64,000 bases of DNA from Thalassococcus arenae (GTDB lineage Bacteria; Pseudomonadota; Alphaproteobacteria; Rhodobacterales; Rhodobacteraceae), in the NCBI RefSeq assembly GCF_019104745.1, contig NZ_JAHRWL010000003.1, forward strand, positions 124,001-188,000. Direction: 5' to 3'. A program made the translations under genes and the position numbers. Under the pieces are notes generated by a model that worked only from the letters and a program-made list of their open reading frames with translations, had not been told where the DNA came from and made no database searches. Numbering within the stretch: position 1 is the stretch's first letter; every line of letters begins with the position of its first letter. Shown piece after piece: positions 1-64,000 of this stretch.

Positions 1-247
1 GGCGGCCATCGTCGCCGATGGCGGCGGCTGGTTCACGACCGAAGTCTTTCCGTTTGCCCTGTTGGCCAATCCCGCAGACGCCTTCCGGCTGTTCAACCTG
101 ACGGCGTCCGGCGCGATGTCCGTCGCCGGCGGGATCGGCGGCGCCGCGGGGACGATCGCCTTGTGGCAATCCCTGCTGCCTGTCCTGCTTTGGCCGGCTT
201 TCGCCCTGGCCTTGGCCGGGCTCGCCTTCCGAAAGGTCGATCCATGA
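1..247 (+). CDS. nosY: NosY, nitrous oxide reductase maturation ABC permease (3' end only)
   Basis: The window opens inside this gene; only the last 81 or so codons are visible (reading frame starts at base 2). The visible part ends in a hydrophobic segment (Leu-Leu-Pro-Val-Leu-Leu-Trp-Pro then Ala/Leu-rich) and a short charged tail, as expected for the last transmembrane helix of NosY. NosY is the membrane component of the NosDFY ABC complex that supplies sulfur or copper-site assembly functions to periplasmic NosZ. The main support is context: nosL starts at the stop codon and nosX follows. Without the N-terminal portion the family call rests on the neighbours. Confidence 0.8.
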   Translation, partial: AAIVADGGGWFTTEVFPFALLANPADAFRLFNLTASGAMSVAGGIGGAAGTIALWQSLLPVLLWPAFALALAGLAFRKVDP

Positions 248-810
248 GACCCATCTTTCTTCTGCTTGTCCTGGGCCTGGCCGCCTGCCGCGAAGAGATC
301 GCCCAAGCCGTCGATCCAGTGGCACTCACGCCCGATGCGGTGGGCCATTTCTGCCAGATGAACCTGACCGAACACGAAGGCCCCAAGGCGCAGGTACATC
401 TCGAGGGGCTGCCGGGCGCGCCGCTGTTCTTCAGCCAGGTGCGCGATGCGGTCGCCTATACCCGCCTGCCCGAACAGACCCACACGATCCTGGCCGTCTG
501 GGTCAACGACATGGGCGCCGCGGGCGCGCAATGGTCCGAACCGGGCGCGACCAACTGGATCGCCCTCGAAGACGCCCATCTGGTCGTCGGCTCGACCCGC
601 GATGGCGGGATGGGCGCGCCGGAACTGGTGCCATTCTCCGATCCGGCCGCGGCGGAAGCGTTCCGCGCGGACAACGGCGGCACCGTGATGCGGGTCGCGC
701 AGATACCGGACGAAGCCGTGATGGCGCCGGTCTCGGATGGCGCCGAGGCCGAGGACGACAGCGATTTCAAACGGCGTCTCAAGGCGCTGTCCGAACGGTC
801 GGGAGGATGA
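244..810 (+). CDS. nosL: NosL, copper chaperone lipoprotein for nitrous oxide reductase
   Basis: This is a 188-residue protein beginning with a lipoprotein signal peptide whose lipobox Leu-Ala-Ala-Cys places the lipidated cysteine at residue 15. A Cys-Gln-Met motif at residues 37-39 matches the conserved Cys-x-Met copper-binding region of NosL. NosL proteins deliver Cu(I) to apo-NosZ in the periplasm. The ATG at 244 overlaps the end of nosY, and the stop overlaps the start region of nosX, so nosY-nosL-nosX are translationally coupled. An in-frame start further upstream is possible but would bury the signal peptide. Confidence 0.93.
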   Translation: MRPIFLLLVLGLAACREEIAQAVDPVALTPDAVGHFCQMNLTEHEGPKAQVHLEGLPGAPLFFSQVRDAVAYTRLPEQTHTILAVWVNDMGAAGAQWSEPGATNWIALEDAHLVVGSTRDGGMGAPELVPFSDPAAAEAFRADNGGTVMRVAQIPDEAVMAPVSDGAEAEDDSDFKRRLKALSERSGG

Positions 811-812
811 CC

Positions 813-1730
813 ATGCTGACCAAACGCCGCTTTCTCGCGATTTCCGCCGCCTGCGGTCTGTTTCCCTTTTCGACACAAGCCGTTCCCTTGCATGTCGAAA
901 CCGGCGTGGCGCTTGGTGCGCGCGTGTCGTTGCGCCTGTCCCATCCCGACGCGGCGCGGATCGCCAGGGGCGCCCTGTCCGAAATCGCGCGGCTCGAAGG
1001 GATTTTCAGCCTTTACCGGCCGGACTCGGCCCTGTCCCGGTTGAACGCCGACGCACAGCTGGCCGCACCGCCTCCCGAGTTGCTGGAATGCCTGTCGATC
1101 GCCGATGCGGTTCATGCCGCAAGCGGCGGGCTGTTCGATCCGACCGTCCAGACGTTGTGGCGGGCGCATGCAGACGCGACCGAGCGCGGCGAAACGCTGT
1201 CGCCGCAGGCGCGGTCAATTGCTTTGGCCCGAACCGGATGGAAACGGATACGGCTGGCGCCGGATCTCGTCGCCATGCAGCCGGGCATGCAGATCACCCT
1301 GAACGGCATCGCGCAGGGCTACATCGCCGACCGGATCGCCGATTGGCTGACCGACCGGGGACTGAGCAACATTCTGATCGACACCGGCGAAATCTTCGCT
1401 CTGGGTGGTGAGCCGGATACCGGCAATCCCTGGCCTGTGCGCCTCGAACAGGGTGGCCAGGTCGGTCTCAAGGCACGCGCGCTGGCCACCTCGGCACCGC
1501 TTGGCATGACGTTCGGCGGCAACCAGACAAGCGCCCATATTCTTGATCCCCGCACAGGTGACAGCGTCCCCTTGCACTGGCGCGCCATCAGTATCTCGTC
1601 GCGTTCCGCAGCCCTGGCCGATGCGCTGTCGACCGGCGCCTGCATCATGGGAACGCGCGCCGAAATCGCCGCCCTTTGCGCCAGTTTCGCGGACACGAAG
1701 GTGGAATCTGCGCGTCGCGCAACCGGTTAG
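813..1730 (+). CDS. nosX: NosX, ApbE-type FMN transferase for NosR
   Basis: This 305-residue ApbE-family protein would attach FMN covalently to NosR, the electron donor protein of nitrous oxide reduction, in the periplasm. The N-terminus Lys-Arg-Arg-Phe-Leu followed by a hydrophobic stretch resembles a Tat signal. Near the C-terminus an Ala-Asp-Ala-Leu-Ser-Thr-Gly motif is typical of ApbE. Two ATGs are possible, 807 and 813. GGAGG at 802-806 abuts the first but sits 6 nt from the second, so 813 was chosen. It is the last gene of the nos operon here; about 380 bp without a convincing gene follow. Confidence 0.93.
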   Translation: MLTKRRFLAISAACGLFPFSTQAVPLHVETGVALGARVSLRLSHPDAARIARGALSEIARLEGIFSLYRPDSALSRLNADAQLAAPPPELLECLSIADAVHAASGGLFDPTVQTLWRAHADATERGETLSPQARSIALARTGWKRIRLAPDLVAMQPGMQITLNGIAQGYIADRIADWLTDRGLSNILIDTGEIFALGGEPDTGNPWPVRLEQGGQVGLKARALATSAPLGMTFGGNQTSAHILDPRTGDSVPLHWRAISISSRSAALADALSTGACIMGTRAEIAALCASFADTKVESARRATG

Positions 1731-2110
1731 ACAGGCCCTGTCCGGCTGCCGTCCGAGCGGCGTTCTACCCAGTACTACGAACTGGACAGAAATCAGCCGC
1801 TGGATTAAGCATGGAGGCTGTTTTCGCCACGTGTTCCGCTCGCCGATGGGGCCAGCCGGCGTGGCGCGGGTACCATCGAAGATGCACGGCTTACAGGCCT
1901 GCCTGCCCTTCCTTCCGACATCACGGCGCCGGTCGCTGCACACCGCGGATTTCCCTTGGTTCGGCGATCTGGCCGCGCGCGCTCATCCGTCATTGCCTCG
2001 GCGCTTGCGCCGGCCTGGCACGACGGCACATGAAATCACCGGACGAACCGACGCCGTCGCCCGTTGCCCATATCCCGTCCCTGTCATGCGCGTCTCCGGA
2101 ACCTTCTGAA
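1731..2110. other. Intergenic stretch after nosX without a recognisable gene
   Basis: About 380 bp with no open frame that looks like a conserved protein. The frame of the downstream gene is open through it, but the residues read like a random GC-rich frame. I see no FNR-type box and no terminator with a T-run. A short GC-rich palindrome near 1999-2013 has almost no loop. It may hold the promoter of the next gene. Confidence 0.4.
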
Positions 2111-2503
2111 ATGTCACACGTCTTTGCCCTTGCCACCAGCCTGTTCTGCTTCGGACTGGTCTGCGCGATCTACGCCACAACCATGAAGGCGCGGCCCGAC
2201 AGCTGGCTGCGCGGAGAAACCCTGCAGGGCATCATGGTCTCGCTTCTGACCGGCTTTCTGCCTCTGGCCATCACCGCAACCCTCGCCGGCTTGTGGAAGA
2301 TCGCAACATCCGCGCTCGGCTTGTCGTCGTTCCTGTCGGCTGGCGTCGAATTGACCAGCGCTGCGTCGCTGGTCTTGACCTTTGCGATCCTGCGCGCACT
2401 GATCGTCGCCGCGAACCGCGGGGCGGCCGAAAACGTCGTGCCGCTGAGCCCGCGCCCGAATGCGCCGATGCCGTCGGGCGGCAGCCAGCGCAAGGCTGCC
2501 TGA
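2111..2503 (+). CDS. Small membrane protein of unknown function
   Basis: A 130-residue protein with three hydrophobic segments (roughly residues 3-23, 44-65 and 80-105) and a polar, Pro/Ser/Gly-rich cytosolic-looking tail. I do not recognise the family. It stands alone between the nos operon and the pqi-type operon, with a short GC-rich hairpin right after the stop (2511-2530). The ATG at 2111 follows directly on in-frame sequence that is not convincing as protein, so the start is likely but not certain. Confidence 0.6.
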   Translation: MSHVFALATSLFCFGLVCAIYATTMKARPDSWLRGETLQGIMVSLLTGFLPLAITATLAGLWKIATSALGLSSFLSAGVELTSAASLVLTFAILRALIVAANRGAAENVVPLSPRPNAPMPSGGSQRKAA

Positions 2504-2510
2504 CGCTGCG

Positions 2511-2530
2511 GCGTGGCGGTCGCGCCACGC
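2511..2530 (+). terminator. Possible hairpin after the small membrane protein gene
   Basis: GCGTGGC (2511-2517) and GCCACGC (2524-2530) form a 7-bp GC stem with a 6-nt loop, 7 nt after the stop codon. No T-run follows, so intrinsic termination is doubtful. Confidence 0.3.
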
Positions 2531-2632
2531 CCGACGCTCTGGTCATGGCCCTGTCCGGCATACGCTTGGCCGCTTACGCGCGTCCGACCGGTATGATATC
2601 CGTTCGGAATCATCCGCAGAGCGGACCTGACC

Positions 2633-3277
2633 ATGCCGGAACAAGAAACCGATACACTGGGCGATCTGGAAAACCTGGTCGCCTGCCCGACTTGCGATGC
2701 ACTGCATCGGCTGGTTCCGGTTCCGCCGGGCGACCGGGCAAGCTGTGTGCGCTGCGGTGCGACGCTGATGGCGCCCAGGCAAGGCGCGATGACGCAGATC
2801 CTGATGCTTGCGGCCACCGCTCTGGTACTGCTGGGTGCGGCGGTGTTCTTTCCCTTTCTCGAACTCAACGCGCAGGGTCTGGGCAATCGCAGTTCGGTCT
2901 GGGACGCGATCTTTGCGTTCTCCGGCGGCCTGATGCTGCCCCTGTCCATCGCGGTCGCCGCGCTGATCGTCGTTCTGCCGGTGGCGCGCTTCGCCCTGCT
3001 GGCCTATGTCTTTGCCCCGATGGCGATCGGCCACCGCCCGGCGCGCTATGCAGGACGCGCCTTTCGCTGGGCCGAAGCGATGAAGCCCTGGGCGATGGCC
3101 GAAATCTTCATCATCGGGGTCGCCGTGGCGCTGGTGAAGGTCACCGGGCTGGCGCAGGTGTCGTTGGGACCGGCGTTCTGGGCATTCGTCGGGTTGGTTC
3201 TGATCGTCGTGCTGAACGACACCGTCATGTGCAGGTTCACCGTATGGCAAACGCTGGAACAACGCAGCCGGTCCTGA
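2633..3277 (+). CDS. pqiA: PqiA-family membrane protein, first copy
   Basis: A 214-residue PqiA-type integral membrane protein. An N-terminal zinc-ribbon-like pattern has two Cys-x-x-Cys pairs (CPTC and CVRC), followed by four predicted membrane segments. PqiA/LetA proteins partner with MCE proteins (PqiB/LetB) to move lipids between inner and outer membranes. It is the first gene of a four-gene operon; its 3' end overlaps the second pqiA-type gene by 34 nt. The two genes together correspond to the two halves of the single PqiA of enterobacteria. Confidence 0.88.
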   Translation: MPEQETDTLGDLENLVACPTCDALHRLVPVPPGDRASCVRCGATLMAPRQGAMTQILMLAATALVLLGAAVFFPFLELNAQGLGNRSSVWDAIFAFSGGLMLPLSIAVAALIVVLPVARFALLAYVFAPMAIGHRPARYAGRAFRWAEAMKPWAMAEIFIIGVAVALVKVTGLAQVSLGPAFWAFVGLVLIVVLNDTVMCRFTVWQTLEQRSRS

Positions 3278-3879
3278 CCGCGCGCGAGGCCGGATTGGTG
3301 GGTTGCCTGGAATGCGGCAAGGTCCACCATCCCGATGCCGAGCTCTGCAGCCGCTGCGGGCGGCCGCTGAGCAGCCGTGAGCCGGGCAGCCTGCAAAAGG
3401 TCTGGGCCTGGCTGTTCGCAGGGCTGGTGGTCTACATTCCGGCCAATGTCTATCCTATGCTGCGCACCTCGACCTTCGGGCGGGAAAAGGAAAGCACCAT
3501 CGTCGGCGGCGTCATCGAGTTGATCCACCATGGCTCCTACGCTGTCGCCTTTATCGTGTTCTTCGCTTCGGTCATCATCCCGGTGGGCAAGTTCATCGCG
3601 ATCGCCTGGCTGGCCCTGTCGATCCAGCGCGACTGGACGACCCCGGCCCATACACGGCTGCACATGTACGAGGTCGTGGAATTCATCGGCCGCTGGTCGA
3701 TGATCGATGTGTTTGTGGTTGCGATCCTGTCCGCCCTTGTGCAACTGGACTTCGTGGCAACCATCAATCCCGGCATCGCCGCGGCCAGTTTCGCCTTGTC
3801 GGTGGCGTTCACCATGCTGTCGGCACTGAGCTTCGATCCCAGGACGATCTGGGACACCAACGAGGATCCCGATACGTGA
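3244..3879 (+). CDS. pqiA: PqiA-family membrane protein, second copy
   Basis: A 211-residue protein with the same plan as the preceding gene: two Cys-x-x-Cys pairs (CLEC and CSRC), then four membrane helices including the Pro-Ala-Asn-Val-Tyr-Pro segment typical of PqiA. It overlaps the upstream gene by 34 nt and its stop overlaps the GTG of the MCE gene (GTGA at 3876-3879), indicating strict co-translation. Together with the first copy it probably forms the inner-membrane part of an MCE lipid-transport system. Confidence 0.88.
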   Translation: MANAGTTQPVLTAREAGLVGCLECGKVHHPDAELCSRCGRPLSSREPGSLQKVWAWLFAGLVVYIPANVYPMLRTSTFGREKESTIVGGVIELIHHGSYAVAFIVFFASVIIPVGKFIAIAWLALSIQRDWTTPAHTRLHMYEVVEFIGRWSMIDVFVVAILSALVQLDFVATINPGIAAASFALSVAFTMLSALSFDPRTIWDTNEDPDT

Positions 3880-6260
3880 CCGAAAAGCAACCGGCAGAAA
3901 TGCGGGTGAACCCGCCGAAACGGTCGGCCTGGCGCAACCTGTCGGTTGTCTGGCTGGTGCCGTTGATGGCGCTGGTCGCGTCGCTGGGGATCGCCTGGCA
4001 GAACTACGCCGACCGTGGCACGCTGATCGAGATCACCTTCCCCGAAGCGGCCGGCATCGCCGAAGGCGAAACCACGTTGCGCTACCGCGACGTGGTGATC
4101 GGCACGGTGGAGAAAGTGGGCTTCACCGAGGATCTGGCCGAGGTCAAGGTCGATGTCCGAGTAGACAACGAGGTCGTGCCCTTTCTCGATGATGAGGCGA
4201 CCTTCTGGATCGTCCGTCCACAGGTATCGGCGCGTGGCATATCGGGCCTGTCCACCGTCCTGTCCGGGGTCTACATCGCCGGCGGCTGGGATCAGAACCC
4301 CGGCACCCCGCAACTGAGCTTTCGCGGCGCCGCACAACCGCCACTGGTGCAGCCGGGCGAGAACGGAACCAGGATCGTCTTGCGTACAAATGACGGAACG
4401 TCGGTCAGCGCCGGGGCACCCATCCTTTATCGCGGGATCGAGGTGGGCCAGCTGGAACAGCCGCGCCTGACCGCAACCGGCGACGCGATCCTGATCGACG
4501 CCTTCATCGAGGCGCCGCATGACCGGCTTGTCTCGCAGGCGACGCGGTTCTGGGACGCATCCGGCTTCAGTGTCTCGCTCGGCACGTCCGGCTTCCAACT
4601 GGATGTGGACAGCCTGGCCTCGCTGGTGACCGGTGGTGTCAGCTTCGAGACGATCTATTCCGGCGGCGGACCGATCGAAGCGGGCCAGGTTTTCGATCTC
4701 TACCCCGACGAGGAAGAGGCGCGTCGCCGACCCTTTCTCGCGCTTGACGACAACACCGTCAGTTTCACCGTGGTGTTCGGCGAATCCGTGTCGGGCCTGA
4801 CGAACGGTGCCGATGTTACCTATCGCGGCCTGCCGGTCGGACAGGTGCGCGCCCTGCGGTCGGAACTGGAGCAGACCGAGTTCGGTGTCGTGCTGGGCCT
4901 CAAGGCCGATATCGCCATCGACCCGCAACGCATGGGCCTGCCGGTCGAGATGGCGCAGGAGGACGTGATCCGGTTCTTCTCGGGCGCCGTCGCCAATGGC
5001 TTGCGCGCGCGGCTGGGGGCGTCGGGCTTGTTCGGCGGCAATCTGATCGTCGAACTCGTCGAGGTGGCCGATGCGCCGTTCTCGGCGCTCGACACCAATG
5101 CCGATCCCTATCCGATCCTGCCCAGCGTCGAATCCGATTTGCCCGATTTCGCCACGACGGCACAGGGCGTGCTGGACCGACTGGATGCCCTGCCGATCGA
5201 AGATCTGCTGAACCAGGCGATCAGCCTGATGAACGCGGTCGAGGATGTGGCCCGCGCCGAGGGAACGCGTCAGGCACCCGACGCCGTTCTGGCGCTGATC
5301 GAGGATACCCGAAGCCTGATCGCGTCCGAGGATACCCAGGCGATACCCGAAGAATTGCGAAGCACGATCAACGACTTGCGCACCGTTGTTGCCGACTTGC
5401 GTGAACAGGACGCGGCCCAGGCGCTGACCGATGCGCTGCGCAGCGCCGACCAGGTGGCCAAGGATGTTTCGACCGCCACCGAAGGCCTGCCGCAGCTCAT
5501 CGCCGATCTGAACGCGGTTGCGACCAAAGCCAACGGCCTTGCGGTCGAAGACCTTGTCGCCTCGGCAAACCGCGTGCTCGACAACGCCGACGCATTGATT
5601 GCCGATGACAACACCCGGGCCCTGCCCGAAACCCTGACCAAGGCGCTGACCGAAGTCGAACTGGCGGTGACCGATGCCCGCGGCATCATGGGCGAACTGC
5701 GCGAACAAGGCGCGGTCGAGGCGCTGACAAACGCGTTGCGCAAAGCCGACGAAGTGGCCGCCGATCTGTCGGCCTCCACCGAAGGTCTTCCGCAGTTGGT
5801 CGAGGACCTGGGAGCGGTCGCCGAAAAGGCCAATGCCCTGCCGCTTGACGAACTGGTGGCCTCGGCAAACCGCGTGCTGGCCAGTGCCGATGCGCTGGTG
5901 TCGTCGGACGACACGAAACAGCTTCCGGTCGCGCTGACCGGCGCGCTGGAACAGGTCGAGGCCGCGCTGGCCGATCTGCGCGCCGGTGGCACGGTCGAGA
6001 ATGTCAACGAAACGCTGGCCTCGGCCCGCGATGCGGCGGATGCCATTGCCAAGGCGGCGTCGGACCTGCCGGAACTGTCGACGCGACTGAACCAGCTGGT
6101 GCGGCAGGCCGAAACCCTGGTCAACAGCTATGGCGACCGGTCGACCTTCAATGCCGGCACCCTGACCGCCTTGCGCGATGTCAGCGACGCCGCCCGCGCC
6201 GTGTCGCGGTTGGCGCGCGAGATCGAACGCAACCCCAATTCCCTGCTATTCGGACGGTGA
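3876..6260 (+). CDS. pqiB: PqiB-like MCE (MlaD-domain) protein with C-terminal helical repeats
   Basis: A 794-residue inner-membrane-anchored periplasmic protein. One membrane helix at about 22-41 is followed by three MCE domains beginning near residues 48, 163 and 291, then a long Ala/Leu/Asp/Glu-rich helical region from about 440. MCE proteins form hexameric rings and tubes that carry lipids across the periplasm. The helical tail contains three tandem related units starting near residues 442, 558 and 658; the last two are exactly 100 codons apart and share the motif Leu-Val-Ala-Ser-Ala-Asn-Arg-Val-Leu. The GTG at 3876 overlaps the upstream stop; an ATG at 3900 is an alternative. Confidence 0.9.
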   Translation: MTEKQPAEMRVNPPKRSAWRNLSVVWLVPLMALVASLGIAWQNYADRGTLIEITFPEAAGIAEGETTLRYRDVVIGTVEKVGFTEDLAEVKVDVRVDNEVVPFLDDEATFWIVRPQVSARGISGLSTVLSGVYIAGGWDQNPGTPQLSFRGAAQPPLVQPGENGTRIVLRTNDGTSVSAGAPILYRGIEVGQLEQPRLTATGDAILIDAFIEAPHDRLVSQATRFWDASGFSVSLGTSGFQLDVDSLASLVTGGVSFETIYSGGGPIEAGQVFDLYPDEEEARRRPFLALDDNTVSFTVVFGESVSGLTNGADVTYRGLPVGQVRALRSELEQTEFGVVLGLKADIAIDPQRMGLPVEMAQEDVIRFFSGAVANGLRARLGASGLFGGNLIVELVEVADAPFSALDTNADPYPILPSVESDLPDFATTAQGVLDRLDALPIEDLLNQAISLMNAVEDVARAEGTRQAPDAVLALIEDTRSLIASEDTQAIPEELRSTINDLRTVVADLREQDAAQALTDALRSADQVAKDVSTATEGLPQLIADLNAVATKANGLAVEDLVASANRVLDNADALIADDNTRALPETLTKALTEVELAVTDARGIMGELREQGAVEALTNALRKADEVAADLSASTEGLPQLVEDLGAVAEKANALPLDELVASANRVLASADALVSSDDTKQLPVALTGALEQVEAALADLRAGGTVENVNETLASARDAADAIAKAASDLPELSTRLNQLVRQAETLVNSYGDRSTFNAGTLTALRDVSDAARAVSRLAREIERNPNSLLFGR

Positions 6261-6826
6261 TGATGAAACGCTTCCTGCTTTCCCTTGGCCTGGCTTGCGG
6301 CCTGGCCGCATGCGGCGACGGTACCGCCCGCTACATCATCGATCCACCAAAGCCGGAAACCCAGGTGCGCCTGCGCCTGGCAAGCATCGAGCTGAAAGAC
6401 CTCGTGCTGCCGGCCCATGCCAGCGGTCCCGATGTCATGATCCAGTCCGAAGACGGCTCGATCGTCGTGCTCGGCGATGCCGATTGGGCCGACGAGCCGG
6501 CGCGCGCCTACACCGACCGGCTGGCGCGCAGCCTTGACGAAGGGTCCACGGCGACCGTGGCCGCCGAACCCTGGCCGTTGTTCGACCGGGCTCAGGCCCA
6601 ACTCGTGGTGCGCATCGACCGCATGCTTGCACGAGCCGACGGGCAATTCGAACTGTCGGCGCAAGTGGCCGTCACGTCGGCCGATCAGGTGGTGCGCGAC
6701 CGCATCGAACGCTATTCGGTGACCACCCCCCTGCCTTCGGCCGATGCGTCGGGCGTGTCTTCCGCGACAGGCGCGGCGCTCGACCTGCTGTCCGACCGCA
6801 TCCTGGCGATGTTGCGCGGTCTCTGA
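6260..6826 (+). CDS. pqiC: PqiC-like lipoprotein of the MCE transport operon
   Basis: A 188-residue protein with a lipoprotein signal (Leu-Ala-Ala-Cys) and the fold pattern of ABC-type auxiliary lipoproteins (PqiC/YmbA family), including an Asp-Asp/Glu-Pro-Ala-Arg-Ala-Tyr-Thr-Asp-Arg-Leu segment. PqiC is thought to anchor the MCE tube to the outer membrane. Its ATG overlaps the pqiB stop (TGATG); a second ATG follows at 6263. It ends the operon and is followed by a convergent gene. Confidence 0.85.
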   Translation: MMKRFLLSLGLACGLAACGDGTARYIIDPPKPETQVRLRLASIELKDLVLPAHASGPDVMIQSEDGSIVVLGDADWADEPARAYTDRLARSLDEGSTATVAAEPWPLFDRAQAQLVVRIDRMLARADGQFELSAQVAVTSADQVVRDRIERYSVTTPLPSADASGVSSATGAALDLLSDRILAMLRGL

Positions 6827-6942
6827 ACACACGCGTCATGCGCCAAAGCCCGGGAGTTCGATGCCGAGACCGCGCAGCGGCCTTGCCTGAGCGGTTGCCG
6901 GTTGCCGTTGATCCCCACGTCAAGGGCGGAACGCTGGCCGGA

Positions 6943-7938
6943 TCAGATATCCGCCAGCGCGATCGGCTGACCGGCCTGATGCGACCGCGTCGCGGCCTCG
7001 GCCATGGCCAGCGCGGCAACGCCGTCATCCAGCGTCACCGGCATGGCGCCGCCGTCCTCTACGGCCTTGACGAAAGCGTCCCATTCCGCCGTGAAGGCCG
7101 GCATGTAGCGTTCCAGGAAGAAGTATTTCGGCTTGGCCCCGGTGACGCCATGTGCCGTGGATTTCACCACCGTGTTCTCGAGCACGTTTTCGGCCTGCAG
7201 CATCCCGTCAGAGCCCAGGATTTCGACCCGCTGGTCGTACCCATAGGCGGCACGGCGCGAATTCCGGATGACAGCGATCCGCCCGTCGGAATAACGCAAC
7301 GTGACCACGGCGGTGTCCACATCCCCCGCCGCGCCAATCTGCGGATCGACCAAAGATGCGCCCACGGCCATGACCGATACCGGCGCCGCGCCCATGAGAA
7401 AGTTCGCCATGTCGAAATCATGGATCATCATGTCGCGGAACATGCCACCGGACGCCCTGACATAGCCAAGTGGCGGCGGCGCGGGATCGAACGAGGTGAT
7501 CGAAAGCAATTCGGGTACGCCGATTTCGCCCGCCTCCAAGGACGTCCTGAGCAGGGCGAAGTTCGGATCGAAGCGGCGGTTGAAACCGATCATCACCGGG
7601 CGCCCCGTTGCCGCGACGCGGGCTTGGCAGGTTCGCGCACGGTCGATGTTCAGATCGACCGGTTTTTCGCACAAAACCGCCTTGCCCGCCGATGTGGCGG
7701 CTTCGATCAGGTCGGAATGGGTATCGGTCGGGGTTGCGATCAGAACGGCATCGATCGCCGGGTCGGCGATGATGTCTTCGGTGCTGCGCGCCTCGGCACC
7801 GAATTCACTGGCCAGTTTTTGCGCCGCTTCCGGCAAGAAATCCGACACCGCGGCAAGCTGGCTTGCGGGATGCGCAAAGATGGTCCGGGCATGCACCGCG
7901 GCAATGCGGCCCGCCCCCAGTAACCCGATATTCAACAT
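6943..7938 (-). CDS. iolG: IolG-like inositol 2-dehydrogenase / Gfo-Idh-MocA oxidoreductase
   Basis: A 331-residue NAD-dependent sugar or polyol dehydrogenase. The N-terminal Rossmann motif Gly-Leu-Leu-Gly-Ala-Gly-Arg-Ile, the Cys-Glu-Lys-Pro motif and Gly-Phe-Asn-Arg-Arg-Phe-Asp-Pro are characteristic of the family, and of IolG in particular. It would oxidise myo-inositol or a related polyol to the 2-keto compound. The start at 7938 was chosen because it gives the canonical N-terminus MLNIGLLG; the frame is open upstream. No other inositol gene (iolB, C, D, E) is present nearby, so the real substrate is open. It is the last gene of a long co-oriented run. Confidence 0.85.
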   Translation of the reverse strand: MLNIGLLGAGRIAAVHARTIFAHPASQLAAVSDFLPEAAQKLASEFGAEARSTEDIIADPAIDAVLIATPTDTHSDLIEAATSAGKAVLCEKPVDLNIDRARTCQARVAATGRPVMIGFNRRFDPNFALLRTSLEAGEIGVPELLSITSFDPAPPPLGYVRASGGMFRDMMIHDFDMANFLMGAAPVSVMAVGASLVDPQIGAAGDVDTAVVTLRYSDGRIAVIRNSRRAAYGYDQRVEILGSDGMLQAENVLENTVVKSTAHGVTGAKPKYFFLERYMPAFTAEWDAFVKAVEDGGAMPVTLDDGVAALAMAEAATRSHQAGQPIALADI

Positions 7939-8009
7939 AGTGCCCCCCGTCGCTGAATGTCCTGCGCCGATTGGTGCCCCGCCGCGCGGAAAGACGCAAT
8001 CCCCGGGTT

Positions 8010-9002
8010 TCACGACACCGCGTGGCTGGACTGCGACGGGTATACGACGCGAACAGCGTCCTCTTCGAAGCGGTCAAAGCCCTTGGACCAGATCCGGTCC
8101 GGCCAGTGTATGTCCAGCGTGCCCGCCCTGGGCCGGTAGGCGGCCGTGTAGAGCGTGCCGAAACCCGAGGAGAACGCGGTCGAATATAGCGGCGGCTTGA
8201 GAAAGGCGCCGATGAACCGGTCCTGCGTTTCCGGATGCAAGGTCAGCCTCTGCAACAGATAGCGTTCCCGTTCGACCGTGGCGGTGAACCGGGCGTGGCT
8301 TGACCATTCCACCCGTTCCTGGTGGTTGGTCGCCACCGCCGCGCGGGTCACCACGGTCGGTCGGTCAGGACTGAGATAGGCCGTCAGATAGCGGCGATCG
8401 GCGTCCAGAACCGTCACGTTGTAACTCATGTGGCTGGGTAGCCGTTTCAAGACCTCGCGCGCCTCGGCGGCGGTCGTGCAGGTCTGCAGGATGTAACGCA
8501 GGATCAGGGGGACACCGAAACCTTCGCCCACCTCGCGCCGGCCGCCGAAAGTCAGCGAAGCGGCAAGGCCGGCATCGTTCATCCCGTCGACCAGCCCGAA
8601 GAGCCCGTCCGACAACCCGATCACGCCCCGTCCCAGCCAGTTGGTCTTGAGCACGATGGCGTCAAAGGCATCCTTGTCATAGTCGTAATTCCGCACCAGC
8701 AGCGGCTCGTCGCCCGGCCAGATCGCCTGGGAACAGCCCGCCAGATAGCGCGGCGGGCAATAGAAGCTGAGAAACCGCGCGGCGCGGTCGCTGCCGCCCG
8801 CCAGTTCGCACAGCGCTTCGTACAGGCCCGCGATCTCGGGCATGTGCCGGCGAATGGCGCGGAGCGATTCCAGGTAGGTCGGTCGCGACGTGACGCCCTC
8901 GCGCGCCCACCACTCGGAATAGGACGGCCAGTACTCGGCGAACTGCGCGGCCCATTTGGGACCGGGCGCATCTTCGTTTATGGCGCGAAACTCGACGGAC
9001 AT
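8010..9002 (-). CDS. C45-family amidohydrolase / acyltransferase-like protein
   Basis: A 330-residue protein resembling the acyl-CoA:6-aminopenicillanate acyltransferase / linear amide C-N hydrolase group (peptidase family C45, Ntn-hydrolase fold). The Ala-Gly-Cys-Ser-Gln segment places a candidate nucleophile at Cys90, followed by Arg-Asn-Tyr-Asp and Asn-Asp-Ala-Gly-Leu motifs usual in the family. Members cleave or form amide bonds, often after autoproteolysis that exposes the cysteine. Start MSVEF at 9002 is preferred over a start 18 nt upstream. It lies 78 bp downstream of the ATP-grasp gene and 71 bp upstream of the iolG-like gene. The substrate is unknown. Confidence 0.75.
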   Translation of the reverse strand: MSVEFRAINEDAPGPKWAAQFAEYWPSYSEWWAREGVTSRPTYLESLRAIRRHMPEIAGLYEALCELAGGSDRAARFLSFYCPPRYLAGCSQAIWPGDEPLLVRNYDYDKDAFDAIVLKTNWLGRGVIGLSDGLFGLVDGMNDAGLAASLTFGGRREVGEGFGVPLILRYILQTCTTAAEAREVLKRLPSHMSYNVTVLDADRRYLTAYLSPDRPTVVTRAAVATNHQERVEWSSHARFTATVERERYLLQRLTLHPETQDRFIGAFLKPPLYSTAFSSGFGTLYTAAYRPRAGTLDIHWPDRIWSKGFDRFEEDAVRVVYPSQSSHAVS

Positions 9003-9080
9003 GGTTCCTTGATACCGCAAGCCGGGCCCGACAAGAAGCGCGGCCCGAATCTCGGGCCGCGCGGCAAGGGTTCGAACCGC

Positions 9081-10529
9081 CTACATGATCTTGAAGGCAG
9101 GATCCTCGAAGGCCTGGGCCGACGGCAGCGGGCGCGCAGAGTAGCTTTGCTTGATGCCATGGATCCAGCGCTTGCTGTCTTCGGTCAGCTTGAAGCCGCC
9201 CGTCATCGACCGGCCACGGCGCACCAGGATGCCCAGATCGGCGCCTTCGTAACGGTAGTCGCCAGCATTCGAGATGCGCAGAAAGAACGCTTCGTTGTCG
9301 CCCACCGCGCGGCGGTGGTAGTCGAAACGGTCGAACACGACCCGGCCGTCCTCGAGCATCTTGTAGATGCCCGATTGCGGTGCATGGGTGATGATATCGA
9401 CATTATCCTCGGTGTGCTTGATGACCATCTGCGACCAACTGTCGATCATGTCGGGATCGGACCAGCGGGCGTTCAGTTCGTCGACGTCCAGGTTGAAGGC
9501 CTTTTTCGAGAACTCGAGCAGGTGGAACAGGAACAGTGGCGCGTCGGCATGGGCAAAGGCCGCGTGATTGGTCATCGAGCTGGCCCCGGTGATGCGGGGG
9601 TTGAGCTCGCCCAGCCACAGATCGCCGGTCTTCTTGTCGATCAGGAAATCCAGCTCGAAATAGCCGCGATAGCCTTCCTTGCGCAGCTGTTCGCCGAACT
9701 TGAAGGTCAGTTCGCGCGCTTTTTGCCGGGTCTTGGGCGGGAAGGCGGTAGAGAATATCTCGTTGCCGCACCAGCCGCCGCGATAGGGCGTCAGTTCCTT
9801 GAAACCTACCAGTTCGGTCATCAGCGGGCCGACGATGGTGCCTTCCTTGGTGGCGCAGGCCTCGATCGCCGATCCGCGGCAATCGATCCGCTTCATGATC
9901 TTGATCTCGCCCTCGCCGACGATCTCGTGTTCGTGTCGGCGGAAATCGGCTTCGGACTTGATGAAGAACGTGGTGTGGCCGCTGTCACCGAAAGCCGATT
10001 GCAGCACCAGGTCGTGTCCGATCTTGGCCTTGTCGCACAGCTGGCGCAGGTGTTCGTAGCTTTTGACCTCGCTCAGGGTGTTCGGCACCGAAGGCACGCC
10101 TGCCTTGTTGCCGATGCGCACGGTTTCGATCTTGTTGTCCATCGCGGTGCGCAGCTTGGCCTTGGGGAACCAGACCTCGCCGCCCAGTTCCTTGGCCAGC
10201 TTTTCGGTTGTTTCGTCGAACATCAGAAAGACGAATTTCGGCTTTCCGCCCCGGCGCTTGACCAGGTCGACCACTTCCTTGTGCTGCAACAGGTAGTTGT
10301 TGATGTCCTCGATCGACTGAAACTCGTCATGCGGCATCTCGGTGGGCACGAAGACGTTGGGGTGCCGACCGTCGAAGCAATCCATGTAGCAGATGTAGGT
10401 GAAGTTCTTCACCCACTCGTCCAGGCCCAGAAGGTTGAAGTTCGTGGCAGAGACGAAATAGATCGGGTCTTTGTTGGTATGGAAGAACCGCCGAATTTCC
10501 GAGATGTTCTTCAAGGTCTTCTTTGGCAT
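9081..10529 (-). CDS. ATP-grasp ligase-like protein (often labelled biotin carboxylase)
   Basis: A 482-residue ATP-grasp protein. A glycine-rich loop (Phe-Gly-Asp-Ser-Gly-His-Thr) near the middle, Tyr-Phe-Glu-Leu-Asp-Phe, and Gly-Glu-Leu-Asn-Pro-Arg-Ile-Thr-Gly near residue 308 are the nucleotide and Mg-binding elements of carboxylate-amine ligases. It lacks the extent of a normal biotin carboxylase, and no biotin carrier or carboxyltransferase gene is nearby. The likely chemistry is ATP-dependent activation of a carboxylate and amide formation with an amine. It starts 12 nt after the decarboxylase stop behind a GAGG site, so the two enzymes are coupled and may share an intermediate. The substrate assignment is inference. 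Confidence 0.75.
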   Translation of the reverse strand: MPKKTLKNISEIRRFFHTNKDPIYFVSATNFNLLGLDEWVKNFTYICYMDCFDGRHPNVFVPTEMPHDEFQSIEDINNYLLQHKEVVDLVKRRGGKPKFVFLMFDETTEKLAKELGGEVWFPKAKLRTAMDNKIETVRIGNKAGVPSVPNTLSEVKSYEHLRQLCDKAKIGHDLVLQSAFGDSGHTTFFIKSEADFRRHEHEIVGEGEIKIMKRIDCRGSAIEACATKEGTIVGPLMTELVGFKELTPYRGGWCGNEIFSTAFPPKTRQKARELTFKFGEQLRKEGYRGYFELDFLIDKKTGDLWLGELNPRITGASSMTNHAAFAHADAPLFLFHLLEFSKKAFNLDVDELNARWSDPDMIDSWSQMVIKHTEDNVDIITHAPQSGIYKMLEDGRVVFDRFDYHRRAVGDNEAFFLRISNAGDYRYEGADLGILVRRGRSMTGGFKLTEDSKRWIHGIKQSYSARPLPSAQAFEDPAFKIM

Positions 10530-10541
10530 GAAATGTCCTCT

Positions 10542-13295
10542 CTACTTCGACTTCTTGGTCAGTGCCTTGAGGGCCTTGGCGGTAAAGACGCGCAAGCCCA
10601 GGTCGGGTCGGTATCCGTGGATTTCGCTGACATCCAACGCACGCATGAATGACAGGATTTCGGGGCTGATGACCTGGCCGGGCACCAGGATCGGGAAACC
10701 CGGCGGATAGGGAATGATGAAAGAGGCCGAAACCAGTTCCTCGCCCCCCTCGAGGCGTGCAACCAGCTTGTCGTCCAGATCGAGATAGTCGCAGTTCTCT
10801 TCGTTGTAGGCGAGGAAGAACGCCTTGCGGATATCGCCCTCGGGCGTTTCCCCGCCCGAGCGGAAGGCATCGTGGAAGCGGCTGAAATCGGGCAGCGGCG
10901 GCACGTGTTCGACCAGCGCCGACACGCGCTTTTCGAAGGACAGCCGCTCCATCCGCGACGCGTCGTCCAGCAGGTCGTCGAGATCCTTGGCGATCTCGAC
11001 CAGCACTTCGATCAGGTACGCGACCGAAGACCGGGTCGTGCCGATATTGGTCATGAACAGGACCGAGTTGCGCGACGTCTTGTTGATCTGGATGCCGTAC
11101 TTGTCCATCAGGATCTTGGTCTTGAAGGTGTCGCCATCCCAGCCGGTGCCGCCGACGGCCAATGTCACGCGGGTCGGGTCCAGCACGAACTCGTCCTTGG
11201 CCCAGATTTCCCACTTGTCGGACCAGCCTTCGTCGGCGTTGAAATAGGACTGGATTCCGCTTTCGCGGTATTCGGCCGGGATCATGTCCGACGGGGTCAG
11301 CACCCGGAAATACTTGCGCAGCAGCGGGTGGGTGGCCACGGCGCGGCGGATCGCCATCGCGCTTTCGACCTGGCGCTGGACAAACTCGAACCCTTCCAGT
11401 TCGACCTGCCGCCGACCGACGTCCAACGAGGCGATGATCTGGTAGTTGGGCGATGTCGACGTGTGGGTCATGTAGGCTTCGTGAAAGGCCTGTTCGACCT
11501 CGCCCTTGAAGTCCATGTCGTTGACGTGAATCATCGACCCCTGCCGCAGCGAGGTCAGCGTCTTGTGCGTGGATTGCGTGGCATAGACGCGGACGCGGGC
11601 ATCGGGCGGTGGGATCAGCCGGGTCTTGAGCAGTGTCGCATCGTCTGCGTCCTTCAGCTTTTCCTGCTGCTTTTCCCATTCCAGCCGGTAGCCGGCATCT
11701 GCCAGCCTTTCACGCATCGTATTGGCGACGGACATCGCGGTTCGGCGGCGGTAGGTCGGGCTGAACCGTGCGAAGGCGAACCAGGCTTCGTCCCACAGGA
11801 ACACCAGGTCCTTCTTGATCGCCAGGCATTCTTCCATGACGCGTTCGACGTTGTAGATCAGCCCGTCGAAGGTGCAGTTGGTCAGCAGCACCATGCGGAC
11901 ACGATCCAGCTTGCCTGCCGCCTTCAGCTTGAGCAGCGTGTGCTTGACCTCGTGCAACGGAACTGCGCCGTACATCGAGTATTCGTGCAACGGATAGCTG
12001 TCCATATAGACGACGTTGGCACCGGCCAGCACCATGCCGTAGTGGTGCGATTTGTGGCAGTCGCGATCGACCAGCACGATATCTCCTGGCCGGACAAGGG
12101 CTTGGACAACGATCTTGTTGCAGGTCGAGGTACCGTTGGTGGCAAAGAACGTTTGTTTCGATCCGAAGGCCCGCGCCGCCATGTCTTGCGCTTCCTTGAT
12201 CGGGCCCTTGGGTTCCAGAAGACTGTCCAACCCGCCGCTGGTGGCCGAGGTTTCGGCCAGAAAGATGTTGGGCCCATAAAACGCGCCCATGTCCTGGATC
12301 CAGTGGCTGCGGCTGATCGACTTGCCGCGGCTGATGGGCATGGCGTGAAAGACACCGGTGGGCTGCTTGGAATACTCCTTGAGCGCCGTGAAGAACGGCG
12401 TCTTGTAGCGCCGGTTCACCCCACGCAGGATGTTCAGGTGCAGCTCCAGGAAATCCTCCTGGTTGTAGAACACCCGCCGGCAACGGCCCAGGTCGAGCCC
12501 GGCGATATCCTCGGCCGACCGGTCGGTGATCAGGTAGGCGTCCAGTTCGGGACGCACCTTTGCGATCAGCCGGCAGGCCTCGGGGCCATATTCATAGGGT
12601 TGAAGCGCGTCGACATCCTCATCCTCGTTCAGACGGCTGAGATATTGCTGGATGATCGGCAACGCGTTCTTGGACTTGAGCACCAGACCGGGACGCACGA
12701 TCACCGCCTGAACGTTGTAGTTGAACAGGATACCCATCAGCGCATCTTCGAGGCTGGGCACGACGACCGGCTCGTAGATGAACGGGTCCTCGGCGCGGCG
12801 CACGCGGTGCAGGTTGTTGCGCAGAAACCGTTCCTGATGCTCGTTGACGTTGTCGACGATCAGCACTTCGAAATAGGGCCGCCCAAGGGCCCGATCCTCG
12901 GGCGCCAGCGTGCTGTCGTCCTCGAAATCCTCGTTGTCGAGCTCGTCGCCCCCCACGGGAACCGTGCGACGCCGGTAGGCGCCCGAGGTCAACGCCCGCG
13001 CGACCCGGCGCACCGCGGTGGCCAGGTCCTCGATGTTGCGGTGGTCCAGCAACCTGCGCAGATGCTCGAAGGCATGCAGCCCCGGGAAAGCCCAGTAAAG
13101 CTCGATCGGGGCAAGCGCATCCAGCAGCGTTTCGGCGGTCTTGAGCAGCTTGCTGCCCTGCCGTCCTTCGACCCCGTGGACCAGCATCGATTCCGCCGTT
13201 TCGCGCAACGCGCTCCAACGGTCCGCGCGCAATTGCGTCGCGCTGTAGTAGTCGCTGACCGAAGGCAGTTTCTTGACGTCGTGCTGCAGATTCAT
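10542..13295 (-). CDS. Orn/Lys/Arg-type PLP amino acid decarboxylase
   Basis: A 917-residue fold-I PLP decarboxylase of the Orn/Lys/Arg (bacterial arginine/lysine decarboxylase) family. A long N-terminal region including a receiver-like wing domain precedes the catalytic part. The Asp-Glu-Ala-Trp segment near residue 502 would contact the PLP ring nitrogen. Ser-Thr-His-Lys-Thr puts the Schiff-base lysine at residue 578. At over 900 residues it is longer than the usual 710-755, mainly at the N-terminus. Start 13295 has a strong GGGAGG site; an ATG 15 nt upstream is less likely. It is sandwiched between a nitrilase-type hydrolase and an ATP-grasp gene. Whether it acts on arginine, lysine, ornithine or another amino acid cannot be read here. 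Confidence 0.85.
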   Translation of the reverse strand: MNLQHDVKKLPSVSDYYSATQLRADRWSALRETAESMLVHGVEGRQGSKLLKTAETLLDALAPIELYWAFPGLHAFEHLRRLLDHRNIEDLATAVRRVARALTSGAYRRRTVPVGGDELDNEDFEDDSTLAPEDRALGRPYFEVLIVDNVNEHQERFLRNNLHRVRRAEDPFIYEPVVVPSLEDALMGILFNYNVQAVIVRPGLVLKSKNALPIIQQYLSRLNEDEDVDALQPYEYGPEACRLIAKVRPELDAYLITDRSAEDIAGLDLGRCRRVFYNQEDFLELHLNILRGVNRRYKTPFFTALKEYSKQPTGVFHAMPISRGKSISRSHWIQDMGAFYGPNIFLAETSATSGGLDSLLEPKGPIKEAQDMAARAFGSKQTFFATNGTSTCNKIVVQALVRPGDIVLVDRDCHKSHHYGMVLAGANVVYMDSYPLHEYSMYGAVPLHEVKHTLLKLKAAGKLDRVRMVLLTNCTFDGLIYNVERVMEECLAIKKDLVFLWDEAWFAFARFSPTYRRRTAMSVANTMRERLADAGYRLEWEKQQEKLKDADDATLLKTRLIPPPDARVRVYATQSTHKTLTSLRQGSMIHVNDMDFKGEVEQAFHEAYMTHTSTSPNYQIIASLDVGRRQVELEGFEFVQRQVESAMAIRRAVATHPLLRKYFRVLTPSDMIPAEYRESGIQSYFNADEGWSDKWEIWAKDEFVLDPTRVTLAVGGTGWDGDTFKTKILMDKYGIQINKTSRNSVLFMTNIGTTRSSVAYLIEVLVEIAKDLDDLLDDASRMERLSFEKRVSALVEHVPPLPDFSRFHDAFRSGGETPEGDIRKAFFLAYNEENCDYLDLDDKLVARLEGGEELVSASFIIPYPPGFPILVPGQVISPEILSFMRALDVSEIHGYRPDLGLRVFTAKALKALTKKSK

Positions 13296-13359
13296 CGCGC
13301 TTCCTCCCAAAGCTCGAACCCTAGCGACGCATGTCCCGTGATCTGCGTTGCTGGATCAT

Positions 13360-14328
13360 TCAGTCGGTGCCGGTCTTGCCCTTGAAAGCGGCAAAGTTCA
13401 GCGCCGGCCGATCGGCGGTTTCGCTGTAGCCCAATGCGGCGCGTGGATCGGGAACCTTCACACCGCCCTGGTCGCCCTTGGTGGGGATCCGCAACTCGCC
13501 CAGTGTGTGCAGATAGGCATCCGCGCCACTGTTGCGATCGTAGACGGGAAAATCGACGTCCCGGTCACGGAAGCTTTTCAACACCTGACCGAGCCCCTTG
13601 AGACCGGTTTCGCGCTGACGTCGCACAAGGTCCAGATCCACCTCGATGGGGAACATATCCTCTTGCCCGCCCGACTGGTGCAGAACCATCGCCGACGGGT
13701 CAACGACCAGCGACTTGCCGACACCACCTGCAGCCAGCCCGTTGATGGCAAAGACATAGCACTGGAATTGCGCCGCGGTCGCCCGCGCGATGGCGATCTC
13801 GGCGTCGCGGTCGGTGGTGCCGGTCAGCACCGGGTTCAGCAGCACCTCGACCCCATGGCTGGTCAGATGACGCGTGGTTTCCGGGAACCAGATGTCATAG
13901 CAGATCGACACGCCGAAGCGGCCCACATCGGGCACGTCGAAGATGCAGAATTCGGTGCCCGCCGAGATGCCTGCCTCGTAGGGCCGGAACGGGAACATCT
14001 TGGAATATTGCGCGATGATCTCGCCCTGCGGGTTGATGACGACCGCGGTGTTGAAGATCCGCCCGTCCGCGCGCTTTTCGAACATCGACCCGGGCAGCAG
14101 CCAGACGCCATGGCGACGCGCCGCTTCCTGGAACGTGGTCAGCGTCTCGTTCGGAAAGGGCTGCGCGTAGCGATCCAGCGGGCCGAACGCCGCCAGCTCG
14201 GAAAACACCACCATCTGGGTCCAGGGAAACCGCGCCATCAGCACGTCCAGGCGATGCAGCATCGCCTCGACATTGGAATGCAGGGCGGCGACATGCATCT
14301 GGATGCCGGCGATCGCAAAGGGGGTCAT
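13360..14328 (-). CDS. Carbon-nitrogen hydrolase (nitrilase superfamily amidase)
   Basis: A 322-residue nitrilase-superfamily enzyme with the full Glu-Lys-Cys triad visible: Glu44 in Phe-Ser-Glu-Leu, Lys110 in Tyr-Ser-Lys-Met and Cys143 in Ile-Cys-Tyr-Asp. Family members hydrolyse amides, carbamoyl amines (for example N-carbamoylputrescine) or nitriles in the cytosol. No signal peptide is seen. It lies 64 bp upstream of the decarboxylase and 37 bp downstream of the UspA gene, all in the same direction. Its position next to an amino acid decarboxylase suggests an amine-derived amide as substrate; this is inference. Confidence 0.85.
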   Translation of the reverse strand: MTPFAIAGIQMHVAALHSNVEAMLHRLDVLMARFPWTQMVVFSELAAFGPLDRYAQPFPNETLTTFQEAARRHGVWLLPGSMFEKRADGRIFNTAVVINPQGEIIAQYSKMFPFRPYEAGISAGTEFCIFDVPDVGRFGVSICYDIWFPETTRHLTSHGVEVLLNPVLTGTTDRDAEIAIARATAAQFQCYVFAINGLAAGGVGKSLVVDPSAMVLHQSGGQEDMFPIEVDLDLVRRQRETGLKGLGQVLKSFRDRDVDFPVYDRNSGADAYLHTLGELRIPTKGDQGGVKVPDPRAALGYSETADRPALNFAAFKGKTGTD

Positions 14329-14365
14329 AGGTTTATCTGCTTTCTTGTTGTTGACGCCCCGACCG

Positions 14366-14791
14366 TCAGCGAACGGTCAGGACGGGGATTGGCGCGTGAT
14401 GCACCACCTTGTCCGCGTAAGAGCCCACCAGCATGCTGCGCAGGTCGCTTGGCGGGTGCGAGGACATGACGATCAGGTCGGCTCCGACCTGATCGGCGAT
14501 GCGGAGAATGGTTTCCGGTACATGGCCGTGGCCGACATGGGTCTGCACCTTGCTGCCGGCGGGAAACGCCTTGCGGACCAGATCGCCCAAGGCGGCCTTC
14601 AGCCCTTCCATCGCCTTCTTCTCGAAATCCGCTGGCAGGAAGGTGGACACAACCCCGACGCCCAGGTCGTGCACGATACCCAGAAGATGGATCTCTCCTC
14701 CTTCTCCAGAGCATTGCAGCGCTGCGGGGATCGCCTTTTCCCAGCTTTCGGGGTGGTTGATATCGATGGGAAGCAGGATCTTGTCAAACAT
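14366..14791 (-). CDS. Universal stress protein (UspA family)
   Basis: A 141-residue UspA-domain protein. The C-terminal Gly-Ala-Asp-Leu-Ile-Val-Met-Ser-Ser-His plus Gly-Ser-x-Ala-Asp-x-Val segment corresponds to the ATP-binding G-2x-G-9x-G(S/T) region, in modified form. Small UspA proteins encoded next to TRAP transporters (as TeaD beside TeaABC) bind ATP and tune uptake. It starts 12 nt after the fused TRAP permease, which supports such a role here. Confidence 0.88.
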   Translation of the reverse strand: MFDKILLPIDINHPESWEKAIPAALQCSGEGGEIHLLGIVHDLGVGVVSTFLPADFEKKAMEGLKAALGDLVRKAFPAGSKVQTHVGHGHVPETILRIADQVGADLIVMSSHPPSDLRSMLVGSYADKVVHHAPIPVLTVR

Positions 14792-14803
14792 CGGCGGGGC
14801 TCC

Positions 14804-17569
14804 TCATGCGGTTGCCGGCGCGGGGCGTGCGCGCCCGCGCTGGAGCATCACCACCAGGCCCAGCAGCAGCAGGCCGGGGATGAACATCCAGTATTTCGAT
14901 GGCTGGTCGGCCGGCACGCGCACGCGCTCGACCGTCTGGTCCCAATCAAAGCCGGCTTCGGCCGCCGGACTGCCGAAGGCGACGTTGTCGACGATCACCT
15001 CGTCGCCGTTGATGACGTATTCCAGCCCCGACGCGAACAGACGGTCCTGGCCGGTCTCGCCTTCACCCACCGGCAGCAGCGCGGTGAACGTGACCGGATC
15101 GCCCACGGCGTTCAGGCCGCTGACCTGCAGGCGCAGGTTCTCGCCCACCGCCGTGTCCATGGCCGCCTGTTCGATCGCGGCGGGCGGCACGTCGACGAAG
15201 GGCGGCGCGACCATGTCCATCCAGAAGCCCGGGCGGAAGAAGGTGAAGGCCACCAGCAGCAGTGCAATGGTCTCGTAGATGCGGTTGCGGGTCAGGAACC
15301 AGCCCTGCGTCGCCGCCGCGAACAAAAGCATCGCGACGGTCGCCGTTATGAAGACGAATATCCCCTGCCCCCAGCCCACGTTTATCAGCAACAGATCGGT
15401 GTTGAAGATGAACAGGAACGGCAGCGCCGCGGTGCGCAACGAATAGAAGAACGCCACAACCCCGGTGCGGATCGGGTCACCGCCCGATACCGCGGCCGCC
15501 GCGAAGGACGCAAGGCCCACCGGCGGTGTCACGTCGGCCATGATGCCGAAGTAGAACACGAAGAGGTGCACCGCGATCAGCGGTACGATCAGCCCGTTCT
15601 GCTGGCCCAGCGTCACGATGACCGGCGCCAGCAGCGCCGAGACGACGATGTAGTTGGCCGTGGTCGGCAGGCCCATGCCCAGGATCAGCGACAGGATCGC
15701 CGTCAGCACGAGGATGGCCATGATGTTGCCGCCCGACAGCACCTCGACGACATCCGCCAGCGCCGAGCCGACGCCGGTCTGGCTGACCGCGCCGACGATG
15801 ATGCCGGCGGTTGCGGTGGCGATGCCGATGCCGATCATGTTGCGGGCACCGGCGACCAGACCCTCGATCAGGTCGGAAAAGCCCTGGCGTACCGCGGTGG
15901 CGGTATCGCCTTCGCCGCGCAGGATCGCCATCAGCGGCCGCTGCGTCAGCAGGATGAACACCATGAAGGATGCCGCCCAGAACGCCGACAGACCCGGCGA
16001 CAGCCGGTCGACCATCAGCGCCCAGACCAGAACCACGACGGGCAGCAGGAAATGCAGGCCCGACCGGATCGTCGGCCCCGGCAGCGGCAGTTTCGTGACC
16101 GGCGCATTGGGATCTTCCAGCTTGAGCGGCGGTTCTTTCGCCGCGACGCGCAGCAGCGCGATATAGACCACGACCAGCAGCGCAAAGACGATGTATGCCG
16201 CAGCCGATCCAAAGACCGGCCGGATCCAGCCCATGCCGTAATAGACCGCGAAGCTCAGCGCGCAGATCACCGCGATGGTGAAGGCGATGCCGATCAGCCG
16301 CTGCACGATGGGCTTGGGTTCGTAGGCCCGGGGCAGCCCCTGCATATTGGCCTTCATCGCCTCGAGATGGACGATGTAGACCAGCGCGATATACGAGATG
16401 ACGGCGGGGACGAAGGCGTGCTTGACCACGTCGAAATAGGGAATGCCCACATATTCGACCATCAGGAAGGCCGCGGCGCCCATCACGGGCGGCATGATCT
16501 GGCCGTTGACCGAACTGGCCACCTCGACCGCACCGGCCTTTTCAGACGAAAAGCCCACGCGCTTCATCAGCGGGATGGTGAAGGTGCCGGTGGTCACCAC
16601 GTTGGCGATGGACGAACCCGAGATCAGGCCGGTCATGGCCGAGCTGACGACGGCGGCCTTGGCCGGTCCGCCGCGCATGTGGCCCATCAGCGAAAACGCC
16701 ACCTGGATGAAATAATTGCCCGCGCCGGCCTTGTCCAGCAGCGACCCGAACAGCACGAAGAGGAAGACGAACGAGGTCGACACGCCAAGCGCGATGCCGA
16801 ACACGCCTTCGGTGGTGATCCACTGGTGGTTCACCACTTCGGACAGGTTATTGCCCTTGTGGGCGATGATCGACGGCATCAGCGGGCCGAGGAAGGTGTA
16901 GGCCAGGAAAACCGTCGCCACGATCATCAGCGCGGGGCCGAGCGCACGGCGCGTGGCCTCGAGCAGGATCAGGAGGCCGATCACGGCGACCACGTAGTCC
17001 TGCAGGATCGGCGCACCGACCCGCGTGGCAATGGCGTCGTAGAAGACGTAGAGATACAGCGCCGCGACAGCGCCGATGATGGCGAGGCCCCATTCCCAGA
17101 ACGGAATGCGATCCTTGGGCGAGCCCAAGAAGATCGCGGCGATCAGAAGCGCGCCGGGGATCGGGATCCACCAGACCGGCACGCCGGCCTTGGCGCCATA
17201 CATGAACAGGAAGGTCAGCAGTGCCGGCACGGCGACGGCCAGGCCCAGCTGGGCGGTCGTGCGGGCCGCGGGATAGGCGGCAAAGGCCAGGAACAGGGCA
17301 AAGGCCAGGTGGATCGACCGCGCTTCGGTGTCGTTGAACACGCCCCAGCCGATGATGAAGGGCAGCGGCGATGCGATCCAGAGCTGGAACAGCGACCACA
17401 GCAGCGCAACGACGACCAGAAAGGTGCCGATGGGTCCGGCGGGATTGCGTCCGCCGGTGTCGGAAGAGGCGACCAGTTCGTCCAGTTCTGCCTGGCTGAG
17501 CCCGCCCTTGCCAGCGGCTTCGTTTTCAACCGCTGCGGCTTGGAATTGCTTGTCGTCGGTCATGGTCAT
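14804..17569 (-). CDS. Fused TRAP transporter permease (4TM/12TM) with C-terminal periplasmic domain
   Basis: A 921-residue TAXI-type TRAP permease in which the small (DctQ-like) and large (DctM-like) membrane subunits are one chain, with about 18 or more hydrophobic segments. After the last DctM helices comes a soluble region (about residues 775-890, DUF3394/PDZ-like, with Gly-Ser-Pro-Ala-Ala-Glu-Ala-Gly) and a final membrane helix. It would import an organic acid or amino acid by ion gradient with the binding protein encoded just upstream. Two ATGs compete (17569 and 17563); a GGGGA site better fits the second. It is followed 12 nt later by the UspA gene. Confidence 0.92.
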   Translation of the reverse strand: MTMTDDKQFQAAAVENEAAGKGGLSQAELDELVASSDTGGRNPAGPIGTFLVVVALLWSLFQLWIASPLPFIIGWGVFNDTEARSIHLAFALFLAFAAYPAARTTAQLGLAVAVPALLTFLFMYGAKAGVPVWWIPIPGALLIAAIFLGSPKDRIPFWEWGLAIIGAVAALYLYVFYDAIATRVGAPILQDYVVAVIGLLILLEATRRALGPALMIVATVFLAYTFLGPLMPSIIAHKGNNLSEVVNHQWITTEGVFGIALGVSTSFVFLFVLFGSLLDKAGAGNYFIQVAFSLMGHMRGGPAKAAVVSSAMTGLISGSSIANVVTTGTFTIPLMKRVGFSSEKAGAVEVASSVNGQIMPPVMGAAAFLMVEYVGIPYFDVVKHAFVPAVISYIALVYIVHLEAMKANMQGLPRAYEPKPIVQRLIGIAFTIAVICALSFAVYYGMGWIRPVFGSAAAYIVFALLVVVYIALLRVAAKEPPLKLEDPNAPVTKLPLPGPTIRSGLHFLLPVVVLVWALMVDRLSPGLSAFWAASFMVFILLTQRPLMAILRGEGDTATAVRQGFSDLIEGLVAGARNMIGIGIATATAGIIVGAVSQTGVGSALADVVEVLSGGNIMAILVLTAILSLILGMGLPTTANYIVVSALLAPVIVTLGQQNGLIVPLIAVHLFVFYFGIMADVTPPVGLASFAAAAVSGGDPIRTGVVAFFYSLRTAALPFLFIFNTDLLLINVGWGQGIFVFITATVAMLLFAAATQGWFLTRNRIYETIALLLVAFTFFRPGFWMDMVAPPFVDVPPAAIEQAAMDTAVGENLRLQVSGLNAVGDPVTFTALLPVGEGETGQDRLFASGLEYVINGDEVIVDNVAFGSPAAEAGFDWDQTVERVRVPADQPSKYWMFIPGLLLLGLVVMLQRGRARPAPATA

Positions 17570-17678
17570 GTCCCCGCTGGCAAACTGGCCACGGCTGCGC
17601 TTGTTGGTGTTGTTGCGCGCCGGGATCTGGGAAACCCGCCGGGGCGGATTTCCCTTTGTTTTCGCAGGTCAAGCCGGA

Positions 17679-18641
17679 TCAGTTGATCCAGCCGCGTTCC
17701 TTGTAGTACTTCTCGGCGCCGGGATGCAGCGGGGCGCTCAGGCCGTCCGCGATCATCTCTTCTTCCTTCAGGTTGGCGAAGGCCGGGTGCAGTCCCTTGA
17801 AGCGATCGAAATTGTCGAACACGGCCTTCACGACGGTGTAGACCACTTCGTCGTCGACATCGGCCGAGGTCACGAAGGTGGCTTTCACGCCGAAGGTTTC
17901 CACATCCGCGTCATTACCCTTGTAAAGCCCGCCGGGGATGACCGCCTTGGCGTAATAGGGGTTATCGGCGACAAGCTTGTCGATCGCTTCGCCGGTGACG
18001 CTGACCAGCTTGGCATCGACCGTCGAGGTCGCTTCCTGGATCGAACCGTTGGGATGGCCGACGGTGTAGATGATCGCATCCACCTTGTTGTCGCCCAGGG
18101 CCGCGGATTGTTCCGCCGGCTTGAGTTCGGACGCCAGGGCGAAATCGTCCGACGATTTGCCCATCGCCTCGAGCACCACGTCCATCGTGGCGCGCTGGCC
18201 GGAACCCGGGTTGCCGACGTTGACGCGCTTGCCGAACAGGTCGTCGAAGGTGGACACGCCGCTGTCGGCGCGGGCCACGACCGTGAAGGGTTCGCCATGC
18301 ACCGAGAACACCGCGCGCAGCTTGTCGAACTTGTCGCCCTCGAACTGCGACGAGCCGTTATAGGCGTGGAACTGCCAGTCGGACTGGGCCACGCCCATGT
18401 CCATGTCGCCGGCCTTGATCGCGTTGATGTTGGCGATCGATCCGCCGGTCGACGGCGCGGTGCACTTGAGGTTGTGTTCCGCCGTGCCGCGGTTCACCAG
18501 ACGGCAGATCGACTGGCCGACGACGAAGTAGACGCCGGTCTGACCACCGGTGCCGATGGTGATGAATTTTTCCTGTGCGGTCGCGGTATGACCGGCCAGA
18601 AGAGCGGCGGACAGAATCGCCCCTGCTTTCCACATTTTCAT
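17679..18641 (-). CDS. TAXI-family TRAP transporter solute-binding protein
   Basis: A 320-residue periplasmic binding protein with a signal peptide (about 22 residues, ending Ala-Thr-Ala-Gln) and the TAXI-family start Ile-Thr-Ile-Gly-Thr-Gly-Gly-Gln-Thr-Gly-Val-Tyr. Known TAXI ligands include glutamate/glutamine-type and other dicarboxylic compounds, so an amino acid substrate would suit the decarboxylase cluster downstream. Start 18641 follows a GGGAG site; the frame is open further upstream without a signal-like sequence. It is 109 bp from the fused permease and 93 bp downstream of the regulator gene. Confidence 0.92.
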   Translation of the reverse strand: MKMWKAGAILSAALLAGHTATAQEKFITIGTGGQTGVYFVVGQSICRLVNRGTAEHNLKCTAPSTGGSIANINAIKAGDMDMGVAQSDWQFHAYNGSSQFEGDKFDKLRAVFSVHGEPFTVVARADSGVSTFDDLFGKRVNVGNPGSGQRATMDVVLEAMGKSSDDFALASELKPAEQSAALGDNKVDAIIYTVGHPNGSIQEATSTVDAKLVSVTGEAIDKLVADNPYYAKAVIPGGLYKGNDADVETFGVKATFVTSADVDDEVVYTVVKAVFDNFDRFKGLHPAFANLKEEEMIADGLSAPLHPGAEKYYKERGWIN

Positions 18642-18734
18642 TAGTAACTCCCTGATTCTACTTCGGTTTTGTGGCAGCACCCTTGCTGCGCTGCATTCCC
18701 GGAGCCTAAAGCGTCCGGAAAATCTTGGCAAATA

Positions 18735-19304
18735 TCAGAATGTTGGCGGCGTACAGGCACTGATGACAACGCAATCCGTATCGCCGATGTTCCGAAACCG
18801 ATGCGGCAGGCGGCTGTCGAACAGATAGCCTTCGCCCGGATTCAGGACGCGCACCTGGTCGGCGACGGTGACTTCGATGATACCCGACACGACGATGCCG
18901 GCTTCTTCTCCCTCGTGGCTGAGCATGTCGGGCCCGGTATCGGTGCCGGGCGGATAGTTTTCGTGCAGGATCTGCAAACTGTGTTCGGACGCGTTGCCCA
19001 GCTGGCGCAACGACAGCCGCGCCGCCCGGTCGCCAAGGCCGATATCCTGCGGCGACAGTTCGACGAATTCGCTGGTCGCGTAAAAGTACTTCGGCGCGCC
19101 CCTGGCTTCGACCTCGGCAAAGAATTCCGACATGGTCATCGGAATGCCGTCCAGCAGCGCCTTCAGCGACGCGACAGACGGGCTGCTCTTGTTCTGTTCG
19201 ATCAGGGAAATGGCGCCGCTTGTCAGCCCCGCCCGCGCAGCCAGTTCGCGCTGCGACATGTTGCGCGATTCGCGCACCGCCCTGAGCCGTCCGCCGATAT
19301 CCAA
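18735..19304 (-). CDS. XRE-family regulator with cupin domain (PuuR-like)
   Basis: A 189-residue regulator: an N-terminal helix-turn-helix (about 5-60, with Arg-Glu-Leu-Ala-Ala-Arg-Ala-Gly-Leu-Thr) and a C-terminal cupin (about 110-185) with a His-x-x-Glu/Glu-Gly pattern. This is the layout of PuuR and related amine/amino acid repressors. The start appears to be TTG at 19304 behind a run of six G at nine nt; the ATG at 19312 is out of frame. It diverges from the gabT-like gene, and an inverted repeat between them (19334-19355) is a candidate operator. It probably controls both the transporter-decarboxylase run and the aminotransferases. Confidence 0.88.
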   Translation of the reverse strand: MDIGGRLRAVRESRNMSQRELAARAGLTSGAISLIEQNKSSPSVASLKALLDGIPMTMSEFFAEVEARGAPKYFYATSEFVELSPQDIGLGDRAARLSLRQLGNASEHSLQILHENYPPGTDTGPDMLSHEGEEAGIVVSGIIEVTVADQVRVLNPGEGYLFDSRLPHRFRNIGDTDCVVISACTPPTF

Positions 19305-19333
19305 GCCGTCATGCCCCCCGATAGGTTCAAGCC

Positions 19334-19355
19334 AGTGATTGATATTTTAATCACT
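19334..19355. promoter_or_regulatory. Inverted repeat, candidate operator between XRE-cupin and gabT-like genes
   Basis: AGTGATT (19334-19340), an 8-nt AT-rich spacer, and AATCACT (19349-19355): perfect 7-bp arms. It sits 30 nt upstream of the regulator start codon in a divergent intergenic region, a normal place for an autoregulatory site. Confidence 0.55.
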
Positions 19356-19443
19356 CAAGTCTCGACACCGTCAAGGTTTTTTTCAAAGCACCCGAAAAAC
19401 AAGGGTCTTGGTACGCCGGACCAGCCCCGAGCCGACAAGTGGT

Positions 19444-19477
19444 TTGACAATTATTCTAATCGGCGTATCAGTATTTT
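19444..19477 (+). promoter_or_regulatory. Possible promoter of the gabT-like gene
   Basis: A perfect TTGACA (19444-19449) stands about 60 nt upstream of the ATG. The best -10 candidates are TATCAG (19466-19471, spacing 16) and TATTTT (19472-19477, spacing 22). The AT-rich stretch contrasts with the surrounding GC-rich DNA. Confidence 0.4.
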
Positions 19478-19510
19478 CATCATTTCCGCCTCCCGAATTC
19501 GGAGACCACC

Positions 19511-20947
19511 ATGTCCAAGAAATCCAGCACGACCCGCACTGCGCGCAAGAAAGCGACCGAACAACCCGAGGCCAAACAGCCCGCGCCGAAAACGACTGAA
19601 TCGGCAGCCGCCGCGCTGCGCGCCGTGGCCGCCGACGCCAAGTCCAACGCCGCCCTTCTGGCGCGCCGCGAAGCTGCCGTGCCGCGCGGCGTGGCCTCGG
19701 CCGCGCCGGTCTTCGCCGCGCATGCCGAAAACGCCGAACTGTGGGATGTCGAGGGCAATCGTTTCATCGACTTCGCCGGTGGCATCGCCGTTCTGAACAC
19801 CGGTCACCGCCATCCCGCCGTGGTCGCCGCCGCCAAGGCGCAGGAAGATCACTATACCCATACCTCGTTCCAGGTCGTGCCGTATGAACCCTATGTCGCG
19901 CTGGCCGAAAAGCTGAACGCCCTTGCACCGGGCGATTTCGCCAAGAAGACGTTGCTGGTCACCACCGGCGCCGAGGCGGTGGAAAACGCCATCAAGATCG
20001 CCCGCGCCCATACCAAGCGCCCCGGTGTGATCGCCTTTACCGGCGGCTACCACGGCCGCACTCTGATGACGCTGGGCCTGACCGGCAAGGTCACGCCCTA
20101 CAAGAAGGATGTGGGCCCCTTCCCCGCCGACATCTTCCGCGCGCCCTTCCCCGATGCGCGCCAGGGTGTGACGGTGGACGATGCGCTGAAGGCGTTGGAA
20201 ACGCTGTTTCTGACCGATGCCGATCCGTCGCGCGTCGCCGCCATCATCCTCGAGCCCGTGCTGGGCGAAGGCGGCTATCATCCGGTGCCCAACGAGATGT
20301 GGCAGGCGCTGCGGGCGATCTGCGACAAACACGGCATCCTGCTGATCTCGGACGAGATCCAGGCCGGGTTCGCGCGCACCGGCAAATGGTTCGCCATCGA
20401 GCATTCCGGCGTCGTGCCCGACCTGATCAGCTGCGCCAAGTCGATGGCCGGCGGCTATCCGGTGGCCGGTGTGATCGGCCGCGCCGATGTGATGGACGCG
20501 TTGGCACCGGGCGGGCTGGGCGGCACCTATGGCGGCAACCCGGTGGCCTGCGCGGCCGCACTGGCGGCCATCGAGGCGATCGAGACCGAAGGGCTGCTGG
20601 CCCGCTCGACCGCCCTGGGCGAAACCTTCCGCACCCGGTTTGCCGAGATCGGCGCCCGTACGGCGCCCTACCGGATGTGGGACATCCGCGGCCTGGGCGC
20701 GATGCTGGCGGTCGAGTTCGTCACCGATTTCGACACCGCGACGCCGGATGCGGCGCTGACCAAGTCGGTCATCGCCCACGCCCTCAAGCGCGGGCTGATC
20801 CTGCTGGCCTGCGGCATGCACGGCAACGCGTTGCGCATCATGGTGCCGCTGACCGCGTCCGACGCGATCATCGAGGAGGGCCTCGCGATCTTCGAAGCCG
20901 CGCTGGCCGACGCGATCGCCGCCGAGGCCAAGCTGGCCGCGGAATAA
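19511..20947 (+). CDS. gabT: Class-III aminotransferase, 4-aminobutyrate aminotransferase-like
   Basis: A 478-residue PLP aminotransferase close to GabT. The Thr-Gly-Ala-Glu-Ala-Val-Glu-Asn motif, Ile-Ser-Asp-Glu-Ile-Gln, and Lys310 in Cys-Ala-Lys-Ser-Met are the usual PLP contacts. It would move the amino group of GABA or a similar omega-amino acid to 2-oxoglutarate. An unusual N-terminal extension of about 44 residues rich in Lys, Ala, Thr and Pro precedes the point where typical GabT begins (Ser-Asn-Ala-Ala-Leu-Leu-Ala-Arg-Arg). The ATG has a good GGAG at 6 nt, so the extension looks genuine. A strong terminator follows. Confidence 0.88.
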   Translation: MSKKSSTTRTARKKATEQPEAKQPAPKTTESAAAALRAVAADAKSNAALLARREAAVPRGVASAAPVFAAHAENAELWDVEGNRFIDFAGGIAVLNTGHRHPAVVAAAKAQEDHYTHTSFQVVPYEPYVALAEKLNALAPGDFAKKTLLVTTGAEAVENAIKIARAHTKRPGVIAFTGGYHGRTLMTLGLTGKVTPYKKDVGPFPADIFRAPFPDARQGVTVDDALKALETLFLTDADPSRVAAIILEPVLGEGGYHPVPNEMWQALRAICDKHGILLISDEIQAGFARTGKWFAIEHSGVVPDLISCAKSMAGGYPVAGVIGRADVMDALAPGGLGGTYGGNPVACAAALAAIEAIETEGLLARSTALGETFRTRFAEIGARTAPYRMWDIRGLGAMLAVEFVTDFDTATPDAALTKSVIAHALKRGLILLACGMHGNALRIMVPLTASDAIIEEGLAIFEAALADAIAAEAKLAAE

Positions 20948-20960
20948 ACCAACACACAAT

Positions 20961-20999
20961 CCACCCGAGGTGCCCACGCGCCTCGGGTGGCTTGTTTCT
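20961..20999 (+). terminator. Rho-independent terminator after gabT-like gene
   Basis: A perfect 10-bp stem, CCACCCGAGG (20961-20970) and CCTCGGGTGG (20981-20990), with a 10-nt loop, followed by a T-rich tail CTTGTTTCT. It separates the first aminotransferase from the second. Confidence 0.75.
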
Positions 21000-21077
21000 G
21001 GCCCTTGCCCCGGGGCTTGGCGTTTCGCGCCCGTTGGGCCAGTCTGTCCCGAATACGCCTGACAGGGGAATGACCGC

Positions 21078-22397
21078 ATGTCTCATATCTTTGGCCGCCA
21101 TTGCCATGCCAACCCGCCCGTCGCCGTTGGCGGCGAAGGCTGTTACCTGATCGACGCCGCGGGCAAACGCTATCTCGACGGGTCGGGCGGCGCGGCGGTC
21201 AGTTGTCTGGGCCATGGTGATCCCGCAGTGACCGAGGCGATCAAGGCGCAGCTGGACAAGCTGGCTTTTGCGCATACCGGATTCTTCACCTCGGAACCCG
21301 CCGAGGCGCTGGCCGACCTGCTGATCGAACACGCGCCCGGCGATCTGGACCGGGTCTTTCTGCTGTCCGGCGGTTCCGAGGCGGCCGAAGCCGCGATCAA
21401 GCTGGCCCGGCAATACTGGGTGGAAAGGGGCGAGCCGAAGCGCAGCCGCCTGATCGCCCGCAAGCAAAGCTATCACGGCAACACCATCGGCGCGCTGTCG
21501 GCGGGCGGCAATGAATGGCGGCGCCAACAATTCGGGCCCTTGCTGCTGGATGTCAGCCATATCGACCCCTGCTACGAATACCGCCTGCGCCGTGACGACG
21601 AGAGCCTTGAGGAATACGGGCTGCGCGCCGCCCAGGCGTTGGAGGATGAGATCCTGCGCGTCGGCCCTGACACGGTCATGGCCTTCATGGCCGAACCGGT
21701 CGTCGGCGCAACAGCAGGCGCACTGGCACCCGCGCCGGGCTATTTCAAGCGCATCCGCGAAATCTGCGATCGCTACGGCGTGCTGCTGATCCTGGACGAG
21801 GTGATGTGCGGCATGGGCCGGACCGGGTCGCTGTTCGCCTGCGAACAGGACGGTGTGGCGCCGGATATCCTGTGCATCGCCAAGGGCCTGGGCGCCGGAT
21901 ATCAACCCATCGGCGCTATGCTCTGCACCGCCGAAATCTATGACGCCATCGCCGCGGGCTCGGGCTTTTTCCAGCACGGCCACACCTATATCGGTCATCC
22001 CACGGCGGCGGCCGGCGGCCTTGCCGTGGTCAATGCCATCATTCAGCGCGGTCTGATCGACCGGGTCCAGACCCAGGGCGAGGCGCTGCGCCTGCGGCTG
22101 GAACACCGGTTCGGCCAGCACCCCCATGTCGGCGATATCCGGGGGCGCGGGTTGTTCCGCGGCATCGAGCTGGTCGAGGACCGGGCCACCAAGGCGCCCT
22201 TCGACCCCAAGCGCGGCGTCGCCGCCAAGATCAAGAAGGCGGCCTTTGCCGAGGGGCTGATCTGCTACCCGATGTCGGGTACCATCGACGGACGCCAGGG
22301 CGACCACATTCTGCTGGCCCCGCCCTTCATCATCGAAGACCACCAGATCGACGAGTTGACGGACAAGCTCGAACGGGCCATCGCCGCCGTGATCTGA
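21078..22397 (+). CDS. Class-III aminotransferase of unassigned specificity
   Basis: A 439-residue PLP-dependent class-III aminotransferase, distinct from the preceding gene (no N-terminal extension and low identity by eye). It shows Gly-Gly-Ser-Glu-Ala-Ala-Glu, Leu-Asp-Glu-Val-Met-Cys-Gly for the PLP aspartate and the Schiff-base lysine 269 in Ile-Ala-Lys-Gly-Leu-Gly. Relatives use omega-amino acids, polyamines or taurine-like amines with pyruvate or 2-oxoglutarate. It is preceded by a GGGGA site and followed 21 nt later by the glutamate-synthase-like gene, so the pair likely forms an operon. Confidence 0.85.
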   Translation: MSHIFGRHCHANPPVAVGGEGCYLIDAAGKRYLDGSGGAAVSCLGHGDPAVTEAIKAQLDKLAFAHTGFFTSEPAEALADLLIEHAPGDLDRVFLLSGGSEAAEAAIKLARQYWVERGEPKRSRLIARKQSYHGNTIGALSAGGNEWRRQQFGPLLLDVSHIDPCYEYRLRRDDESLEEYGLRAAQALEDEILRVGPDTVMAFMAEPVVGATAGALAPAPGYFKRIREICDRYGVLLILDEVMCGMGRTGSLFACEQDGVAPDILCIAKGLGAGYQPIGAMLCTAEIYDAIAAGSGFFQHGHTYIGHPTAAAGGLAVVNAIIQRGLIDRVQTQGEALRLRLEHRFGQHPHVGDIRGRGLFRGIELVEDRATKAPFDPKRGVAAKIKKAAFAEGLICYPMSGTIDGRQGDHILLAPPFIIEDHQIDELTDKLERAIAAVI

Positions 22398-22418
22398 CCA
22401 CATTCGGAAAGGGGCAAG

Positions 22419-24014
22419 ATGCGTTTCGCGGTTTTTGTCGGTTCGGCCGTTCTGGCCCTGGTCTGTCTCATCGGCCTGATCTGGTCGGTCTGGTTCCTGC
22501 CATTCGTGCTGATTTTCGGCGGCCTTGCCGCTTTGGGCATCTATGACGTGCTGCAGACCAGCCACGCGATCCTGCGCAATTACCCGGTCATCGGGCATAT
22601 GCGCTTTCTGTTCGAAGGCATCCGCCCGGAAATCCGCCAATACCTGATCGAAAGCGACCGCGACGAGGAACCGTTTTCCCGCGACAAGCGGTCGATCGTC
22701 TACCAACGCGCCAAGGGGGTCGAAGACAAGCGGCCCTTCGGCACGCGCGAACGGGTCTACGATTCCGGCTATGAATGGATCACCCATTCCGCCGCGCCCA
22801 AGCATATCGCGTCGCATGACTTCCGTATCCGCATCGGCGGCCCCGATTGCGAAAAGCCCTATGACGCGTCGATCTACAACATCTCGGCCATGTCCTTTGG
22901 CGCGCTGTCGGCCAACGCCATTCTGGCGCTGAACAGCGGCGCGCGCAAAGGCGGGTTCGCCCATGACACCGGCGAAGGCGGCATCAGCCGTTACCACCGC
23001 CAAGGCGGCGGCGATCTGATCTACGAGATCGGTTCGGGCTATTTCGGGTGCCGCACTGCCGAAGGGCGTTTCGATGTCGACAAGTTTCGTGAACAGGCCG
23101 CCGATCCCCAGGTCAAGCTGATCGAGCTGAAGCTGAGCCAAGGCGCCAAGCCGGGTCATGGCGGGGTGCTGCCGGCTTCGAAGATCTCGCCCGAGATCGC
23201 CGAGGCGCGCGGCGTGCCGATGGGGCAGGATTGCGTGTCGCCGGCCGCGCATCCCGAGTTTTCCACTCCGCTCGAGCTGGTGCAGTTCATCAAGACGCTG
23301 CGCGACAATGCCGACGGCAAGCCCGTCGGTTTCAAGCTGTGCATCGGCCACCGGCGCGAATTCATGTGCATCGTCAAGGCGATGCTGGAAACCGACATCG
23401 TTCCCGATTTCATCGTCATAGACGGCAAGGAAGGCGGCACCGGCGCAGCACCGCTGGAATTCGCCAACCACATGGGCATGCCGCTGGTCGAGGGGCTGGT
23501 CTTTGCCCACAACACGCTGCGCGGCGCCGGACTGCGGGATCGGCTGAAGCTGGGCGCGTCGGGCAAGCTGGTGACGTCGTTCGACATCGCCAAGGCGCTG
23601 GCGCTTGGCGCGGATTGGGCCAATTCGGCGCGCGGCTTCATGTTCGCGGTGGGCTGCATCCAGGCGCAGGCCTGCCATACCAACCATTGCCCGGTCGGCG
23701 TGGCAACGCAGGACCCGCTGCGCCAGCGCGCCCTGAATGTCACGGAAAAATCCGAACGGGTGTACCGGTTCCACAAGAACACGCTCAAGGCGCTGGCCGA
23801 GATGACGGGCGCCGCGGGGCTGTCCCATCCCGGCGACTTTCGGCCCCATCACCTGCTGATGCGCGAACGCGATCGCGACATGGTCACCGGCGAAGATATC
23901 TATCCCTACCTGCCCAACGGCTTCCTGCTGCGCGACGAAAGCGATCAGTTCGGCTATCTGGCACGCTGGAACCGGGCGCGGGCGGCACATTTCGAACCGT
24001 TCGATGTCGAGTGA
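22419..24014 (+). CDS. FMN-binding glutamate synthase domain protein, membrane-anchored
   Basis: A 531-residue protein with two hydrophobic helices at the N-terminus (about 3-45) and then a GltB-type FMN/iron-sulfur synthase domain. The cysteine pattern C413-x5-C419-x4-C424 (CHTNHCPVG) is the 3Fe-4S motif of glutamate synthase. The glutaminase and FAD/NADPH parts of true GOGAT are absent, so it is a stand-alone GltS-like domain whose electron donor and amine source are unknown. It may make or oxidise glutamate in step with the two aminotransferases upstream. It is overlapped at its 3' end by the next gene. Confidence 0.85.
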   Translation: MRFAVFVGSAVLALVCLIGLIWSVWFLPFVLIFGGLAALGIYDVLQTSHAILRNYPVIGHMRFLFEGIRPEIRQYLIESDRDEEPFSRDKRSIVYQRAKGVEDKRPFGTRERVYDSGYEWITHSAAPKHIASHDFRIRIGGPDCEKPYDASIYNISAMSFGALSANAILALNSGARKGGFAHDTGEGGISRYHRQGGGDLIYEIGSGYFGCRTAEGRFDVDKFREQAADPQVKLIELKLSQGAKPGHGGVLPASKISPEIAEARGVPMGQDCVSPAAHPEFSTPLELVQFIKTLRDNADGKPVGFKLCIGHRREFMCIVKAMLETDIVPDFIVIDGKEGGTGAAPLEFANHMGMPLVEGLVFAHNTLRGAGLRDRLKLGASGKLVTSFDIAKALALGADWANSARGFMFAVGCIQAQACHTNHCPVGVATQDPLRQRALNVTEKSERVYRFHKNTLKALAEMTGAAGLSHPGDFRPHHLLMRERDRDMVTGEDIYPYLPNGFLLRDESDQFGYLARWNRARAAHFEPFDVE

Positions 24015-24576
24015 CGGCGCCAACCCGTCTGCCGCGTCCGCGCCGCCGCTGAGCGATGCCGATTGGCCAAGGGATCTGGCCGACATGCGGAACGGGTTCG
24101 CCGGCGGATTGAACGTCTACCGGACCATGGCCCATCATCCCGCGCTGCTGCGCGCCTGGAGCGGTCTGCGCGAACACATCGTCAACCAGTCGGCACTGGG
24201 TCGCGAATTCCTCGAAGTCGTCATCCTGCGGACCGGCACGAGGCTCGGCTCGGACTACGAGTGGGCCCAGCATATCCTGCGTGCGCGGGCGTGCGGGCTG
24301 AGCGATGCGCGGATCACGTCGATCGGCGGTCCGTTGGGCGCCATGCAGGAAGCCGATGCGACCCTGTGCCGGGCCGTCGACGAGTTGTTCGCGACCGCAC
24401 GACTGAGCCCCGGCACGCTGGCCGCGGTGTCGAAAGACCACGGCCGCGAGGCGGTGTTCGACCTGATGGCCACGGTCGGTTTCTATTCCACGCTGGGTTA
24501 CATCCTGAACAGCTTCGATACGCCGCTCGACACCGATGTCGAAGCGGCCTTGACGGAAAAGCCGCTGGCACCCTGA
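24004..24576 (+). CDS. Carboxymuconolactone decarboxylase-family (AhpD-like) protein
   Basis: A 190-residue all-helical protein of the CMD/AhpD superfamily: Arg-Glu-Phe-Leu-Glu-Val-Val-Ile-Leu-Arg followed by Tyr-Glu-Trp-Ala-Gln-His. The Cys-x-x-Cys of peroxidase-type AhpD is absent; the position reads Ser-Asp-Tyr-Glu-Trp. The function is therefore open, perhaps a ring-opening or lactone enzyme. The ATG at 24004 lies inside the last codons of the upstream gene, so translation is coupled. It ends the plus-strand run. Confidence 0.8.
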   Translation: MSSDGANPSAASAPPLSDADWPRDLADMRNGFAGGLNVYRTMAHHPALLRAWSGLREHIVNQSALGREFLEVVILRTGTRLGSDYEWAQHILRARACGLSDARITSIGGPLGAMQEADATLCRAVDELFATARLSPGTLAAVSKDHGREAVFDLMATVGFYSTLGYILNSFDTPLDTDVEAALTEKPLAP

Positions 24577-24672
24577 AGGGCATCGACGAACCGGCACGGT
24601 CCCCTGACCGGCGTCGGGGCACTTGAGACGGCACTGCCGCCTGTGCGCGCCCGGTCCGGTATGGCCTCTGCC

Positions 24673-25437
24673 TCAACGCGGAGGCAGCCGGACCGCGCCG
24701 TCCAGCCGGATCACCGTGCCGTTGAGATAGGCGTTCCGGGCCACATCCGCGACCATCTGCGCGAATTCCGCGGGATCGCCCAGCCGGTGCGGAAAGGGGA
24801 TGTTCTTGACGATTTCCTGCGTCGTCTCCTCGGGCAGGCTTTCCATCATCGGGGTGTGGAACAGACCCGGAGCGATGGCCACGACGCGGATGCCGGGCCG
24901 CGCCAGCTCGCGCGCCGCTGGCAGGCACATAGCCGCGATGGCCCCCTTGGACGCGGCATAGGCGGTCTGGCCGATCTGGCCGTCTTCGTAGGCGGCCGAG
25001 GCGGTGTTGATGATCACTCCGCGTTCGCCGGTTTCCAGCGGGGCGGCGTCCATCATCGCCTGCACGGCATAGGTCATCAGGTGATAGGTGCCGAACAGGT
25101 TGACCGCGATCACCTTGCGAAAGATGTCCGTCGACACCTTGCCATCGCGGCCGACGATCCGCGCAGCCAGACCCACGCCGGCGCAATTCACCACGATGCG
25201 CGGCGGCTGGTCAAACCGCGCCTTGGCAGCGGCTACGGCATCGGCCACCGCGGTTTCGTCGGTGATGTCGCAGCGTTGAGAAAACCCGCCGATCTCGTCG
25301 GCAACCTGCGCGGCCTTGTCACCGTCGTGATCGAGAACCGCAACTTTGGCACCCAGTGACGCCAGGTGGCGCGCCGTGGCCGCTCCCAGGCCGCTGGCGC
25401 CTCCGGTGACCAAGGCGACTTGCCCGTCGATATTCAT
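24673..25437 (-). CDS. SDR-family oxidoreductase (3-hydroxyacyl-CoA dehydrogenase type-2 like)
   Basis: A 254-residue classical short-chain dehydrogenase with the cofactor motif Thr-Gly-Gly-Ala-Ser-Gly-Leu-Gly, Asn-Cys-Ala-Gly, and Tyr-Ala-Ala-Ser-Lys for catalysis. It resembles the HSD17B10 / 3-hydroxyacyl-CoA dehydrogenase branch by its Ala-Pro-Gly-Leu-Phe-His-Thr-Pro-Met-Met segment. It is the last gene of the MttB operon, 86 bp downstream of the second methyltransferase gene, and may handle a later carbon-skeleton step. Its substrate is not known. Confidence 0.85.
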   Translation of the reverse strand: MNIDGQVALVTGGASGLGAATARHLASLGAKVAVLDHDGDKAAQVADEIGGFSQRCDITDETAVADAVAAAKARFDQPPRIVVNCAGVGLAARIVGRDGKVSTDIFRKVIAVNLFGTYHLMTYAVQAMMDAAPLETGERGVIINTASAAYEDGQIGQTAYAASKGAIAAMCLPAARELARPGIRVVAIAPGLFHTPMMESLPEETTQEIVKNIPFPHRLGDPAEFAQMVADVARNAYLNGTVIRLDGAVRLPPR

Positions 25438-25523
25438 ATCTCGATACCCTCCCCGCTACGTTCGGGTGCGATCATGAACCGCTCTCGCGCACGGGCACAA
25501 GCATCGCCGCCGCGACCTTTGGT

Positions 25524-27080
25524 CTAATGGTCCTGGTTCAGCGCCTCGGCCGCCGGGATCTCGCGTTCGCGCCTGGCGATGTAGTCGCGCAGCGCCTCGT
25601 CCACGCCTTGATCCAGCGCCGGTTCCTCGTAATCCGCCAGCATCGCGCGGGCCTGGTCCAGGGCCCGGGCGGTGATCTCGCGCGACCCGTCCGCGACCCA
25701 TTGTTCGATCGCGTTGTTGTCGAACAAAGCAGGCATGAAGAACGCGGTCTGGAAATTGTCCTGGGTGTGCGGATGGCCCAGGTAATGCCCGCCCGGCCCG
25801 ATGTCGCGAACCGCGCAAAGCGCCGCGTCGAAGCCCGACCAGTCGGGACCGGTGGCCATGCGATGCGCCATCGCGCATTGCTCCGCGTCGACCACGAACT
25901 TGGCGACCGAGCAATGCATCCCGGCCTCGTTCCAGCCGGCCGAATGCCAGATGTAATGCGCGCCCGCATGCAGCGTCGCCATCAGCGTGGTCGCGGATTC
26001 GTAGCCCGCCTGCGCGTCAAAGGTCTTGGCCCCGCCCAGGTTGGACGAGGACCGCCAGGGCACGTTGTAGAACCGCGCCATCTGCCCGATCATGTGGTTC
26101 ATCAGGCTGATCTCGGGCGTTCCGGCCATCGGCGCGCCCGACTTCATCGACACGGTCGACAGGTAGTGGCCATAGATCGCCGGACAGCCGCGGCGGATGA
26201 CCTGTGTATAGGCCAGTGCGCTGAGCGCCTCGGCGTTCAGCTGCGCCACCGAGGCCGGCACGTTGGCGGGCGTGTTGGCGCCGCCCAGCACGAAGGGCGA
26301 ACACAGCACCGGCTGGTTCGCCCGGCAGAAGGCGCGCATCGCGCCCAGCATGGTTTCGTCCCAGACCAGCGGCGAATTGCCGTTGCAATTGCCGGTCACC
26401 ACCGGGTGCGTGTCGAAGAAATCGGCGCCGAACAGCACCTTGCACATCGCGATCACGTCCTCGGCGTTCTTCGGACTGGTGGTCATGCCCATGAAGGTCT
26501 TGTCGGAATGCTTCATCGACGAATAGGTGATGCGCAGGTGCCGATGGCTGATCGGGTGATCCATCGGCTCGACGATGTGATGCGCCGAGGAATGCAGCGC
26601 CGGCGCCATGTGGCTGAGCTTGTGAAACATGGCCAGATCGGCCAGCGTGGGATTGCGCCGAACGTCATCCAGATCGCGCAGGTAGGGCGCACCGGTCATC
26701 GGGACAAAGATCGATTGCGCCCCGCCCAAGGCAACGGACTTGTCCGGGTCGCGGGCGTGCAAGGTGATCTCGGGCGGGATCGTCGCGATCAGGTCTCGGA
26801 CAAGACCACGATCCAGATGCACCCGGTCTCCGCGCACATCCGCGCCGGCAAGGCGCCAATCCCTTAGCGCGGTGGGGTCGCGAAACTGCACGCCGATGTC
26901 TTCCAGGATTGCCATAGACGCGGCATCGATGCGTTCGACCTGCGCGCCCTGCATCAGTTCGCAGACCGGCAGAGCCCGGGTCAGGCCGGGCAGCATGCGG
27001 ATGTCGCGGGCACTGCGGATCGCGACGCGGGCGGCCCGTCCCCCGCTGCGGCCCCTGGAGCGTGCTGTGGCTTCGGTCAT
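25524..27080 (-). CDS. MttB-like trimethylamine methyltransferase family protein, copy 1
   Basis: A 518-residue member of the MttB superfamily without any in-frame amber codon, so it belongs to the non-pyrrolysine group whose studied members demethylate quaternary amines such as glycine betaine, proline betaine or carnitine. The family normally passes the methyl group to a corrinoid protein, yet none is encoded here. Start 27080 follows GGAGGAA; an upstream start 93 nt away would add an Arg-rich unlikely N-terminus. It is 19 nt downstream of a TMADH-like gene. A second copy lies at the other end of the operon. Confidence 0.85.
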   Translation of the reverse strand: MTEATARSRGRSGGRAARVAIRSARDIRMLPGLTRALPVCELMQGAQVERIDAASMAILEDIGVQFRDPTALRDWRLAGADVRGDRVHLDRGLVRDLIATIPPEITLHARDPDKSVALGGAQSIFVPMTGAPYLRDLDDVRRNPTLADLAMFHKLSHMAPALHSSAHHIVEPMDHPISHRHLRITYSSMKHSDKTFMGMTTSPKNAEDVIAMCKVLFGADFFDTHPVVTGNCNGNSPLVWDETMLGAMRAFCRANQPVLCSPFVLGGANTPANVPASVAQLNAEALSALAYTQVIRRGCPAIYGHYLSTVSMKSGAPMAGTPEISLMNHMIGQMARFYNVPWRSSSNLGGAKTFDAQAGYESATTLMATLHAGAHYIWHSAGWNEAGMHCSVAKFVVDAEQCAMAHRMATGPDWSGFDAALCAVRDIGPGGHYLGHPHTQDNFQTAFFMPALFDNNAIEQWVADGSREITARALDQARAMLADYEEPALDQGVDEALRDYIARREREIPAAEALNQDH

Positions 27081-27099
27081 GGGCCGTTCCTCCTGCTGA

Positions 27100-29073
27100 T
27101 CAAAGCGCCAGCGCCGCCTTGCGCCCTTCGTAGATCGCCAGCGCCGCGTTGCGGGGTGCGCTGGCGTCGCCAATCAGCGAAACCGGCCCGGCCAGCATAT
27201 CCCGGCAATCGGCGTCGGCCACGTTCGTTGTCGCCAACACGAGCGACCCGGCCGCAGTGGTTTCGGTTTCACCGGTCAGCAACGACAGGATCTCGGCGCG
27301 GTCGCCGTGCCAGGCGGCGATGGCGGCATCGGTGACAAAACGCACCCGCAGCCGGGCCAGCGCGCGGCGCAGCGGCCAATCGGTGGCCGAACGCTGCAAC
27401 TCCTTGCCGACCAGCGCATCCGGCGTGACCAGGATCACCGTGTGCCCGTCCTCGGCCAGGCGCCAGGCGGTGCCGCAGCCGCGCCAGTTGCCGCCCTCGT
27501 CCAGCACGATCACGGGGTCTTTCAGCCGTGCGGCGCGCATCATCACGTCTTCGACCGACCAGACATCGCCCCGTTCCAGCCCCGGCAGTTCCGCCAAATG
27601 CGGCAGCGACTTTTGAAACCCGGTCCCGGCAGGGCGCGAACCGGTGGCCAGCACCACGTGGTCGGCGCCGAAATCCGCGATCTCGCCCGCATCCAGCGGT
27701 GTGTTGAAGCGGATATCGACCTGTCTCTGGCGCAATTGCCGTTCGTACCATCCGATCAGATCGGTGATTTGGCCCCGGCGCGGCTGCAACCCGGCCAGGC
27801 GGAACTGCCCGCCCAGTTCGGGCCCAGCTTCGGCCAATGTCACGCGGTGCCCACGTTCGGCGGCGACGCGGGCGGCCTCCAGCCCGGCAGGGCCGCCGCC
27901 CACGACCAGCACCGATTTCGGCCTTGCCGCAGCGGTGAAGCGGTCGCCGCCCCACAGGTATTCATGCCCGGCCGACGGGTTCACCAGGCAGGAGATGTAG
28001 TAGTCCCGGCTGCGCCGTCCCCAGCATTGCTGGTTGCAGGACAGACAGCCGCGGACATCTTCGGCCCGGCCCGCCTGCGCCTTGGCCACCAGATGCGGAT
28101 CGGCGATCTGGCCTCGCACGATGGACACCAGGTCGGCCTCGCCCGCGGCCAGAACGGTGTTGGCATTCTCGGGCGTTCGGATATGGCTCTCGGCGGTGAC
28201 CAGCGCGTTCCTGACGACCTTTTTGAGGTTGGCCGCCAGGTCGACCCCCAGTTTCTCGCCGTGCAGAAAGGTCGGCATCAGCTTGTAGAAATCGAAATAG
28301 CCCCCCGACCCGCAGGTGACGTAATCCATCAGCCCCTGGGCGTCGTGCAGCGCGACGATCTCGACCGTCTCGGCGCGGCTGAGCGCGGCGGCGACATCGG
28401 GTTCGTCATTCACCGCCAATCCGATGATGAAATCCTCGCCGCAGGCAGTGCGGATGCGGCTGAGAACCTCGCGCGAGGCGCGGGTGCGGTTTTCCAGGCT
28501 GCCGCCCCAGCGGTCGGTGCGGGTGTTGGAAAACGGTGTCCAGAACTGGTCGAGCATCCCGTGATAGGCGGCCCAGACCTCGACCCCGTCGAACCCCGCC
28601 TTTCGGCAGCGGATCGCCGCCTGCACGAAACCGTCGATCGTCTCTTCGATCTCGGCCTCGGTCATGGCGTGGCTGCCGTCGCTGTCGTGATAGCTGGGCC
28701 CGCCCGAGGGCGACCAGTGCGGATGCCACGAATTGTCGGAATCGCCATGTGCGCCGATGTGATACAGCTGCTGGATCATCACCGTGCCATGCGCCTGGCA
28801 GGTCTGGGTCAACGCGCGGAAATGCGGGATGACGGCATCGTCGCCGGCGCGAAAATTGCCGCGCGTCAGCACCGCCGCTGGATGCACCGGCATCGGTTCC
28901 ACCACGATCATCGCAGCACCCCCGATGGCGCGTTCCTCGTAATAGGCGATGTGCTGCGGCCCAGGCAGCCCGTCGCGGGCCATGTTGGTGGTGTGCGCGC
29001 CAAAGACGACGCGGTTCTTCAGCACCTTGTGGCGCAACTCCACCGACCGGAAAACATGCGGAAAGGCGGTCAT
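27100..29073 (-). CDS. TMADH / dienoyl-CoA reductase-like flavoprotein with intact 4Fe-4S motif
   Basis: A 657-residue protein in the NADH:flavin oxidoreductase / trimethylamine dehydrogenase family: an N-terminal FMN TIM barrel (about 1-340), a 4Fe-4S motif C343-x2-C346-x3-C350-x11-C362, then an FAD/NAD-binding half beginning with Gly-Gly-Gly-Pro-Ala-Gly near residue 390. Family members oxidatively demethylate tertiary amines or reduce enoyl-CoA. In this context N-demethylation of a methylated amine is likely. It overlaps the ProC-like gene by 4 nt and precedes MttB copy 1. Confidence 0.85.
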   Translation of the reverse strand: MTAFPHVFRSVELRHKVLKNRVVFGAHTTNMARDGLPGPQHIAYYEERAIGGAAMIVVEPMPVHPAAVLTRGNFRAGDDAVIPHFRALTQTCQAHGTVMIQQLYHIGAHGDSDNSWHPHWSPSGGPSYHDSDGSHAMTEAEIEETIDGFVQAAIRCRKAGFDGVEVWAAYHGMLDQFWTPFSNTRTDRWGGSLENRTRASREVLSRIRTACGEDFIIGLAVNDEPDVAAALSRAETVEIVALHDAQGLMDYVTCGSGGYFDFYKLMPTFLHGEKLGVDLAANLKKVVRNALVTAESHIRTPENANTVLAAGEADLVSIVRGQIADPHLVAKAQAGRAEDVRGCLSCNQQCWGRRSRDYYISCLVNPSAGHEYLWGGDRFTAAARPKSVLVVGGGPAGLEAARVAAERGHRVTLAEAGPELGGQFRLAGLQPRRGQITDLIGWYERQLRQRQVDIRFNTPLDAGEIADFGADHVVLATGSRPAGTGFQKSLPHLAELPGLERGDVWSVEDVMMRAARLKDPVIVLDEGGNWRGCGTAWRLAEDGHTVILVTPDALVGKELQRSATDWPLRRALARLRVRFVTDAAIAAWHGDRAEILSLLTGETETTAAGSLVLATTNVADADCRDMLAGPVSLIGDASAPRNAALAIYEGRKAALAL

Positions 29074-29801
29074 GTGCCTTGCTCCAGCGCGTCCAGCCCG
29101 CGTTCCAGATCGCCGCTCATCCCCGCGGCGACCATGTGGTCGCGCAAGCGCTGGTTGTAGCCACCGGGCGTGTCGAGCGCCGACAGCGTCGGACCGCAGG
29201 GACCGGACAGCAGGCTGGAGCCGACCAGCAGACGCAGGAACGCCTCGCCCCTGTCGGGATCGCCGACACGTGCACCCAGCCAGCCGGCCGCATCCGCCAC
29301 CAGCCGCAGCACCGGCGACAGCACCGCCTGGGCGCAGAGATAGGCGTCCAGCTCGGTCTGGCCGTCCAGATCGAAGACCGTGTTGCGCGCGCCGAACAGC
29401 GCCTGCACGATCGTGACATCCCCCTGAGCGAGGATCGGCGAGCCACCCTGCGCGATGCCCGGAAAGGGCAGCATGACCGCTTTGGCCCGTGCCGGGGCGA
29501 CCCAGCCCGCCACGCGGTCCAGCGGCGCACCCGCCATCAACGAGATCACCCGCTGGTCTTCGCGGAACCTCAGCCTGCCCAGCACCGCCGCCGCATCGCC
29601 GACCATCAGGCCCAGGATCACGATATCGCTGGTGTCCACCACGCGCTGGTTGTCCGCCACCGACACGTCGGCGAACCGCGCCGCCAGGTCTGCCGACCGC
29701 GCCGCCGAGCGTTCCGAGACGGTGATTGCGTGCCCCTGCCCGGCCAGCCCCGCGACCACGGCCGAACCGATCGCGCCGGTGCCGATCACACCGATGCGCA
29801 T
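29070..29801 (-). CDS. ProC-like NAD(P)-binding oxidoreductase
   Basis: A 243-residue protein with an N-terminal Rossmann motif Gly-Val-Ile-Gly-Thr-Gly-Ala-Ile-Gly and a helical C-terminal half containing Thr-Pro-Gly-Gly-Tyr-Asn, resembling pyrroline-5-carboxylate reductase. It may reduce a cyclic imine formed when an N-methylated cyclic amine is demethylated. Start 29801 gives the canonical N-terminus; the frame continues upstream with non-conserved sequence. It is separated by one base from the upstream flavoprotein gene and overlaps the next by 4 nt. Confidence 0.8.
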   Translation of the reverse strand: MRIGVIGTGAIGSAVVAGLAGQGHAITVSERSAARSADLAARFADVSVADNQRVVDTSDIVILGLMVGDAAAVLGRLRFREDQRVISLMAGAPLDRVAGWVAPARAKAVMLPFPGIAQGGSPILAQGDVTIVQALFGARNTVFDLDGQTELDAYLCAQAVLSPVLRLVADAAGWLGARVGDPDRGEAFLRLLVGSSLLSGPCGPTLSALDTPGGYNQRLRDHMVAAGMSGDLERGLDALEQGT

Positions 29802-29802
29802 C

Positions 29803-31848
29803 CTACAGGTCCTTGACCAGTCGCAGCGCGTCGTAGATCGCGGCGTGGGTGTTGCGGGCCGACACCGCGTCGCCGATGCGGAACAGCTGGAACCGGCCAT
29901 CGGGATTGCGGCGCACGTCCTGCGACCGCCCTTGGGTCAAGGCGTCGTAGTCGACTTCTCCGGCGTTCACGCTGAGCGGGCGCAGGGCGTGATACAGATC
30001 GTCCAGCGGCAGCGTGCCATAGTTCAGCACCACCTGATCGACGCTTTGTTCGTAGGTGTGATCGCTGTAGTCGGTGCCGATCGTCGCCACCAGCTTGTTG
30101 CCCTCGCGACGGACGCCCAGCAGGCGTCGCGTGACGGTAAAGGTCACGTCCTTGTCCTGCAGGCTGCGCATGTAGGGGACCAGGTTCATGCCCATGATGT
30201 CCGGGGCAAAGGTGCGGTCGGGCGTCATCACCTCGACCCGCGATCCGGCCTTCGCGGCGACTTCGGCGGCTTGCAGGCCGGGATGATCGCCGCTTTCGTC
30301 GTAGATCAGAACCGTCTCGGCCGGTTTCACGTCGCCCGAGATGATATCCCAGCTGGACACCACGTGTTCGGCGTCTTGCCCGGTCTCGAACAGCTGCATG
30401 TTCGGCAAGCCGCCGGTGGCGACGATCACCACATCGGGGTTCCGAGCGGTCACGTCCGCGGCCTCGGCCCAGTGATTGAAGTGAAACGCGACGTCGCGGG
30501 CGGCGCATTGCGCCATGCGCCAGTCGATGATGCCGATCATCTCGCGCCGTCGCGGGGATTGCGCCGTCAACCGGATCTGGCCGCCGGGATCGGCGGCGGC
30601 CTCGAACACCGTCACGTCATGGCCGCGTTCGGCGGCGACGCGGGCCGCTTCCAGCCCGCCCGGGCCGGCACCGACGACCACCACCTTGCGCCTTGCATCG
30701 GCCGGCGCGATGACGTGCGGCATGGTCAGTTCGCGCCCGGTCGCGGCGTTGTGCAGGCACAGCGCCTCGCCCGCCTGGTAGATCCGGTCCAGGCAGTAGG
30801 TGGCGCCGACGCAGGGACGGATATCGTCCTCGCGCCCCTCGACGATCTTGCGCACGATATGCGGGTCAGCCATGTGCGCGCGGGTCATGCCCACCATGTC
30901 CAGCAGACCCGCACTGATCGCATGGCGGGCCGTGGCCACATCGGGAATGCGCGAGGCGTGAAAGGTCGGCATGCCCGTCGCGGCGCGGATCGCGCCGGCG
31001 AAATCCAGATGCGGGGCGCTTTTCATGCCCTGCACCGGGATCACGTCGGTCATCGCCGGATCGGTGTGGATGCGGCCGCGGATCACGTTGAGGAAATCCA
31101 CCTGCCCTGTCGCCGCCAGCCGTTTGCCGATCTCAACGCCTTCTTCTGGCGTGATGCCGCCCTTGGCGGCCTCGTCGGCGGTATAGCGGAAGCCGACGAT
31201 GAAATCGTCGCCCACCCGCTTGCGCACCGCCGCCAGCACGTCCAGCGGAAAGCGCAGGCGGTTTTCCAGCGTGTCGGCGCCATAAGGCCCGGTCAGGTCG
31301 TTGGTCAGCGGCGACCAGAACTGATCGATCAGGTGGCCATAGGCCTGCAGCTCGATCCCGTCCATGCCGCCCGCCTTCATCCGTTCGGCGGCGTCGGCGA
31401 AATCGGTGATGATGCGGTCGATATCCCAATCCTCGGCCAGCTTGGGAAAGGCGCGATGCGCCGGTTCGCGGTGCCGCGACGACGACACCGAGGGCAGCCA
31501 GTCGCCCTTGTTCCAGCCGGTTCGGCGGCCCAGATGGGTCAGCTGGATCATCATCGCGCAGCCATGTTCGTGGCAGGCATCGGTCATCCGGCGGATCCAC
31601 GGCACGACCTCGTCCTTCCAGGCCAGCACGTTGTTGAAGACCGGCGGGCTGTCGCGGCTGACCGCCGCCGAGCCCGCCGTCATCGCCAGCGCCACCCCCG
31701 CCTTTGCCCGTTCTTCGTGATAGGCGCGGTAACGATCCTTGGGCATCCCGTCCTCGGGATAGGCCGGTTCGTGCGCCGTGGTCATGATCCGGTTGCGCAG
31801 GGTCAGGTGCTTGAGCCGGTAAGGCTGAAGCAGCGGGTCGTTCGACAT
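29803..31848 (-). CDS. TMADH / N-methylproline demethylase-like flavoprotein with altered Fe-S motif
   Basis: A 681-residue relative of trimethylamine dehydrogenase and of the StcD-type N-methylproline demethylases: FMN barrel (about 1-340), cluster region, then an FAD-binding half (Gly-Ala-Gly-Pro-Gly-Gly near residue 392). In the cluster region the expected four cysteines are reduced to three: C346, C352 and C364, with alanine at 349 where TMADH has its second cysteine. It should demethylate a tertiary amine. It sits 9 nt downstream of MttB copy 2 and one base upstream of the ProC-like gene, so the five genes form one tight operon. Confidence 0.85.
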   Translation of the reverse strand: MSNDPLLQPYRLKHLTLRNRIMTTAHEPAYPEDGMPKDRYRAYHEERAKAGVALAMTAGSAAVSRDSPPVFNNVLAWKDEVVPWIRRMTDACHEHGCAMMIQLTHLGRRTGWNKGDWLPSVSSSRHREPAHRAFPKLAEDWDIDRIITDFADAAERMKAGGMDGIELQAYGHLIDQFWSPLTNDLTGPYGADTLENRLRFPLDVLAAVRKRVGDDFIVGFRYTADEAAKGGITPEEGVEIGKRLAATGQVDFLNVIRGRIHTDPAMTDVIPVQGMKSAPHLDFAGAIRAATGMPTFHASRIPDVATARHAISAGLLDMVGMTRAHMADPHIVRKIVEGREDDIRPCVGATYCLDRIYQAGEALCLHNAATGRELTMPHVIAPADARRKVVVVGAGPGGLEAARVAAERGHDVTVFEAAADPGGQIRLTAQSPRRREMIGIIDWRMAQCAARDVAFHFNHWAEAADVTARNPDVVIVATGGLPNMQLFETGQDAEHVVSSWDIISGDVKPAETVLIYDESGDHPGLQAAEVAAKAGSRVEVMTPDRTFAPDIMGMNLVPYMRSLQDKDVTFTVTRRLLGVRREGNKLVATIGTDYSDHTYEQSVDQVVLNYGTLPLDDLYHALRPLSVNAGEVDYDALTQGRSQDVRRNPDGRFQLFRIGDAVSARNTHAAIYDALRLVKDL

Positions 31849-31857
31849 GGCGGCCTC

Positions 31858-33429
31858 CTAGTACCAGGCGTCTTGCATGGACGCCTTCTTGCGCGCGATG
31901 AAGTCGTTCAGCGCCTCGTCGATTCCGGGATCGATGGGCGGGGCCTCGTAGGCGGCCAGTTGCGCCTTCCAGCGCGCATTGGCCCGGGTCGCGGCGTCGA
32001 TACCGCCCTGTTCGTCCCATGTCTCCCACGGCTGGTTGTCGTCCAGCGCGCTGTCGTAATAGGCCGTCTGGTAGTGCCGCAGGGTGTGGGCGGTGGAAAA
32101 CAGGTGCTGGCCCGGCCCCAGTTCCGCCAAGGCGTCGAAGCCCAGCGAATCGTCGTCGGTTGCGACACCGCGCAGATAGGCGTGCAGCGCGCCGCACAGA
32201 TCGGTGTCCATCATGAATTTCTCGTAGGACATCGACAGCAGGCCGTCGAGGAACCCGGCCGAGTGCAGCACGTAGTTCGTGCCGCAATGCACCGCCGACA
32301 GCATCGACATCATGGATTGCTGCATGGCTTGCGCATCGGGCAGTTTCGAGGTGCTGAAATTGCCCGCGCAGCGCAGCGGCATGTTCAGCCGCCGCGCCAA
32401 CTGGCCGAAGACCAGCGATCCCAGTGCCGGTTCCGGCGTGCCGAAGGTGGGCGAGCCAGAGCGCAGCGCCATCGACGACTGGAACGACGCCAGGATCGCC
32501 GGGGCGCCGGGGCGCACCAGTTGGGTCAGCGCACAGGACACCATGCTTTCGGCCAGGCATTGCGCGACCGATCCGGCCATGGTCAGCGGCGACACCGCCC
32601 CGCCCAGCAGGAACGGCAGGTGGATCGAACCCTGCCCCGCTGCCGCATAGGCGCGGATGCCACGGGTCGTGATCCCGTCCAGCACCAGCGGCGAGGTGGT
32701 GTTGAAATTGCCCATGATGACGCAATGGCTGTCGACGAAATCGGCGCCGAACAGGATGCGGCACATTTCGATGCTGTCCTCGGCCCGTTCCGGCGCGGTG
32801 ATCGAACCCAGGAACGCCCGGTCGGAATAGCGCATATGGGCATAGACCATGTCCAGGTGGCGCTTGTTCACCGGCACGTCGGTGGGTTCGCAGATCGTGC
32901 CGCCGGAATGGTGCAGCCAGGGGCTTATCTGCCCCAGCTTGATGAAGTTCTGGAAGTCGGCGATCGTCCCGTAGCGGCGGCCCTTGTCCAGATCCATCAC
33001 GAAGGGTGAGCCGTAGGACGGGGCGAAGACCACCGCATCGCCGCCGATCTCGACATTGCGGGCGGGATTGCGGGCATGCTGGGTGAACCGCGCGGGCGCG
33101 GTTTTCAGCAGATCGCGTATCAGGCCCGGCTCGAACCGGATGTTCCAGCGTTCGCCACCCAGTTCGGTGACCTGCCCGCCGGCGGCGCGGAACAACTGCA
33201 TCGCCTCGGGGTCGTCGCGGAACTCGATGCCGATCTCTGCCATGATGCGGTCGGCGGTTGCTTCGATCCGGCAGAGCGCCTCGTCGTTCAGGATGTCGTA
33301 GGTGGGGATGCCGCGGGTGATGAACGGCACTTCCAGATGCGGGTTCCGGCCCGGTGCGCTGCTGCGCACGGCACCCCCGGCCCGGCTGCGCCGCCGCGTC
33401 ATACGACCTTCGGCTGCGATCTCGACCAT
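31858..33429 (-). CDS. MttB-like trimethylamine methyltransferase family protein, copy 2
   Basis: A 523-residue non-pyrrolysine MttB homologue, first gene of the operon. It is clearly paralogous to copy 1: shared motifs include Gly-Asn-Cys/Phe-Asn-x-x-Ser-Pro-Leu-Val and the Phe-Gly-Ala-Asp-Phe segment. The two differ enough to suggest separate substrates or successive demethylations. The N-terminus has an Arg-rich stretch. Start 33429 has GGGAGGAGGG upstream. The promoter region is shared with the divergent tetR gene and holds two operator-like palindromes. Confidence 0.85.
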   Translation of the reverse strand: MVEIAAEGRMTRRRSRAGGAVRSSAPGRNPHLEVPFITRGIPTYDILNDEALCRIEATADRIMAEIGIEFRDDPEAMQLFRAAGGQVTELGGERWNIRFEPGLIRDLLKTAPARFTQHARNPARNVEIGGDAVVFAPSYGSPFVMDLDKGRRYGTIADFQNFIKLGQISPWLHHSGGTICEPTDVPVNKRHLDMVYAHMRYSDRAFLGSITAPERAEDSIEMCRILFGADFVDSHCVIMGNFNTTSPLVLDGITTRGIRAYAAAGQGSIHLPFLLGGAVSPLTMAGSVAQCLAESMVSCALTQLVRPGAPAILASFQSSMALRSGSPTFGTPEPALGSLVFGQLARRLNMPLRCAGNFSTSKLPDAQAMQQSMMSMLSAVHCGTNYVLHSAGFLDGLLSMSYEKFMMDTDLCGALHAYLRGVATDDDSLGFDALAELGPGQHLFSTAHTLRHYQTAYYDSALDDNQPWETWDEQGGIDAATRANARWKAQLAAYEAPPIDPGIDEALNDFIARKKASMQDAWY

Positions 33430-33455
33430 GATGCCCTCCTCCCGACTCATGGAAA

Positions 33456-33492
33456 TTGACACAAGTGTCGTCAGTCTTGACACACCTGTCAA
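33456..33492. promoter_or_regulatory. Tandem TetR-type operators between MttB operon and tetR
   Basis: Two copies of TTGACA-N4-TGTCAA lie with centres 21 bp apart. The upstream copy (33456-33471) is TTGACA-CAAG-TGTCGT with an imperfect end; the second (33477-33492) is a perfect 16-bp palindrome. The spacing puts two dimers on the same helix face. The arms differ from the FNR box in having six bases between TTGAC and GTCAA. Confidence 0.65.
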
Positions 33493-33511
33493 TTCTCTTC
33501 ACCTTTCCGCC

Positions 33512-34132
33512 ATGGATGGCACGCTGGACACCGCGCGGAACAGTTCCGAGGAGCTTTGGCTGCAAGCAGCCTATGAAGTGTTGACCGAAAGCGGTGTCGA
33601 GGCGGTCAAGATCCAGCCGCTGGCCAAACGGCTGGGGCTGACGCGCACCGGCTTTTACTGGCATTTCAAGGACCGCGAGGCGCTGCTGGATGCGATGATC
33701 CGGCAATGGGAAATGAAGAACACCGGCAATCTCGAAGCGCGTTGCGCCGCTTATGCCGAATCCATCTGCGAGGCGGTTCTGAACCTGTTCGATTGCTGGC
33801 TGGACGATGCGCTGTTCGACTCTCGGCTGGACCTGGCGATCCGGAACTGGGCGCGCACAGACCCGGCCCTGCAGGCGCGGCTGACCCTGGCCGACGACCG
33901 GCGCAAGCACGCGATGATGACGATGTTCACGCGCTTCGATTATCCGGTGGACGAAGCAGAGGTGCGTGCGCTGACGATGATCTACACGCAGATCGGCTAT
34001 ATCTCGATGCAGGTCCAGGAAAGCCGCGAAACCCGGTTTTCGCGCATGCGCGCCTACGTGCAGGTCTTTACCGGCCGCAACCCAACCGACGCCGAAATGG
34101 CCCGGTTCAAGGCCCGCCACCAGGCGGAATAG
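33512..34132 (+). CDS. TetR/AcrR-family regulator
   Basis: A 206-residue TetR-type repressor. The N-terminal helix-turn-helix is about residues 20-65 (Leu-Ala-Lys-Arg-Leu-Gly-Leu-Thr-Arg-Thr-Gly-Phe-Tyr-Trp-His-Phe-Lys), followed by an all-helical ligand domain. It diverges from the MttB operon and most likely represses it and itself through the two palindromes in between, with a methylated amine or metabolite as inducer. ATG 33512 was chosen because the upstream open frame crosses the operators and is antisense to the MttB gene. Confidence 0.88.
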   Translation: MDGTLDTARNSSEELWLQAAYEVLTESGVEAVKIQPLAKRLGLTRTGFYWHFKDREALLDAMIRQWEMKNTGNLEARCAAYAESICEAVLNLFDCWLDDALFDSRLDLAIRNWARTDPALQARLTLADDRRKHAMMTMFTRFDYPVDEAEVRALTMIYTQIGYISMQVQESRETRFSRMRAYVQVFTGRNPTDAEMARFKARHQAE

Positions 34133-34310
34133 CGCGCGCCGATGGTCTGCCGGTTCTTCTGACGGTCGGCGGCCCTGCCCGCGGCACCCCCGTGAGAACC
34201 CGGCCCGCCGCGGGTCGCGGAAACGGTTCCATCGCGGGGTTGGCTCTCGACCGCAATGGCGCATTCGCTATCCTGCGCCGCATCCATCCGGACCCGCGAA
34301 GGACAGCGCC

Positions 34311-35957
34311 GTGAACATCCTTTTCGTCATGTATGACCAATTGCGCTTTGACTACCTGTCCTGCGCCGGGCATCCGCATCTGCAGACACCGAATTTCGAC
34401 CGGGTCGCGGCGATGGGCGTGCGGTTCACAAACGCCTATGTCCAATCGCCGATCTGCGGCGCCAGCCGGATGAGTTTCTATACCGGGCGTTACTGCGCCT
34501 CGCACGGGGCGCAGTGGAACGGCTTTCCCCTGCGCGTGGGCGAGATGACGCTGGGCGATCATCTGCGCCCCTTGGGCATGGGCTGCCACCTGATCGGCAA
34601 GACCCACATGAAGGCGGATGCCGCCGGAATGGCCCGGCTGGGGCTGAGCCCCGACAGCGTGATCTGCGCGCGACAGGCGGAATGCGGGTTCGACCCCTGG
34701 GTGCGCGACGACGGGCTGTGGGGCCAAGGTCCGGACGGTTTTTATGACGACCGGCGTTCGCCTTACAACGAATACCTCAAGTCTCGCGGATACGCGTCGG
34801 ACAACCCCTGGGCGGATTTCGCGAATGCAGGGGTGGATGCGGATGGCGACATCGCGTCGGGTTGGATGTTCGACAATGCCGACAAGCCCGCCAATATCGC
34901 CGAACCCGACAGCGAAACGCCCTGGCTGACGCGGCGAGCGATCGACTTTGTCGATCAGGCCGACGCGCCGTGGCTGGCGCATCTGAGCTATATCAAGCCG
35001 CACTGGCCCTACATCGTGCCCGCCCCCTATCACGCGATGTACGGCCCCCGACACGTGCCGCCTGCCAACCGGCACCCGGTGGAACGGCGCGATCCGCACC
35101 CGGTCTACGGCGCCTACATGGCCGGGCGCGTCGCGCGGGCGTTCCAGCGCGACGACGTGCGCGCCAAGGTGATCCCGGCCTATATGGGCCTGGTCAAGCA
35201 ATGCGACGACCAGCTGGGCGTTCTGCTGGACCACCTGGAAACGACGGGCCGGATGGCCGACACCATGATCGTGCTGACCTCGGATCACGGCGATTACCTG
35301 GGCGACCACTGGCTGGGGGAAAAGGATCTGTTCCACGAACCCAGCGTCAAGATCCCGCTGATCGTCTACGATCCGCGCCCGCAGGCCGACGCCACGCGCG
35401 GCACGACCTGCGACGCGCTGGTCGAAGCGATCGACCTCGCGCCGACTTTTGTCGAGGCGGCAGGCGGCACCGTGCCCGACCACATCCTGGAAGGCCGGTC
35501 GCTGCTGCCCTGGCTGCACGGCGAAACGCCGGATTGGCGCGATTTCGTCGTCAGCGAATACGACTACTCCGCCACCCCGCATTGCGAGACCCTGGGCCTT
35601 GCTCCGCGCGATGCGCGTCTGTTCATGGTCTTCGACGGCCGGTTCAAGCTGATCCATGCCGAAGGCGGCTTTCGCCCCATGCTGTTCGACCTGGAAACCG
35701 ATCCGCGGGAATTCCACGACCTTGCGAAATCCGGCGGCCACGCGGCCGAGATCGCCCGGCTTTACGAGATGCTCGCCCGTTGGGGCCGGCGCCTGGCGCA
35801 GCGCGTGACGCGGTCGGATGCCGAAATCGTCGCCGGCCGCGGCCGGTCGGCCCGCAAGGGCATCCTGCCCTTTCTGGTGGATGGCACCGAGGTGCCGGCG
35901 GACCTGACCGCGCGCTACCGCGGCAAGGCCCCCGTCCGACCCGACGAGCCGGACTAG
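34311..35957 (+). CDS. Sulfatase / phosphonate monoester hydrolase superfamily enzyme
   Basis: A 548-residue alkaline-phosphatase-fold hydrolase: metal-binding Asp9-Gln10 at the start, nucleophile region Cys49-Gly-Ala-Ser-Arg53 followed by Tyr-Thr-Gly-Arg, and Ser-Asp-His-Gly-Asp-Tyr-Leu-Gly-Asp-His near the middle. The usual formylglycine signature Cys-x-Pro-x-Arg has alanine instead of proline. It could cleave sulfate esters (such as choline sulfate) or phosphonate/phosphate diesters. No signal peptide is seen, so it acts in the cytosol on an imported ester. The start is GTG at 34311 behind AAGGA. It is followed by a betaine-type ABC transporter. Confidence 0.82.
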   Translation: MNILFVMYDQLRFDYLSCAGHPHLQTPNFDRVAAMGVRFTNAYVQSPICGASRMSFYTGRYCASHGAQWNGFPLRVGEMTLGDHLRPLGMGCHLIGKTHMKADAAGMARLGLSPDSVICARQAECGFDPWVRDDGLWGQGPDGFYDDRRSPYNEYLKSRGYASDNPWADFANAGVDADGDIASGWMFDNADKPANIAEPDSETPWLTRRAIDFVDQADAPWLAHLSYIKPHWPYIVPAPYHAMYGPRHVPPANRHPVERRDPHPVYGAYMAGRVARAFQRDDVRAKVIPAYMGLVKQCDDQLGVLLDHLETTGRMADTMIVLTSDHGDYLGDHWLGEKDLFHEPSVKIPLIVYDPRPQADATRGTTCDALVEAIDLAPTFVEAAGGTVPDHILEGRSLLPWLHGETPDWRDFVVSEYDYSATPHCETLGLAPRDARLFMVFDGRFKLIHAEGGFRPMLFDLETDPREFHDLAKSGGHAAEIARLYEMLARWGRRLAQRVTRSDAEIVAGRGRSARKGILPFLVDGTEVPADLTARYRGKAPVRPDEPD

Positions 35958-35983
35958 CCATGCGGACCCCGCAAAAACGACTT

Positions 35984-36001
35984 GCCCTTGCAGCCAAGGG
36001 C
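35984..36001 (+). other. Hairpin between sulfatase-like gene and ABC binding protein gene
   Basis: GCCCTTG (35984-35990), CAGC loop, CAAGGGC (35995-36001). No T-run follows, so it may be an RNA-stabilising or attenuating hairpin rather than a terminator. Confidence 0.4.
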
Positions 36002-36085
36002 TGCGCGAAATGAGAGTGGAAAAGCCCGGGACAACGAACCCAAGGGCAACGTAGACGGGCCGCTGCGCCCGCACCAACAGGGAGA

Positions 36086-37042
36086 ATGACCATGACCAGA
36101 ACCGTTGCGACGCTGGCCGCTCTGCTGACCGCCGGGGCGGTGCAGGCGGCCGATATGGGCGCACAGGACGAGCCCATCAAGCTGGCGATCAACGAATGGA
36201 CCGGCCAGCATGTCACCACCCATGTGGCGGGCGAGATGCTGAGGGCCGCGGGCTACCAGGTGGAATACGTCACCGCGGGCATGATGAACCAGTTCCAGGC
36301 GCTCGCCGATGGCGATATTCACGCCACGCTGGAAATCTGGTCGTCCAACGTGTCGGACGAATACGCCAAGAAGATCGCCGAAGGCACGGTGACCGAGATC
36401 GGCGACCTGGGCCTGAACGCCAAGGAAGGCATCGCCTATCCCGCCCACGTGGCCGAGCTGTGCCCCGGCCTGCCCGCCTGGGAAGCGCTGAACGATTGCG
36501 CCATGCAATTCGCCACCGCCGAAACCCTGCCGATGGGCCGGCTGGTGGATTACCCCGCCGATTGGGGCACGCCGGGTGCGGATCGGATGACCGGCCTCGC
36601 CCTGCCCTTCAAGGCGGTGCCCGCGGGCTCCGAAGGCGCGCTTATCGCCGAATTGCGCGCCTCGACGGAACGCAAGTCGCCGCTGCTCATCACCTTCTGG
36701 CAGCCGCATTGGGCGATGTCGGCCTATGACGTGAAATTCGTGGACCTGCCGGTCGGCAACGAGGATTGCTTCAACGATCCGGCCTGGGGCCCGAACCCCA
36801 ACGCGGTCAACGATTGCGATTTCGCCCCCTCGCGCATCTTCAAGGCCAGTTGGTCGGGCTTTGCCAAGAAATGGCCCGCGGCGGCGGAAATCCTGTCGAA
36901 CTACACGCTGGCGGTGGAAGACCAGCAGCCGATGATGGGCGCGATCGACGTCGATGGCGGCAAGGTCGAGCAAGTGGTTGCCGAATGGATGGACGCCAAC
37001 GAAGCCAAGTGGAAGCCGGTGGTCGACGCCGCGCTGAACTGA
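36086..37042 (+). CDS. Glycine betaine-type ABC transporter substrate-binding protein
   Basis: A 318-residue periplasmic protein of the OpuAC/ProX type with a signal peptide ending Val-Gln-Ala-Ala. The mature start Ile-Lys-Leu-Ala-Ile-Asn-Glu-Trp-Thr-Gly, and several Trp residues, fit the aromatic box that holds quaternary ammonium groups. Several Cys residues in the C-terminal half could form disulfides. Two ATGs are possible (36086 and 36092); GGGAGA fits the second slightly better. It is followed after 4 nt by the ATPase gene, so the transporter is one operon. Probable ligand: a betaine or another methylated amine used by the adjacent MttB operon. Confidence 0.9.
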   Translation: MTMTRTVATLAALLTAGAVQAADMGAQDEPIKLAINEWTGQHVTTHVAGEMLRAAGYQVEYVTAGMMNQFQALADGDIHATLEIWSSNVSDEYAKKIAEGTVTEIGDLGLNAKEGIAYPAHVAELCPGLPAWEALNDCAMQFATAETLPMGRLVDYPADWGTPGADRMTGLALPFKAVPAGSEGALIAELRASTERKSPLLITFWQPHWAMSAYDVKFVDLPVGNEDCFNDPAWGPNPNAVNDCDFAPSRIFKASWSGFAKKWPAAAEILSNYTLAVEDQQPMMGAIDVDGGKVEQVVAEWMDANEAKWKPVVDAALN

Positions 37043-37046
37043 CGCT

Positions 37047-38090
37047 GTGACCGCACGCCCCGCCATATCCGTCGAAGGCCTGTGGCAGGTCTTCGGCGAC
37101 GGTGCCGCGTCCGCCTACCAGCGGGCGCGGGACGGCGGGGGCGATGCCGCGCAGATCGCCGCGCGGCTGGCCGACCAGGGCCTGATACCGGCGGTGCGCG
37201 ACGCCACCTTCGATGTCGCACCGGGCGAGTTGTTCGTCATCATGGGCCTGTCGGGATCGGGCAAGTCGACGCTGATCCGCGGCATCTCGCGGCTGGTGGA
37301 GCCGACCGCGGGAAAGGTGGCGATCGAGGGCGAGGATATCCTGGCTGCGTCCAGGGCGCGGATGACCGAATTGCGCCGGTCGCGCATCGGCATGGTGTTC
37401 CAGCATTTCGGCCTGTTCCCGCATCTGTCGGTCATCGACAACGTGGCCTTTCCGTTGCGCGTGGGCGGCATGGGCCGCAAGGCGCGCCACGACAAGGTGC
37501 GCCCGATCATCGAAATGGTGGGCCTCAAGGGGCGCGAGACCGCCTATCCGCGCGAGCTGTCGGGCGGCCAGCGCCAGCGCGTCGGCATCGCGCGGTCGCT
37601 GGCGGGCGATTGCAGCGTCTGGTTCCTGGACGAACCGTTCTCGGCGCTCGATCCGCTGATCCGAAGGCAATTGCAGGATGAATTCCTGGACATCCGCAAG
37701 CGGCTGAACACCACGATCGTCTTCATCACCCACGACATCACCGAGGCACTGAAACTGGCCGACCGCATCGCCATCATGCGCGACGGCGCCATCGTGCAGA
37801 TCGGCACCCCGGCCGAAATCGTGCTGCAACCGGTCGACGCCTATGTCCGAGAGTTTTCCCGCGACGTGGCGCGCGGGCGCCACGCCAAGGTGGCGTCGGT
37901 CATGCGACCCGCAGGTGACGAGATCGGCCCCGACGATCCCGGCCTGCGGCCCGGCATGACGCTGGAGGACGCGCTTGGCGCTTGCATGTCGCTGTACCAG
38001 CCGGTGCCGGTGCGCGATGCCGACGGCACGTTGCTGGGCGCGGTGCATCCGCAAGACCTGGCCGCCGCGCTGCAGGTCGAAAAGACATGA
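37047..38090 (+). CDS. proV: Glycine betaine/proline-type ABC transporter ATP-binding protein
   Basis: A 347-residue ABC ATPase of the ProV/OpuAA type: Walker A Gly-Leu-Ser-Gly-Ser-Gly-Lys-Ser-Thr, signature Leu-Ser-Gly-Gly-Gln-Arg-Gln-Arg, Walker B Val-Trp-Phe-Leu-Asp-Glu-Pro, plus a short C-terminal region after the ATPase core, shorter than the two CBS domains of typical ProV. The GTG start is 4 nt after the binding-protein stop. Its stop overlaps the permease ATG (ATGA). Confidence 0.9.
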   Translation: MTARPAISVEGLWQVFGDGAASAYQRARDGGGDAAQIAARLADQGLIPAVRDATFDVAPGELFVIMGLSGSGKSTLIRGISRLVEPTAGKVAIEGEDILAASRARMTELRRSRIGMVFQHFGLFPHLSVIDNVAFPLRVGGMGRKARHDKVRPIIEMVGLKGRETAYPRELSGGQRQRVGIARSLAGDCSVWFLDEPFSALDPLIRRQLQDEFLDIRKRLNTTIVFITHDITEALKLADRIAIMRDGAIVQIGTPAEIVLQPVDAYVREFSRDVARGRHAKVASVMRPAGDEIGPDDPGLRPGMTLEDALGACMSLYQPVPVRDADGTLLGAVHPQDLAAALQVEKT

Positions 38091-40129
38091 CCCTGCCGGA
38101 TTGGGCGCGGGGGGGAACCGGCGCGGCACTGGTGGTGATGCTGACGGGCGCCCTGTGCCTGGCGTTGCAGCCGACGGCACCCTGGCTGATCGCTTTCCCG
38201 GCGGGATGGACCTTGCCCGCGACGCAATGGGTGGGGGCGGCGCTCGACGTGTTCCTGAACGCGATCAAGCCGGCTATGCGGGTTTTCTCGGCGCTACTGG
38301 CCTATCCGATGGGTTGGGCCAACGCGGTCCTGGCGGGACTGCCATGGCCTGTCATCATCGGCGGTGTTACCGCCATCGGCTGGCATATCGGCGGCCGGCG
38401 CATGGCGGCGCTTGGTGCCGGGGGCTTCGGTTTCGTGCTGCTGTCGGGCTACTGGGTGCAAAGCATGAACACGCTGGCGCTGGTCGCGGTTTCGGTGCCG
38501 CTGGCGGTGCTGGCGGGCGGCGCGATGGGCGTGCTCGCCAATGAACTGCCGCGGCTGCGCGCGGCGCTGATCGCGGTTCTGGACGCGATGCAGACGATCC
38601 CCACCTTCGCCTACCTGACGCCGCTGCTGCTGCTGTTCGGATTCGGTCCGGTTGTGGGCCTGATCGCCTCGGCGATCTACGCGGCCCCGCCGATGGCGCG
38701 CAACGTGATCCTGGGTCTCGAACGGGTCGAACCGGATGTCAAGGAAGCCGCGGTGATGTCCGGCGCGAACCGACTGCAGCAGCTGTTCCTGGTGGAAATC
38801 CCCGCCGCCGGTCAGCAGATCATGGTGGGCGTGAACCAGTGCCTGATGGCGTCGCTGTCGATGGTGATCATCGCCTCGGTCATCGGCGGGTTCAACGATA
38901 TCGGCTGGGAGGTGCTGCTGACCATGCGCAAGGCGCTGTTCGGACAGGCCTTTCTGGCCGGGCTGGTGATCGTCGTCTTCGCCGTCGTGATCGACCGGAT
39001 GTCGGCGGCGCTGGCGCTGGAGCGGCAGCGCCAAGATCCGCGCGTCAGCCTGGGCTTGCTGGGGCTGGGCATCGCCATCGGGCTTGGGTTGCTGGTCAGC
39101 GGACACGGCACTGCGCCGGCGGGGGTGTTCGCCGGCACGGCGGAAGCGGTCGACAGCGCCCTGGGCGATTTCACCGCCCGCCACGGCGAGGCGCTGAACG
39201 CGGCCAAGACCAACGCCATGTTCTACGGATTGCTGCCGCTTCGGATCGGGCTGGACGAGGCTGTCCTGCCGTTTACCTGGGGTTTTCAATGGACCCAGGC
39301 GATGAGCCTGTGGCTGTTCGCGCTGGCCGCCTTTGCCGGGCTGGCGCTGGCGATGACGGGCCGGGCGCTGGCCGGGACCGTGCTGGTGATCGTATCGGGT
39401 ATTCTGGAGACGGGCATCGCGCAACTGCCCTGGCCTTTCGTGCTGGTCGGCGTCGCGGCCCTGGCCTGGCAGGCACAGGGTCCGCGGCTGGCCGCGCTTT
39501 GCGTGGTCCTGCTGGGCACGATCCTGGTTTCGGGCCTGTGGGATCGCGCGCTGTTGTCGCTGTATCTTTCCGGTGCCTCGGTGGCGGCCTGTGCGCTGGT
39601 GGGTGGTGGGCTGGGATTGCTGGCGGCGGTGTCGGAGATCGCGTGGCGCGTCCTGCGCCCGATCTGCGACATGCTGCAGACGATCCCGCTGTTCGTCTTC
39701 CTGATCCCGGTTCTGATGTTCTTCCAGATCGGCGAATTCAGCGCTTTCCTGGCGATCTGCGCCTATGCGGTTGTGCCGATGATCCGCTACACCCGGCATG
39801 GGCTGGTTTCGACCCCGCCCGACATGATCGAGGCCGCGACCGCCAGCGGCGCCACCACCTGGCAGACCCTGCGCGACGTGCGCCTGCCCTATGCCGCGCC
39901 GTCGATCCTGCTGGGGCTGAACCAGACGATCCTCTACGCCTTTGCCATGCTGGTGATCGCCGCGCTGATCGGCACGACCGACCTGGGCCAGTCGATCTTT
40001 CTGGCGCTCGGTCAGGCCGATGTCGGGCTGGGGGTCAGCGCCGGGGCGGCCATGGCGATACTGGCCTTCATCGCCGACCGTCTGGTGCAGGGTTTCGCCG
40101 AGGAACGGCGCCGCGCGCTCGGGCTTTGA
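38087..40129 (+). CDS. proW: Double-length betaine-type ABC transporter permease
   Basis: A 680-residue permease that contains two consecutive BPD_transp_1 domains. The EAA-loop segments recur in the two halves: Asp-Ala-Met-Gln-Thr-Ile-Pro in the first and Asp-Met-Leu-Gln-Thr-Ile-Pro in the second, each followed by Glu-Ala-Ala. A normal ProW is about 350 residues and works as a homodimer; here both halves are in one chain. Start ATG 38087 overlaps the ATPase stop. Its stop is 7 nt from the convergent iclR gene. Confidence 0.9.
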   Translation: MTLPDWARGGTGAALVVMLTGALCLALQPTAPWLIAFPAGWTLPATQWVGAALDVFLNAIKPAMRVFSALLAYPMGWANAVLAGLPWPVIIGGVTAIGWHIGGRRMAALGAGGFGFVLLSGYWVQSMNTLALVAVSVPLAVLAGGAMGVLANELPRLRAALIAVLDAMQTIPTFAYLTPLLLLFGFGPVVGLIASAIYAAPPMARNVILGLERVEPDVKEAAVMSGANRLQQLFLVEIPAAGQQIMVGVNQCLMASLSMVIIASVIGGFNDIGWEVLLTMRKALFGQAFLAGLVIVVFAVVIDRMSAALALERQRQDPRVSLGLLGLGIAIGLGLLVSGHGTAPAGVFAGTAEAVDSALGDFTARHGEALNAAKTNAMFYGLLPLRIGLDEAVLPFTWGFQWTQAMSLWLFALAAFAGLALAMTGRALAGTVLVIVSGILETGIAQLPWPFVLVGVAALAWQAQGPRLAALCVVLLGTILVSGLWDRALLSLYLSGASVAACALVGGGLGLLAAVSEIAWRVLRPICDMLQTIPLFVFLIPVLMFFQIGEFSAFLAICAYAVVPMIRYTRHGLVSTPPDMIEAATASGATTWQTLRDVRLPYAAPSILLGLNQTILYAFAMLVIAALIGTTDLGQSIFLALGQADVGLGVSAGAAMAILAFIADRLVQGFAEERRRALGL

Positions 40130-40136
40130 TGCTTGC

Positions 40137-40916
40137 TTAGGTCGCGGCCAGATCCGAAAGCTTGCCCGCCGCCCGTTGCAGGATGGGCAGAAAGCCCTTC
40201 AGGCTTTCGATCGTGTGCCGCTGCATCGGCGCGTGGATCGACAAGGTGGTCAGCAGGCGTTTCTCTGTGTCGCAGATCGGCACGGCGATCGCTGCCATGC
40301 CTTCCATGAATTCCTCGTTGTCGGTGGAATAGCCCCTGCTGCGCGTTGCGGCCAGTTCGTCACGCAAGATGGCCGGATCGGTCAGCGTCTTGTCGGTCTG
40401 CGGTTCGAGCACCGCCGAGGCCAGCAGGCGTTCCAGCTTGTCCGACCGCAGCGACGACAGATACATCTTGCCGCTCGCGGTGCAATGAAACGGCACCTGC
40501 GTGCCCGCGGGCAGTTGGATACGCAGCGGCCAATGGGTTTCCACCCGGTCGAGATAAACCATCCCGTGGCGCCCGGGCGCGGCCAGATTGCAGGTTTCGC
40601 CCACCTCTTCGGCCAGCGCCTTCATGATGATCAGCCGTTCGGTGCGGATGCGTTGCGACGACAGCGTGTTGGCCGCCAGCTTGCGCAACCGCCGCCCGGG
40701 TCCAAAGGACCGCCCGTCGACATCGCGCTGGAGATAGCCTTCGTCCTCGGCAGTGGCCAGAAGTCGGTGCACCGTCGGCTTGGGCAGGCCGAGCAGGTCG
40801 GCCAGGACGGCCGGCGCCACAGGCACGCCCTGCCGCGCCACCTCTTCGAGGATCACCAGCAGGCGCAAGTTGGTCGGGATCTGCCCCTTGCCGTCTGCCG
40901 GTTGATCGTCTGGCAT
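40137..40916 (-). CDS. IclR-family transcriptional regulator
   Basis: A 259-residue IclR regulator: winged helix-turn-helix about residues 15-75 (Leu-Ala-Asp-Leu-Leu-Gly-Leu-Pro-Lys-Pro-Thr-Val-His-Arg-Leu-Leu) and an effector-binding domain with Cys-Thr-Ala-Ser-Gly-Lys-Met. It is the downstream neighbour of the DctM gene in the same direction, and probably regulates the TRAP operon and the divergent GMC gene through the palindromes at 44324-44384. Confidence 0.9.
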   Translation of the reverse strand: MPDDQPADGKGQIPTNLRLLVILEEVARQGVPVAPAVLADLLGLPKPTVHRLLATAEDEGYLQRDVDGRSFGPGRRLRKLAANTLSSQRIRTERLIIMKALAEEVGETCNLAAPGRHGMVYLDRVETHWPLRIQLPAGTQVPFHCTASGKMYLSSLRSDKLERLLASAVLEPQTDKTLTDPAILRDELAATRSRGYSTDNEEFMEGMAAIAVPICDTEKRLLTTLSIHAPMQRHTIESLKGFLPILQRAAGKLSDLAAT

Positions 40917-40925
40917 GTGCGCATC

Positions 40926-42284
40926 CTATCGGTTCGGCAACAGCGCCAGGGCCAGTTGCGGGGTCAGCGCCACCAGGATCCAGACACCGATGAGCGCGAC
41001 AAGGTAGGGCACCGTGTAGCGCAGCAGCCGGAAATACGGAACACCGGTCACACCGGATGCGACATAGAGGTTCAGACCGTAGGGCGGCGTGATGAAGCCG
41101 ATGGATGCGCCCACCAGGAAGATCACCGAAAAGTGGATCGGATCGACGCCGACGCTGGCCGCGATGGGGGCCAGGATCGGCGCCAGGATGATCGTCACCG
41201 GCAGCGATTCCAGGATCATGCCGGAAAAGAACACGATGACCATCGCGGTGAACAGCACGGCATAGTAGCCGCCCATCGAGGTCACGAAATCACCGATCAC
41301 CTGCTGCGCGCCCAGCAGCGACAGGATCTGCTGCATCACCACCGAAACCGCGATCAGCGGCGCCAGGATTCCGGTGATCTCGGCAGACCGCATCGTGATG
41401 CCGGGTATCTGGCGCAGGGTAAAGCCTTCGACAACCAGTTGCTGGGCATAGCTTTTCTCGTTCCAGGGCTTGTTCTGGTCGAGCTTGAAGAAATGGGTCA
41501 CGAAATGCGACAGCAGGCCCGCGATGATGCAGAATCCCACGGTCACGCCGGCGGCCTCGGTGGGGGAAAACTTGCCGGTGTAGATGCCCCACAGCACCAG
41601 GCCGATGGCGAAAAAGCCCAGCCAGGCACCGAAGGCGGTCTTGAGCACCCGGTTCAGTTGCAGCGGGATCAGGATGCCCCAGCCGTTCAGGCGGCAGACG
41701 ATCCAGCACGCGACCTGCATGCCGATCACCATCAGCGCGCCGGGTATGATGCCCGCGACGAACAGATCGGAAATCGGCAGGTTCATCAGAAAGCCGTAGA
41801 CGATGAAGATGATCGAGGGCGGAATGATGATGCCGACGGTGCCGCCCGCCGCAGCGGTCGCGGCGGAAAAGCGTTCGTCGTAGTTGCCCTTGACCATCTC
41901 GGGATGCAGCATCGAACCGATCGTCGCCGTGGTGGCCGAGTTCGACCCCGAGATCGCCGCGAACAGCCCGCAGGCCCCGAGGCTGGCCATCGCCAGGCCG
42001 CCGCGCAGCCAGCCCAGGCAGGCATAGGCGAAATCCGACAGTCGCCGCGCGATCCCGGACTTGTTGATCAGGTCCCCGGTCAGGATGAACAGCGGCATCG
42101 CCAGCAGGGCAAAGCCCTTGTTGAAGACGTTGAGCAGTTCGGCGCCCATGTTGTCGAGCGTCAGCCCCAACACGAAGGAACAACCGATCACCCAATAGGC
42201 AATGACCAGGAACACCGGCACGCCCAGCATGAACAAAAAGGTGACGCCGACCGAGATCAGCGTGATGAGCGTTCCATCGGCCAT
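40926..42284 (-). CDS. dctM: TRAP transporter large permease (DctM type)
   Basis: A 452-residue membrane protein with about 12 helices, the large subunit of a tripartite TRAP transporter. Motifs such as Ile-Ser-Gly-Ser-Asn-Ser-Ala-Thr-Thr-Ala and Gly-Gly-Thr-Val-Gly-Ile-Ile-Ile-Pro-Pro-Ser are diagnostic. Its ATG touches the dctQ stop and it ends 9 nt before the iclR start. The substrate of the system is unknown; the neighbouring oxidoreductase suggests an alcohol or an oxidisable organic acid. Confidence 0.95.
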   Translation of the reverse strand: MADGTLITLISVGVTFLFMLGVPVFLVIAYWVIGCSFVLGLTLDNMGAELLNVFNKGFALLAMPLFILTGDLINKSGIARRLSDFAYACLGWLRGGLAMASLGACGLFAAISGSNSATTATIGSMLHPEMVKGNYDERFSAATAAAGGTVGIIIPPSIIFIVYGFLMNLPISDLFVAGIIPGALMVIGMQVACWIVCRLNGWGILIPLQLNRVLKTAFGAWLGFFAIGLVLWGIYTGKFSPTEAAGVTVGFCIIAGLLSHFVTHFFKLDQNKPWNEKSYAQQLVVEGFTLRQIPGITMRSAEITGILAPLIAVSVVMQQILSLLGAQQVIGDFVTSMGGYYAVLFTAMVIVFFSGMILESLPVTIILAPILAPIAASVGVDPIHFSVIFLVGASIGFITPPYGLNLYVASGVTGVPYFRLLRYTVPYLVALIGVWILVALTPQLALALLPNR

Positions 42285-42952
42285 CAGTTGTCACCCCCGA
42301 TGACCGCCTGCCGGATCAGCGGCTGACCGCTGCGGTAATTGCGGATATCGTCCTGAAAATTCTCGATGGCGCGCGCCGACATCAGGATGCCGGCAAGCGG
42401 CACGGTCAGCAGGAACCACCATTGCATCGTGTTGTCCGTGCCCAGAACGATCTGGAAATTCGACGCCGACAGCGCGGTCAGACGGCTGGTGGTGACCAGC
42501 AGGATCAACGCGAACCCCATCCACAGCACGAAATCCAGCGCCAGACAGGCCATTTGCGCCGGCCTGGGCATCGACGTGCGGAACTCCGAAAACGACAGAT
42601 GGGTTCGGACCCGGATGTTATAAGCCGCGCCGAACCACGCCATGATCATGAACAGCAAAGGCGGCACGGTGGTGGACCACGAGCTCATGTCCTGAAAGAT
42701 GAAGCGGTTGATCACGCCCCGGAAGATGATGAAGGCCATGGCCAGATACATCGTCACCATCACCGTGCGCTCGAAATAGCGTTCGAACAGCGGGACATGG
42801 CGGTACAGCGCCGCCACCAGGTAGCCACCGATCAGCAGCACGACGATCCCCAGCACCCAGGCGGCGTCGCTGCGCAGGGCGTTGCGGATGGTAAAGCTTT
42901 CCATGGACAAAAGCGCCGAAACGATCGCGCCGACCTCGGACATCACGGACAT
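42284..42952 (-). CDS. dctQ: TRAP transporter small permease (DctQ type)
   Basis: A 222-residue, four-helix small TRAP subunit, with an N-terminal extension of about 45 residues. Start 42952 follows a strong GGGAGGAGAGGG site; the frame is open 66 nt further up without a site. It lies between the binding-protein gene (116 bp upstream, with a hairpin in between) and dctM. Confidence 0.92.
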   Translation of the reverse strand: MSVMSEVGAIVSALLSMESFTIRNALRSDAAWVLGIVVLLIGGYLVAALYRHVPLFERYFERTVMVTMYLAMAFIIFRGVINRFIFQDMSSWSTTVPPLLFMIMAWFGAAYNIRVRTHLSFSEFRTSMPRPAQMACLALDFVLWMGFALILLVTTSRLTALSASNFQIVLGTDNTMQWWFLLTVPLAGILMSARAIENFQDDIRNYRSGQPLIRQAVIGGDN

Positions 42953-43021
42953 GTCCCTCTCCTCCCAGTCTCCGACCTGTGTATCCACCGCTGTTGACCG
43001 CGGCTTTGGCGGATACAAAAC

Positions 43022-43048
43022 GACCGGCCCCCGTCGGGGGGACCGGTC
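43022..43048 (-). terminator. Hairpin between dctP and dctQ, probable attenuator
   Basis: GACCGG-CCCCC, GTC loop, GGGGG-GA-CCGGTC: a long GC stem with one mismatch between the binding-protein gene and the permease genes. Such hairpins often keep the binding protein more abundant than the membrane subunits. The T-run is poor on both strands. Confidence 0.5.
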
Positions 43049-43068
43049 TTGACCTTAGCGGGCAAAAA

Positions 43069-44298
43069 TCAGCCTTTCCACCACCGGCGCGGCTCGACGT
43101 TCTCGGCCAGGGTGATGTCGTGCTCGCGCACGGTGTTGTAGATTTCCTGGTAGGTGTCGATCCCGCCGGCCCAGTTGTTGATCCGCTCGCGCCATTCTTC
43201 CCACAGCTGCGGCTGGAATTCGGGCGAACACATTTCCTCGGCCTTCTTGATCTCGGCGTCCGACAGGCGCGCCAGGCGCACGTTGTTCTGGGCAAAGATC
43301 GTGTCGGGCAGTTGCGGGTCCGAGAAGCCGACGGTGTTGACCAGCGCGGCCTCGTTGGCGGCCTGCACGTAGGCCTGCGCGAAATAGGCCGATTCCATGA
43401 CCGCATCCTGCAGGTCGCCGCCCAGGCCGTCGAAAACGCTGGCCGACATTGCGGTGTGTTCCGTGCCGCAGAAGAAGCGCAGGTCGACGCACTGGCTGAC
43501 CACCGGAGACATGTTGGCATAAGCCACCGCCGACGCCCAGGTTTCGGCGCCGTCGATCAGACCCTGCTTGAGACCGTCCAGGGTTTCCTCCCATGCGATG
43601 GGCGTCGGGTTGAGGTTCAGCGCCTGCATCGCGATCCGGCCCAACTGGGTGCCGGTGACGCGGTTCTTGGTGCCGGCCAGCTGCTCGATCGAGGTCACCA
43701 GCGGCTTGTCCTGCCAGGACAGGCCCAGCTGGATGCCGCGCAGTTCGGCATGGCTGAACAGGAACTTGAGCCCGTGCATCTTTTCGAACGGGTCACGCAG
43801 GATTTCCTGGCTCTTGGGATGATACAGGAAATAATACTGATCGGCCCGGCTGCGGAACATGTAGGCGTAGTCGAGCACGTTCAGATAAGGCGCACCACCG
43901 GCCGAGTTCTGGGTCGAGGCGGCATACATGTCGACGATGCCCTGCTGGGTCTTTTCCACGCAGGACAGCTGATTGCAGATCTGGTTGTTGCCGATGAATT
44001 CGACGCGGATCTCGCCATCCGTCCGCTCTTCCAGATCACGGGCGAAGTCCAGGACGCCGGCGCGTTCGATCAGCAGGTTCTGCGGATTGAAGCCCGCGGC
44101 GCCGAACTTCAGCGTGTGTTTGGGCTCTTTCGAAAACCGCTTCTGATAGGTCGATTCTGCCGCCTGGGCCAGGTTCGCCGCGGTCATCGCGCCGCCCAGT
44201 GCGCCCGCCGCCAGCAGCGTCGAGCTCATCCCGTAAGTTCCGGCAATCCTGAAAAAATCTCTCCGCGAGACGCCGCGGATCCGGTCATATACGCCCAT
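43069..44298 (-). CDS. dctP: TRAP transporter substrate-binding protein (DctP type, Tat-exported)
   Basis: A 409-residue periplasmic DctP-family protein. The N-terminal Ser-Arg-Arg-Asp-Phe-Phe-Arg motif followed by a hydrophobic stretch is a clear Tat signal, ending near Ala-Gln-Ala. The mature protein has the family arginine region and several Cys residues. Start 44298 has CGGGAGGAAA upstream. It is transcribed divergently from the GMC oxidoreductase across a palindrome-rich region. Confidence 0.93.
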   Translation of the reverse strand: MGVYDRIRGVSRRDFFRIAGTYGMSSTLLAAGALGGAMTAANLAQAAESTYQKRFSKEPKHTLKFGAAGFNPQNLLIERAGVLDFARDLEERTDGEIRVEFIGNNQICNQLSCVEKTQQGIVDMYAASTQNSAGGAPYLNVLDYAYMFRSRADQYYFLYHPKSQEILRDPFEKMHGLKFLFSHAELRGIQLGLSWQDKPLVTSIEQLAGTKNRVTGTQLGRIAMQALNLNPTPIAWEETLDGLKQGLIDGAETWASAVAYANMSPVVSQCVDLRFFCGTEHTAMSASVFDGLGGDLQDAVMESAYFAQAYVQAANEAALVNTVGFSDPQLPDTIFAQNNVRLARLSDAEIKKAEEMCSPEFQPQLWEEWRERINNWAGGIDTYQEIYNTVREHDITLAENVEPRRWWKG

Positions 44299-44323
44299 TG
44301 TTTCCTCCCGTTTGCGCATTTAT

Positions 44324-44384
44324 TGAGACGTTTTGTTTCAAAAAAGCCTAGAACAGACTGCGCTTTCTGCATAGGCTTTTTTGA
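44324..44384. promoter_or_regulatory. Overlapping inverted repeats between dctP and GMC oxidoreductase gene
   Basis: Two palindromes overlap. TGAGAC-N5-GTTTCA (44324-44340, one mismatch) resembles an IclR-type operator. TCAAAAAAGCCTA (44338-44350) and TAGGCTTTTTTGA (44372-44384) are perfect 13-bp arms with a 21-nt spacer that itself contains CAGA and TCTG. The region controls two divergent promoters and is a likely target of the IclR protein encoded beyond the TRAP genes. Confidence 0.6.
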
Positions 44385-44403
44385 GTCTAGAGGAAAAAGA
44401 CCT

Positions 44404-45999
44404 GTGGAAGCGGATTTCATCATCATCGGCGCCGGGTCGGCGGGCTGTGTCGTCGCCAATCGTCTGAGCGCGCAGCCCGACACCAAAGTCGTCCTGCTCG
44501 AGGCGGGCGGACGCGACAGCAATCCGTGGATTCACATCCCGGTCGGCTATTTCAAGACGATGCACAATCCCAGCGTGGACTGGTGCTACAAGACCGAACC
44601 CGATCCCGGCCTGAACGGGCGGTCGATCGACTGGCCGCGCGGCAAGGTCCTGGGCGGATCGTCGTCGCTGAACGGGTTGCTCTATGTGCGCGGGCAGCCT
44701 CAGGATTACGACCGCTGGCGCCAGATGGGCAACGAAGGCTGGGGCTGGGACGACGTGCTGCCGCTGTTCAAGCGGGCCGAAAACAACGAACGCGGCGCCG
44801 ATGCCTATCATGGCGACCAGGGGCCGCTGGCAGTGTCGAACATGCGCATCCAGCGCCCGATCTGCGATGCCTGGGTCGCGGCGGCGCAGGCGGCGGGCTA
44901 TCCGTTCAATCCCGACTACAACGGCGCCGAACAGGAAGGCGTGGGTTACTTCCAGCTGACCACCCGCAACGGTCGCCGTTGCAGCACGGCAGTCGCCTAT
45001 CTCAATCCGGCTCGCAAGCGCCCCAACCTTCAAATCGTGACGCGGGCGCTGGTGACCGGGATCGAATTCGACGGCAAGCGGGCGGTCGCGGTGCATTACC
45101 GCGATCCCGGCGGCACGATCCACACGGTGCGGGCACGGCGCGAGATCGTGCTGTGCGGCGGTGCCATCAACTCGCCACAGGTGTTGATGCTGTCGGGGAT
45201 CGGCGATGCCGACCACTTGAAGGACAACGGCATCGCCCCGCGCCACCACCTGCCTGGCGTCGGCCGGAACCTGCAGGATCACCTGCAGGCACGACTGGTC
45301 TTCAAATGCAACGAACCGACGCTGAACGACGAGGTGCGCAGCCTGCTGAACCAGGCGCGGATCGCCTTGAAATACGCGCTTTTCCGGGCCGGGCCGATGA
45401 CCATGGCCGCAAGCCTGGCCACCGGGTTCCTGAAAACGCGGCCCGATATCGAAACTCCGGACATCCAGTTTCACGTCCAGCCCTGGTCGGCCGACAGCCC
45501 CGGCGAAGGCGTGCACCCGTTTTCGGCCTTCACGATGTCGGTCTGTCAACTGCGCCCCGAAAGCCGGGGCGAGATCCGGCTGGACGGCAACGATCCGGCG
45601 AAATACCCCAAGATCGTTCCGCGCTACCTGTCGACCGAAACCGATTGCCGGACAATCGTCGACGGCGTCAGGATCGCGCGACGCATCGCCCGACACGCGC
45701 CGCTGACCAGCAAGATCTCGGAGTCCTTCCGACCGACCAACGATCTGGATATCGACGATTACGAAGGCACGCTGGACTGGGCGCGCAACAATTCGGTGTC
45801 GATCTATCACCCGACGGGCACCTGCAAGATGGGCAGCGGCGCGGATGCGGTGGTCGATGCGCGCTTGCGCGTCCACGGGATCCAGGGGCTTCGGGTAGCG
45901 GATTGCTCGATCATGCCGGAAATCGTTTCGGGCAACACCAACGCGCCGGCGATCATGATCGGCGAAAAGATGTCGGATCTGATCCTGAGCGAGATATAG
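44404..45999 (+). CDS. GMC-family FAD oxidoreductase (choline/alcohol dehydrogenase-like)
   Basis: A 531-residue glucose-methanol-choline oxidoreductase. The N-terminal FAD motif is Gly-Ala-Gly-Ser-Ala-Gly, the second GMC signature is Gly-Ala-Ile-Asn-Ser-Pro, and the C-terminus has Tyr-His-Pro-Thr-Gly-Thr-Cys-Lys-Met-Gly with the catalytic His and the Asn-Thr-Asn-Ala-Pro motif. It oxidises an alcohol group of an unidentified substrate, likely that brought in by the neighbouring TRAP system. The start is GTG at 44404 behind AGAGGA; the frame is open far upstream but crosses the operator region and the dctP gene. Confidence 0.9.
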   Translation: MEADFIIIGAGSAGCVVANRLSAQPDTKVVLLEAGGRDSNPWIHIPVGYFKTMHNPSVDWCYKTEPDPGLNGRSIDWPRGKVLGGSSSLNGLLYVRGQPQDYDRWRQMGNEGWGWDDVLPLFKRAENNERGADAYHGDQGPLAVSNMRIQRPICDAWVAAAQAAGYPFNPDYNGAEQEGVGYFQLTTRNGRRCSTAVAYLNPARKRPNLQIVTRALVTGIEFDGKRAVAVHYRDPGGTIHTVRARREIVLCGGAINSPQVLMLSGIGDADHLKDNGIAPRHHLPGVGRNLQDHLQARLVFKCNEPTLNDEVRSLLNQARIALKYALFRAGPMTMAASLATGFLKTRPDIETPDIQFHVQPWSADSPGEGVHPFSAFTMSVCQLRPESRGEIRLDGNDPAKYPKIVPRYLSTETDCRTIVDGVRIARRIARHAPLTSKISESFRPTNDLDIDDYEGTLDWARNNSVSIYHPTGTCKMGSGADAVVDARLRVHGIQGLRVADCSIMPEIVSGNTNAPAIMIGEKMSDLILSEI

Positions 46000-46097
46000 T
46001 CGCCGATCCCGCCGGTACGGCGCGCGGGTTTGCGACACGTCAAGGCATGGCCCGATCCGGTCGCTGTATTGGAGCGACGAGAAACGGAGTCGCCACC

Positions 46098-47240
46098 ATG
46101 CCCCTGCGGACCAAATGCCTTGCCGCCGTTCTTCTGATCGCGCTTTCTGCGCTTGCTCGGCCCGGCGCGGCCGATCCGGTTCGGGACCGGCTGGAGACGT
46201 TCCTCGAAACCACCGCCGCACCGGGCGTTTCAGTCGCGTGGCGCACGGCACAGGACGCGAGCGCCATCGCCCTGGGAATGGCCGACCCGGACCGCGACAC
46301 GGCGCTGACACCCGAACACCGGTTCCTCGCCGCCAGCATCGGCAAGACCTTTGTCGCCGCCGAAGCCATCTGGCTCGCCAGCGAAGGCGCTCTGGACCTG
46401 GATGCGCCGGTGGCGGCGCTGCTTGGCTCGAATGCCTGGTTCGCCAGCGTGCCGAACGCCGACGCGATCACGCCGCGCCATCTGCTGACCCATTCCGCCG
46501 GACTGGCCGACCATGTCGACGCGCCGGAGTTCGGCGCGATGGTACTGGCCAGTCGCAACGGCGATGTGCCGGCCCCCGAGGACCTGATCGCGCTGATCTC
46601 GAACCGGCCGCCCTTGTTCGACGCGGGCGCCGGCTGGGCCTATTCCGATTCCGGCTATCTGATCGTCGCGCGCGCGATCGAAATGGCCGGCGGCCGCGCC
46701 TGGAGCGCTGCCGTGCAGGCGCGGTTTCTCGATCCGTTGGGTCTGGACGACACGCTCCTGTCGGACCGTCCCGATCTGCCCGGTCTCGCCATCGGATACA
46801 CGGCGGCCGAGAACCCGTTCGGCCTGTCGCCGCGGCTGGCCGACGAAACCGGCGCGCTGGTCTGGAACCCGGCCATCGAAGGCGCGGGCGGCGGCTTTGC
46901 CACCACGCCGTCCGACCTTGTCCGATGGGGCGCGGCGTTGTATTCCGGTGCGGCCTTGCCGAAAGGCGGGCTGGACATCCTGCTGGACACCGTTCCGGTG
47001 GGGTCCGACCGTCCGGGCGTATCCTACGGCTTCGGCGTCAGCGTGATCGAAGGCGGTCCGCTTGGCCCGTCCTGGGGCCATGCCGGGTGGATCCCCGGCT
47101 ACGTCTCTTCGCTGCGGCACTACCCGGACCATGGCCTGACGGTGGCGATCATGGTCAACAGCGATGACGGGATGCTCGGGCCGGGCTCCCCCTTCATGGC
47201 CCTGGAATCCGATCTCGCCCGGATGCTGACCGGGCGCTGA
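46098..47240 (+). CDS. Serine hydrolase of the beta-lactamase / class C family
   Basis: A 380-residue secreted protein: signal peptide with Ala-Leu-Ala-Arg-Pro-Gly-Ala-Ala, Ser-Ile-Gly-Lys as the Ser-x-x-Lys nucleophile motif, Tyr-Ser-Asp-Ser-Gly-Tyr in place of Tyr-x-Asn, and His-Ala-Gly-Trp in place of Lys-Thr-Gly. These variants are usual for esterase or D-aminopeptidase relatives rather than true beta-lactamases. It lies 98 bp after the GMC gene in the same direction. The substrate is unknown. Confidence 0.85.
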   Translation: MPLRTKCLAAVLLIALSALARPGAADPVRDRLETFLETTAAPGVSVAWRTAQDASAIALGMADPDRDTALTPEHRFLAASIGKTFVAAEAIWLASEGALDLDAPVAALLGSNAWFASVPNADAITPRHLLTHSAGLADHVDAPEFGAMVLASRNGDVPAPEDLIALISNRPPLFDAGAGWAYSDSGYLIVARAIEMAGGRAWSAAVQARFLDPLGLDDTLLSDRPDLPGLAIGYTAAENPFGLSPRLADETGALVWNPAIEGAGGGFATTPSDLVRWGAALYSGAALPKGGLDILLDTVPVGSDRPGVSYGFGVSVIEGGPLGPSWGHAGWIPGYVSSLRHYPDHGLTVAIMVNSDDGMLGPGSPFMALESDLARMLTGR

Positions 47241-47302
47241 CCAGCCTTGCCCTTGCCCGCCCCTGTGCCCAAAGTGCCGCAAGACGGAAAAGGAGTTGCA
47301 AG

Positions 47303-48106
47303 ATGGCGGACACCTGGACGGTGCACGCGGTGAAATACGCCGAACGCAACAGCCGCACGCGGGCCGACAGCTTCATCTTCGATGACCACCCGGCGGCGCC
47401 GCACGGCATGGATTACTTCGTCTGGCTGCTGGACGACGGCAGGCGGCGGATCGTGGTCGATACCGGCTATGACACGGCCGAGGCCGCGCGGCGCGACCGG
47501 CCGATCCTGCGCGACCCGGTGCAGGCGCTCGGTGCCCTGGGCGTCGAGGCCGAGACGGTCGACACCGTCATCATCACCCATCTGCATTACGACCATGCCG
47601 GCGGGCTGGACCGCTATCCCAACGCGACCTTCCACCTTCAGGCTGCCGAGATGGCCTTTGCCACCGGGCCCTGCATGTGCCACGACACGCTGCAGATGCC
47701 GTTCACGGTCGACCATGTCTGCCAGATGGTGCGCCATGTCTATTCCGGGCGCGTGGTGTTCCATGACGGGGCGGGCGAAGTCGCGCCGGGGGTGCGGGTG
47801 CATTGCGTGGGCGGACATTCACGCGGGCTGCAGGTCGTCGAGGTCATGACCGACCATGGTCCGCTTTGCTTGGCTTCGGACGCCACGCATTACTACGAGA
47901 ATTTCCTGTCCGGCAAACCCTTCCCCATCGTCGTCGATACCGCCGAGATGCTGGCCGGTTTCGACACGCTGGTCCGCCTGGGCCGAGGTGCCGACCGCGT
48001 GATCCCCGGCCACGATCCGCTGGTGCGGGATCTGTTCCCGAGGCACGAACGGGTGGATTTCGCCTGGCGTCTGGACATGGGCCCGAAACGGCCCGTGACC
48101 GGCTGA
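47303..48106 (+). CDS. Metallo-beta-lactamase fold hydrolase (N-acyl homoserine lactonase-like)
   Basis: A 267-residue MBL-fold enzyme with the zinc motif Thr-His-Leu-His-Tyr-Asp-His-Ala-Gly-Gly, a Gly-Gly-His further on, Ala-Ser-Asp-Ala and Pro-Gly-His-Asp. This arrangement matches AHL lactonase-like proteins, which may open quorum-signal lactones or other cyclic esters. It is preceded by AAGGAG. Its stop is 3 nt from the convergent ubiX gene. The actual substrate needs assay. Confidence 0.85.
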   Translation: MADTWTVHAVKYAERNSRTRADSFIFDDHPAAPHGMDYFVWLLDDGRRRIVVDTGYDTAEAARRDRPILRDPVQALGALGVEAETVDTVIITHLHYDHAGGLDRYPNATFHLQAAEMAFATGPCMCHDTLQMPFTVDHVCQMVRHVYSGRVVFHDGAGEVAPGVRVHCVGGHSRGLQVVEVMTDHGPLCLASDATHYYENFLSGKPFPIVVDTAEMLAGFDTLVRLGRGADRVIPGHDPLVRDLFPRHERVDFAWRLDMGPKRPVTG

Positions 48107-48109
48107 CCG

Positions 48110-48679
48110 TCAGCCCTCGGCCTGCCAGGCCTGTGCGGTCTGCGGTGCGATCCGCAGCAGATCGACCGCGCGGGCGGCGATCTGGCGGCAGATGGCCTGC
48201 GTGGTTTCGGGCCGCAGGTAAAAAGCCGGCACCGGCGGCAGCACCACGGCACCCATCTCGGTCACGGCGGTCATGTTGCGCAGATGCGCCAGCGTCAGCG
48301 GCGCCTCGCGCGCCAGCAGGATCAGCTTGCGCCGTTCCTTGAGCTGCACGCCGGCGGCACGCGTCAACAGGTTGTCGTCCAGCCCGGACGCGATCGCCGC
48401 AAGCGACCGCATGGAACAGGGCGCGACGATCATGCCGGCCACGGGATGCGAACCGGACGCGATGGTGGCGCCCAGGTCGCGGATGTCATGCACCCTGTCG
48501 GCCAGTGCAGCCAGTTCGGCAAAGGCCCTTTCGCCGACTTCGTGGGCCAGCGTGCGTTCCGCCATGGGCGACACGGTCAGGTCGACGGCGATGCCCGTGT
48601 CATGCAACAGCCGTGCGGCTTCGACCGCCAGCGCCGCGCCCGACGCGCCAGAGACACCCAGGATCACGCGCGGTGTCAT
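48110..48679 (-). CDS. ubiX: UbiX, flavin prenyltransferase
   Basis: A 189-residue UbiX/Pad1 protein: N-terminal Gly-Val-Ser-Gly-Ala-Ser-Gly-Ala flavin-binding motif and Ala-Pro-Cys-Ser-Met-Arg-Ser. UbiX makes prenylated FMN, the cofactor of UbiD. The ATG at 48679 overlaps the ubiD stop by 4 nt, so the pair is made together. In this place UbiX serves the decarboxylation step of ubiquinone synthesis. Confidence 0.93.
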   Translation of the reverse strand: MTPRVILGVSGASGAALAVEAARLLHDTGIAVDLTVSPMAERTLAHEVGERAFAELAALADRVHDIRDLGATIASGSHPVAGMIVAPCSMRSLAAIASGLDDNLLTRAAGVQLKERRKLILLAREAPLTLAHLRNMTAVTEMGAVVLPPVPAFYLRPETTQAICRQIAARAVDLLRIAPQTAQAWQAEG

Positions 48680-50172
48680 TCCGCCGCCTTCCGCCACGCC
48701 GCGTCCAGCAGGGCCGCGGCCCGTGCTTCGTGCGCCGGGTCCGGCGCCATGACCTGCCCCCAGGCGCGGTCGGTCTCGGCGCCGATCTTGGTGGTCGCGT
48801 CCAGCCCCAGTTTGCCCGACAACCCTTCGCGGGCCGAGGCGAAGTCGAGGTAGTCCATCGGCGTGTCCGACAACTGCACCAGGTCGCGGCCCGGATCCAT
48901 CCGGGTGGAAACCGCCCACATCACGTCGTCCCAGGATCGCACGTCGATGTCGTCATCCACCACGACGATCATCTTGGTGTAGCTGAATTGCGGCAGCATC
49001 CCCCATAGCGCCATCATCACCCGCCGCGCCTGGCCCGGGTAACGCTTGTCGATCGACACGATCGCGACGCGGTAGGAACAGGCGGCGGGCGGCAGCCAGA
49101 GATCGCGGATTTCGGGGATCTGGCCCCGGATCAGCGGCAGCGACAGGCGGTTGAACACCTCGCCGATCACCGACGGTTCGTCGGGTGGACGCCCGGTGGC
49201 GGTGGACAGGTACAGCGGGTCGCGGCGATGGGTGATCGCGCTGACACGCATCACCGGAAAGTTCTCGACCGCGTTATAGTATCCGGTGTGGTCGCCGAAC
49301 GGGCCCTCGGGCGCGACCTCGCCCGGGTGGACCCAGCCTTCGACCACGATCTCGGCCCTTGCCGGCACCATCAGCGGGACGGTCCGCGCCGGCACCAGTT
49401 CGGCCCGGGTGCCGCGCAACACGCCGCTGAAAGACAGCTCCGACACCGTCTCGGGCAATGGCAGAGCGGCCGACAGCAGCAGCGCCGGATCGGCACCAAG
49501 CGCCAGGGCGACCGGCATCGCCGCGGCCGCGCGCGCCCAGGTTCGGGCATGGGCCGCGCCGCCGCGATGCGCCAGCCAGCGCAGGATCAGCCGGTCGGCT
49601 CCCAGAACCTGCGCGCGGTAGACACCCAGGTTGTAGACATGCGCGGCGCCGGGATCGGTGCCATGCGCGCGGGTCATCACCACGGGCCAGGTGATCAGCG
49701 GACCGGCATCGCCGGGCCAGGGCGTCTGGACCGGCAGCGCGGTCAGGTCGGTCTCGGCCATGACCTCCTGCACGGGGGCGCGGCGCAACACCTGCGGCCG
49801 GGTCGCCAGCGCCGCCTTGAGCATCGGCCAACGCGCCAGTGCATCCCGCAAACCGCCGACCGGCGCAGGCGTGCGCAGCGCGGCCAGGAAGGCGCCCAGG
49901 TCGTCGATCTCGTCCGGGCTTCGCCCAAGGCCCGCGGCGACCCGCGTCCGGGTTCCGAACAGGTTGGCGACGACCGGCATTCCGGCGCGCCTGTCGCCCT
50001 GCCGCGCCGCGTCGAATCGCAGGGCCGGGCCGCCACGGCGCAGCGCGGCCATCTGCACGGCGGTCATCTCGTGCTTCAGATCCACGGGGTCGGAGAGGCG
50101 CAGCAGGTCGCCTTGGCTGTCCAGCCAGCCCAGGAAGGCGCGCAGATCGGGAAAGGCGGGCAGATGGCGCAT
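48676..50172 (-). CDS. ubiD: UbiD, prenylated-FMN-dependent decarboxylase
   Basis: A 498-residue UbiD-family decarboxylase with the characteristic Glu-Gly-Pro-Phe-Gly-Asp-His-Thr-Gly-Tyr-Tyr motif. The probable reaction is decarboxylation of 3-polyprenyl-4-hydroxybenzoate. The length equals that of E. coli UbiD. It diverges from ubiT; the only clear control element in the 117-bp gap is a perfect FNR/Nnr-type box 52 nt from this start codon. Confidence 0.92.
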   Translation of the reverse strand: MRHLPAFPDLRAFLGWLDSQGDLLRLSDPVDLKHEMTAVQMAALRRGGPALRFDAARQGDRRAGMPVVANLFGTRTRVAAGLGRSPDEIDDLGAFLAALRTPAPVGGLRDALARWPMLKAALATRPQVLRRAPVQEVMAETDLTALPVQTPWPGDAGPLITWPVVMTRAHGTDPGAAHVYNLGVYRAQVLGADRLILRWLAHRGGAAHARTWARAAAAMPVALALGADPALLLSAALPLPETVSELSFSGVLRGTRAELVPARTVPLMVPARAEIVVEGWVHPGEVAPEGPFGDHTGYYNAVENFPVMRVSAITHRRDPLYLSTATGRPPDEPSVIGEVFNRLSLPLIRGQIPEIRDLWLPPAACSYRVAIVSIDKRYPGQARRVMMALWGMLPQFSYTKMIVVVDDDIDVRSWDDVMWAVSTRMDPGRDLVQLSDTPMDYLDFASAREGLSGKLGLDATTKIGAETDRAWGQVMAPDPAHEARAAALLDAAWRKAAE

Positions 50173-50223
50173 GGCGGCCTCCGAAAGACACGACCCGCTC
50201 TATCAGCGCAAAAGCGCAATCCG

Positions 50224-50239
50224 TTTGACTATAGTCAAA
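50224..50239. promoter_or_regulatory. FNR/Nnr-type box shared by ubiD-ubiX and ubiTUV
   Basis: TTTGACTATAGTCAAA is a perfect 16-bp palindrome containing TTGAC-N4-GTCAA (50225-50238). It lies 52 nt from the ubiD start and 51 nt from the ubiT start, almost exactly midway between the divergent genes. Confidence 0.85.
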
Positions 50240-50289
50240 TGCGGCAGCGCGGCAGCGGCGTATGCCTTCGGCAATTCAGCGAGAGCGCC

Positions 50290-50832
50290 ATGCCGACGTC
50301 CCTGCCAGAGTTTCCCCGCGCGGTTCAACGCCTGATACGACCCCTGCCCCTGTTGCCGCTGTCGCGGCTTCTGACCGGGCTCAGCCGCCGGGTGGCGCGA
50401 CGCCATCCCGGGCTGTTCGCGCGGCTTGGGCCGCATGCGAAGGCACGCTTCCTGCTGGTGCTGACCGATCAACTCTTCCGACTGTTGCTGGAGCCCCTGC
50501 CTCAAGCGCCGCGCATCACCGCGTTGCGTCCCGCCGCCACGCCTGCGCATGACGCCTGCATAACCGGTCCGACGGCGGCGTTTCTCGGCATGATGCACGG
50601 CACGCTGGACGGCGATGCGCTGTTCTTCTCGCGCGACCTCGCGGTCGAGGGCGACACGGCCGCGGTGCTGGCCTTGCGCAACGCGCTGGACGATGCCGAA
50701 CTGGACCTGTCCGAGGAAATCGGTCTGACCGGACGTCCGGGACAGCTCTTGCGTGCGGCCTTCGGCGCGGTCGAACGCGGCACCGGCCTGCCCCTGCGAC
50801 GCCACGTCCCCAGCCAAGGACCCCTGTCATGA
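50290..50832 (+). CDS. ubiT: UbiT, SCP2-domain accessory factor of anaerobic ubiquinone synthesis
   Basis: A 180-residue SCP2 (sterol carrier-like) protein; the Ile-Thr-Gly-Pro-Thr-Ala-Ala-Phe-Leu and Leu-Phe-Phe-Ser-Arg-Asp-Leu segments are typical of UbiT (YhbT). UbiT binds prenylated quinone intermediates for the oxygen-independent pathway. It is the first gene of ubiTUV, with its stop overlapping the ubiU ATG. The start at 50290 is the only good ATG after the FNR-type box. Confidence 0.88.
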   Translation: MPTSLPEFPRAVQRLIRPLPLLPLSRLLTGLSRRVARRHPGLFARLGPHAKARFLLVLTDQLFRLLLEPLPQAPRITALRPAATPAHDACITGPTAAFLGMMHGTLDGDALFFSRDLAVEGDTAAVLALRNALDDAELDLSEEIGLTGRPGQLLRAAFGAVERGTGLPLRRHVPSQGPLS

Positions 50833-51809
50833 TGGAACTGGTCTGCCCCGCCGGCACGCCCGCCGCGCTGCGCACCGCCGTGACGGCCGGTGCGCAGGCG
50901 GTCTATTGCGGCTTTGCCGACGAAACCAACGCCCGCAACTTTCCGGGGCTGAATTTCAGCCGCGCCGAACTGGACGAGGCGATCGACTTTGCCCATACTC
51001 GCGGTGCCAAGGTGCTGGTGGCGATCAACACCTTTCCCCGCGCCGGTGCCGAAACGCTGTGGCACCAGGCGGTCGCCGATGCCGATACGCTGGGTGCGGA
51101 TGCGGTGATCCTGGCCGATCTTGGCCTGATCGCCTACGCCGCCGACCGCCATCCCGACCTGCGCCGCCACCTGTCCGTGCAGGCCGCCGCCGCCAACCCC
51201 GATGCGGTCAACTTTTATGCCGACACGTTCGGCATCCGCCGCGTGGTTCTGCCGCGGGTCCTGACGGTCGACGAGATCCGCGCGATCAATTCCGAGATCG
51301 ACATCGAGACCGAGGTTTTCGTGTTCGGCGGGCTGTGCGTCATGGCCGAAGGGCGTTGTTCGCTGTCGTCCTACGCCACCGGCCTGTCGCCCAACATGAA
51401 TGGCGTCTGTTCGCCCGCCAGTCACGTGGCCTATGCCGAGGAAGGCCCGGAACTGGTCGCCCGGCTGGGCGGTTTCACCATTCATCGCACCCCCAGAGAC
51501 CGGTCTGCGCCCTACCCGACCTTGTGCAAGGGCTGTTTCACGTCGGGGCCGCAGACCGGTCATGTATTCGAAGACCCGGTTAGCCTGGATGCGACCGACC
51601 TGATCCCGGCGCTGGCCAAGGCGGGCGTCACCGCTCTCAAGATCGAGGGCCGCCAGCGCAGCCGGGCCTATGTGGAAAAGGTCGTGCGCGCCTTCCGAAC
51701 AGCGGTCGAGGCCGAAGCGCGTGGCGATGCCCCGCCCAAGGCGGCGCTGGCCGCGCTGGCCGAAGGGCAGGCCGCCACGACCGGCGCATATGCCAAGATC
51801 TGGAGATGA
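50829..51809 (+). CDS. ubiU: UbiU, U32-family Fe-S hydroxylase component
   Basis: A 326-residue peptidase-U32-like protein. The four cluster cysteines are present at 170, 177, 194 and 233; the spacing matches E. coli UbiU (169, 176, 193, 232). UbiU with UbiV hydroxylates the ubiquinone ring without oxygen, using prephenate as oxygen donor in E. coli. The ATG overlaps the ubiT stop and the stop overlaps the ubiV ATG. Confidence 0.95.
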   Translation: MMELVCPAGTPAALRTAVTAGAQAVYCGFADETNARNFPGLNFSRAELDEAIDFAHTRGAKVLVAINTFPRAGAETLWHQAVADADTLGADAVILADLGLIAYAADRHPDLRRHLSVQAAAANPDAVNFYADTFGIRRVVLPRVLTVDEIRAINSEIDIETEVFVFGGLCVMAEGRCSLSSYATGLSPNMNGVCSPASHVAYAEEGPELVARLGGFTIHRTPRDRSAPYPTLCKGCFTSGPQTGHVFEDPVSLDATDLIPALAKAGVTALKIEGRQRSRAYVEKVVRAFRTAVEAEARGDAPPKAALAALAEGQAATTGAYAKIWR

Positions 51810-52711
51810 CCGGCATGGATCTGACCGTCGGGGCCAACCCGTATTTCTGGGATACCGATCGCGTCTGCGCCTTCTACGGCGATCTGGCCGCCGCGCCGGT
51901 GGCGCGCGTGGTCGTGGGCGAACAGGTCTGTTCCAAACGCCTGCCGCTCTGGCAGGACGCCCTGCCCGACGCGATCGAGGCGCTGACCGCGGCGGGCAAG
52001 ACCGTGGCCCTGACCTCGCTGGCGCTGATCACGCTGAAGCGCGAACGCAAGATGACGGCGCAGCTTTTCGAAACCGGGTTGGTGGTCGAGATCAACGACC
52101 TGTCCGCGCTGCGCCACCTGCCCGAGGGCCGGGAATTCTGGGTCGGGCCGCTGGTGAATGTCTACAACGAAGGCACCTTGCGCTGGCTGGCCCTGCAAGG
52201 CGCTACACGCATTTGCCTGCCGCCGGAACTGCCGCTGTCATCGGTCGCGCGGCTGGCGGAAGCCGGGCGCGAGTTGGGGGTCGCCATCGAGGTCTGGGGG
52301 TTCGGCCGCCTGCCGCTGGCCATAGCGGGGCGCTGCTATCACGCGCGGCTACACGACCGGCCCAAGGACAATTGCCAATTCGTCTGTGGCGATGATCCGG
52401 ACGGGCGCGATGTCGATACGCTGGACGGCCAGCGCTTTCTGACGGTGAACGGCGTGCAGACATTGTCGCAAGCCAGCGCCAGCGCGGCCTACCAGGTCGA
52501 GGCGTTGCAGGAGGCCGGCGTCGCGGCGCTGCGCCTGTCGCCGCAATCGACGGAATTCGTCGCGATCTGCGGCGATTACGCGGCGCGCCTGTCGGGCTCG
52601 ATGACGGCCGACGCGCTGGCCGAAAGCCTGGCCGCCAAAGTGCCCGGCGGGCAGCTGGCGGACGGGTTCCTGACCGGACCCAGCGGCGCCCACTGGTCGC
52701 GGGCGGGCTGA
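51806..52711 (+). CDS. ubiV: UbiV, U32-family Fe-S hydroxylase component
   Basis: A 301-residue U32-like partner of UbiU. Cysteines 42, 177, 190 and 194 reproduce the E. coli UbiV cluster ligands in spacing (x12 and x3 in the C-terminal trio). The UbiUV heterodimer carries two 4Fe-4S clusters. The ATG at 51806 overlaps the ubiU stop. Its stop is 2 nt from the convergent DUF2478 gene. Confidence 0.95.
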   Translation: MTGMDLTVGANPYFWDTDRVCAFYGDLAAAPVARVVVGEQVCSKRLPLWQDALPDAIEALTAAGKTVALTSLALITLKRERKMTAQLFETGLVVEINDLSALRHLPEGREFWVGPLVNVYNEGTLRWLALQGATRICLPPELPLSSVARLAEAGRELGVAIEVWGFGRLPLAIAGRCYHARLHDRPKDNCQFVCGDDPDGRDVDTLDGQRFLTVNGVQTLSQASASAAYQVEALQEAGVAALRLSPQSTEFVAICGDYAARLSGSMTADALAESLAAKVPGGQLADGFLTGPSGAHWSRAG

Positions 52712-52713
52712 GC

Positions 52714-53235
52714 TCAGGCGACGTCCTGCGCGGTGGCGCGGCTGCGTGCCAGCCAGTCGGCAAGCGCGTCCAGATCGGCGGGCACCTGTTCGGCCAGCCC
52801 CCCGGCAAAGGCCTGGAACGCCGCGGCGTTCAGACCGTTCAACCCCACCACCACGGGCACATCCAGCGCGTGGGCCTCGGCGATCAGGTCGCGAAAGCCC
52901 TTGCCCTCGGCCTCGTGCTTGCCGAACTTGTTGACGATCAGCACGGCGCTGTCGCCGCTCAGGCGGCGTTCGACCTCGAGCACGGCACTTTCCAGCGCCG
53001 CGGGGTTCAGCGCACAGCCCGTCGCCTCGGGGCCGAGATCCTGGCTGATGCGGATCACCGGGCCATCCGGCAGCACGCGGACATCCATGTCGCAGCGATG
53101 CGATTTCGGACGCGGCGTGTTGGTCTGCACGATCCCGGTCACCGCGACGCCATCGGCAAGGCAGCGTTCGGCAAAGGCGGCAAGCAACTTGTCGACCGCT
53201 CCGCGGTCCTCGCTGCTGACATAGGCAAATCCCAT
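52714..53235 (-). CDS. DUF2478-family protein beside moeA
   Basis: A 173-residue protein resembling DUF2478, a family with a NTPase-like alpha/beta fold found near molybdenum and nitrogen-oxide genes. Visible elements: Phe-Ala-Tyr-Val-Ser N-terminal strand, a His-Arg-Cys-Asp-Met segment, and Ala-Val-Leu-Ile-Val-Asn-Lys-Phe-Gly-Lys. The start is the ATG at 53235 (AGGAGG at 5 nt), overlapping the moeA stop; a GTG one codon earlier is possible. Its role is unknown, perhaps in molybdopterin or denitrification enzyme maturation. Confidence 0.78.
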   Translation of the reverse strand: MGFAYVSSEDRGAVDKLLAAFAERCLADGVAVTGIVQTNTPRPKSHRCDMDVRVLPDGPVIRISQDLGPEATGCALNPAALESAVLEVERRLSGDSAVLIVNKFGKHEAEGKGFRDLIAEAHALDVPVVVGLNGLNAAAFQAFAGGLAEQVPADLDALADWLARSRATAQDVA

Positions 53236-54518
53236 CACATCCTCCTTGGTCCCGCGGCGCCGATCGGCAGGAATTCCAGCAGATCGCCACGATGCAGGAT
53301 ATCCGCATCCGCCGGGATCAGAACAAGACCATCGGCAGAAAGCAATTGCGACATTCGGGCACTTTCGGTTCGGGGCTGACAGTGAACGATTTCCATCCCA
53401 TCGCTGTCATAACCCTCGATCCGGGCGGGGCGGTATTCGCAACGCCCGGGTTTGTGGGTGATGCCCTGGGCGGCGCGGACATGGCGTCGCGCGGTCGACG
53501 CGCCGCGTTCGCCTGCCAGACGGGCCAGAACCGACCGGCCGAACAGGTGCCAGGTGACATAGGCCGACATCGGGTTGCCCGGCAAACCGAGAACCGGCGT
53601 GCCGTCAAGCATCGCCAGAGTGATCGGCTTGCCCGGCTTGATCGCGACGCCGGAAAACACGGTTCTCGCGGCCAGGGCGGCCAGCGCCGGCCTGACATGG
53701 TCGCGCTCGCCGACCGATACGCCACCGGACGTCACCACCAGATCGGTCTTGGCCGCTGCTTCGGAAATCGCCTGGATCAGCGCCTGTCGGCAATCGTCGA
53801 CATGCCGGACGACCGCGACCCGTCCTCCGGCTTCGGTGATGGCGGCGGCGAGCATGGGCGCGTTGACATCCCAGATCGCGCCGCTGCCCAGGGTCTCGCC
53901 CGCCGGGCGCACCTCGTCGCCGGTCAGCAGCAAGGCGACATCCGGCGCGCGGCGCACCGCGACCCGACCGGCACCGGCCGCGGCGCAGACGCCGATGGCG
54001 CGTGCGTCCAGCCGGGTGCCCGCCGAAAGCAGGATCGTTCCGCATTTCCGATCTTCGCCGCGACGGCGGATGTTCTGGCCCGGCCGGACCTGGCCGTCGA
54101 TGTCGATCCGGTCTCCGATGCGACGCACCTGTTCCTGCATCACCACCGTGTCGGCGCCCGCCGGAACCGGCGCGCCGGTATTGATGCGCATCGCGGAACC
54201 AGGGGTCAGGCGACCGACGGGCGCTCCGGCGCAGGCTTCGCCCAACACGGGCAATCCGGCACCGTTGGGCAGATCGCCCGCCCGCAGCGCATAGCCATCC
54301 ATGCCCGAATTGTCGAAGCGTGGCAGATCGGTCGCGGCAGCGACGTCACGGGCCAATACGCGCCCCAAGGCGGCCCCGAGCGGGATCGTTTCGATCTGGA
54401 TCAGCGGCGCGACCGCCGCGCGCAGCCGGTCGGTCGCTTCGGATACCGACAACAACGGCTGCGCGTGATCCGCCTCGCAGCCGCAGGCCGCCGTTTCGAT
54501 CCGATCCAACAAGACCAT
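53235..54518 (-). CDS. moeA: MoeA, molybdopterin molybdenumtransferase
   Basis: A 427-residue MoeA: Phe-Asp-Asn-Ser-Gly-Met-Asp-Gly-Tyr-Ala in the N-terminal part, Ile-Asn-Thr-Gly-Ala-Pro-Val-Pro, Thr-Ser-Gly-Gly-Val-Ser-Val-Gly and Gly-Leu-Pro-Gly-Asn-Pro are all canonical. It inserts molybdenum into molybdopterin, needed for example by nitrate reductase. A Cys-Gly-Cys stretch near the N-terminus is unusual. It overlaps the DUF2478 gene. An FNR-type box lies 79 nt upstream. Confidence 0.93.
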   Translation of the reverse strand: MVLLDRIETAACGCEADHAQPLLSVSEATDRLRAAVAPLIQIETIPLGAALGRVLARDVAAATDLPRFDNSGMDGYALRAGDLPNGAGLPVLGEACAGAPVGRLTPGSAMRINTGAPVPAGADTVVMQEQVRRIGDRIDIDGQVRPGQNIRRRGEDRKCGTILLSAGTRLDARAIGVCAAAGAGRVAVRRAPDVALLLTGDEVRPAGETLGSGAIWDVNAPMLAAAITEAGGRVAVVRHVDDCRQALIQAISEAAAKTDLVVTSGGVSVGERDHVRPALAALAARTVFSGVAIKPGKPITLAMLDGTPVLGLPGNPMSAYVTWHLFGRSVLARLAGERGASTARRHVRAAQGITHKPGRCEYRPARIEGYDSDGMEIVHCQPRTESARMSQLLSADGLVLIPADADILHRGDLLEFLPIGAAGPRRM

Positions 54519-54597
54519 CGCGGACTCCTGGTTTCGCGGGTCGATCGCCGCATGGCGCCCCGCCCCGACTTACTGCCCCTTTTGGACCGGGAAGCGC

Positions 54598-54611
54598 TTG
54601 ATTTGGGTCAA
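54598..54611. promoter_or_regulatory. FNR/Nnr-type box between moeA and Crp/Fnr regulator
   Basis: TTGAT-TTGG-GTCAA, one base off a perfect palindrome, 79 nt upstream of moeA and 156 nt upstream of the regulator gene on the other strand. The position suits regulation of either gene. Confidence 0.7.
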
Positions 54612-54767
54612 GAAACGGGGGATTTTGCCGAGAATCGTGCCGCGCGGACGCATTCCGCGATTGTCCTGGGGAAGGCCCGGCTTACCTGTCGATCGACGTG
54701 ACCCAATCCAACGGTCCGTCGCGGACGATGGACCGAAGCGCGCAGCGGCGCCGAAGGGGAACCGACC

Positions 54768-55472
54768 ATGTATCTGGGCTTGCCCGAAAGCGAGTTCGAC
54801 GGCTTGCGCACCCTTCCGCCCCTTTCGGGGCTGCAGGATGGCAATTTCGAACGCCTGTTCGCGGATGCGACATTGCAAAGCTGCACGGCGCAGATCGTTC
54901 TTCTGACCGAGGGCGCGCCGCCGGACCACCTGTTCATCCTGGTCTCGGGCGCGGTCGAACTGTTCGCGCAATGGCAGGACCGCGAAACCACGATGGAGGT
55001 GCTGCGTTCGCCCGCCTGTTTCTTTCTTGCCGAAACCGTGTCCGGCGCGGATTGCCTGATGTCGGCCCGCACGCTGGAACCGACCCGCATGATCCTCGTC
55101 CCTGTCGAAGCGGTGCACGCGATCCTCGCCGAAGATGCCGGCTTTGTCCGTGCAGTCGCCGCGGAACTGGCCGACCGGGTGCAGTTGTCGGTGCGGGCGA
55201 CGAAGAACCTCAAGATGCGGACATCTCTGGAACGCTTGGCGAATTTCATCCTCAGCCTGCAGGACATGGCCGATGGACGCACATGGATCGAACTGCCGAC
55301 GGAAAAGCGCAAGCTGGCCTCGCAACTCGGAATGACGCCGGAAAACCTGAGCCGCGCCCTCAAGGGCCTCCAGGCCTATGGCGTCAAGGTCGACGGCGGG
55401 CGCGTTTCGGTATCGAACCGCGATGAATTGGCGAAATTCGCGAAACCGCATCCCTTGATCGACCGGCGGTGA
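54768..55472 (+). CDS. Crp/Fnr-family regulator (Nnr/Dnr-like, no Fnr cysteine cluster)
   Basis: A 234-residue regulator: cyclic-nucleotide-binding-like sensor domain (about 20-140), long dimer helix, and a C-terminal helix-turn-helix (about 180-200, Leu-Ala-Ser-Gln-Leu-Gly-Met-Thr-Pro-Glu-Asn-Leu-Ser-Arg). The N-terminal four-cysteine pattern of oxygen-sensing Fnr is absent, which fits the Dnr/Nnr nitric-oxide-responsive group. It is followed at once by an NnrU gene and is near the nor operon. Start ATG 54768 has AAGGGGA upstream. Confidence 0.85.
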   Translation: MYLGLPESEFDGLRTLPPLSGLQDGNFERLFADATLQSCTAQIVLLTEGAPPDHLFILVSGAVELFAQWQDRETTMEVLRSPACFFLAETVSGADCLMSARTLEPTRMILVPVEAVHAILAEDAGFVRAVAAELADRVQLSVRATKNLKMRTSLERLANFILSLQDMADGRTWIELPTEKRKLASQLGMTPENLSRALKGLQAYGVKVDGGRVSVSNRDELAKFAKPHPLIDRR

Positions 55473-55477
55473 CGACG

Positions 55478-56149
55478 ATGACCGCCTGGGGCGAATTCAC
55501 GGCCGCATTCTTGGTCTTTTTCCTCAGCCATGCGTTGCCTGTCCGCCCGCCCTTGCGGCCGCGGCTCGAGACCGTGCTGGGGCGGCGCGGCTTCACCATC
55601 GCCTATTCGGCGCTGTCGCTTGCGGTGCTGGCCTGGCTGATCGGCGCGGCCGGACGCGCGCCCTTCGTGCCGCTTTGGAACTGGGCGCCGTGGCAGGCGC
55701 ATGTGCCGCTGGTCGTCATGGCACTGGTTTGCGTGATCGTCGCCCTGGCAATCGGACGGCCCAACCCGTTTTCCTTCGGCGGCTCGAACAATGCCGCGTT
55801 CGATCCGCAACGCGCCGGGCTCGTGCGGCTGAGCCGCCATCCGCTGCTGCTGGCGCTGGCGCTGTGGTCGCTGGCGCATCTGGTGCCCAACGGCGATCTG
55901 GCGCATGTCATTCTGTTCGGCTGCTTCGCGGGGTTCGCGGTGCTGGGCATGCGGATCATCGATCGTCGCAAGCAGCGGGTCATGGGCGCGGAATGGCAGC
56001 GGATGCGCACCGCGCTGGCTGCGGGCCCGTTGCCGCCGCGCCCGCACAATTTGCCCGGCACGCTGCTGCGCACCGGGCTGGGGGGTCTGCTCTATCTGCT
56101 TCTGCTCGGACTGCACCCGGTTCTTTTCGGGGTCAGTCCGCTGCCCTGA
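55478..56149 (+). CDS. nnrU: NnrU-family membrane protein
   Basis: A 223-residue protein with about six hydrophobic segments and the NnrU-type motif Gly-Arg-Pro-Asn-Pro-Phe-Ser-Phe-Gly plus Arg-His-Pro-Leu-Leu-Leu-Ala. NnrU is needed for nitrite/nitric oxide reduction in some rhodobacters, with an unresolved role. A GTG at 55469 overlaps the upstream stop; the ATG at 55478, with GGCGG at 8 nt, was chosen. Its stop is 2 nt from the convergent hemA stop. Confidence 0.87.
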   Translation: MTAWGEFTAAFLVFFLSHALPVRPPLRPRLETVLGRRGFTIAYSALSLAVLAWLIGAAGRAPFVPLWNWAPWQAHVPLVVMALVCVIVALAIGRPNPFSFGGSNNAAFDPQRAGLVRLSRHPLLLALALWSLAHLVPNGDLAHVILFGCFAGFAVLGMRIIDRRKQRVMGAEWQRMRTALAAGPLPPRPHNLPGTLLRTGLGGLLYLLLLGLHPVLFGVSPLP

Positions 56150-56151
56150 TC

Positions 56152-57375
56152 CTACTGCGCCGCCATCGGCAACCGCGCAAGTTGGCACTGCGCCCACAGC
56201 TTGCCCAGCGATGCGACCAGGTGGTCGAGATCGGCCTCGCTGTGCACCGGCGACGGGGTGATGCGCAGCCGTTCGGTGCCTTTCGGGACGGTGGGGTAGT
56301 TGATCGGCTGGATGTAGATGCCGAAATCGTCCAGCAGCAGGTCCGAGATGTACTTGCACTTGACCGGGTCGCCCACCATCACCGGAACGATATGGCTGGG
56401 GTTCGGCATGTGCGGGATGCCCGCCGCGTCCAGCTTGTCGCGCAGCTGCTGCACACGCAACTGATGCAGGTCGCGCTCTGTCTGCGACGATTTCAGGTGC
56501 CGGATCGACGCCGCGGCGCCGGCCATGACCGATGGCGGCAGCGCGGTGGTGAAGATGAAACCGCTGGAAAAGCTGCGCACGAAGTCGCACAGCGCGGCCG
56601 AGGCGGCGATGTAACCGCCGACCACGCCATAGGCCTTGCCCAGCGTGCCCTCGATCACCGTCAGCCGATCCATCAGCCCTTCGCGTTCGGCGATCCCGGC
56701 GCCGCGCGGCCCGTAAAGGCCCACGGCATGCACCTCGTCGAGATAGGTCATCGCGCCGTAGCGGTCGGCGATGTCGCAAATCTCCTTGATGGGGGCGATG
56801 TCGCCATCCATCGAATAGACCGATTCAAAGGCGATCAGCTTGGGCGCATCGGCGGGTGCGGCGGCCAGCTTGGCTTCCAGGTCTTGCAGATCGTTGTGTT
56901 TCCAGATCACCTTCTGCGCGCGCGAATGGCGGATGCCCTCGATCATGCTGGCGTGGTTCAGCGCGTCGGAAAAGACGATGCAGCCCGGAATCTGCGAAGC
57001 CAGCGTGCCAAGAGCGGCCCAGTTCGACACATAGCCCGAGGTGAAGACCAGCGCGGCCTCCTTGCCATGCAGATCGGCCAGTTCGTGTTCCAGTTCGACA
57101 TGGGCATGGGTCGTGCCCGAGATGTTGCGCGTGCCGCCGGCTCCGGCGCCCAGCCGGTCCAGCGCGTCATGCATGGCGCCGATCACCTTGGGATGCTGGC
57201 CCATGCCCAGGTAGTCGTTCGAACACCACACGGTCACATCGCGCTGGCCGGTGCCGCAATGGCGCATGGCGCGCGGGAAAGCGCCGCGTTTGCGCTCGAG
57301 ATCGTGAAAGACCCGGTAATTGCCCTCGTCCTTCAGACTGTCGAGGCGATCGCGGAAAAAGGTCTCGAAATGCAT
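56152..57375 (-). CDS. hemA: HemA, 5-aminolevulinate synthase
   Basis: A 407-residue alpha-oxoamine synthase, the alphaproteobacterial (Shemin pathway) ALA synthase that condenses glycine and succinyl-CoA. The PLP lysine is Lys247 in Gly-Thr-Leu-Gly-Lys-Ala-Tyr-Gly, and Asn-Asp-Tyr-Leu-Gly-Met and Thr-Tyr-Leu-Asp-Glu-Val-His are conserved. The length equals that of Rhodobacter HemA. Start 57375 follows CGGAGAG; a longer open frame upstream is not conserved. An FNR/Nnr-type box lies 55 nt upstream, so it is probably induced under low oxygen for haem-rich denitrification enzymes. Confidence 0.96.
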
Positions 57376-57430
57376 GGCGCTCTCCGTTCGATGCTTGCGG
57401 GAAACCTGCATGCCCGACGGCTTTTGCGCC

Positions 57431-57444
57431 TTGACTATCGTCAA
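57431..57444. promoter_or_regulatory. FNR/Nnr-type box between hemA and Crp/Fnr regulator
   Basis: TTGAC-TATC-GTCAA, perfect arms, 55 nt from the hemA start and 126 nt from the regulator start on the other strand. It differs from the ubi box at one spacer base. Confidence 0.85.
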
Positions 57445-57570
57445 GAGACGCAGGGCCTGCGGGAATTTGACCGATGGCCATGGCGGCGGCACGGCGTAAT
57501 GGTATTGTGACAAAAAGAAATCACCGAGTCGGCGGCCGTGCCGTCGATGCCTGTTCTGGGGGATCAAACA

Positions 57571-58278
57571 GTGTCGAACCCGAAGCGCGAGGCGATCGCG
57601 CGCAAGTCGCTGCTGCTCAGCGCCTTGCCGCCAGAAATGACCGATGCCCTGATCGCCAAGTCCGGCAGCCGCAAGGTCGGCCGGGGCGAGACGATCTTTC
57701 TTCACGGCGAAAGGGCCAGCGCGATCTACATCGTGCTCGAAGGCTGGGTGAAACTGTACCGCATCGCGCCGAACGGAAACGAAGCGGTGGTGGCGGTCAT
57801 GACCCAGGGCCAGAGCTTTGGCGAAGCGGTCGCGCTGCAGCGCCTGCCGTTCCCGGTGTCGTCCGAGGCGGTCACCGACGCCGAGATCATGAGCATCGAG
57901 ACCAGCCATTTCCGCGCCGCGATCCAGGAGCATCCGGAAATGGCGCTGTCGGTCCTTGGCGGGGCCTATGCGCACCTGCACCGGCTGGTGACGGAAATCG
58001 AAGATCTCAAGGCGCGCACCGGGGCGCAGCGGGTGGCAGAATTCCTGCTTGACCTGTGCAACGTCGACGAAGGCGGCTGCATGGTCACCCTGCCCTATGA
58101 CAAGGTGCTGATCGCCGGACGCCTGGGCATGAAGCCCGAAAGCCTGAGCCGCGCCTTCGCCAAGCTGCGCAGCGTCGGTGTGCGGGTGCAAAAGGCCCAT
58201 GCCGTCATCGAAAAGGTCGAGGCCCTGCGCGCCTATGCCGAGGAAGATCCGGCCAATGCCTGGAGCAAGGCACTGTGA
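57571..58278 (+). CDS. Crp/Fnr-family regulator, second
   Basis: A 235-residue regulator with a cyclic-nucleotide-binding-type domain (Glu-Thr-Ile-Phe-Leu-His-Gly-Glu, Gly-Gln-Ser-Phe-Gly-Glu) and a C-terminal helix-turn-helix ([14 protein letters not shown]). No Fnr-type N-terminal cysteines. The likely start is GTG 57571, 8 nt after GGGGGA; ATG 57547 or GTG 57538 would add 8 or 11 residues. It overlaps the DUF4202 gene (GTGA) and faces the nor operon. A denitrification regulator of the Dnr type is likely. Confidence 0.85.
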
Positions 58279-58835
58279 GCCGGCTGCAGCGCGCGCTCGA
58301 CGCGATCGACGCGGCCAATGCGGCCGATCCCGACACCTCCGAAGGCGCGCCGGCGGCACTGCTTTACGGCCAGCGGATGTCGGACGAACTGGCGCGGCTG
58401 TTTCCCGATGCCTCCGAGCCCTTGCAGATCGCCGCGCGCGGACAGCATATCGAACGCTGGGTGCTGGCGCGCAAATCCTATCCCGAGGGGCGCGAAGGCT
58501 ATCTGACCTGGCGCCGCGATCTGGCGCGGCATCACGCGGAACGGGTCGGCGCGATCATGGCCGATGCCGGCTATGGCCAGGACGACATCGCGCAGGCGCA
58601 GAAGATGCTGCGCAAGGAAGGCATCAAGCGCGACGACGATGTCCAGGCGCTCGAGGACGTGATCTGCTTCGTGTTCCTCAAGTTCTACTTCGCCCCGTTC
58701 GCGCCCACGCAAGACCCGGACAAGCTGGAAAAGATCGTCATCAAGACGGCGCGCAAGATGTCGCAGGCGGGCCGCGCCCGGGTGCTGGACGAATTCGACC
58801 TGCCCGAACCCTTCGGCGCCGCCTTCAGGACATGA
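58275..58835 (+). CDS. DUF4202-family protein
   Basis: A 186-residue mostly helical protein with the conserved Ala-Arg-Gly-Gln-His-Ile-Glu-Arg-Trp segment, a His-His pair and Asp-Asp-Val-Gln-Ala-Leu-Glu-Asp, matching DUF4202. The His/Asp layout recalls HD-type metal sites. The GTG start overlaps the regulator stop, so both are co-expressed. Its 3' end overlaps the convergent norF by 11 bp. The function is unknown; its place suggests a link to nitrogen oxide metabolism. Confidence 0.82.
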
Positions 58836-59085
58836 GCGGCGCGGCGTAAAGCCCGAGAAAGACAAGCAACGTCACCGCCGTCGCAAAGACGAAGCCGCCC
58901 CGCCAGCTGGGCGCGCCGCGCAGGTTGAGATAGTCCAGCAGGATCACCCGCGCCTTGACGAAGGCCAGCACCAGCACCGCGATGCCGAAAGCCCATCCGC
59001 CCTGCGGCAACAGGCTGAGCGCGGTGGAGCCGAGGCTCAGTGCCACAAGCCAGCCCCAGGCCCGGTATGTGCGCGCGGGACTCAT
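58825..59085 (-). CDS. norF: NorF-like small membrane protein of nitric oxide reductase operon
   Basis: An 86-residue protein with three hydrophobic segments and the cytochrome c oxidase subunit IV-like pattern (Phe-Val-Lys-Ala-Arg-Val-Ile-Leu-Leu-Asp-Tyr). NorF and NorE are accessory membrane proteins that raise nitric oxide reductase activity. Its ATG at 59085 overlaps the norE stop. It is the last gene of the operon. Confidence 0.85.
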   Translation of the reverse strand: MSPARTYRAWGWLVALSLGSTALSLLPQGGWAFGIAVLVLAFVKARVILLDYLNLRGAPSWRGGFVFATAVTLLVFLGLYAAPLMS

Positions 59086-59639
59086 AGCAGGTAGATCACC
59101 GGGAACAGCAGCACCCAGACCAGGTCGACCATGTGCCAGAACGCGGCGCCGGTTTCGATCGTTCGGGGTCTGGCGTTGATCGACACCAGTCCCAGGATCA
59201 CGATGCCCGCGAGGACATGGGCGGCGTGGAATCCGGTCAGCCCGTAGTAGAAGGTAAAGAACGGATGTGTATCCCAGGCGATGCCATGCGCGGCCTTGGC
59301 AGCGTATTCCATCCATTTCACGACCAGGAACACCACCCCCAGAACCGCGGCGCCGGCCAGCGCCCGGCGGGCCCGGGCGGTGCGGCCGATCTCGGCGAAA
59401 TGCACCGCCAGCGCGGCCAACGCCCCCGACGAGACCAGAACCAGCGTGTTGACCGCCGCGGCGGTGCGGTTCAGATGCGATTGCGCTTCGACGAACCCGG
59501 CCGGATCGGTCAGGCGCATGCCCAGATAGGCGGCCATGCCAGCGCCGAAAACCAGCAACTCGCTGACGATCAGCACCCACATCATCAGTTCGCCGGGCAG
59601 TTCGTCCAGCATTCCGGCCGGTTCGGCGCTGTCGGTCAT
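59082..59639 (-). CDS. norE: NorE, cytochrome oxidase subunit III-like protein
   Basis: A 185-residue membrane protein with five hydrophobic helices, related to cytochrome c oxidase subunit III (Phe-Tyr-Tyr-Gly-Leu-Thr-Gly-Phe-His-Ala-Ala-His-Val and Trp-His-Met-Val-Asp-Leu-Val-Trp). It is an accessory of nitric oxide reductase. The ATG at 59639 overlaps the norD stop; the frame continues upstream inside norD. Confidence 0.92.
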   Translation of the reverse strand: MTDSAEPAGMLDELPGELMMWVLIVSELLVFGAGMAAYLGMRLTDPAGFVEAQSHLNRTAAAVNTLVLVSSGALAALAVHFAEIGRTARARRALAGAAVLGVVFLVVKWMEYAAKAAHGIAWDTHPFFTFYYGLTGFHAAHVLAGIVILGLVSINARPRTIETGAAFWHMVDLVWVLLFPVIYLL

Positions 59640-61564
59640 GCTCCCACCAATTGCCGGTAGATGGCAGGCAGGGCGGCGGTCAGGTGATCGGGATGCGGCA
59701 CCATCTGGAAACCGCCCTGCCCGAACAGCCGCGGGAACCACGATTTCGCCTCGCGGTCTATCGTGACGCCGAACACCGCCTGCCCCTTGCGCCGCGCCTC
59801 GCGCACCGCCATCGCGGTGTCCTCGATGCCGTGGCGGCCTTCGTAGTGGTCCAGATCGTTGGGCTTGCCATCGGTGATGACCAGCAGCAGACGACGCTTG
59901 CGCTGCTGTTCGGCCAACCCGGCCGATGCGTGCCGGATCGCAGCGCCCAGCCGGGTGTAGAAGCCCGGCTTCAGCCCGCCGATCCGCGCCTCGACCTGCG
60001 CGTCCATCTTCTCGCCAAAGCCCTTGCATTGTTGCAGATAGACGCGGTGGCGCTTGAGCGAGGAAAAGGCGTGGATGGCGAAATCGTCGCCGCAGGCATC
60101 CAGCCCCCAGGCCAGCGCGGCCAAGGCCTCGCGTTCGATGTCGATGACGGCTCGGTCGGCCACCGCGCTTTCGGTCGACCGCGAGATGTCCAGCAGGATC
60201 GACACGGCCAGGCTGCGGGCCTCGGGGCGGGATTGCCGCCAGATCCGGTCGCTGCCCTCGCCGCCCGCGGCCAGGTCGGAACGGGTCCGCACCGCGGCTT
60301 CGAGATCCAGTTCGTCGCCGTCCAGCATGCCCGGCACGAAGACGCGGCCGGGGCGCAGCGCCTCGAACTGGCGCTTGACGCGCTGGATGCGCTGGCTGGA
60401 CTTGGGGTCGGCCCGGAACGACGGGACATCGGCGCAGGGTTCGGCCTGCGACGCGTAGACCTTCACATGGTCCGGCAGATACGTACCGCTGCGCGCTTCC
60501 CATTCGGGATAGGTGATCTCGGCGGACAGCCTTTCCCGGTCGACGTCTTCGGGCGACAGATCCAGATGCAGCTTCAGCTTGGTCGCGGGCGCCTTGGAGA
60601 TCTGCCCCAGGCCGATTTCGTCCAGGTCGTCGGCGGCCTTCTTGGCGCTGTCGGGATCGTCATCCTCGACCCGGCGGTTGAGGTTCAGGAACTCGGTCCA
60701 GCTCAGGATCGCCTCGAATTTGTGCAGGATCAGGCTGTCCTTGCGCTCGGCCAGGTCGGCCTGCTTGCGCTTGGCGCGACGGGTCTTGCCGCCGGCCTCG
60801 ACGCTCTTGCCTTCGGTCTCGGCGGTTTCGGTTTCGGTCGTGGCGCTGAAATCCAGCTTGCGCAGGTCGGGCCAGAGCGGCACCGGGCGGAAGGGCTTGT
60901 AGCCGTAGGGCGCGCGCTGCGCCTGCGGCGTCTCGAGCATCTGCACGGTCAGCGCCGGCACCTTCACCTGGTCGCCAAGGGCACGGCGGATCAGCGCTTC
61001 GACCGCGCCTTCCTCGCCGCCCTTGACCGCTGCGGGTCGGGCGGCCAGGTGCGCGTGGCACAGCGCATCGTGCAGGGCGCGAAGGCCCGGCGCTTCTTCC
61101 AGGGCGCGGGCGGTCAACGCCTGGGCGCGCAGGATGGCGGCCAGGTCGGCCTGCAAGGGATCCTCGGGCGCTTCGGCCTCGGGCGGCGTGGCAAAGGCGG
61201 CGGTGGCCGCAAGCCACAGGTAAAGCGCGGCGTTCTGCTCGCGCGCGGGAAAGACCGCCAGCGATTCCGGCAGCCGCAACGCCTCGCCGTCAAAGCTGGC
61301 CTGCGGGATGTAATCGGCCTCGGCCCCCAGCATGCGCAGGAAAGACAGCCGGTGATGGCTGCGCTCGGGGGGCACGGGCCGCAGCTCGACGCTGGGCGCG
61401 CCGCCCAGGGCGCGGAAAAAGACGGCCAGCCGCCCGCCGATCTCGGAGAGATCGACCGCGGCTCCGCGATGCTCCTCAGGAGCATCAAGGCGGCTGGCAA
61501 AAGCGTGCCACAGTTTCCCGACGGTTTCTTCGGGTTCCCATGGCTCGATTTCGATCCGTGTCAT
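59636..61564 (-). CDS. norD: NorD, VWA-domain maturation protein of nitric oxide reductase
   Basis: A 642-residue protein with a C-terminal von Willebrand A domain: MIDAS motif Asp-Ile-Ser-Arg-Ser-Thr, then Thr-Asp-Gly-Lys-Pro-Asn-Asp. An acidic and Lys-rich linker is in the middle. NorD works with the MoxR ATPase NorQ to insert the non-haem iron of NorB. Start 61564 lies 11 nt after norQ; an ATG 15 nt further up is possible. Confidence 0.94.
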   Translation of the reverse strand: MTRIEIEPWEPEETVGKLWHAFASRLDAPEEHRGAAVDLSEIGGRLAVFFRALGGAPSVELRPVPPERSHHRLSFLRMLGAEADYIPQASFDGEALRLPESLAVFPAREQNAALYLWLAATAAFATPPEAEAPEDPLQADLAAILRAQALTARALEEAPGLRALHDALCHAHLAARPAAVKGGEEGAVEALIRRALGDQVKVPALTVQMLETPQAQRAPYGYKPFRPVPLWPDLRKLDFSATTETETAETEGKSVEAGGKTRRAKRKQADLAERKDSLILHKFEAILSWTEFLNLNRRVEDDDPDSAKKAADDLDEIGLGQISKAPATKLKLHLDLSPEDVDRERLSAEITYPEWEARSGTYLPDHVKVYASQAEPCADVPSFRADPKSSQRIQRVKRQFEALRPGRVFVPGMLDGDELDLEAAVRTRSDLAAGGEGSDRIWRQSRPEARSLAVSILLDISRSTESAVADRAVIDIEREALAALAWGLDACGDDFAIHAFSSLKRHRVYLQQCKGFGEKMDAQVEARIGGLKPGFYTRLGAAIRHASAGLAEQQRKRRLLLVITDGKPNDLDHYEGRHGIEDTAMAVREARRKGQAVFGVTIDREAKSWFPRLFGQGGFQMVPHPDHLTAALPAIYRQLVGA

Positions 61565-61575
61565 GGCAGGTTGCC

Positions 61576-62391
61576 TCACCCGTAGATTGCCGTGACAAGA
61601 TCGTGGAGCCCGCGTTTGATGTCCGCCTCGTCGGTCAGCGGCTCGATCATCGCCGCCGATATCGCGCGTTCGATATCCATGCCGCCGGCGATCAGCGTGG
61701 CGGCGTAGACAACGAGGCGGGTGGACACACCTTCCTCCAGGTCCTGTCCCTTGAGCGCGCGCAGCTTGCCGGCCAGGCGCACCAGCGGCGCGACCTTGGC
61801 TTCCGACAGCCCGCTTTCCTCGGCCACGATGCGGGTTTCCGCCTCGGGCTTGGGAAAGTCGAACTCCATCGCGACGAACCGCTGCCGGGTCGAGGGTTTC
61901 AGGGTCTTGAGGATGTTCTGGTAACCGGGGTTGTAGGACGCCACCAGCATGAAGCCGGGCGCGGCGTGCAGTTCCTCTCCGGTGCGGTCGATGGGCAGGA
62001 TGCGGCGGTCATCGGTCAGCGGGTGCAGCACCACGGTGACGTCCTTGCGCGCTTCGACCACCTCGTCGAGATAACAGATCGCGCCTTCGCGGACGGCGCG
62101 CGTCAGCGGGCCATCGACCCAGACGGTCTCGCCCCCTTTCAGCAGGTAACGCCCGATCAGGTCTGCCGCCGACAGATCGTCATGGCAGGCGACGGTGTAG
62201 AGAGGGCGGTTCAGGCGTGCGGCCATATGGGCCACGAAGCGGGTCTTGCCGCAGCCCGTCGGGCCCTTGAGCAGAACCGGCAGGTCCTGTGCGGCGGCGG
62301 CCTCGAACAGGGCGACCTCATCGCCCTGGGCGAGGTAGAAGGGGGCGTCGGCCCCCTTCTGCTTGGCGAACGTGCCGTCCACGGGGCTCAC
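61576..62391 (-). CDS. norQ: NorQ, MoxR-type AAA ATPase
   Basis: A 271-residue MoxR-family AAA+ ATPase: Walker A Gly43-Pro-Thr-Gly-Cys-Gly-Lys-Thr50, Walker B Cys-Tyr-Leu-Asp-Glu, sensor segment Ala-Ser-Tyr-Asn-Pro-Gly. It assembles with NorD to activate nitric oxide reductase. It overlaps norB by 4 nt. Confidence 0.95.
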
Positions 62392-63752
62392 TCCGCGGCC
62401 ACGGTCGCGTCGGTCGAGATGATCTCGCGACGCGGGATGGCAAGAGAGTAGATGAGCACCAGCACACCCAGCAGGACAACGATGCCCGAGCCGAGGCGCA
62501 TCCAGTAGAACAGCGCCAGCGCGTCCTGGACGTCCATGAAGTAGTCACCCACCACACGCTGCATGTGCGTCTGCACGGTGCCGGCGAAGGTCAGGGTGAA
62601 GGTCATGAACACCATGCCGCTGGTGATCAGCCAGAACGAGGCCATGTTCAGCACCTGGTTGTACGGATCCCGGTTGCGCAGGATCGGCATCGCATAGGTG
62701 AAGATGGCGATGTTCAGGCAGACATAGGCACCGTAGAAGGCCAGGTGGCCGTGGGCCGCGGTGATCTGCGTGCCGTGGGTATAGTAGTTCACCCCGTGCA
62801 GCGTGTGCAGGAAGCCCCAGACACCGGCACCAAAGAAGGCCAGCGTGGCGCAACCCAGCGACCACAGCAGCGCGGCCTTGTTGGGATGGTCCCGGCGGCC
62901 CTTCCAGACCATGACGAAGGCAAAGGCCATCATGGCGAAGAACGGCACCACTTCGAGGCTCGAGAAGATCGACCCGATCCACTGCCAGTAACCGGGCGTG
63001 CCGATCCAGTAGTAGTGGTGTCCGGTGCCGAGAATGCCCGAGAACAGCGCCGCGGCGACGATCACGTAAAGCCATTTCTCGACGACCTCGCGGTCGACGC
63101 CGGTCAGCTTGAGCATCAGGTAGGCCAGGATCGAGGCCATCACCAGTTCCCAGGTGCCTTCCACCCACAGGTGGACGATGTACCACCAGTATTGCTTGTC
63201 CAGCGCCAGGTTGGACGGGTTGTAGAAGCTGAACAGGAACAGCAGCGACAAACCCCAGAGACCCAGCAGCAGGATGTTGGTGATCGCGGTCTTCTTGCCC
63301 TTAAGCACCGTCATCGAGACGTTGTAGAGGAACAGAAGCGCGGCCACGACGATGCCGGCCTTGACCCATTTCGGCTGCTCGATGAACTCGCGGCCTTCCT
63401 TGCCCAGCAGCCAGTTGCCTTCGAACAGGTTGAAGAGATAGGTCACAACCACGCCCAGCGTGCCGACCACGAGGATCAGCAGTTGCAGGTAGGCGATCTT
63501 GGTCGAGTGGATCTCGCGCTCGGCCTCTTCCGGAACCAGGAAATAGGCCGCGCCGAAGAAGCCCAGCAGCAGCCAGACGATCAGCGAGTTGGTGTGCAGC
63601 ATCCGAAGGATGTTGAAGGGCACCAGTTCGGACAGGAAGTTCGGGTTGACGTAGACATACCCGATCAGAAGCCCGCCCAGAATCTGGATCGCGAACAAGG
63701 CCAGCGCGACCGAGAAATAGGCCAGCGCGATTTTTTGCGACTCGTATTTCAT
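62388..63752 (-). CDS. norB: NorB, nitric oxide reductase catalytic subunit
   Basis: A 454-residue, 12-helix haem-copper-oxidase-like subunit of cNOR, reducing 2 NO to N2O. His-Leu-Trp-Val-Glu-Gly-Thr-Trp-Glu contains the conserved His/Glu of the non-haem iron site, and His-His-Tyr-Tyr-Trp-Ile-Gly follows. His-Gly-His-Leu-Ala-Phe-Tyr-Gly is also present. It starts 15 nt after norC. Confidence 0.97.
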
Positions 63753-63767
63753 GTCATTGGTCCTTTC

Positions 63768-64000
63768 TCAGCCGGCTTCGTTCGGCGGCCAGCCCTGGTC
63801 GTCGATCGTGTCGACCCAGAGCAGGAAATCGGCGAGCTGGCGGTATTCCTCGTCGCTGAGGCCGAAATTCGGCATCTGGCGACGGCCTTCGATGCCGGTG
63901 GGCATCGAGTCCATCCAGGTCTTCAGCGCTTCGAACGCGCCTTCGGGATCGCCGGTGACACCCCAACGGGCCATGACGTTGGCCAGTTCAGGAGCGTAGT
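63768..64000 (-). CDS. norC: NorC, nitric oxide reductase cytochrome c subunit (3' part only)
   Basis: Only the last 77 codons are in the window; the 5' part, with the membrane anchor and the haem-binding Cys-x-x-Cys-His, lies beyond base 64000. The visible part begins Tyr-Ala-Pro-Glu-Leu-Ala-Asn-Val-Met-Ala-Arg and contains Met-Pro-Asn-Phe-Gly, where the methionine is the usual axial haem ligand. It precedes norB on the same strand. Confidence 0.92.
   Translation of the reverse strand, partial: YAPELANVMARWGVTGDPEGAFEALKTWMDSMPTGIEGRRQMPNFGLSDEEYRQLADFLLWVDTIDDQGWPPNEAG

Follow-up and report, generated by a model that had tools for sequence, protein, structure and literature searches.

The window, by which we mean the whole 64-kb stretch of DNA analysed here, carries two divergent sets of ubiquinone genes, ubiD-ubiX on the minus strand and ubiTUV on the plus strand, and the 117-bp gap between them (50173-50289) holds one perfect 16-bp palindrome, TTTGACTATAGTCAAA, the sole one in that gap. 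This raises the question of whether a single regulatory site controls both a decarboxylase pair and the proteins of oxygen-independent hydroxylation, and to which signal such a site responds. We conclude that one site very probably turns on both gene sets, and that the palindrome is likely a shared class-II FNR/Dnr-type site serving ubiD-ubiX and ubiTUV as a low-oxygen switch. An earlier, sequence-only reading of the locus had linked the module to denitrification; it is partly supported, its core being sound and its emphasis on denitrification too narrow. The same layout was mapped in Rhodobacter sphaeroides in 2010 (PMC2908626), and the window adds one more example of it.

Genes and palindrome in the ubiD-ubiT gap

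The identities proposed earlier for the five flanking genes were borne out by NCBIfam models (Table 1). UbiT, UbiU and UbiV, encoded by three adjacent genes, pass equivalog cut-offs, and UbiD and UbiX pass subfamily cut-offs only (528.9 bits for UbiD vs an equivalog cut-off of 788; the ubiX model scan used 48110-48688, which adds three extra residues). Because neighbouring genes overlap by four bases (ubiU with ubiT, ubiV with ubiU, and the ubiX ATG with the ubiD stop), each side of the gap reads as a single operon. All of the cluster cysteines that had been noted in UbiU and UbiV are present, four in each protein (C170, C177, C194 and C233 in UbiU; C42, C177, C190 and C194 in UbiV), and all are invariant in 81/81 sequences. 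On the basis of the E. coli work, we take these cysteines to be the cluster ligands. An E. coli UbiU C176A mutant has been described.

Table 1. Positions of the genes and predicted regulatory elements in the window
Feature	Position	Strand	Basis and remarks
ubiX, flavin prenyltransferase	48110..48679	-	NCBIfam; ATG at 48679, 4-base overlap with ubiD stop
ubiD, UbiD-family decarboxylase	48676..50172	-	TIGR00148, 449.9 bits, cut-off 244.85
Predicted -10 of ubiD promoter, TAGAGC	50197..50202	-	Extended -10 TG at 50205-50204; start predicted near 50190 (-41.5 rule)
16-bp palindrome, predicted FNR/Dnr-type activator site common to both promoters	50224..50239	.	Centre between 50231 and 50232
Predicted -10 of ubiT promoter, TATGCC	50261..50266	+	Start predicted near 50273
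ubiT, SCP2-type accessory factor of O2-independent ubiquinone synthesis	50290..50832	+	NCBIfam, 67.9 bits, cut-off 46.9
ubiU, U32-family Fe-S protein of O2-independent hydroxylation	50829..51809	+	NCBIfam and cysteines
ubiV, U32-family Fe-S protein of O2-independent hydroxylation	51806..52711	+	NCBIfam and cysteines
CRP/FNR-type regulator, Dnr-like	54768..55472	+	FtrB model, 257.3 bits, over cut-off 211; possible regulator of the site (putative role)
CRP/FNR-type regulator, Dnr-like	57538..58278	+	FtrB model, 115.2 bits, below cut-off 211; possible regulator of the site (putative role)

The palindrome had been described as a single perfect copy midway between the two gene sets, which is what we see, at a distance of 52 nt from ubiD and 51 nt from ubiT. 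These distances are correct for the 14-bp core (50225-50238), whereas for the 16-mer itself they are 51 nt (ubiD) and 50 nt (ubiT). The core reads TTGAC-N4-GTCAA and is two mismatches away from TTGAT-N4-ATCAA, the classical FNR consensus (PMC5398030), from which it differs in that both half-sites are TTGAC/GTCAA.

Conservation of the box and candidate regulators

A UbiU search yielded 80 named loci, mostly from Rhodobacteraceae with some from Stappia, Roseibium and Hoeflea, which are the nearest relatives of the window UbiU and include near-duplicates. In 74 of them ubiD is divergent from ubiT across a measurable gap, and these, together with the window, make up a set of 75 gaps; left out were two loci on contigs cut near ubiT (L062, L064), three with no ubiD in the locus (L088, L097, L121) and one with an odd predicted start (L124). 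The relaxed motif TTGAY-N4-RTCAA is perfect in 67 of the 75 gaps and occurs with one mismatch in six, two in one and three in one, leaving two gaps (L087, L102) without a good box. In a resampled control, a perfect site was present in 9 of 15000 gaps. One locus, L049, has two perfect boxes rather than one in its 157-bp ubiD-ubiT gap, a variant in which each side might own a separate site.

Eight proteins of the window's genome pass the HTH_Crp_2 cut-off. Among them is an FnrL ortholog (464 bits vs a cut-off of 300) that carries a cysteine cluster near its N terminus. Besides the two Dnr-like regulators of the window, the genome encodes a third FtrB-like (Dnr-like) one at C1:589111 (104.7 bits, cut-off 211). 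Two further boxes in the window adjoin Dnr-like regulator genes, one at 54598-54611 next to moeA and another at 57431-57444 next to hemA; the latter, one base off the ubi box in the 14-bp core, is placed between hemA and the regulator gene as in Dinoroseobacter shibae (PMC5398030).

We then asked how closely the switch is bound to denitrification, since the strictest form of that link would have only NO-responsive Dnr/Nnr-type regulators acting at the box, and not FnrL. Several local features are in keeping with this: both half-sites are TTGAC/GTCAA, two Dnr-like regulators are encoded 4-8 kb from the box, norB lies at 62388-63752, and the exact TTGAC-N4-GTCAA motif, found at 11 places in the 3.7-Mb genome (0 for a reversed control pattern), occurs four times within a norB-containing 22.6-kb part of contig C3. 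Published work points the same way, as homologues of UbiT and UbiU are predicted in the DNR regulon of Alphaproteobacteria, a sterol-binding/U32 pair of Bradyrhizobium that looks like ubiT-ubiU is NnrR-dependent, and nirS/nosR2 of D. shibae depends mainly on DnrD (PMC5398030). None of six ubi-related terms occurs in the main text of Rodionov 2005 (PMC1274295). However, the box is not confined to genomes with a nitric oxide reductase. A norB search covered 49 genomes (those of 50 loci out of the 80, less L115). In 42 there was a match, one of them weak at 34% identity, and 6 of the 7 genomes without a match keep the box (L059, L060, L061, L107, L113 and L088), the seventh, L124, being without a measurable gap. 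Hence, the switch looks like a low-oxygen response common to denitrifiers and others. The presence of the FnrL ortholog and the reported binding of FnrL and CrpK in Rhodobacter likewise tell against a tie to denitrification in particular, and we consider control by NO-responsive regulators alone improbable. An extra NO-responsive (Dnr-type) input is nevertheless likely in this genome, to judge from the nearness of norB and from the half-sites. The genome also encodes a bchP/chlP-type geranylgeranyl reductase (L021, G000:C1:1269038; 519.4 bits, cut-off 343.3), which suggests that this nor-cluster organism is a phototroph as well.

Promoter geometry on the two sides of the box

Aligning on the box centre the 73 gaps whose box has one mismatch or none (effective number 60) showed that, outside the box, no feature on either side is more strongly conserved than a TA dinucleotide 29.5/30.5 bp from the centre. 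TA at 29.5 bp is present on the ubiT side in 65/73 gaps, on the ubiD side in 71/73 and on both sides in 65/73; over the rest of the range 12.5-59.5 bp, no offset gives TA on both sides in any gap (0/73). The TA at 29.5 bp is absent from one or both sides in eight gaps, including two in which the ubiD-side TA is missing despite the presence of ubiD (L090, L117). The window itself has TA at this distance on both sides (TATGCC toward ubiT, TAGAGC toward ubiD), and the hemA box at 57431 has it on neither. With a -10 element starting 29.5 bp away, the box centre falls at -41.5, where class-II sites of CRP/FNR promoters lie, so that the box would be at -41.5 of both predicted promoters. We met no description of this symmetric -41.5/-41.5 geometry of the ubiD-ubiT gap in the literature searched, which was not queried for the geometry itself and leaves most subscription journals outside.

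An extended -10 TG accompanies the ubiD-side element in 60/73 gaps and the ubiT-side element in 5/73. This one-sidedness could mean that the box drives ubiTUV only and that the extended -10 promoter of ubiD-ubiX works largely on its own, as might also be read from R. capsulatus, in which FnrL binds at ubiD with no differential expression reported in the fnrL comparison (PMC4634722) and ubiD is expressed with oxygen (PMC10626278). Against this, the ubiD-side TA sits at exactly 29.5 bp in nearly all gaps, a spacing tied to the box. Four loci that have no ubiD beside ubiT (L088, L097, L121, L146) keep the box and the ubiT-side TA in 4/4 cases and have no ubiD-side TA in 4/4, although L146 retains the TG; L088 and L097 are both from Roseibium, and the four loci are thus not four independent cases. 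That the ubiD-side element goes with ubiD argues that the box serves both sides.

Data from relatives bear on the same point. In R. sphaeroides, FnrL ChIP-chip together with a sigma-70 peak marks the gap between RSP0466-0464 and RSP0467-0468, and both units are activated (PMC2908626); CrpK ChIP-seq found the same gap bound, with both units scored '+' (PMC4263372). In Hyphomicrobium denitrificans, ubiXDTUV transcripts drop together in regulator mutants (PMC12423496). A box restricted to ubiTUV is accordingly a quite improbable explanation, and the earlier proposal of one site for both units stands on box conservation, the TA footprint and the R. sphaeroides ChIP-chip data. Strict control of ubiD is another matter, and the unchanged ubiD of R. 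capsulatus, together with a rise of only about twofold in ubiD/ubiX during phototrophy in that species, speaks against it. As for a chance palindrome without function, we found no point in its support and reject it as next to impossible, given the conservation in homologous gaps, the genome count and the three TTGAY-N4-RTCAA sites in the window (50225, 54598, 57431) vs a mean of 0.06 over 100 order-1 resamplings, none of which gave more than 1.

For the shared site, we infer a mechanism in which both directions would depend on the box. An FNR/Dnr-type dimer would bind the palindrome, centred 41.5 bp upstream of both predicted starts, and as oxygen falls (sensed by FnrL; here probably also NO, via a Dnr-like regulator) the dimer would recruit RNA polymerase. 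The cell would then make the oxygen-independent decarboxylase pair and the oxygen-independent hydroxylation proteins, a set that would stand in under anaerobic conditions for the oxygen-using UbiN-type decarboxylative hydroxylase and UbiH/UbiL-type hydroxylases. The extended -10 (TG), on the ubiD promoter alone, may allow some activator-independent expression. It is conceivable, if on balance rather doubtful, that the symmetric site acts as an allocator: a bound dimer would serve no more than one of the two opposed class-II promoters at any moment, alternating between them, and the ubiD-only extended -10 would set both the ratio of decarboxylase to hydroxylation proteins and an oxic leak.

A decarboxylase pair probably dedicated to anaerobic synthesis

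The pair had been proposed to be dedicated to anaerobic synthesis, and a second, aerobic ubiD/ubiX had been named as the thing to look for. The search gave a divided answer. UbiD has one match over cut-off in the window's genome and, apart from it, one weak and lone UbiD-like gene (L002, G000:C1:21025; 463 aa, 125.7 bits vs a cut-off of 244.85); a second UbiX-family gene does score over cut-off (L029, C1:48472), and its 3.5-kb locus holds no UbiD. L029 and L002 lie 27 kb apart on contig C1. Coq4 was rejected as the aerobic decarboxylase, the genome being without a PF05019 match. Two UbiH-family monooxygenases (L017, L018) are encoded, along with a salicylate-hydroxylase-like monooxygenase, L019, which falls below the cut-off of every model listed and is, by resemblance only, a candidate for UbiN, the aerobic decarboxylase.

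Of 296 genomes of the same family, one per genus, searched at E of at most 1e-60, 62 have UbiU, 35 have UbiD and 282 have an L019-like protein, for which the best match may be something other than an ortholog. UbiD and UbiU occur together in 32 of the 35 UbiD genomes (Fisher p 2.6e-22; the genera are related, and p is a guide only). The three genomes with UbiD and without UbiU are G384, G492 and G349. The first two belong to a set of 14 genomes in which L019 has no match. The other 12 of these 14 are also without UbiD, so that the complement between UbiD and L019-like proteins is incomplete. In G349 the UbiD match is in two pieces, and no UbiTUV match was found in the 12 kb fetched; that locus (L147, G349:C1:1578000-1590000), which pairs a UbiX match with the split UbiD match, is perhaps a decaying remnant of the ubiquinone module. 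By identity to the window UbiU, the UbiU genomes form two groups, one of 34 family genomes at >=70% (that is, at least 70%), 32 of them with UbiD, and one of 28 at 54-59%, none with a UbiD match.

In the class at large the association is looser. In a sample of 289 Alphaproteobacteria genomes, UbiD is present in 130, of which 102 are without UbiU, and UbiU in 34, of which 6 are without UbiD. We thus reject an anaerobic-only UbiD throughout Alphaproteobacteria, and the 102 genomes make anaerobic dedication a matter of the window's family. For that family, published R. capsulatus mutants weigh most: strains without ubiD-X or ubiU-V grow with oxygen and not without it, and UbiN is needed with oxygen (PMC10626278). 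The same paper describes ubiD as expressed and functional both with and without oxygen (PMC10626278). Together with the one UbiD over cut-off and the co-occurrence in the family, the mutants support the view of a pair dedicated to anaerobic synthesis.

Comparison with known systems

Binding to the gap, activation of both units and anaerobic-only mutant phenotypes have been established in relatives by others. To this we add that the geometry is symmetric, at -41.5 on each side, that the extended -10 is one-sided, that loci without ubiD also lack the ubiD-side element, and that UbiD and UbiU co-occur across the family. Separately published results (FnrL binding and activation, the division of labour between UbiN and UbiD, and the UbiTUV pathway) are thereby brought together as a single conserved switch for anaerobic ubiquinone synthesis.

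The closest likeness is in R. sphaeroides, where ubiD and ubiTUV-type genes flank a single TTGATgtagGTCAA site that is bound in vivo (PMC2908626, PMC4263372). That site has a TTGAT half-site on one side, whereas the window has TTGAC/GTCAA beside a nor cluster; the R. sphaeroides setting is phototrophic growth, and the functions of RSP0466-0464 were not yet known at the time (PMC2908626). The R. capsulatus FnrL site, TTGATCAATATCAA (PMC4634722), is the site seen in L057 and L060. R. capsulatus differs in that no FnrL-dependent change in ubiD was seen there (PMC4634722), and the equation of its UbiN with L019 is by resemblance only. H. denitrificans has the same five genes together (ubiXDTUV), with a single ubiD and ubiX, co-regulated with denitrification, but control there runs via sHdrR and SoxR, and no shared FNR site is described in the available text (PMC12423496).

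Bidirectional use of one site is known from D. shibae, where single FnrL/Dnr sites serve nirS/nosR2 and hemA3/dnrE at about -41.5/-39.5, and where FnrL and three Dnr regulators resemble the set in the window's genome (PMC5398030). The genes concerned are those of denitrification and haem, not ubiquinone, and box mutation was assayed in the nirS direction only (PMC5398030). In E. coli, Fnr likewise activates the oxygen-independent ubiquinone genes ubiUV/ubiT, but through two Fnr sites (F1, F2), and ubiD and ubiX serve the aerobic pathway too (PMC10470549).

UbiTUV loci without UbiD

The co-occurrence survey further brings out genera that have UbiTUV but no UbiD match; the UbiN paper points to the same gap in Rhodovulum and Rhodomicrobium (PMC10626278). 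Given 28 genera with the second UbiU type and no UbiD match, another oxygen-independent decarboxylase may serve them. In the 18 UbiD-less loci of this type that we fetched (L128-L145), ubiT, ubiU and ubiV lie together in 18/18; upstream of ubiT, a box with no more than one mismatch is present in eight of them, six of which also have TA at 29.5 bp. Nine neighbour proteins, from 5 of 20 fetched loci, were scanned for a decarboxylase beside UbiD-less UbiTUV and included nothing convincing; they comprised DUF2478 four times, a hemerythrin, and UPF0047, sigma-70, NrdR-like and RibD-like proteins. DUF2478 genes near ubiT in L130, L137, L141 and L144 recall the DUF2478 gene near ubiV in the window (52714-53238, minus strand), which overlaps moeA and faces ubiV, and may point to a hidden link.
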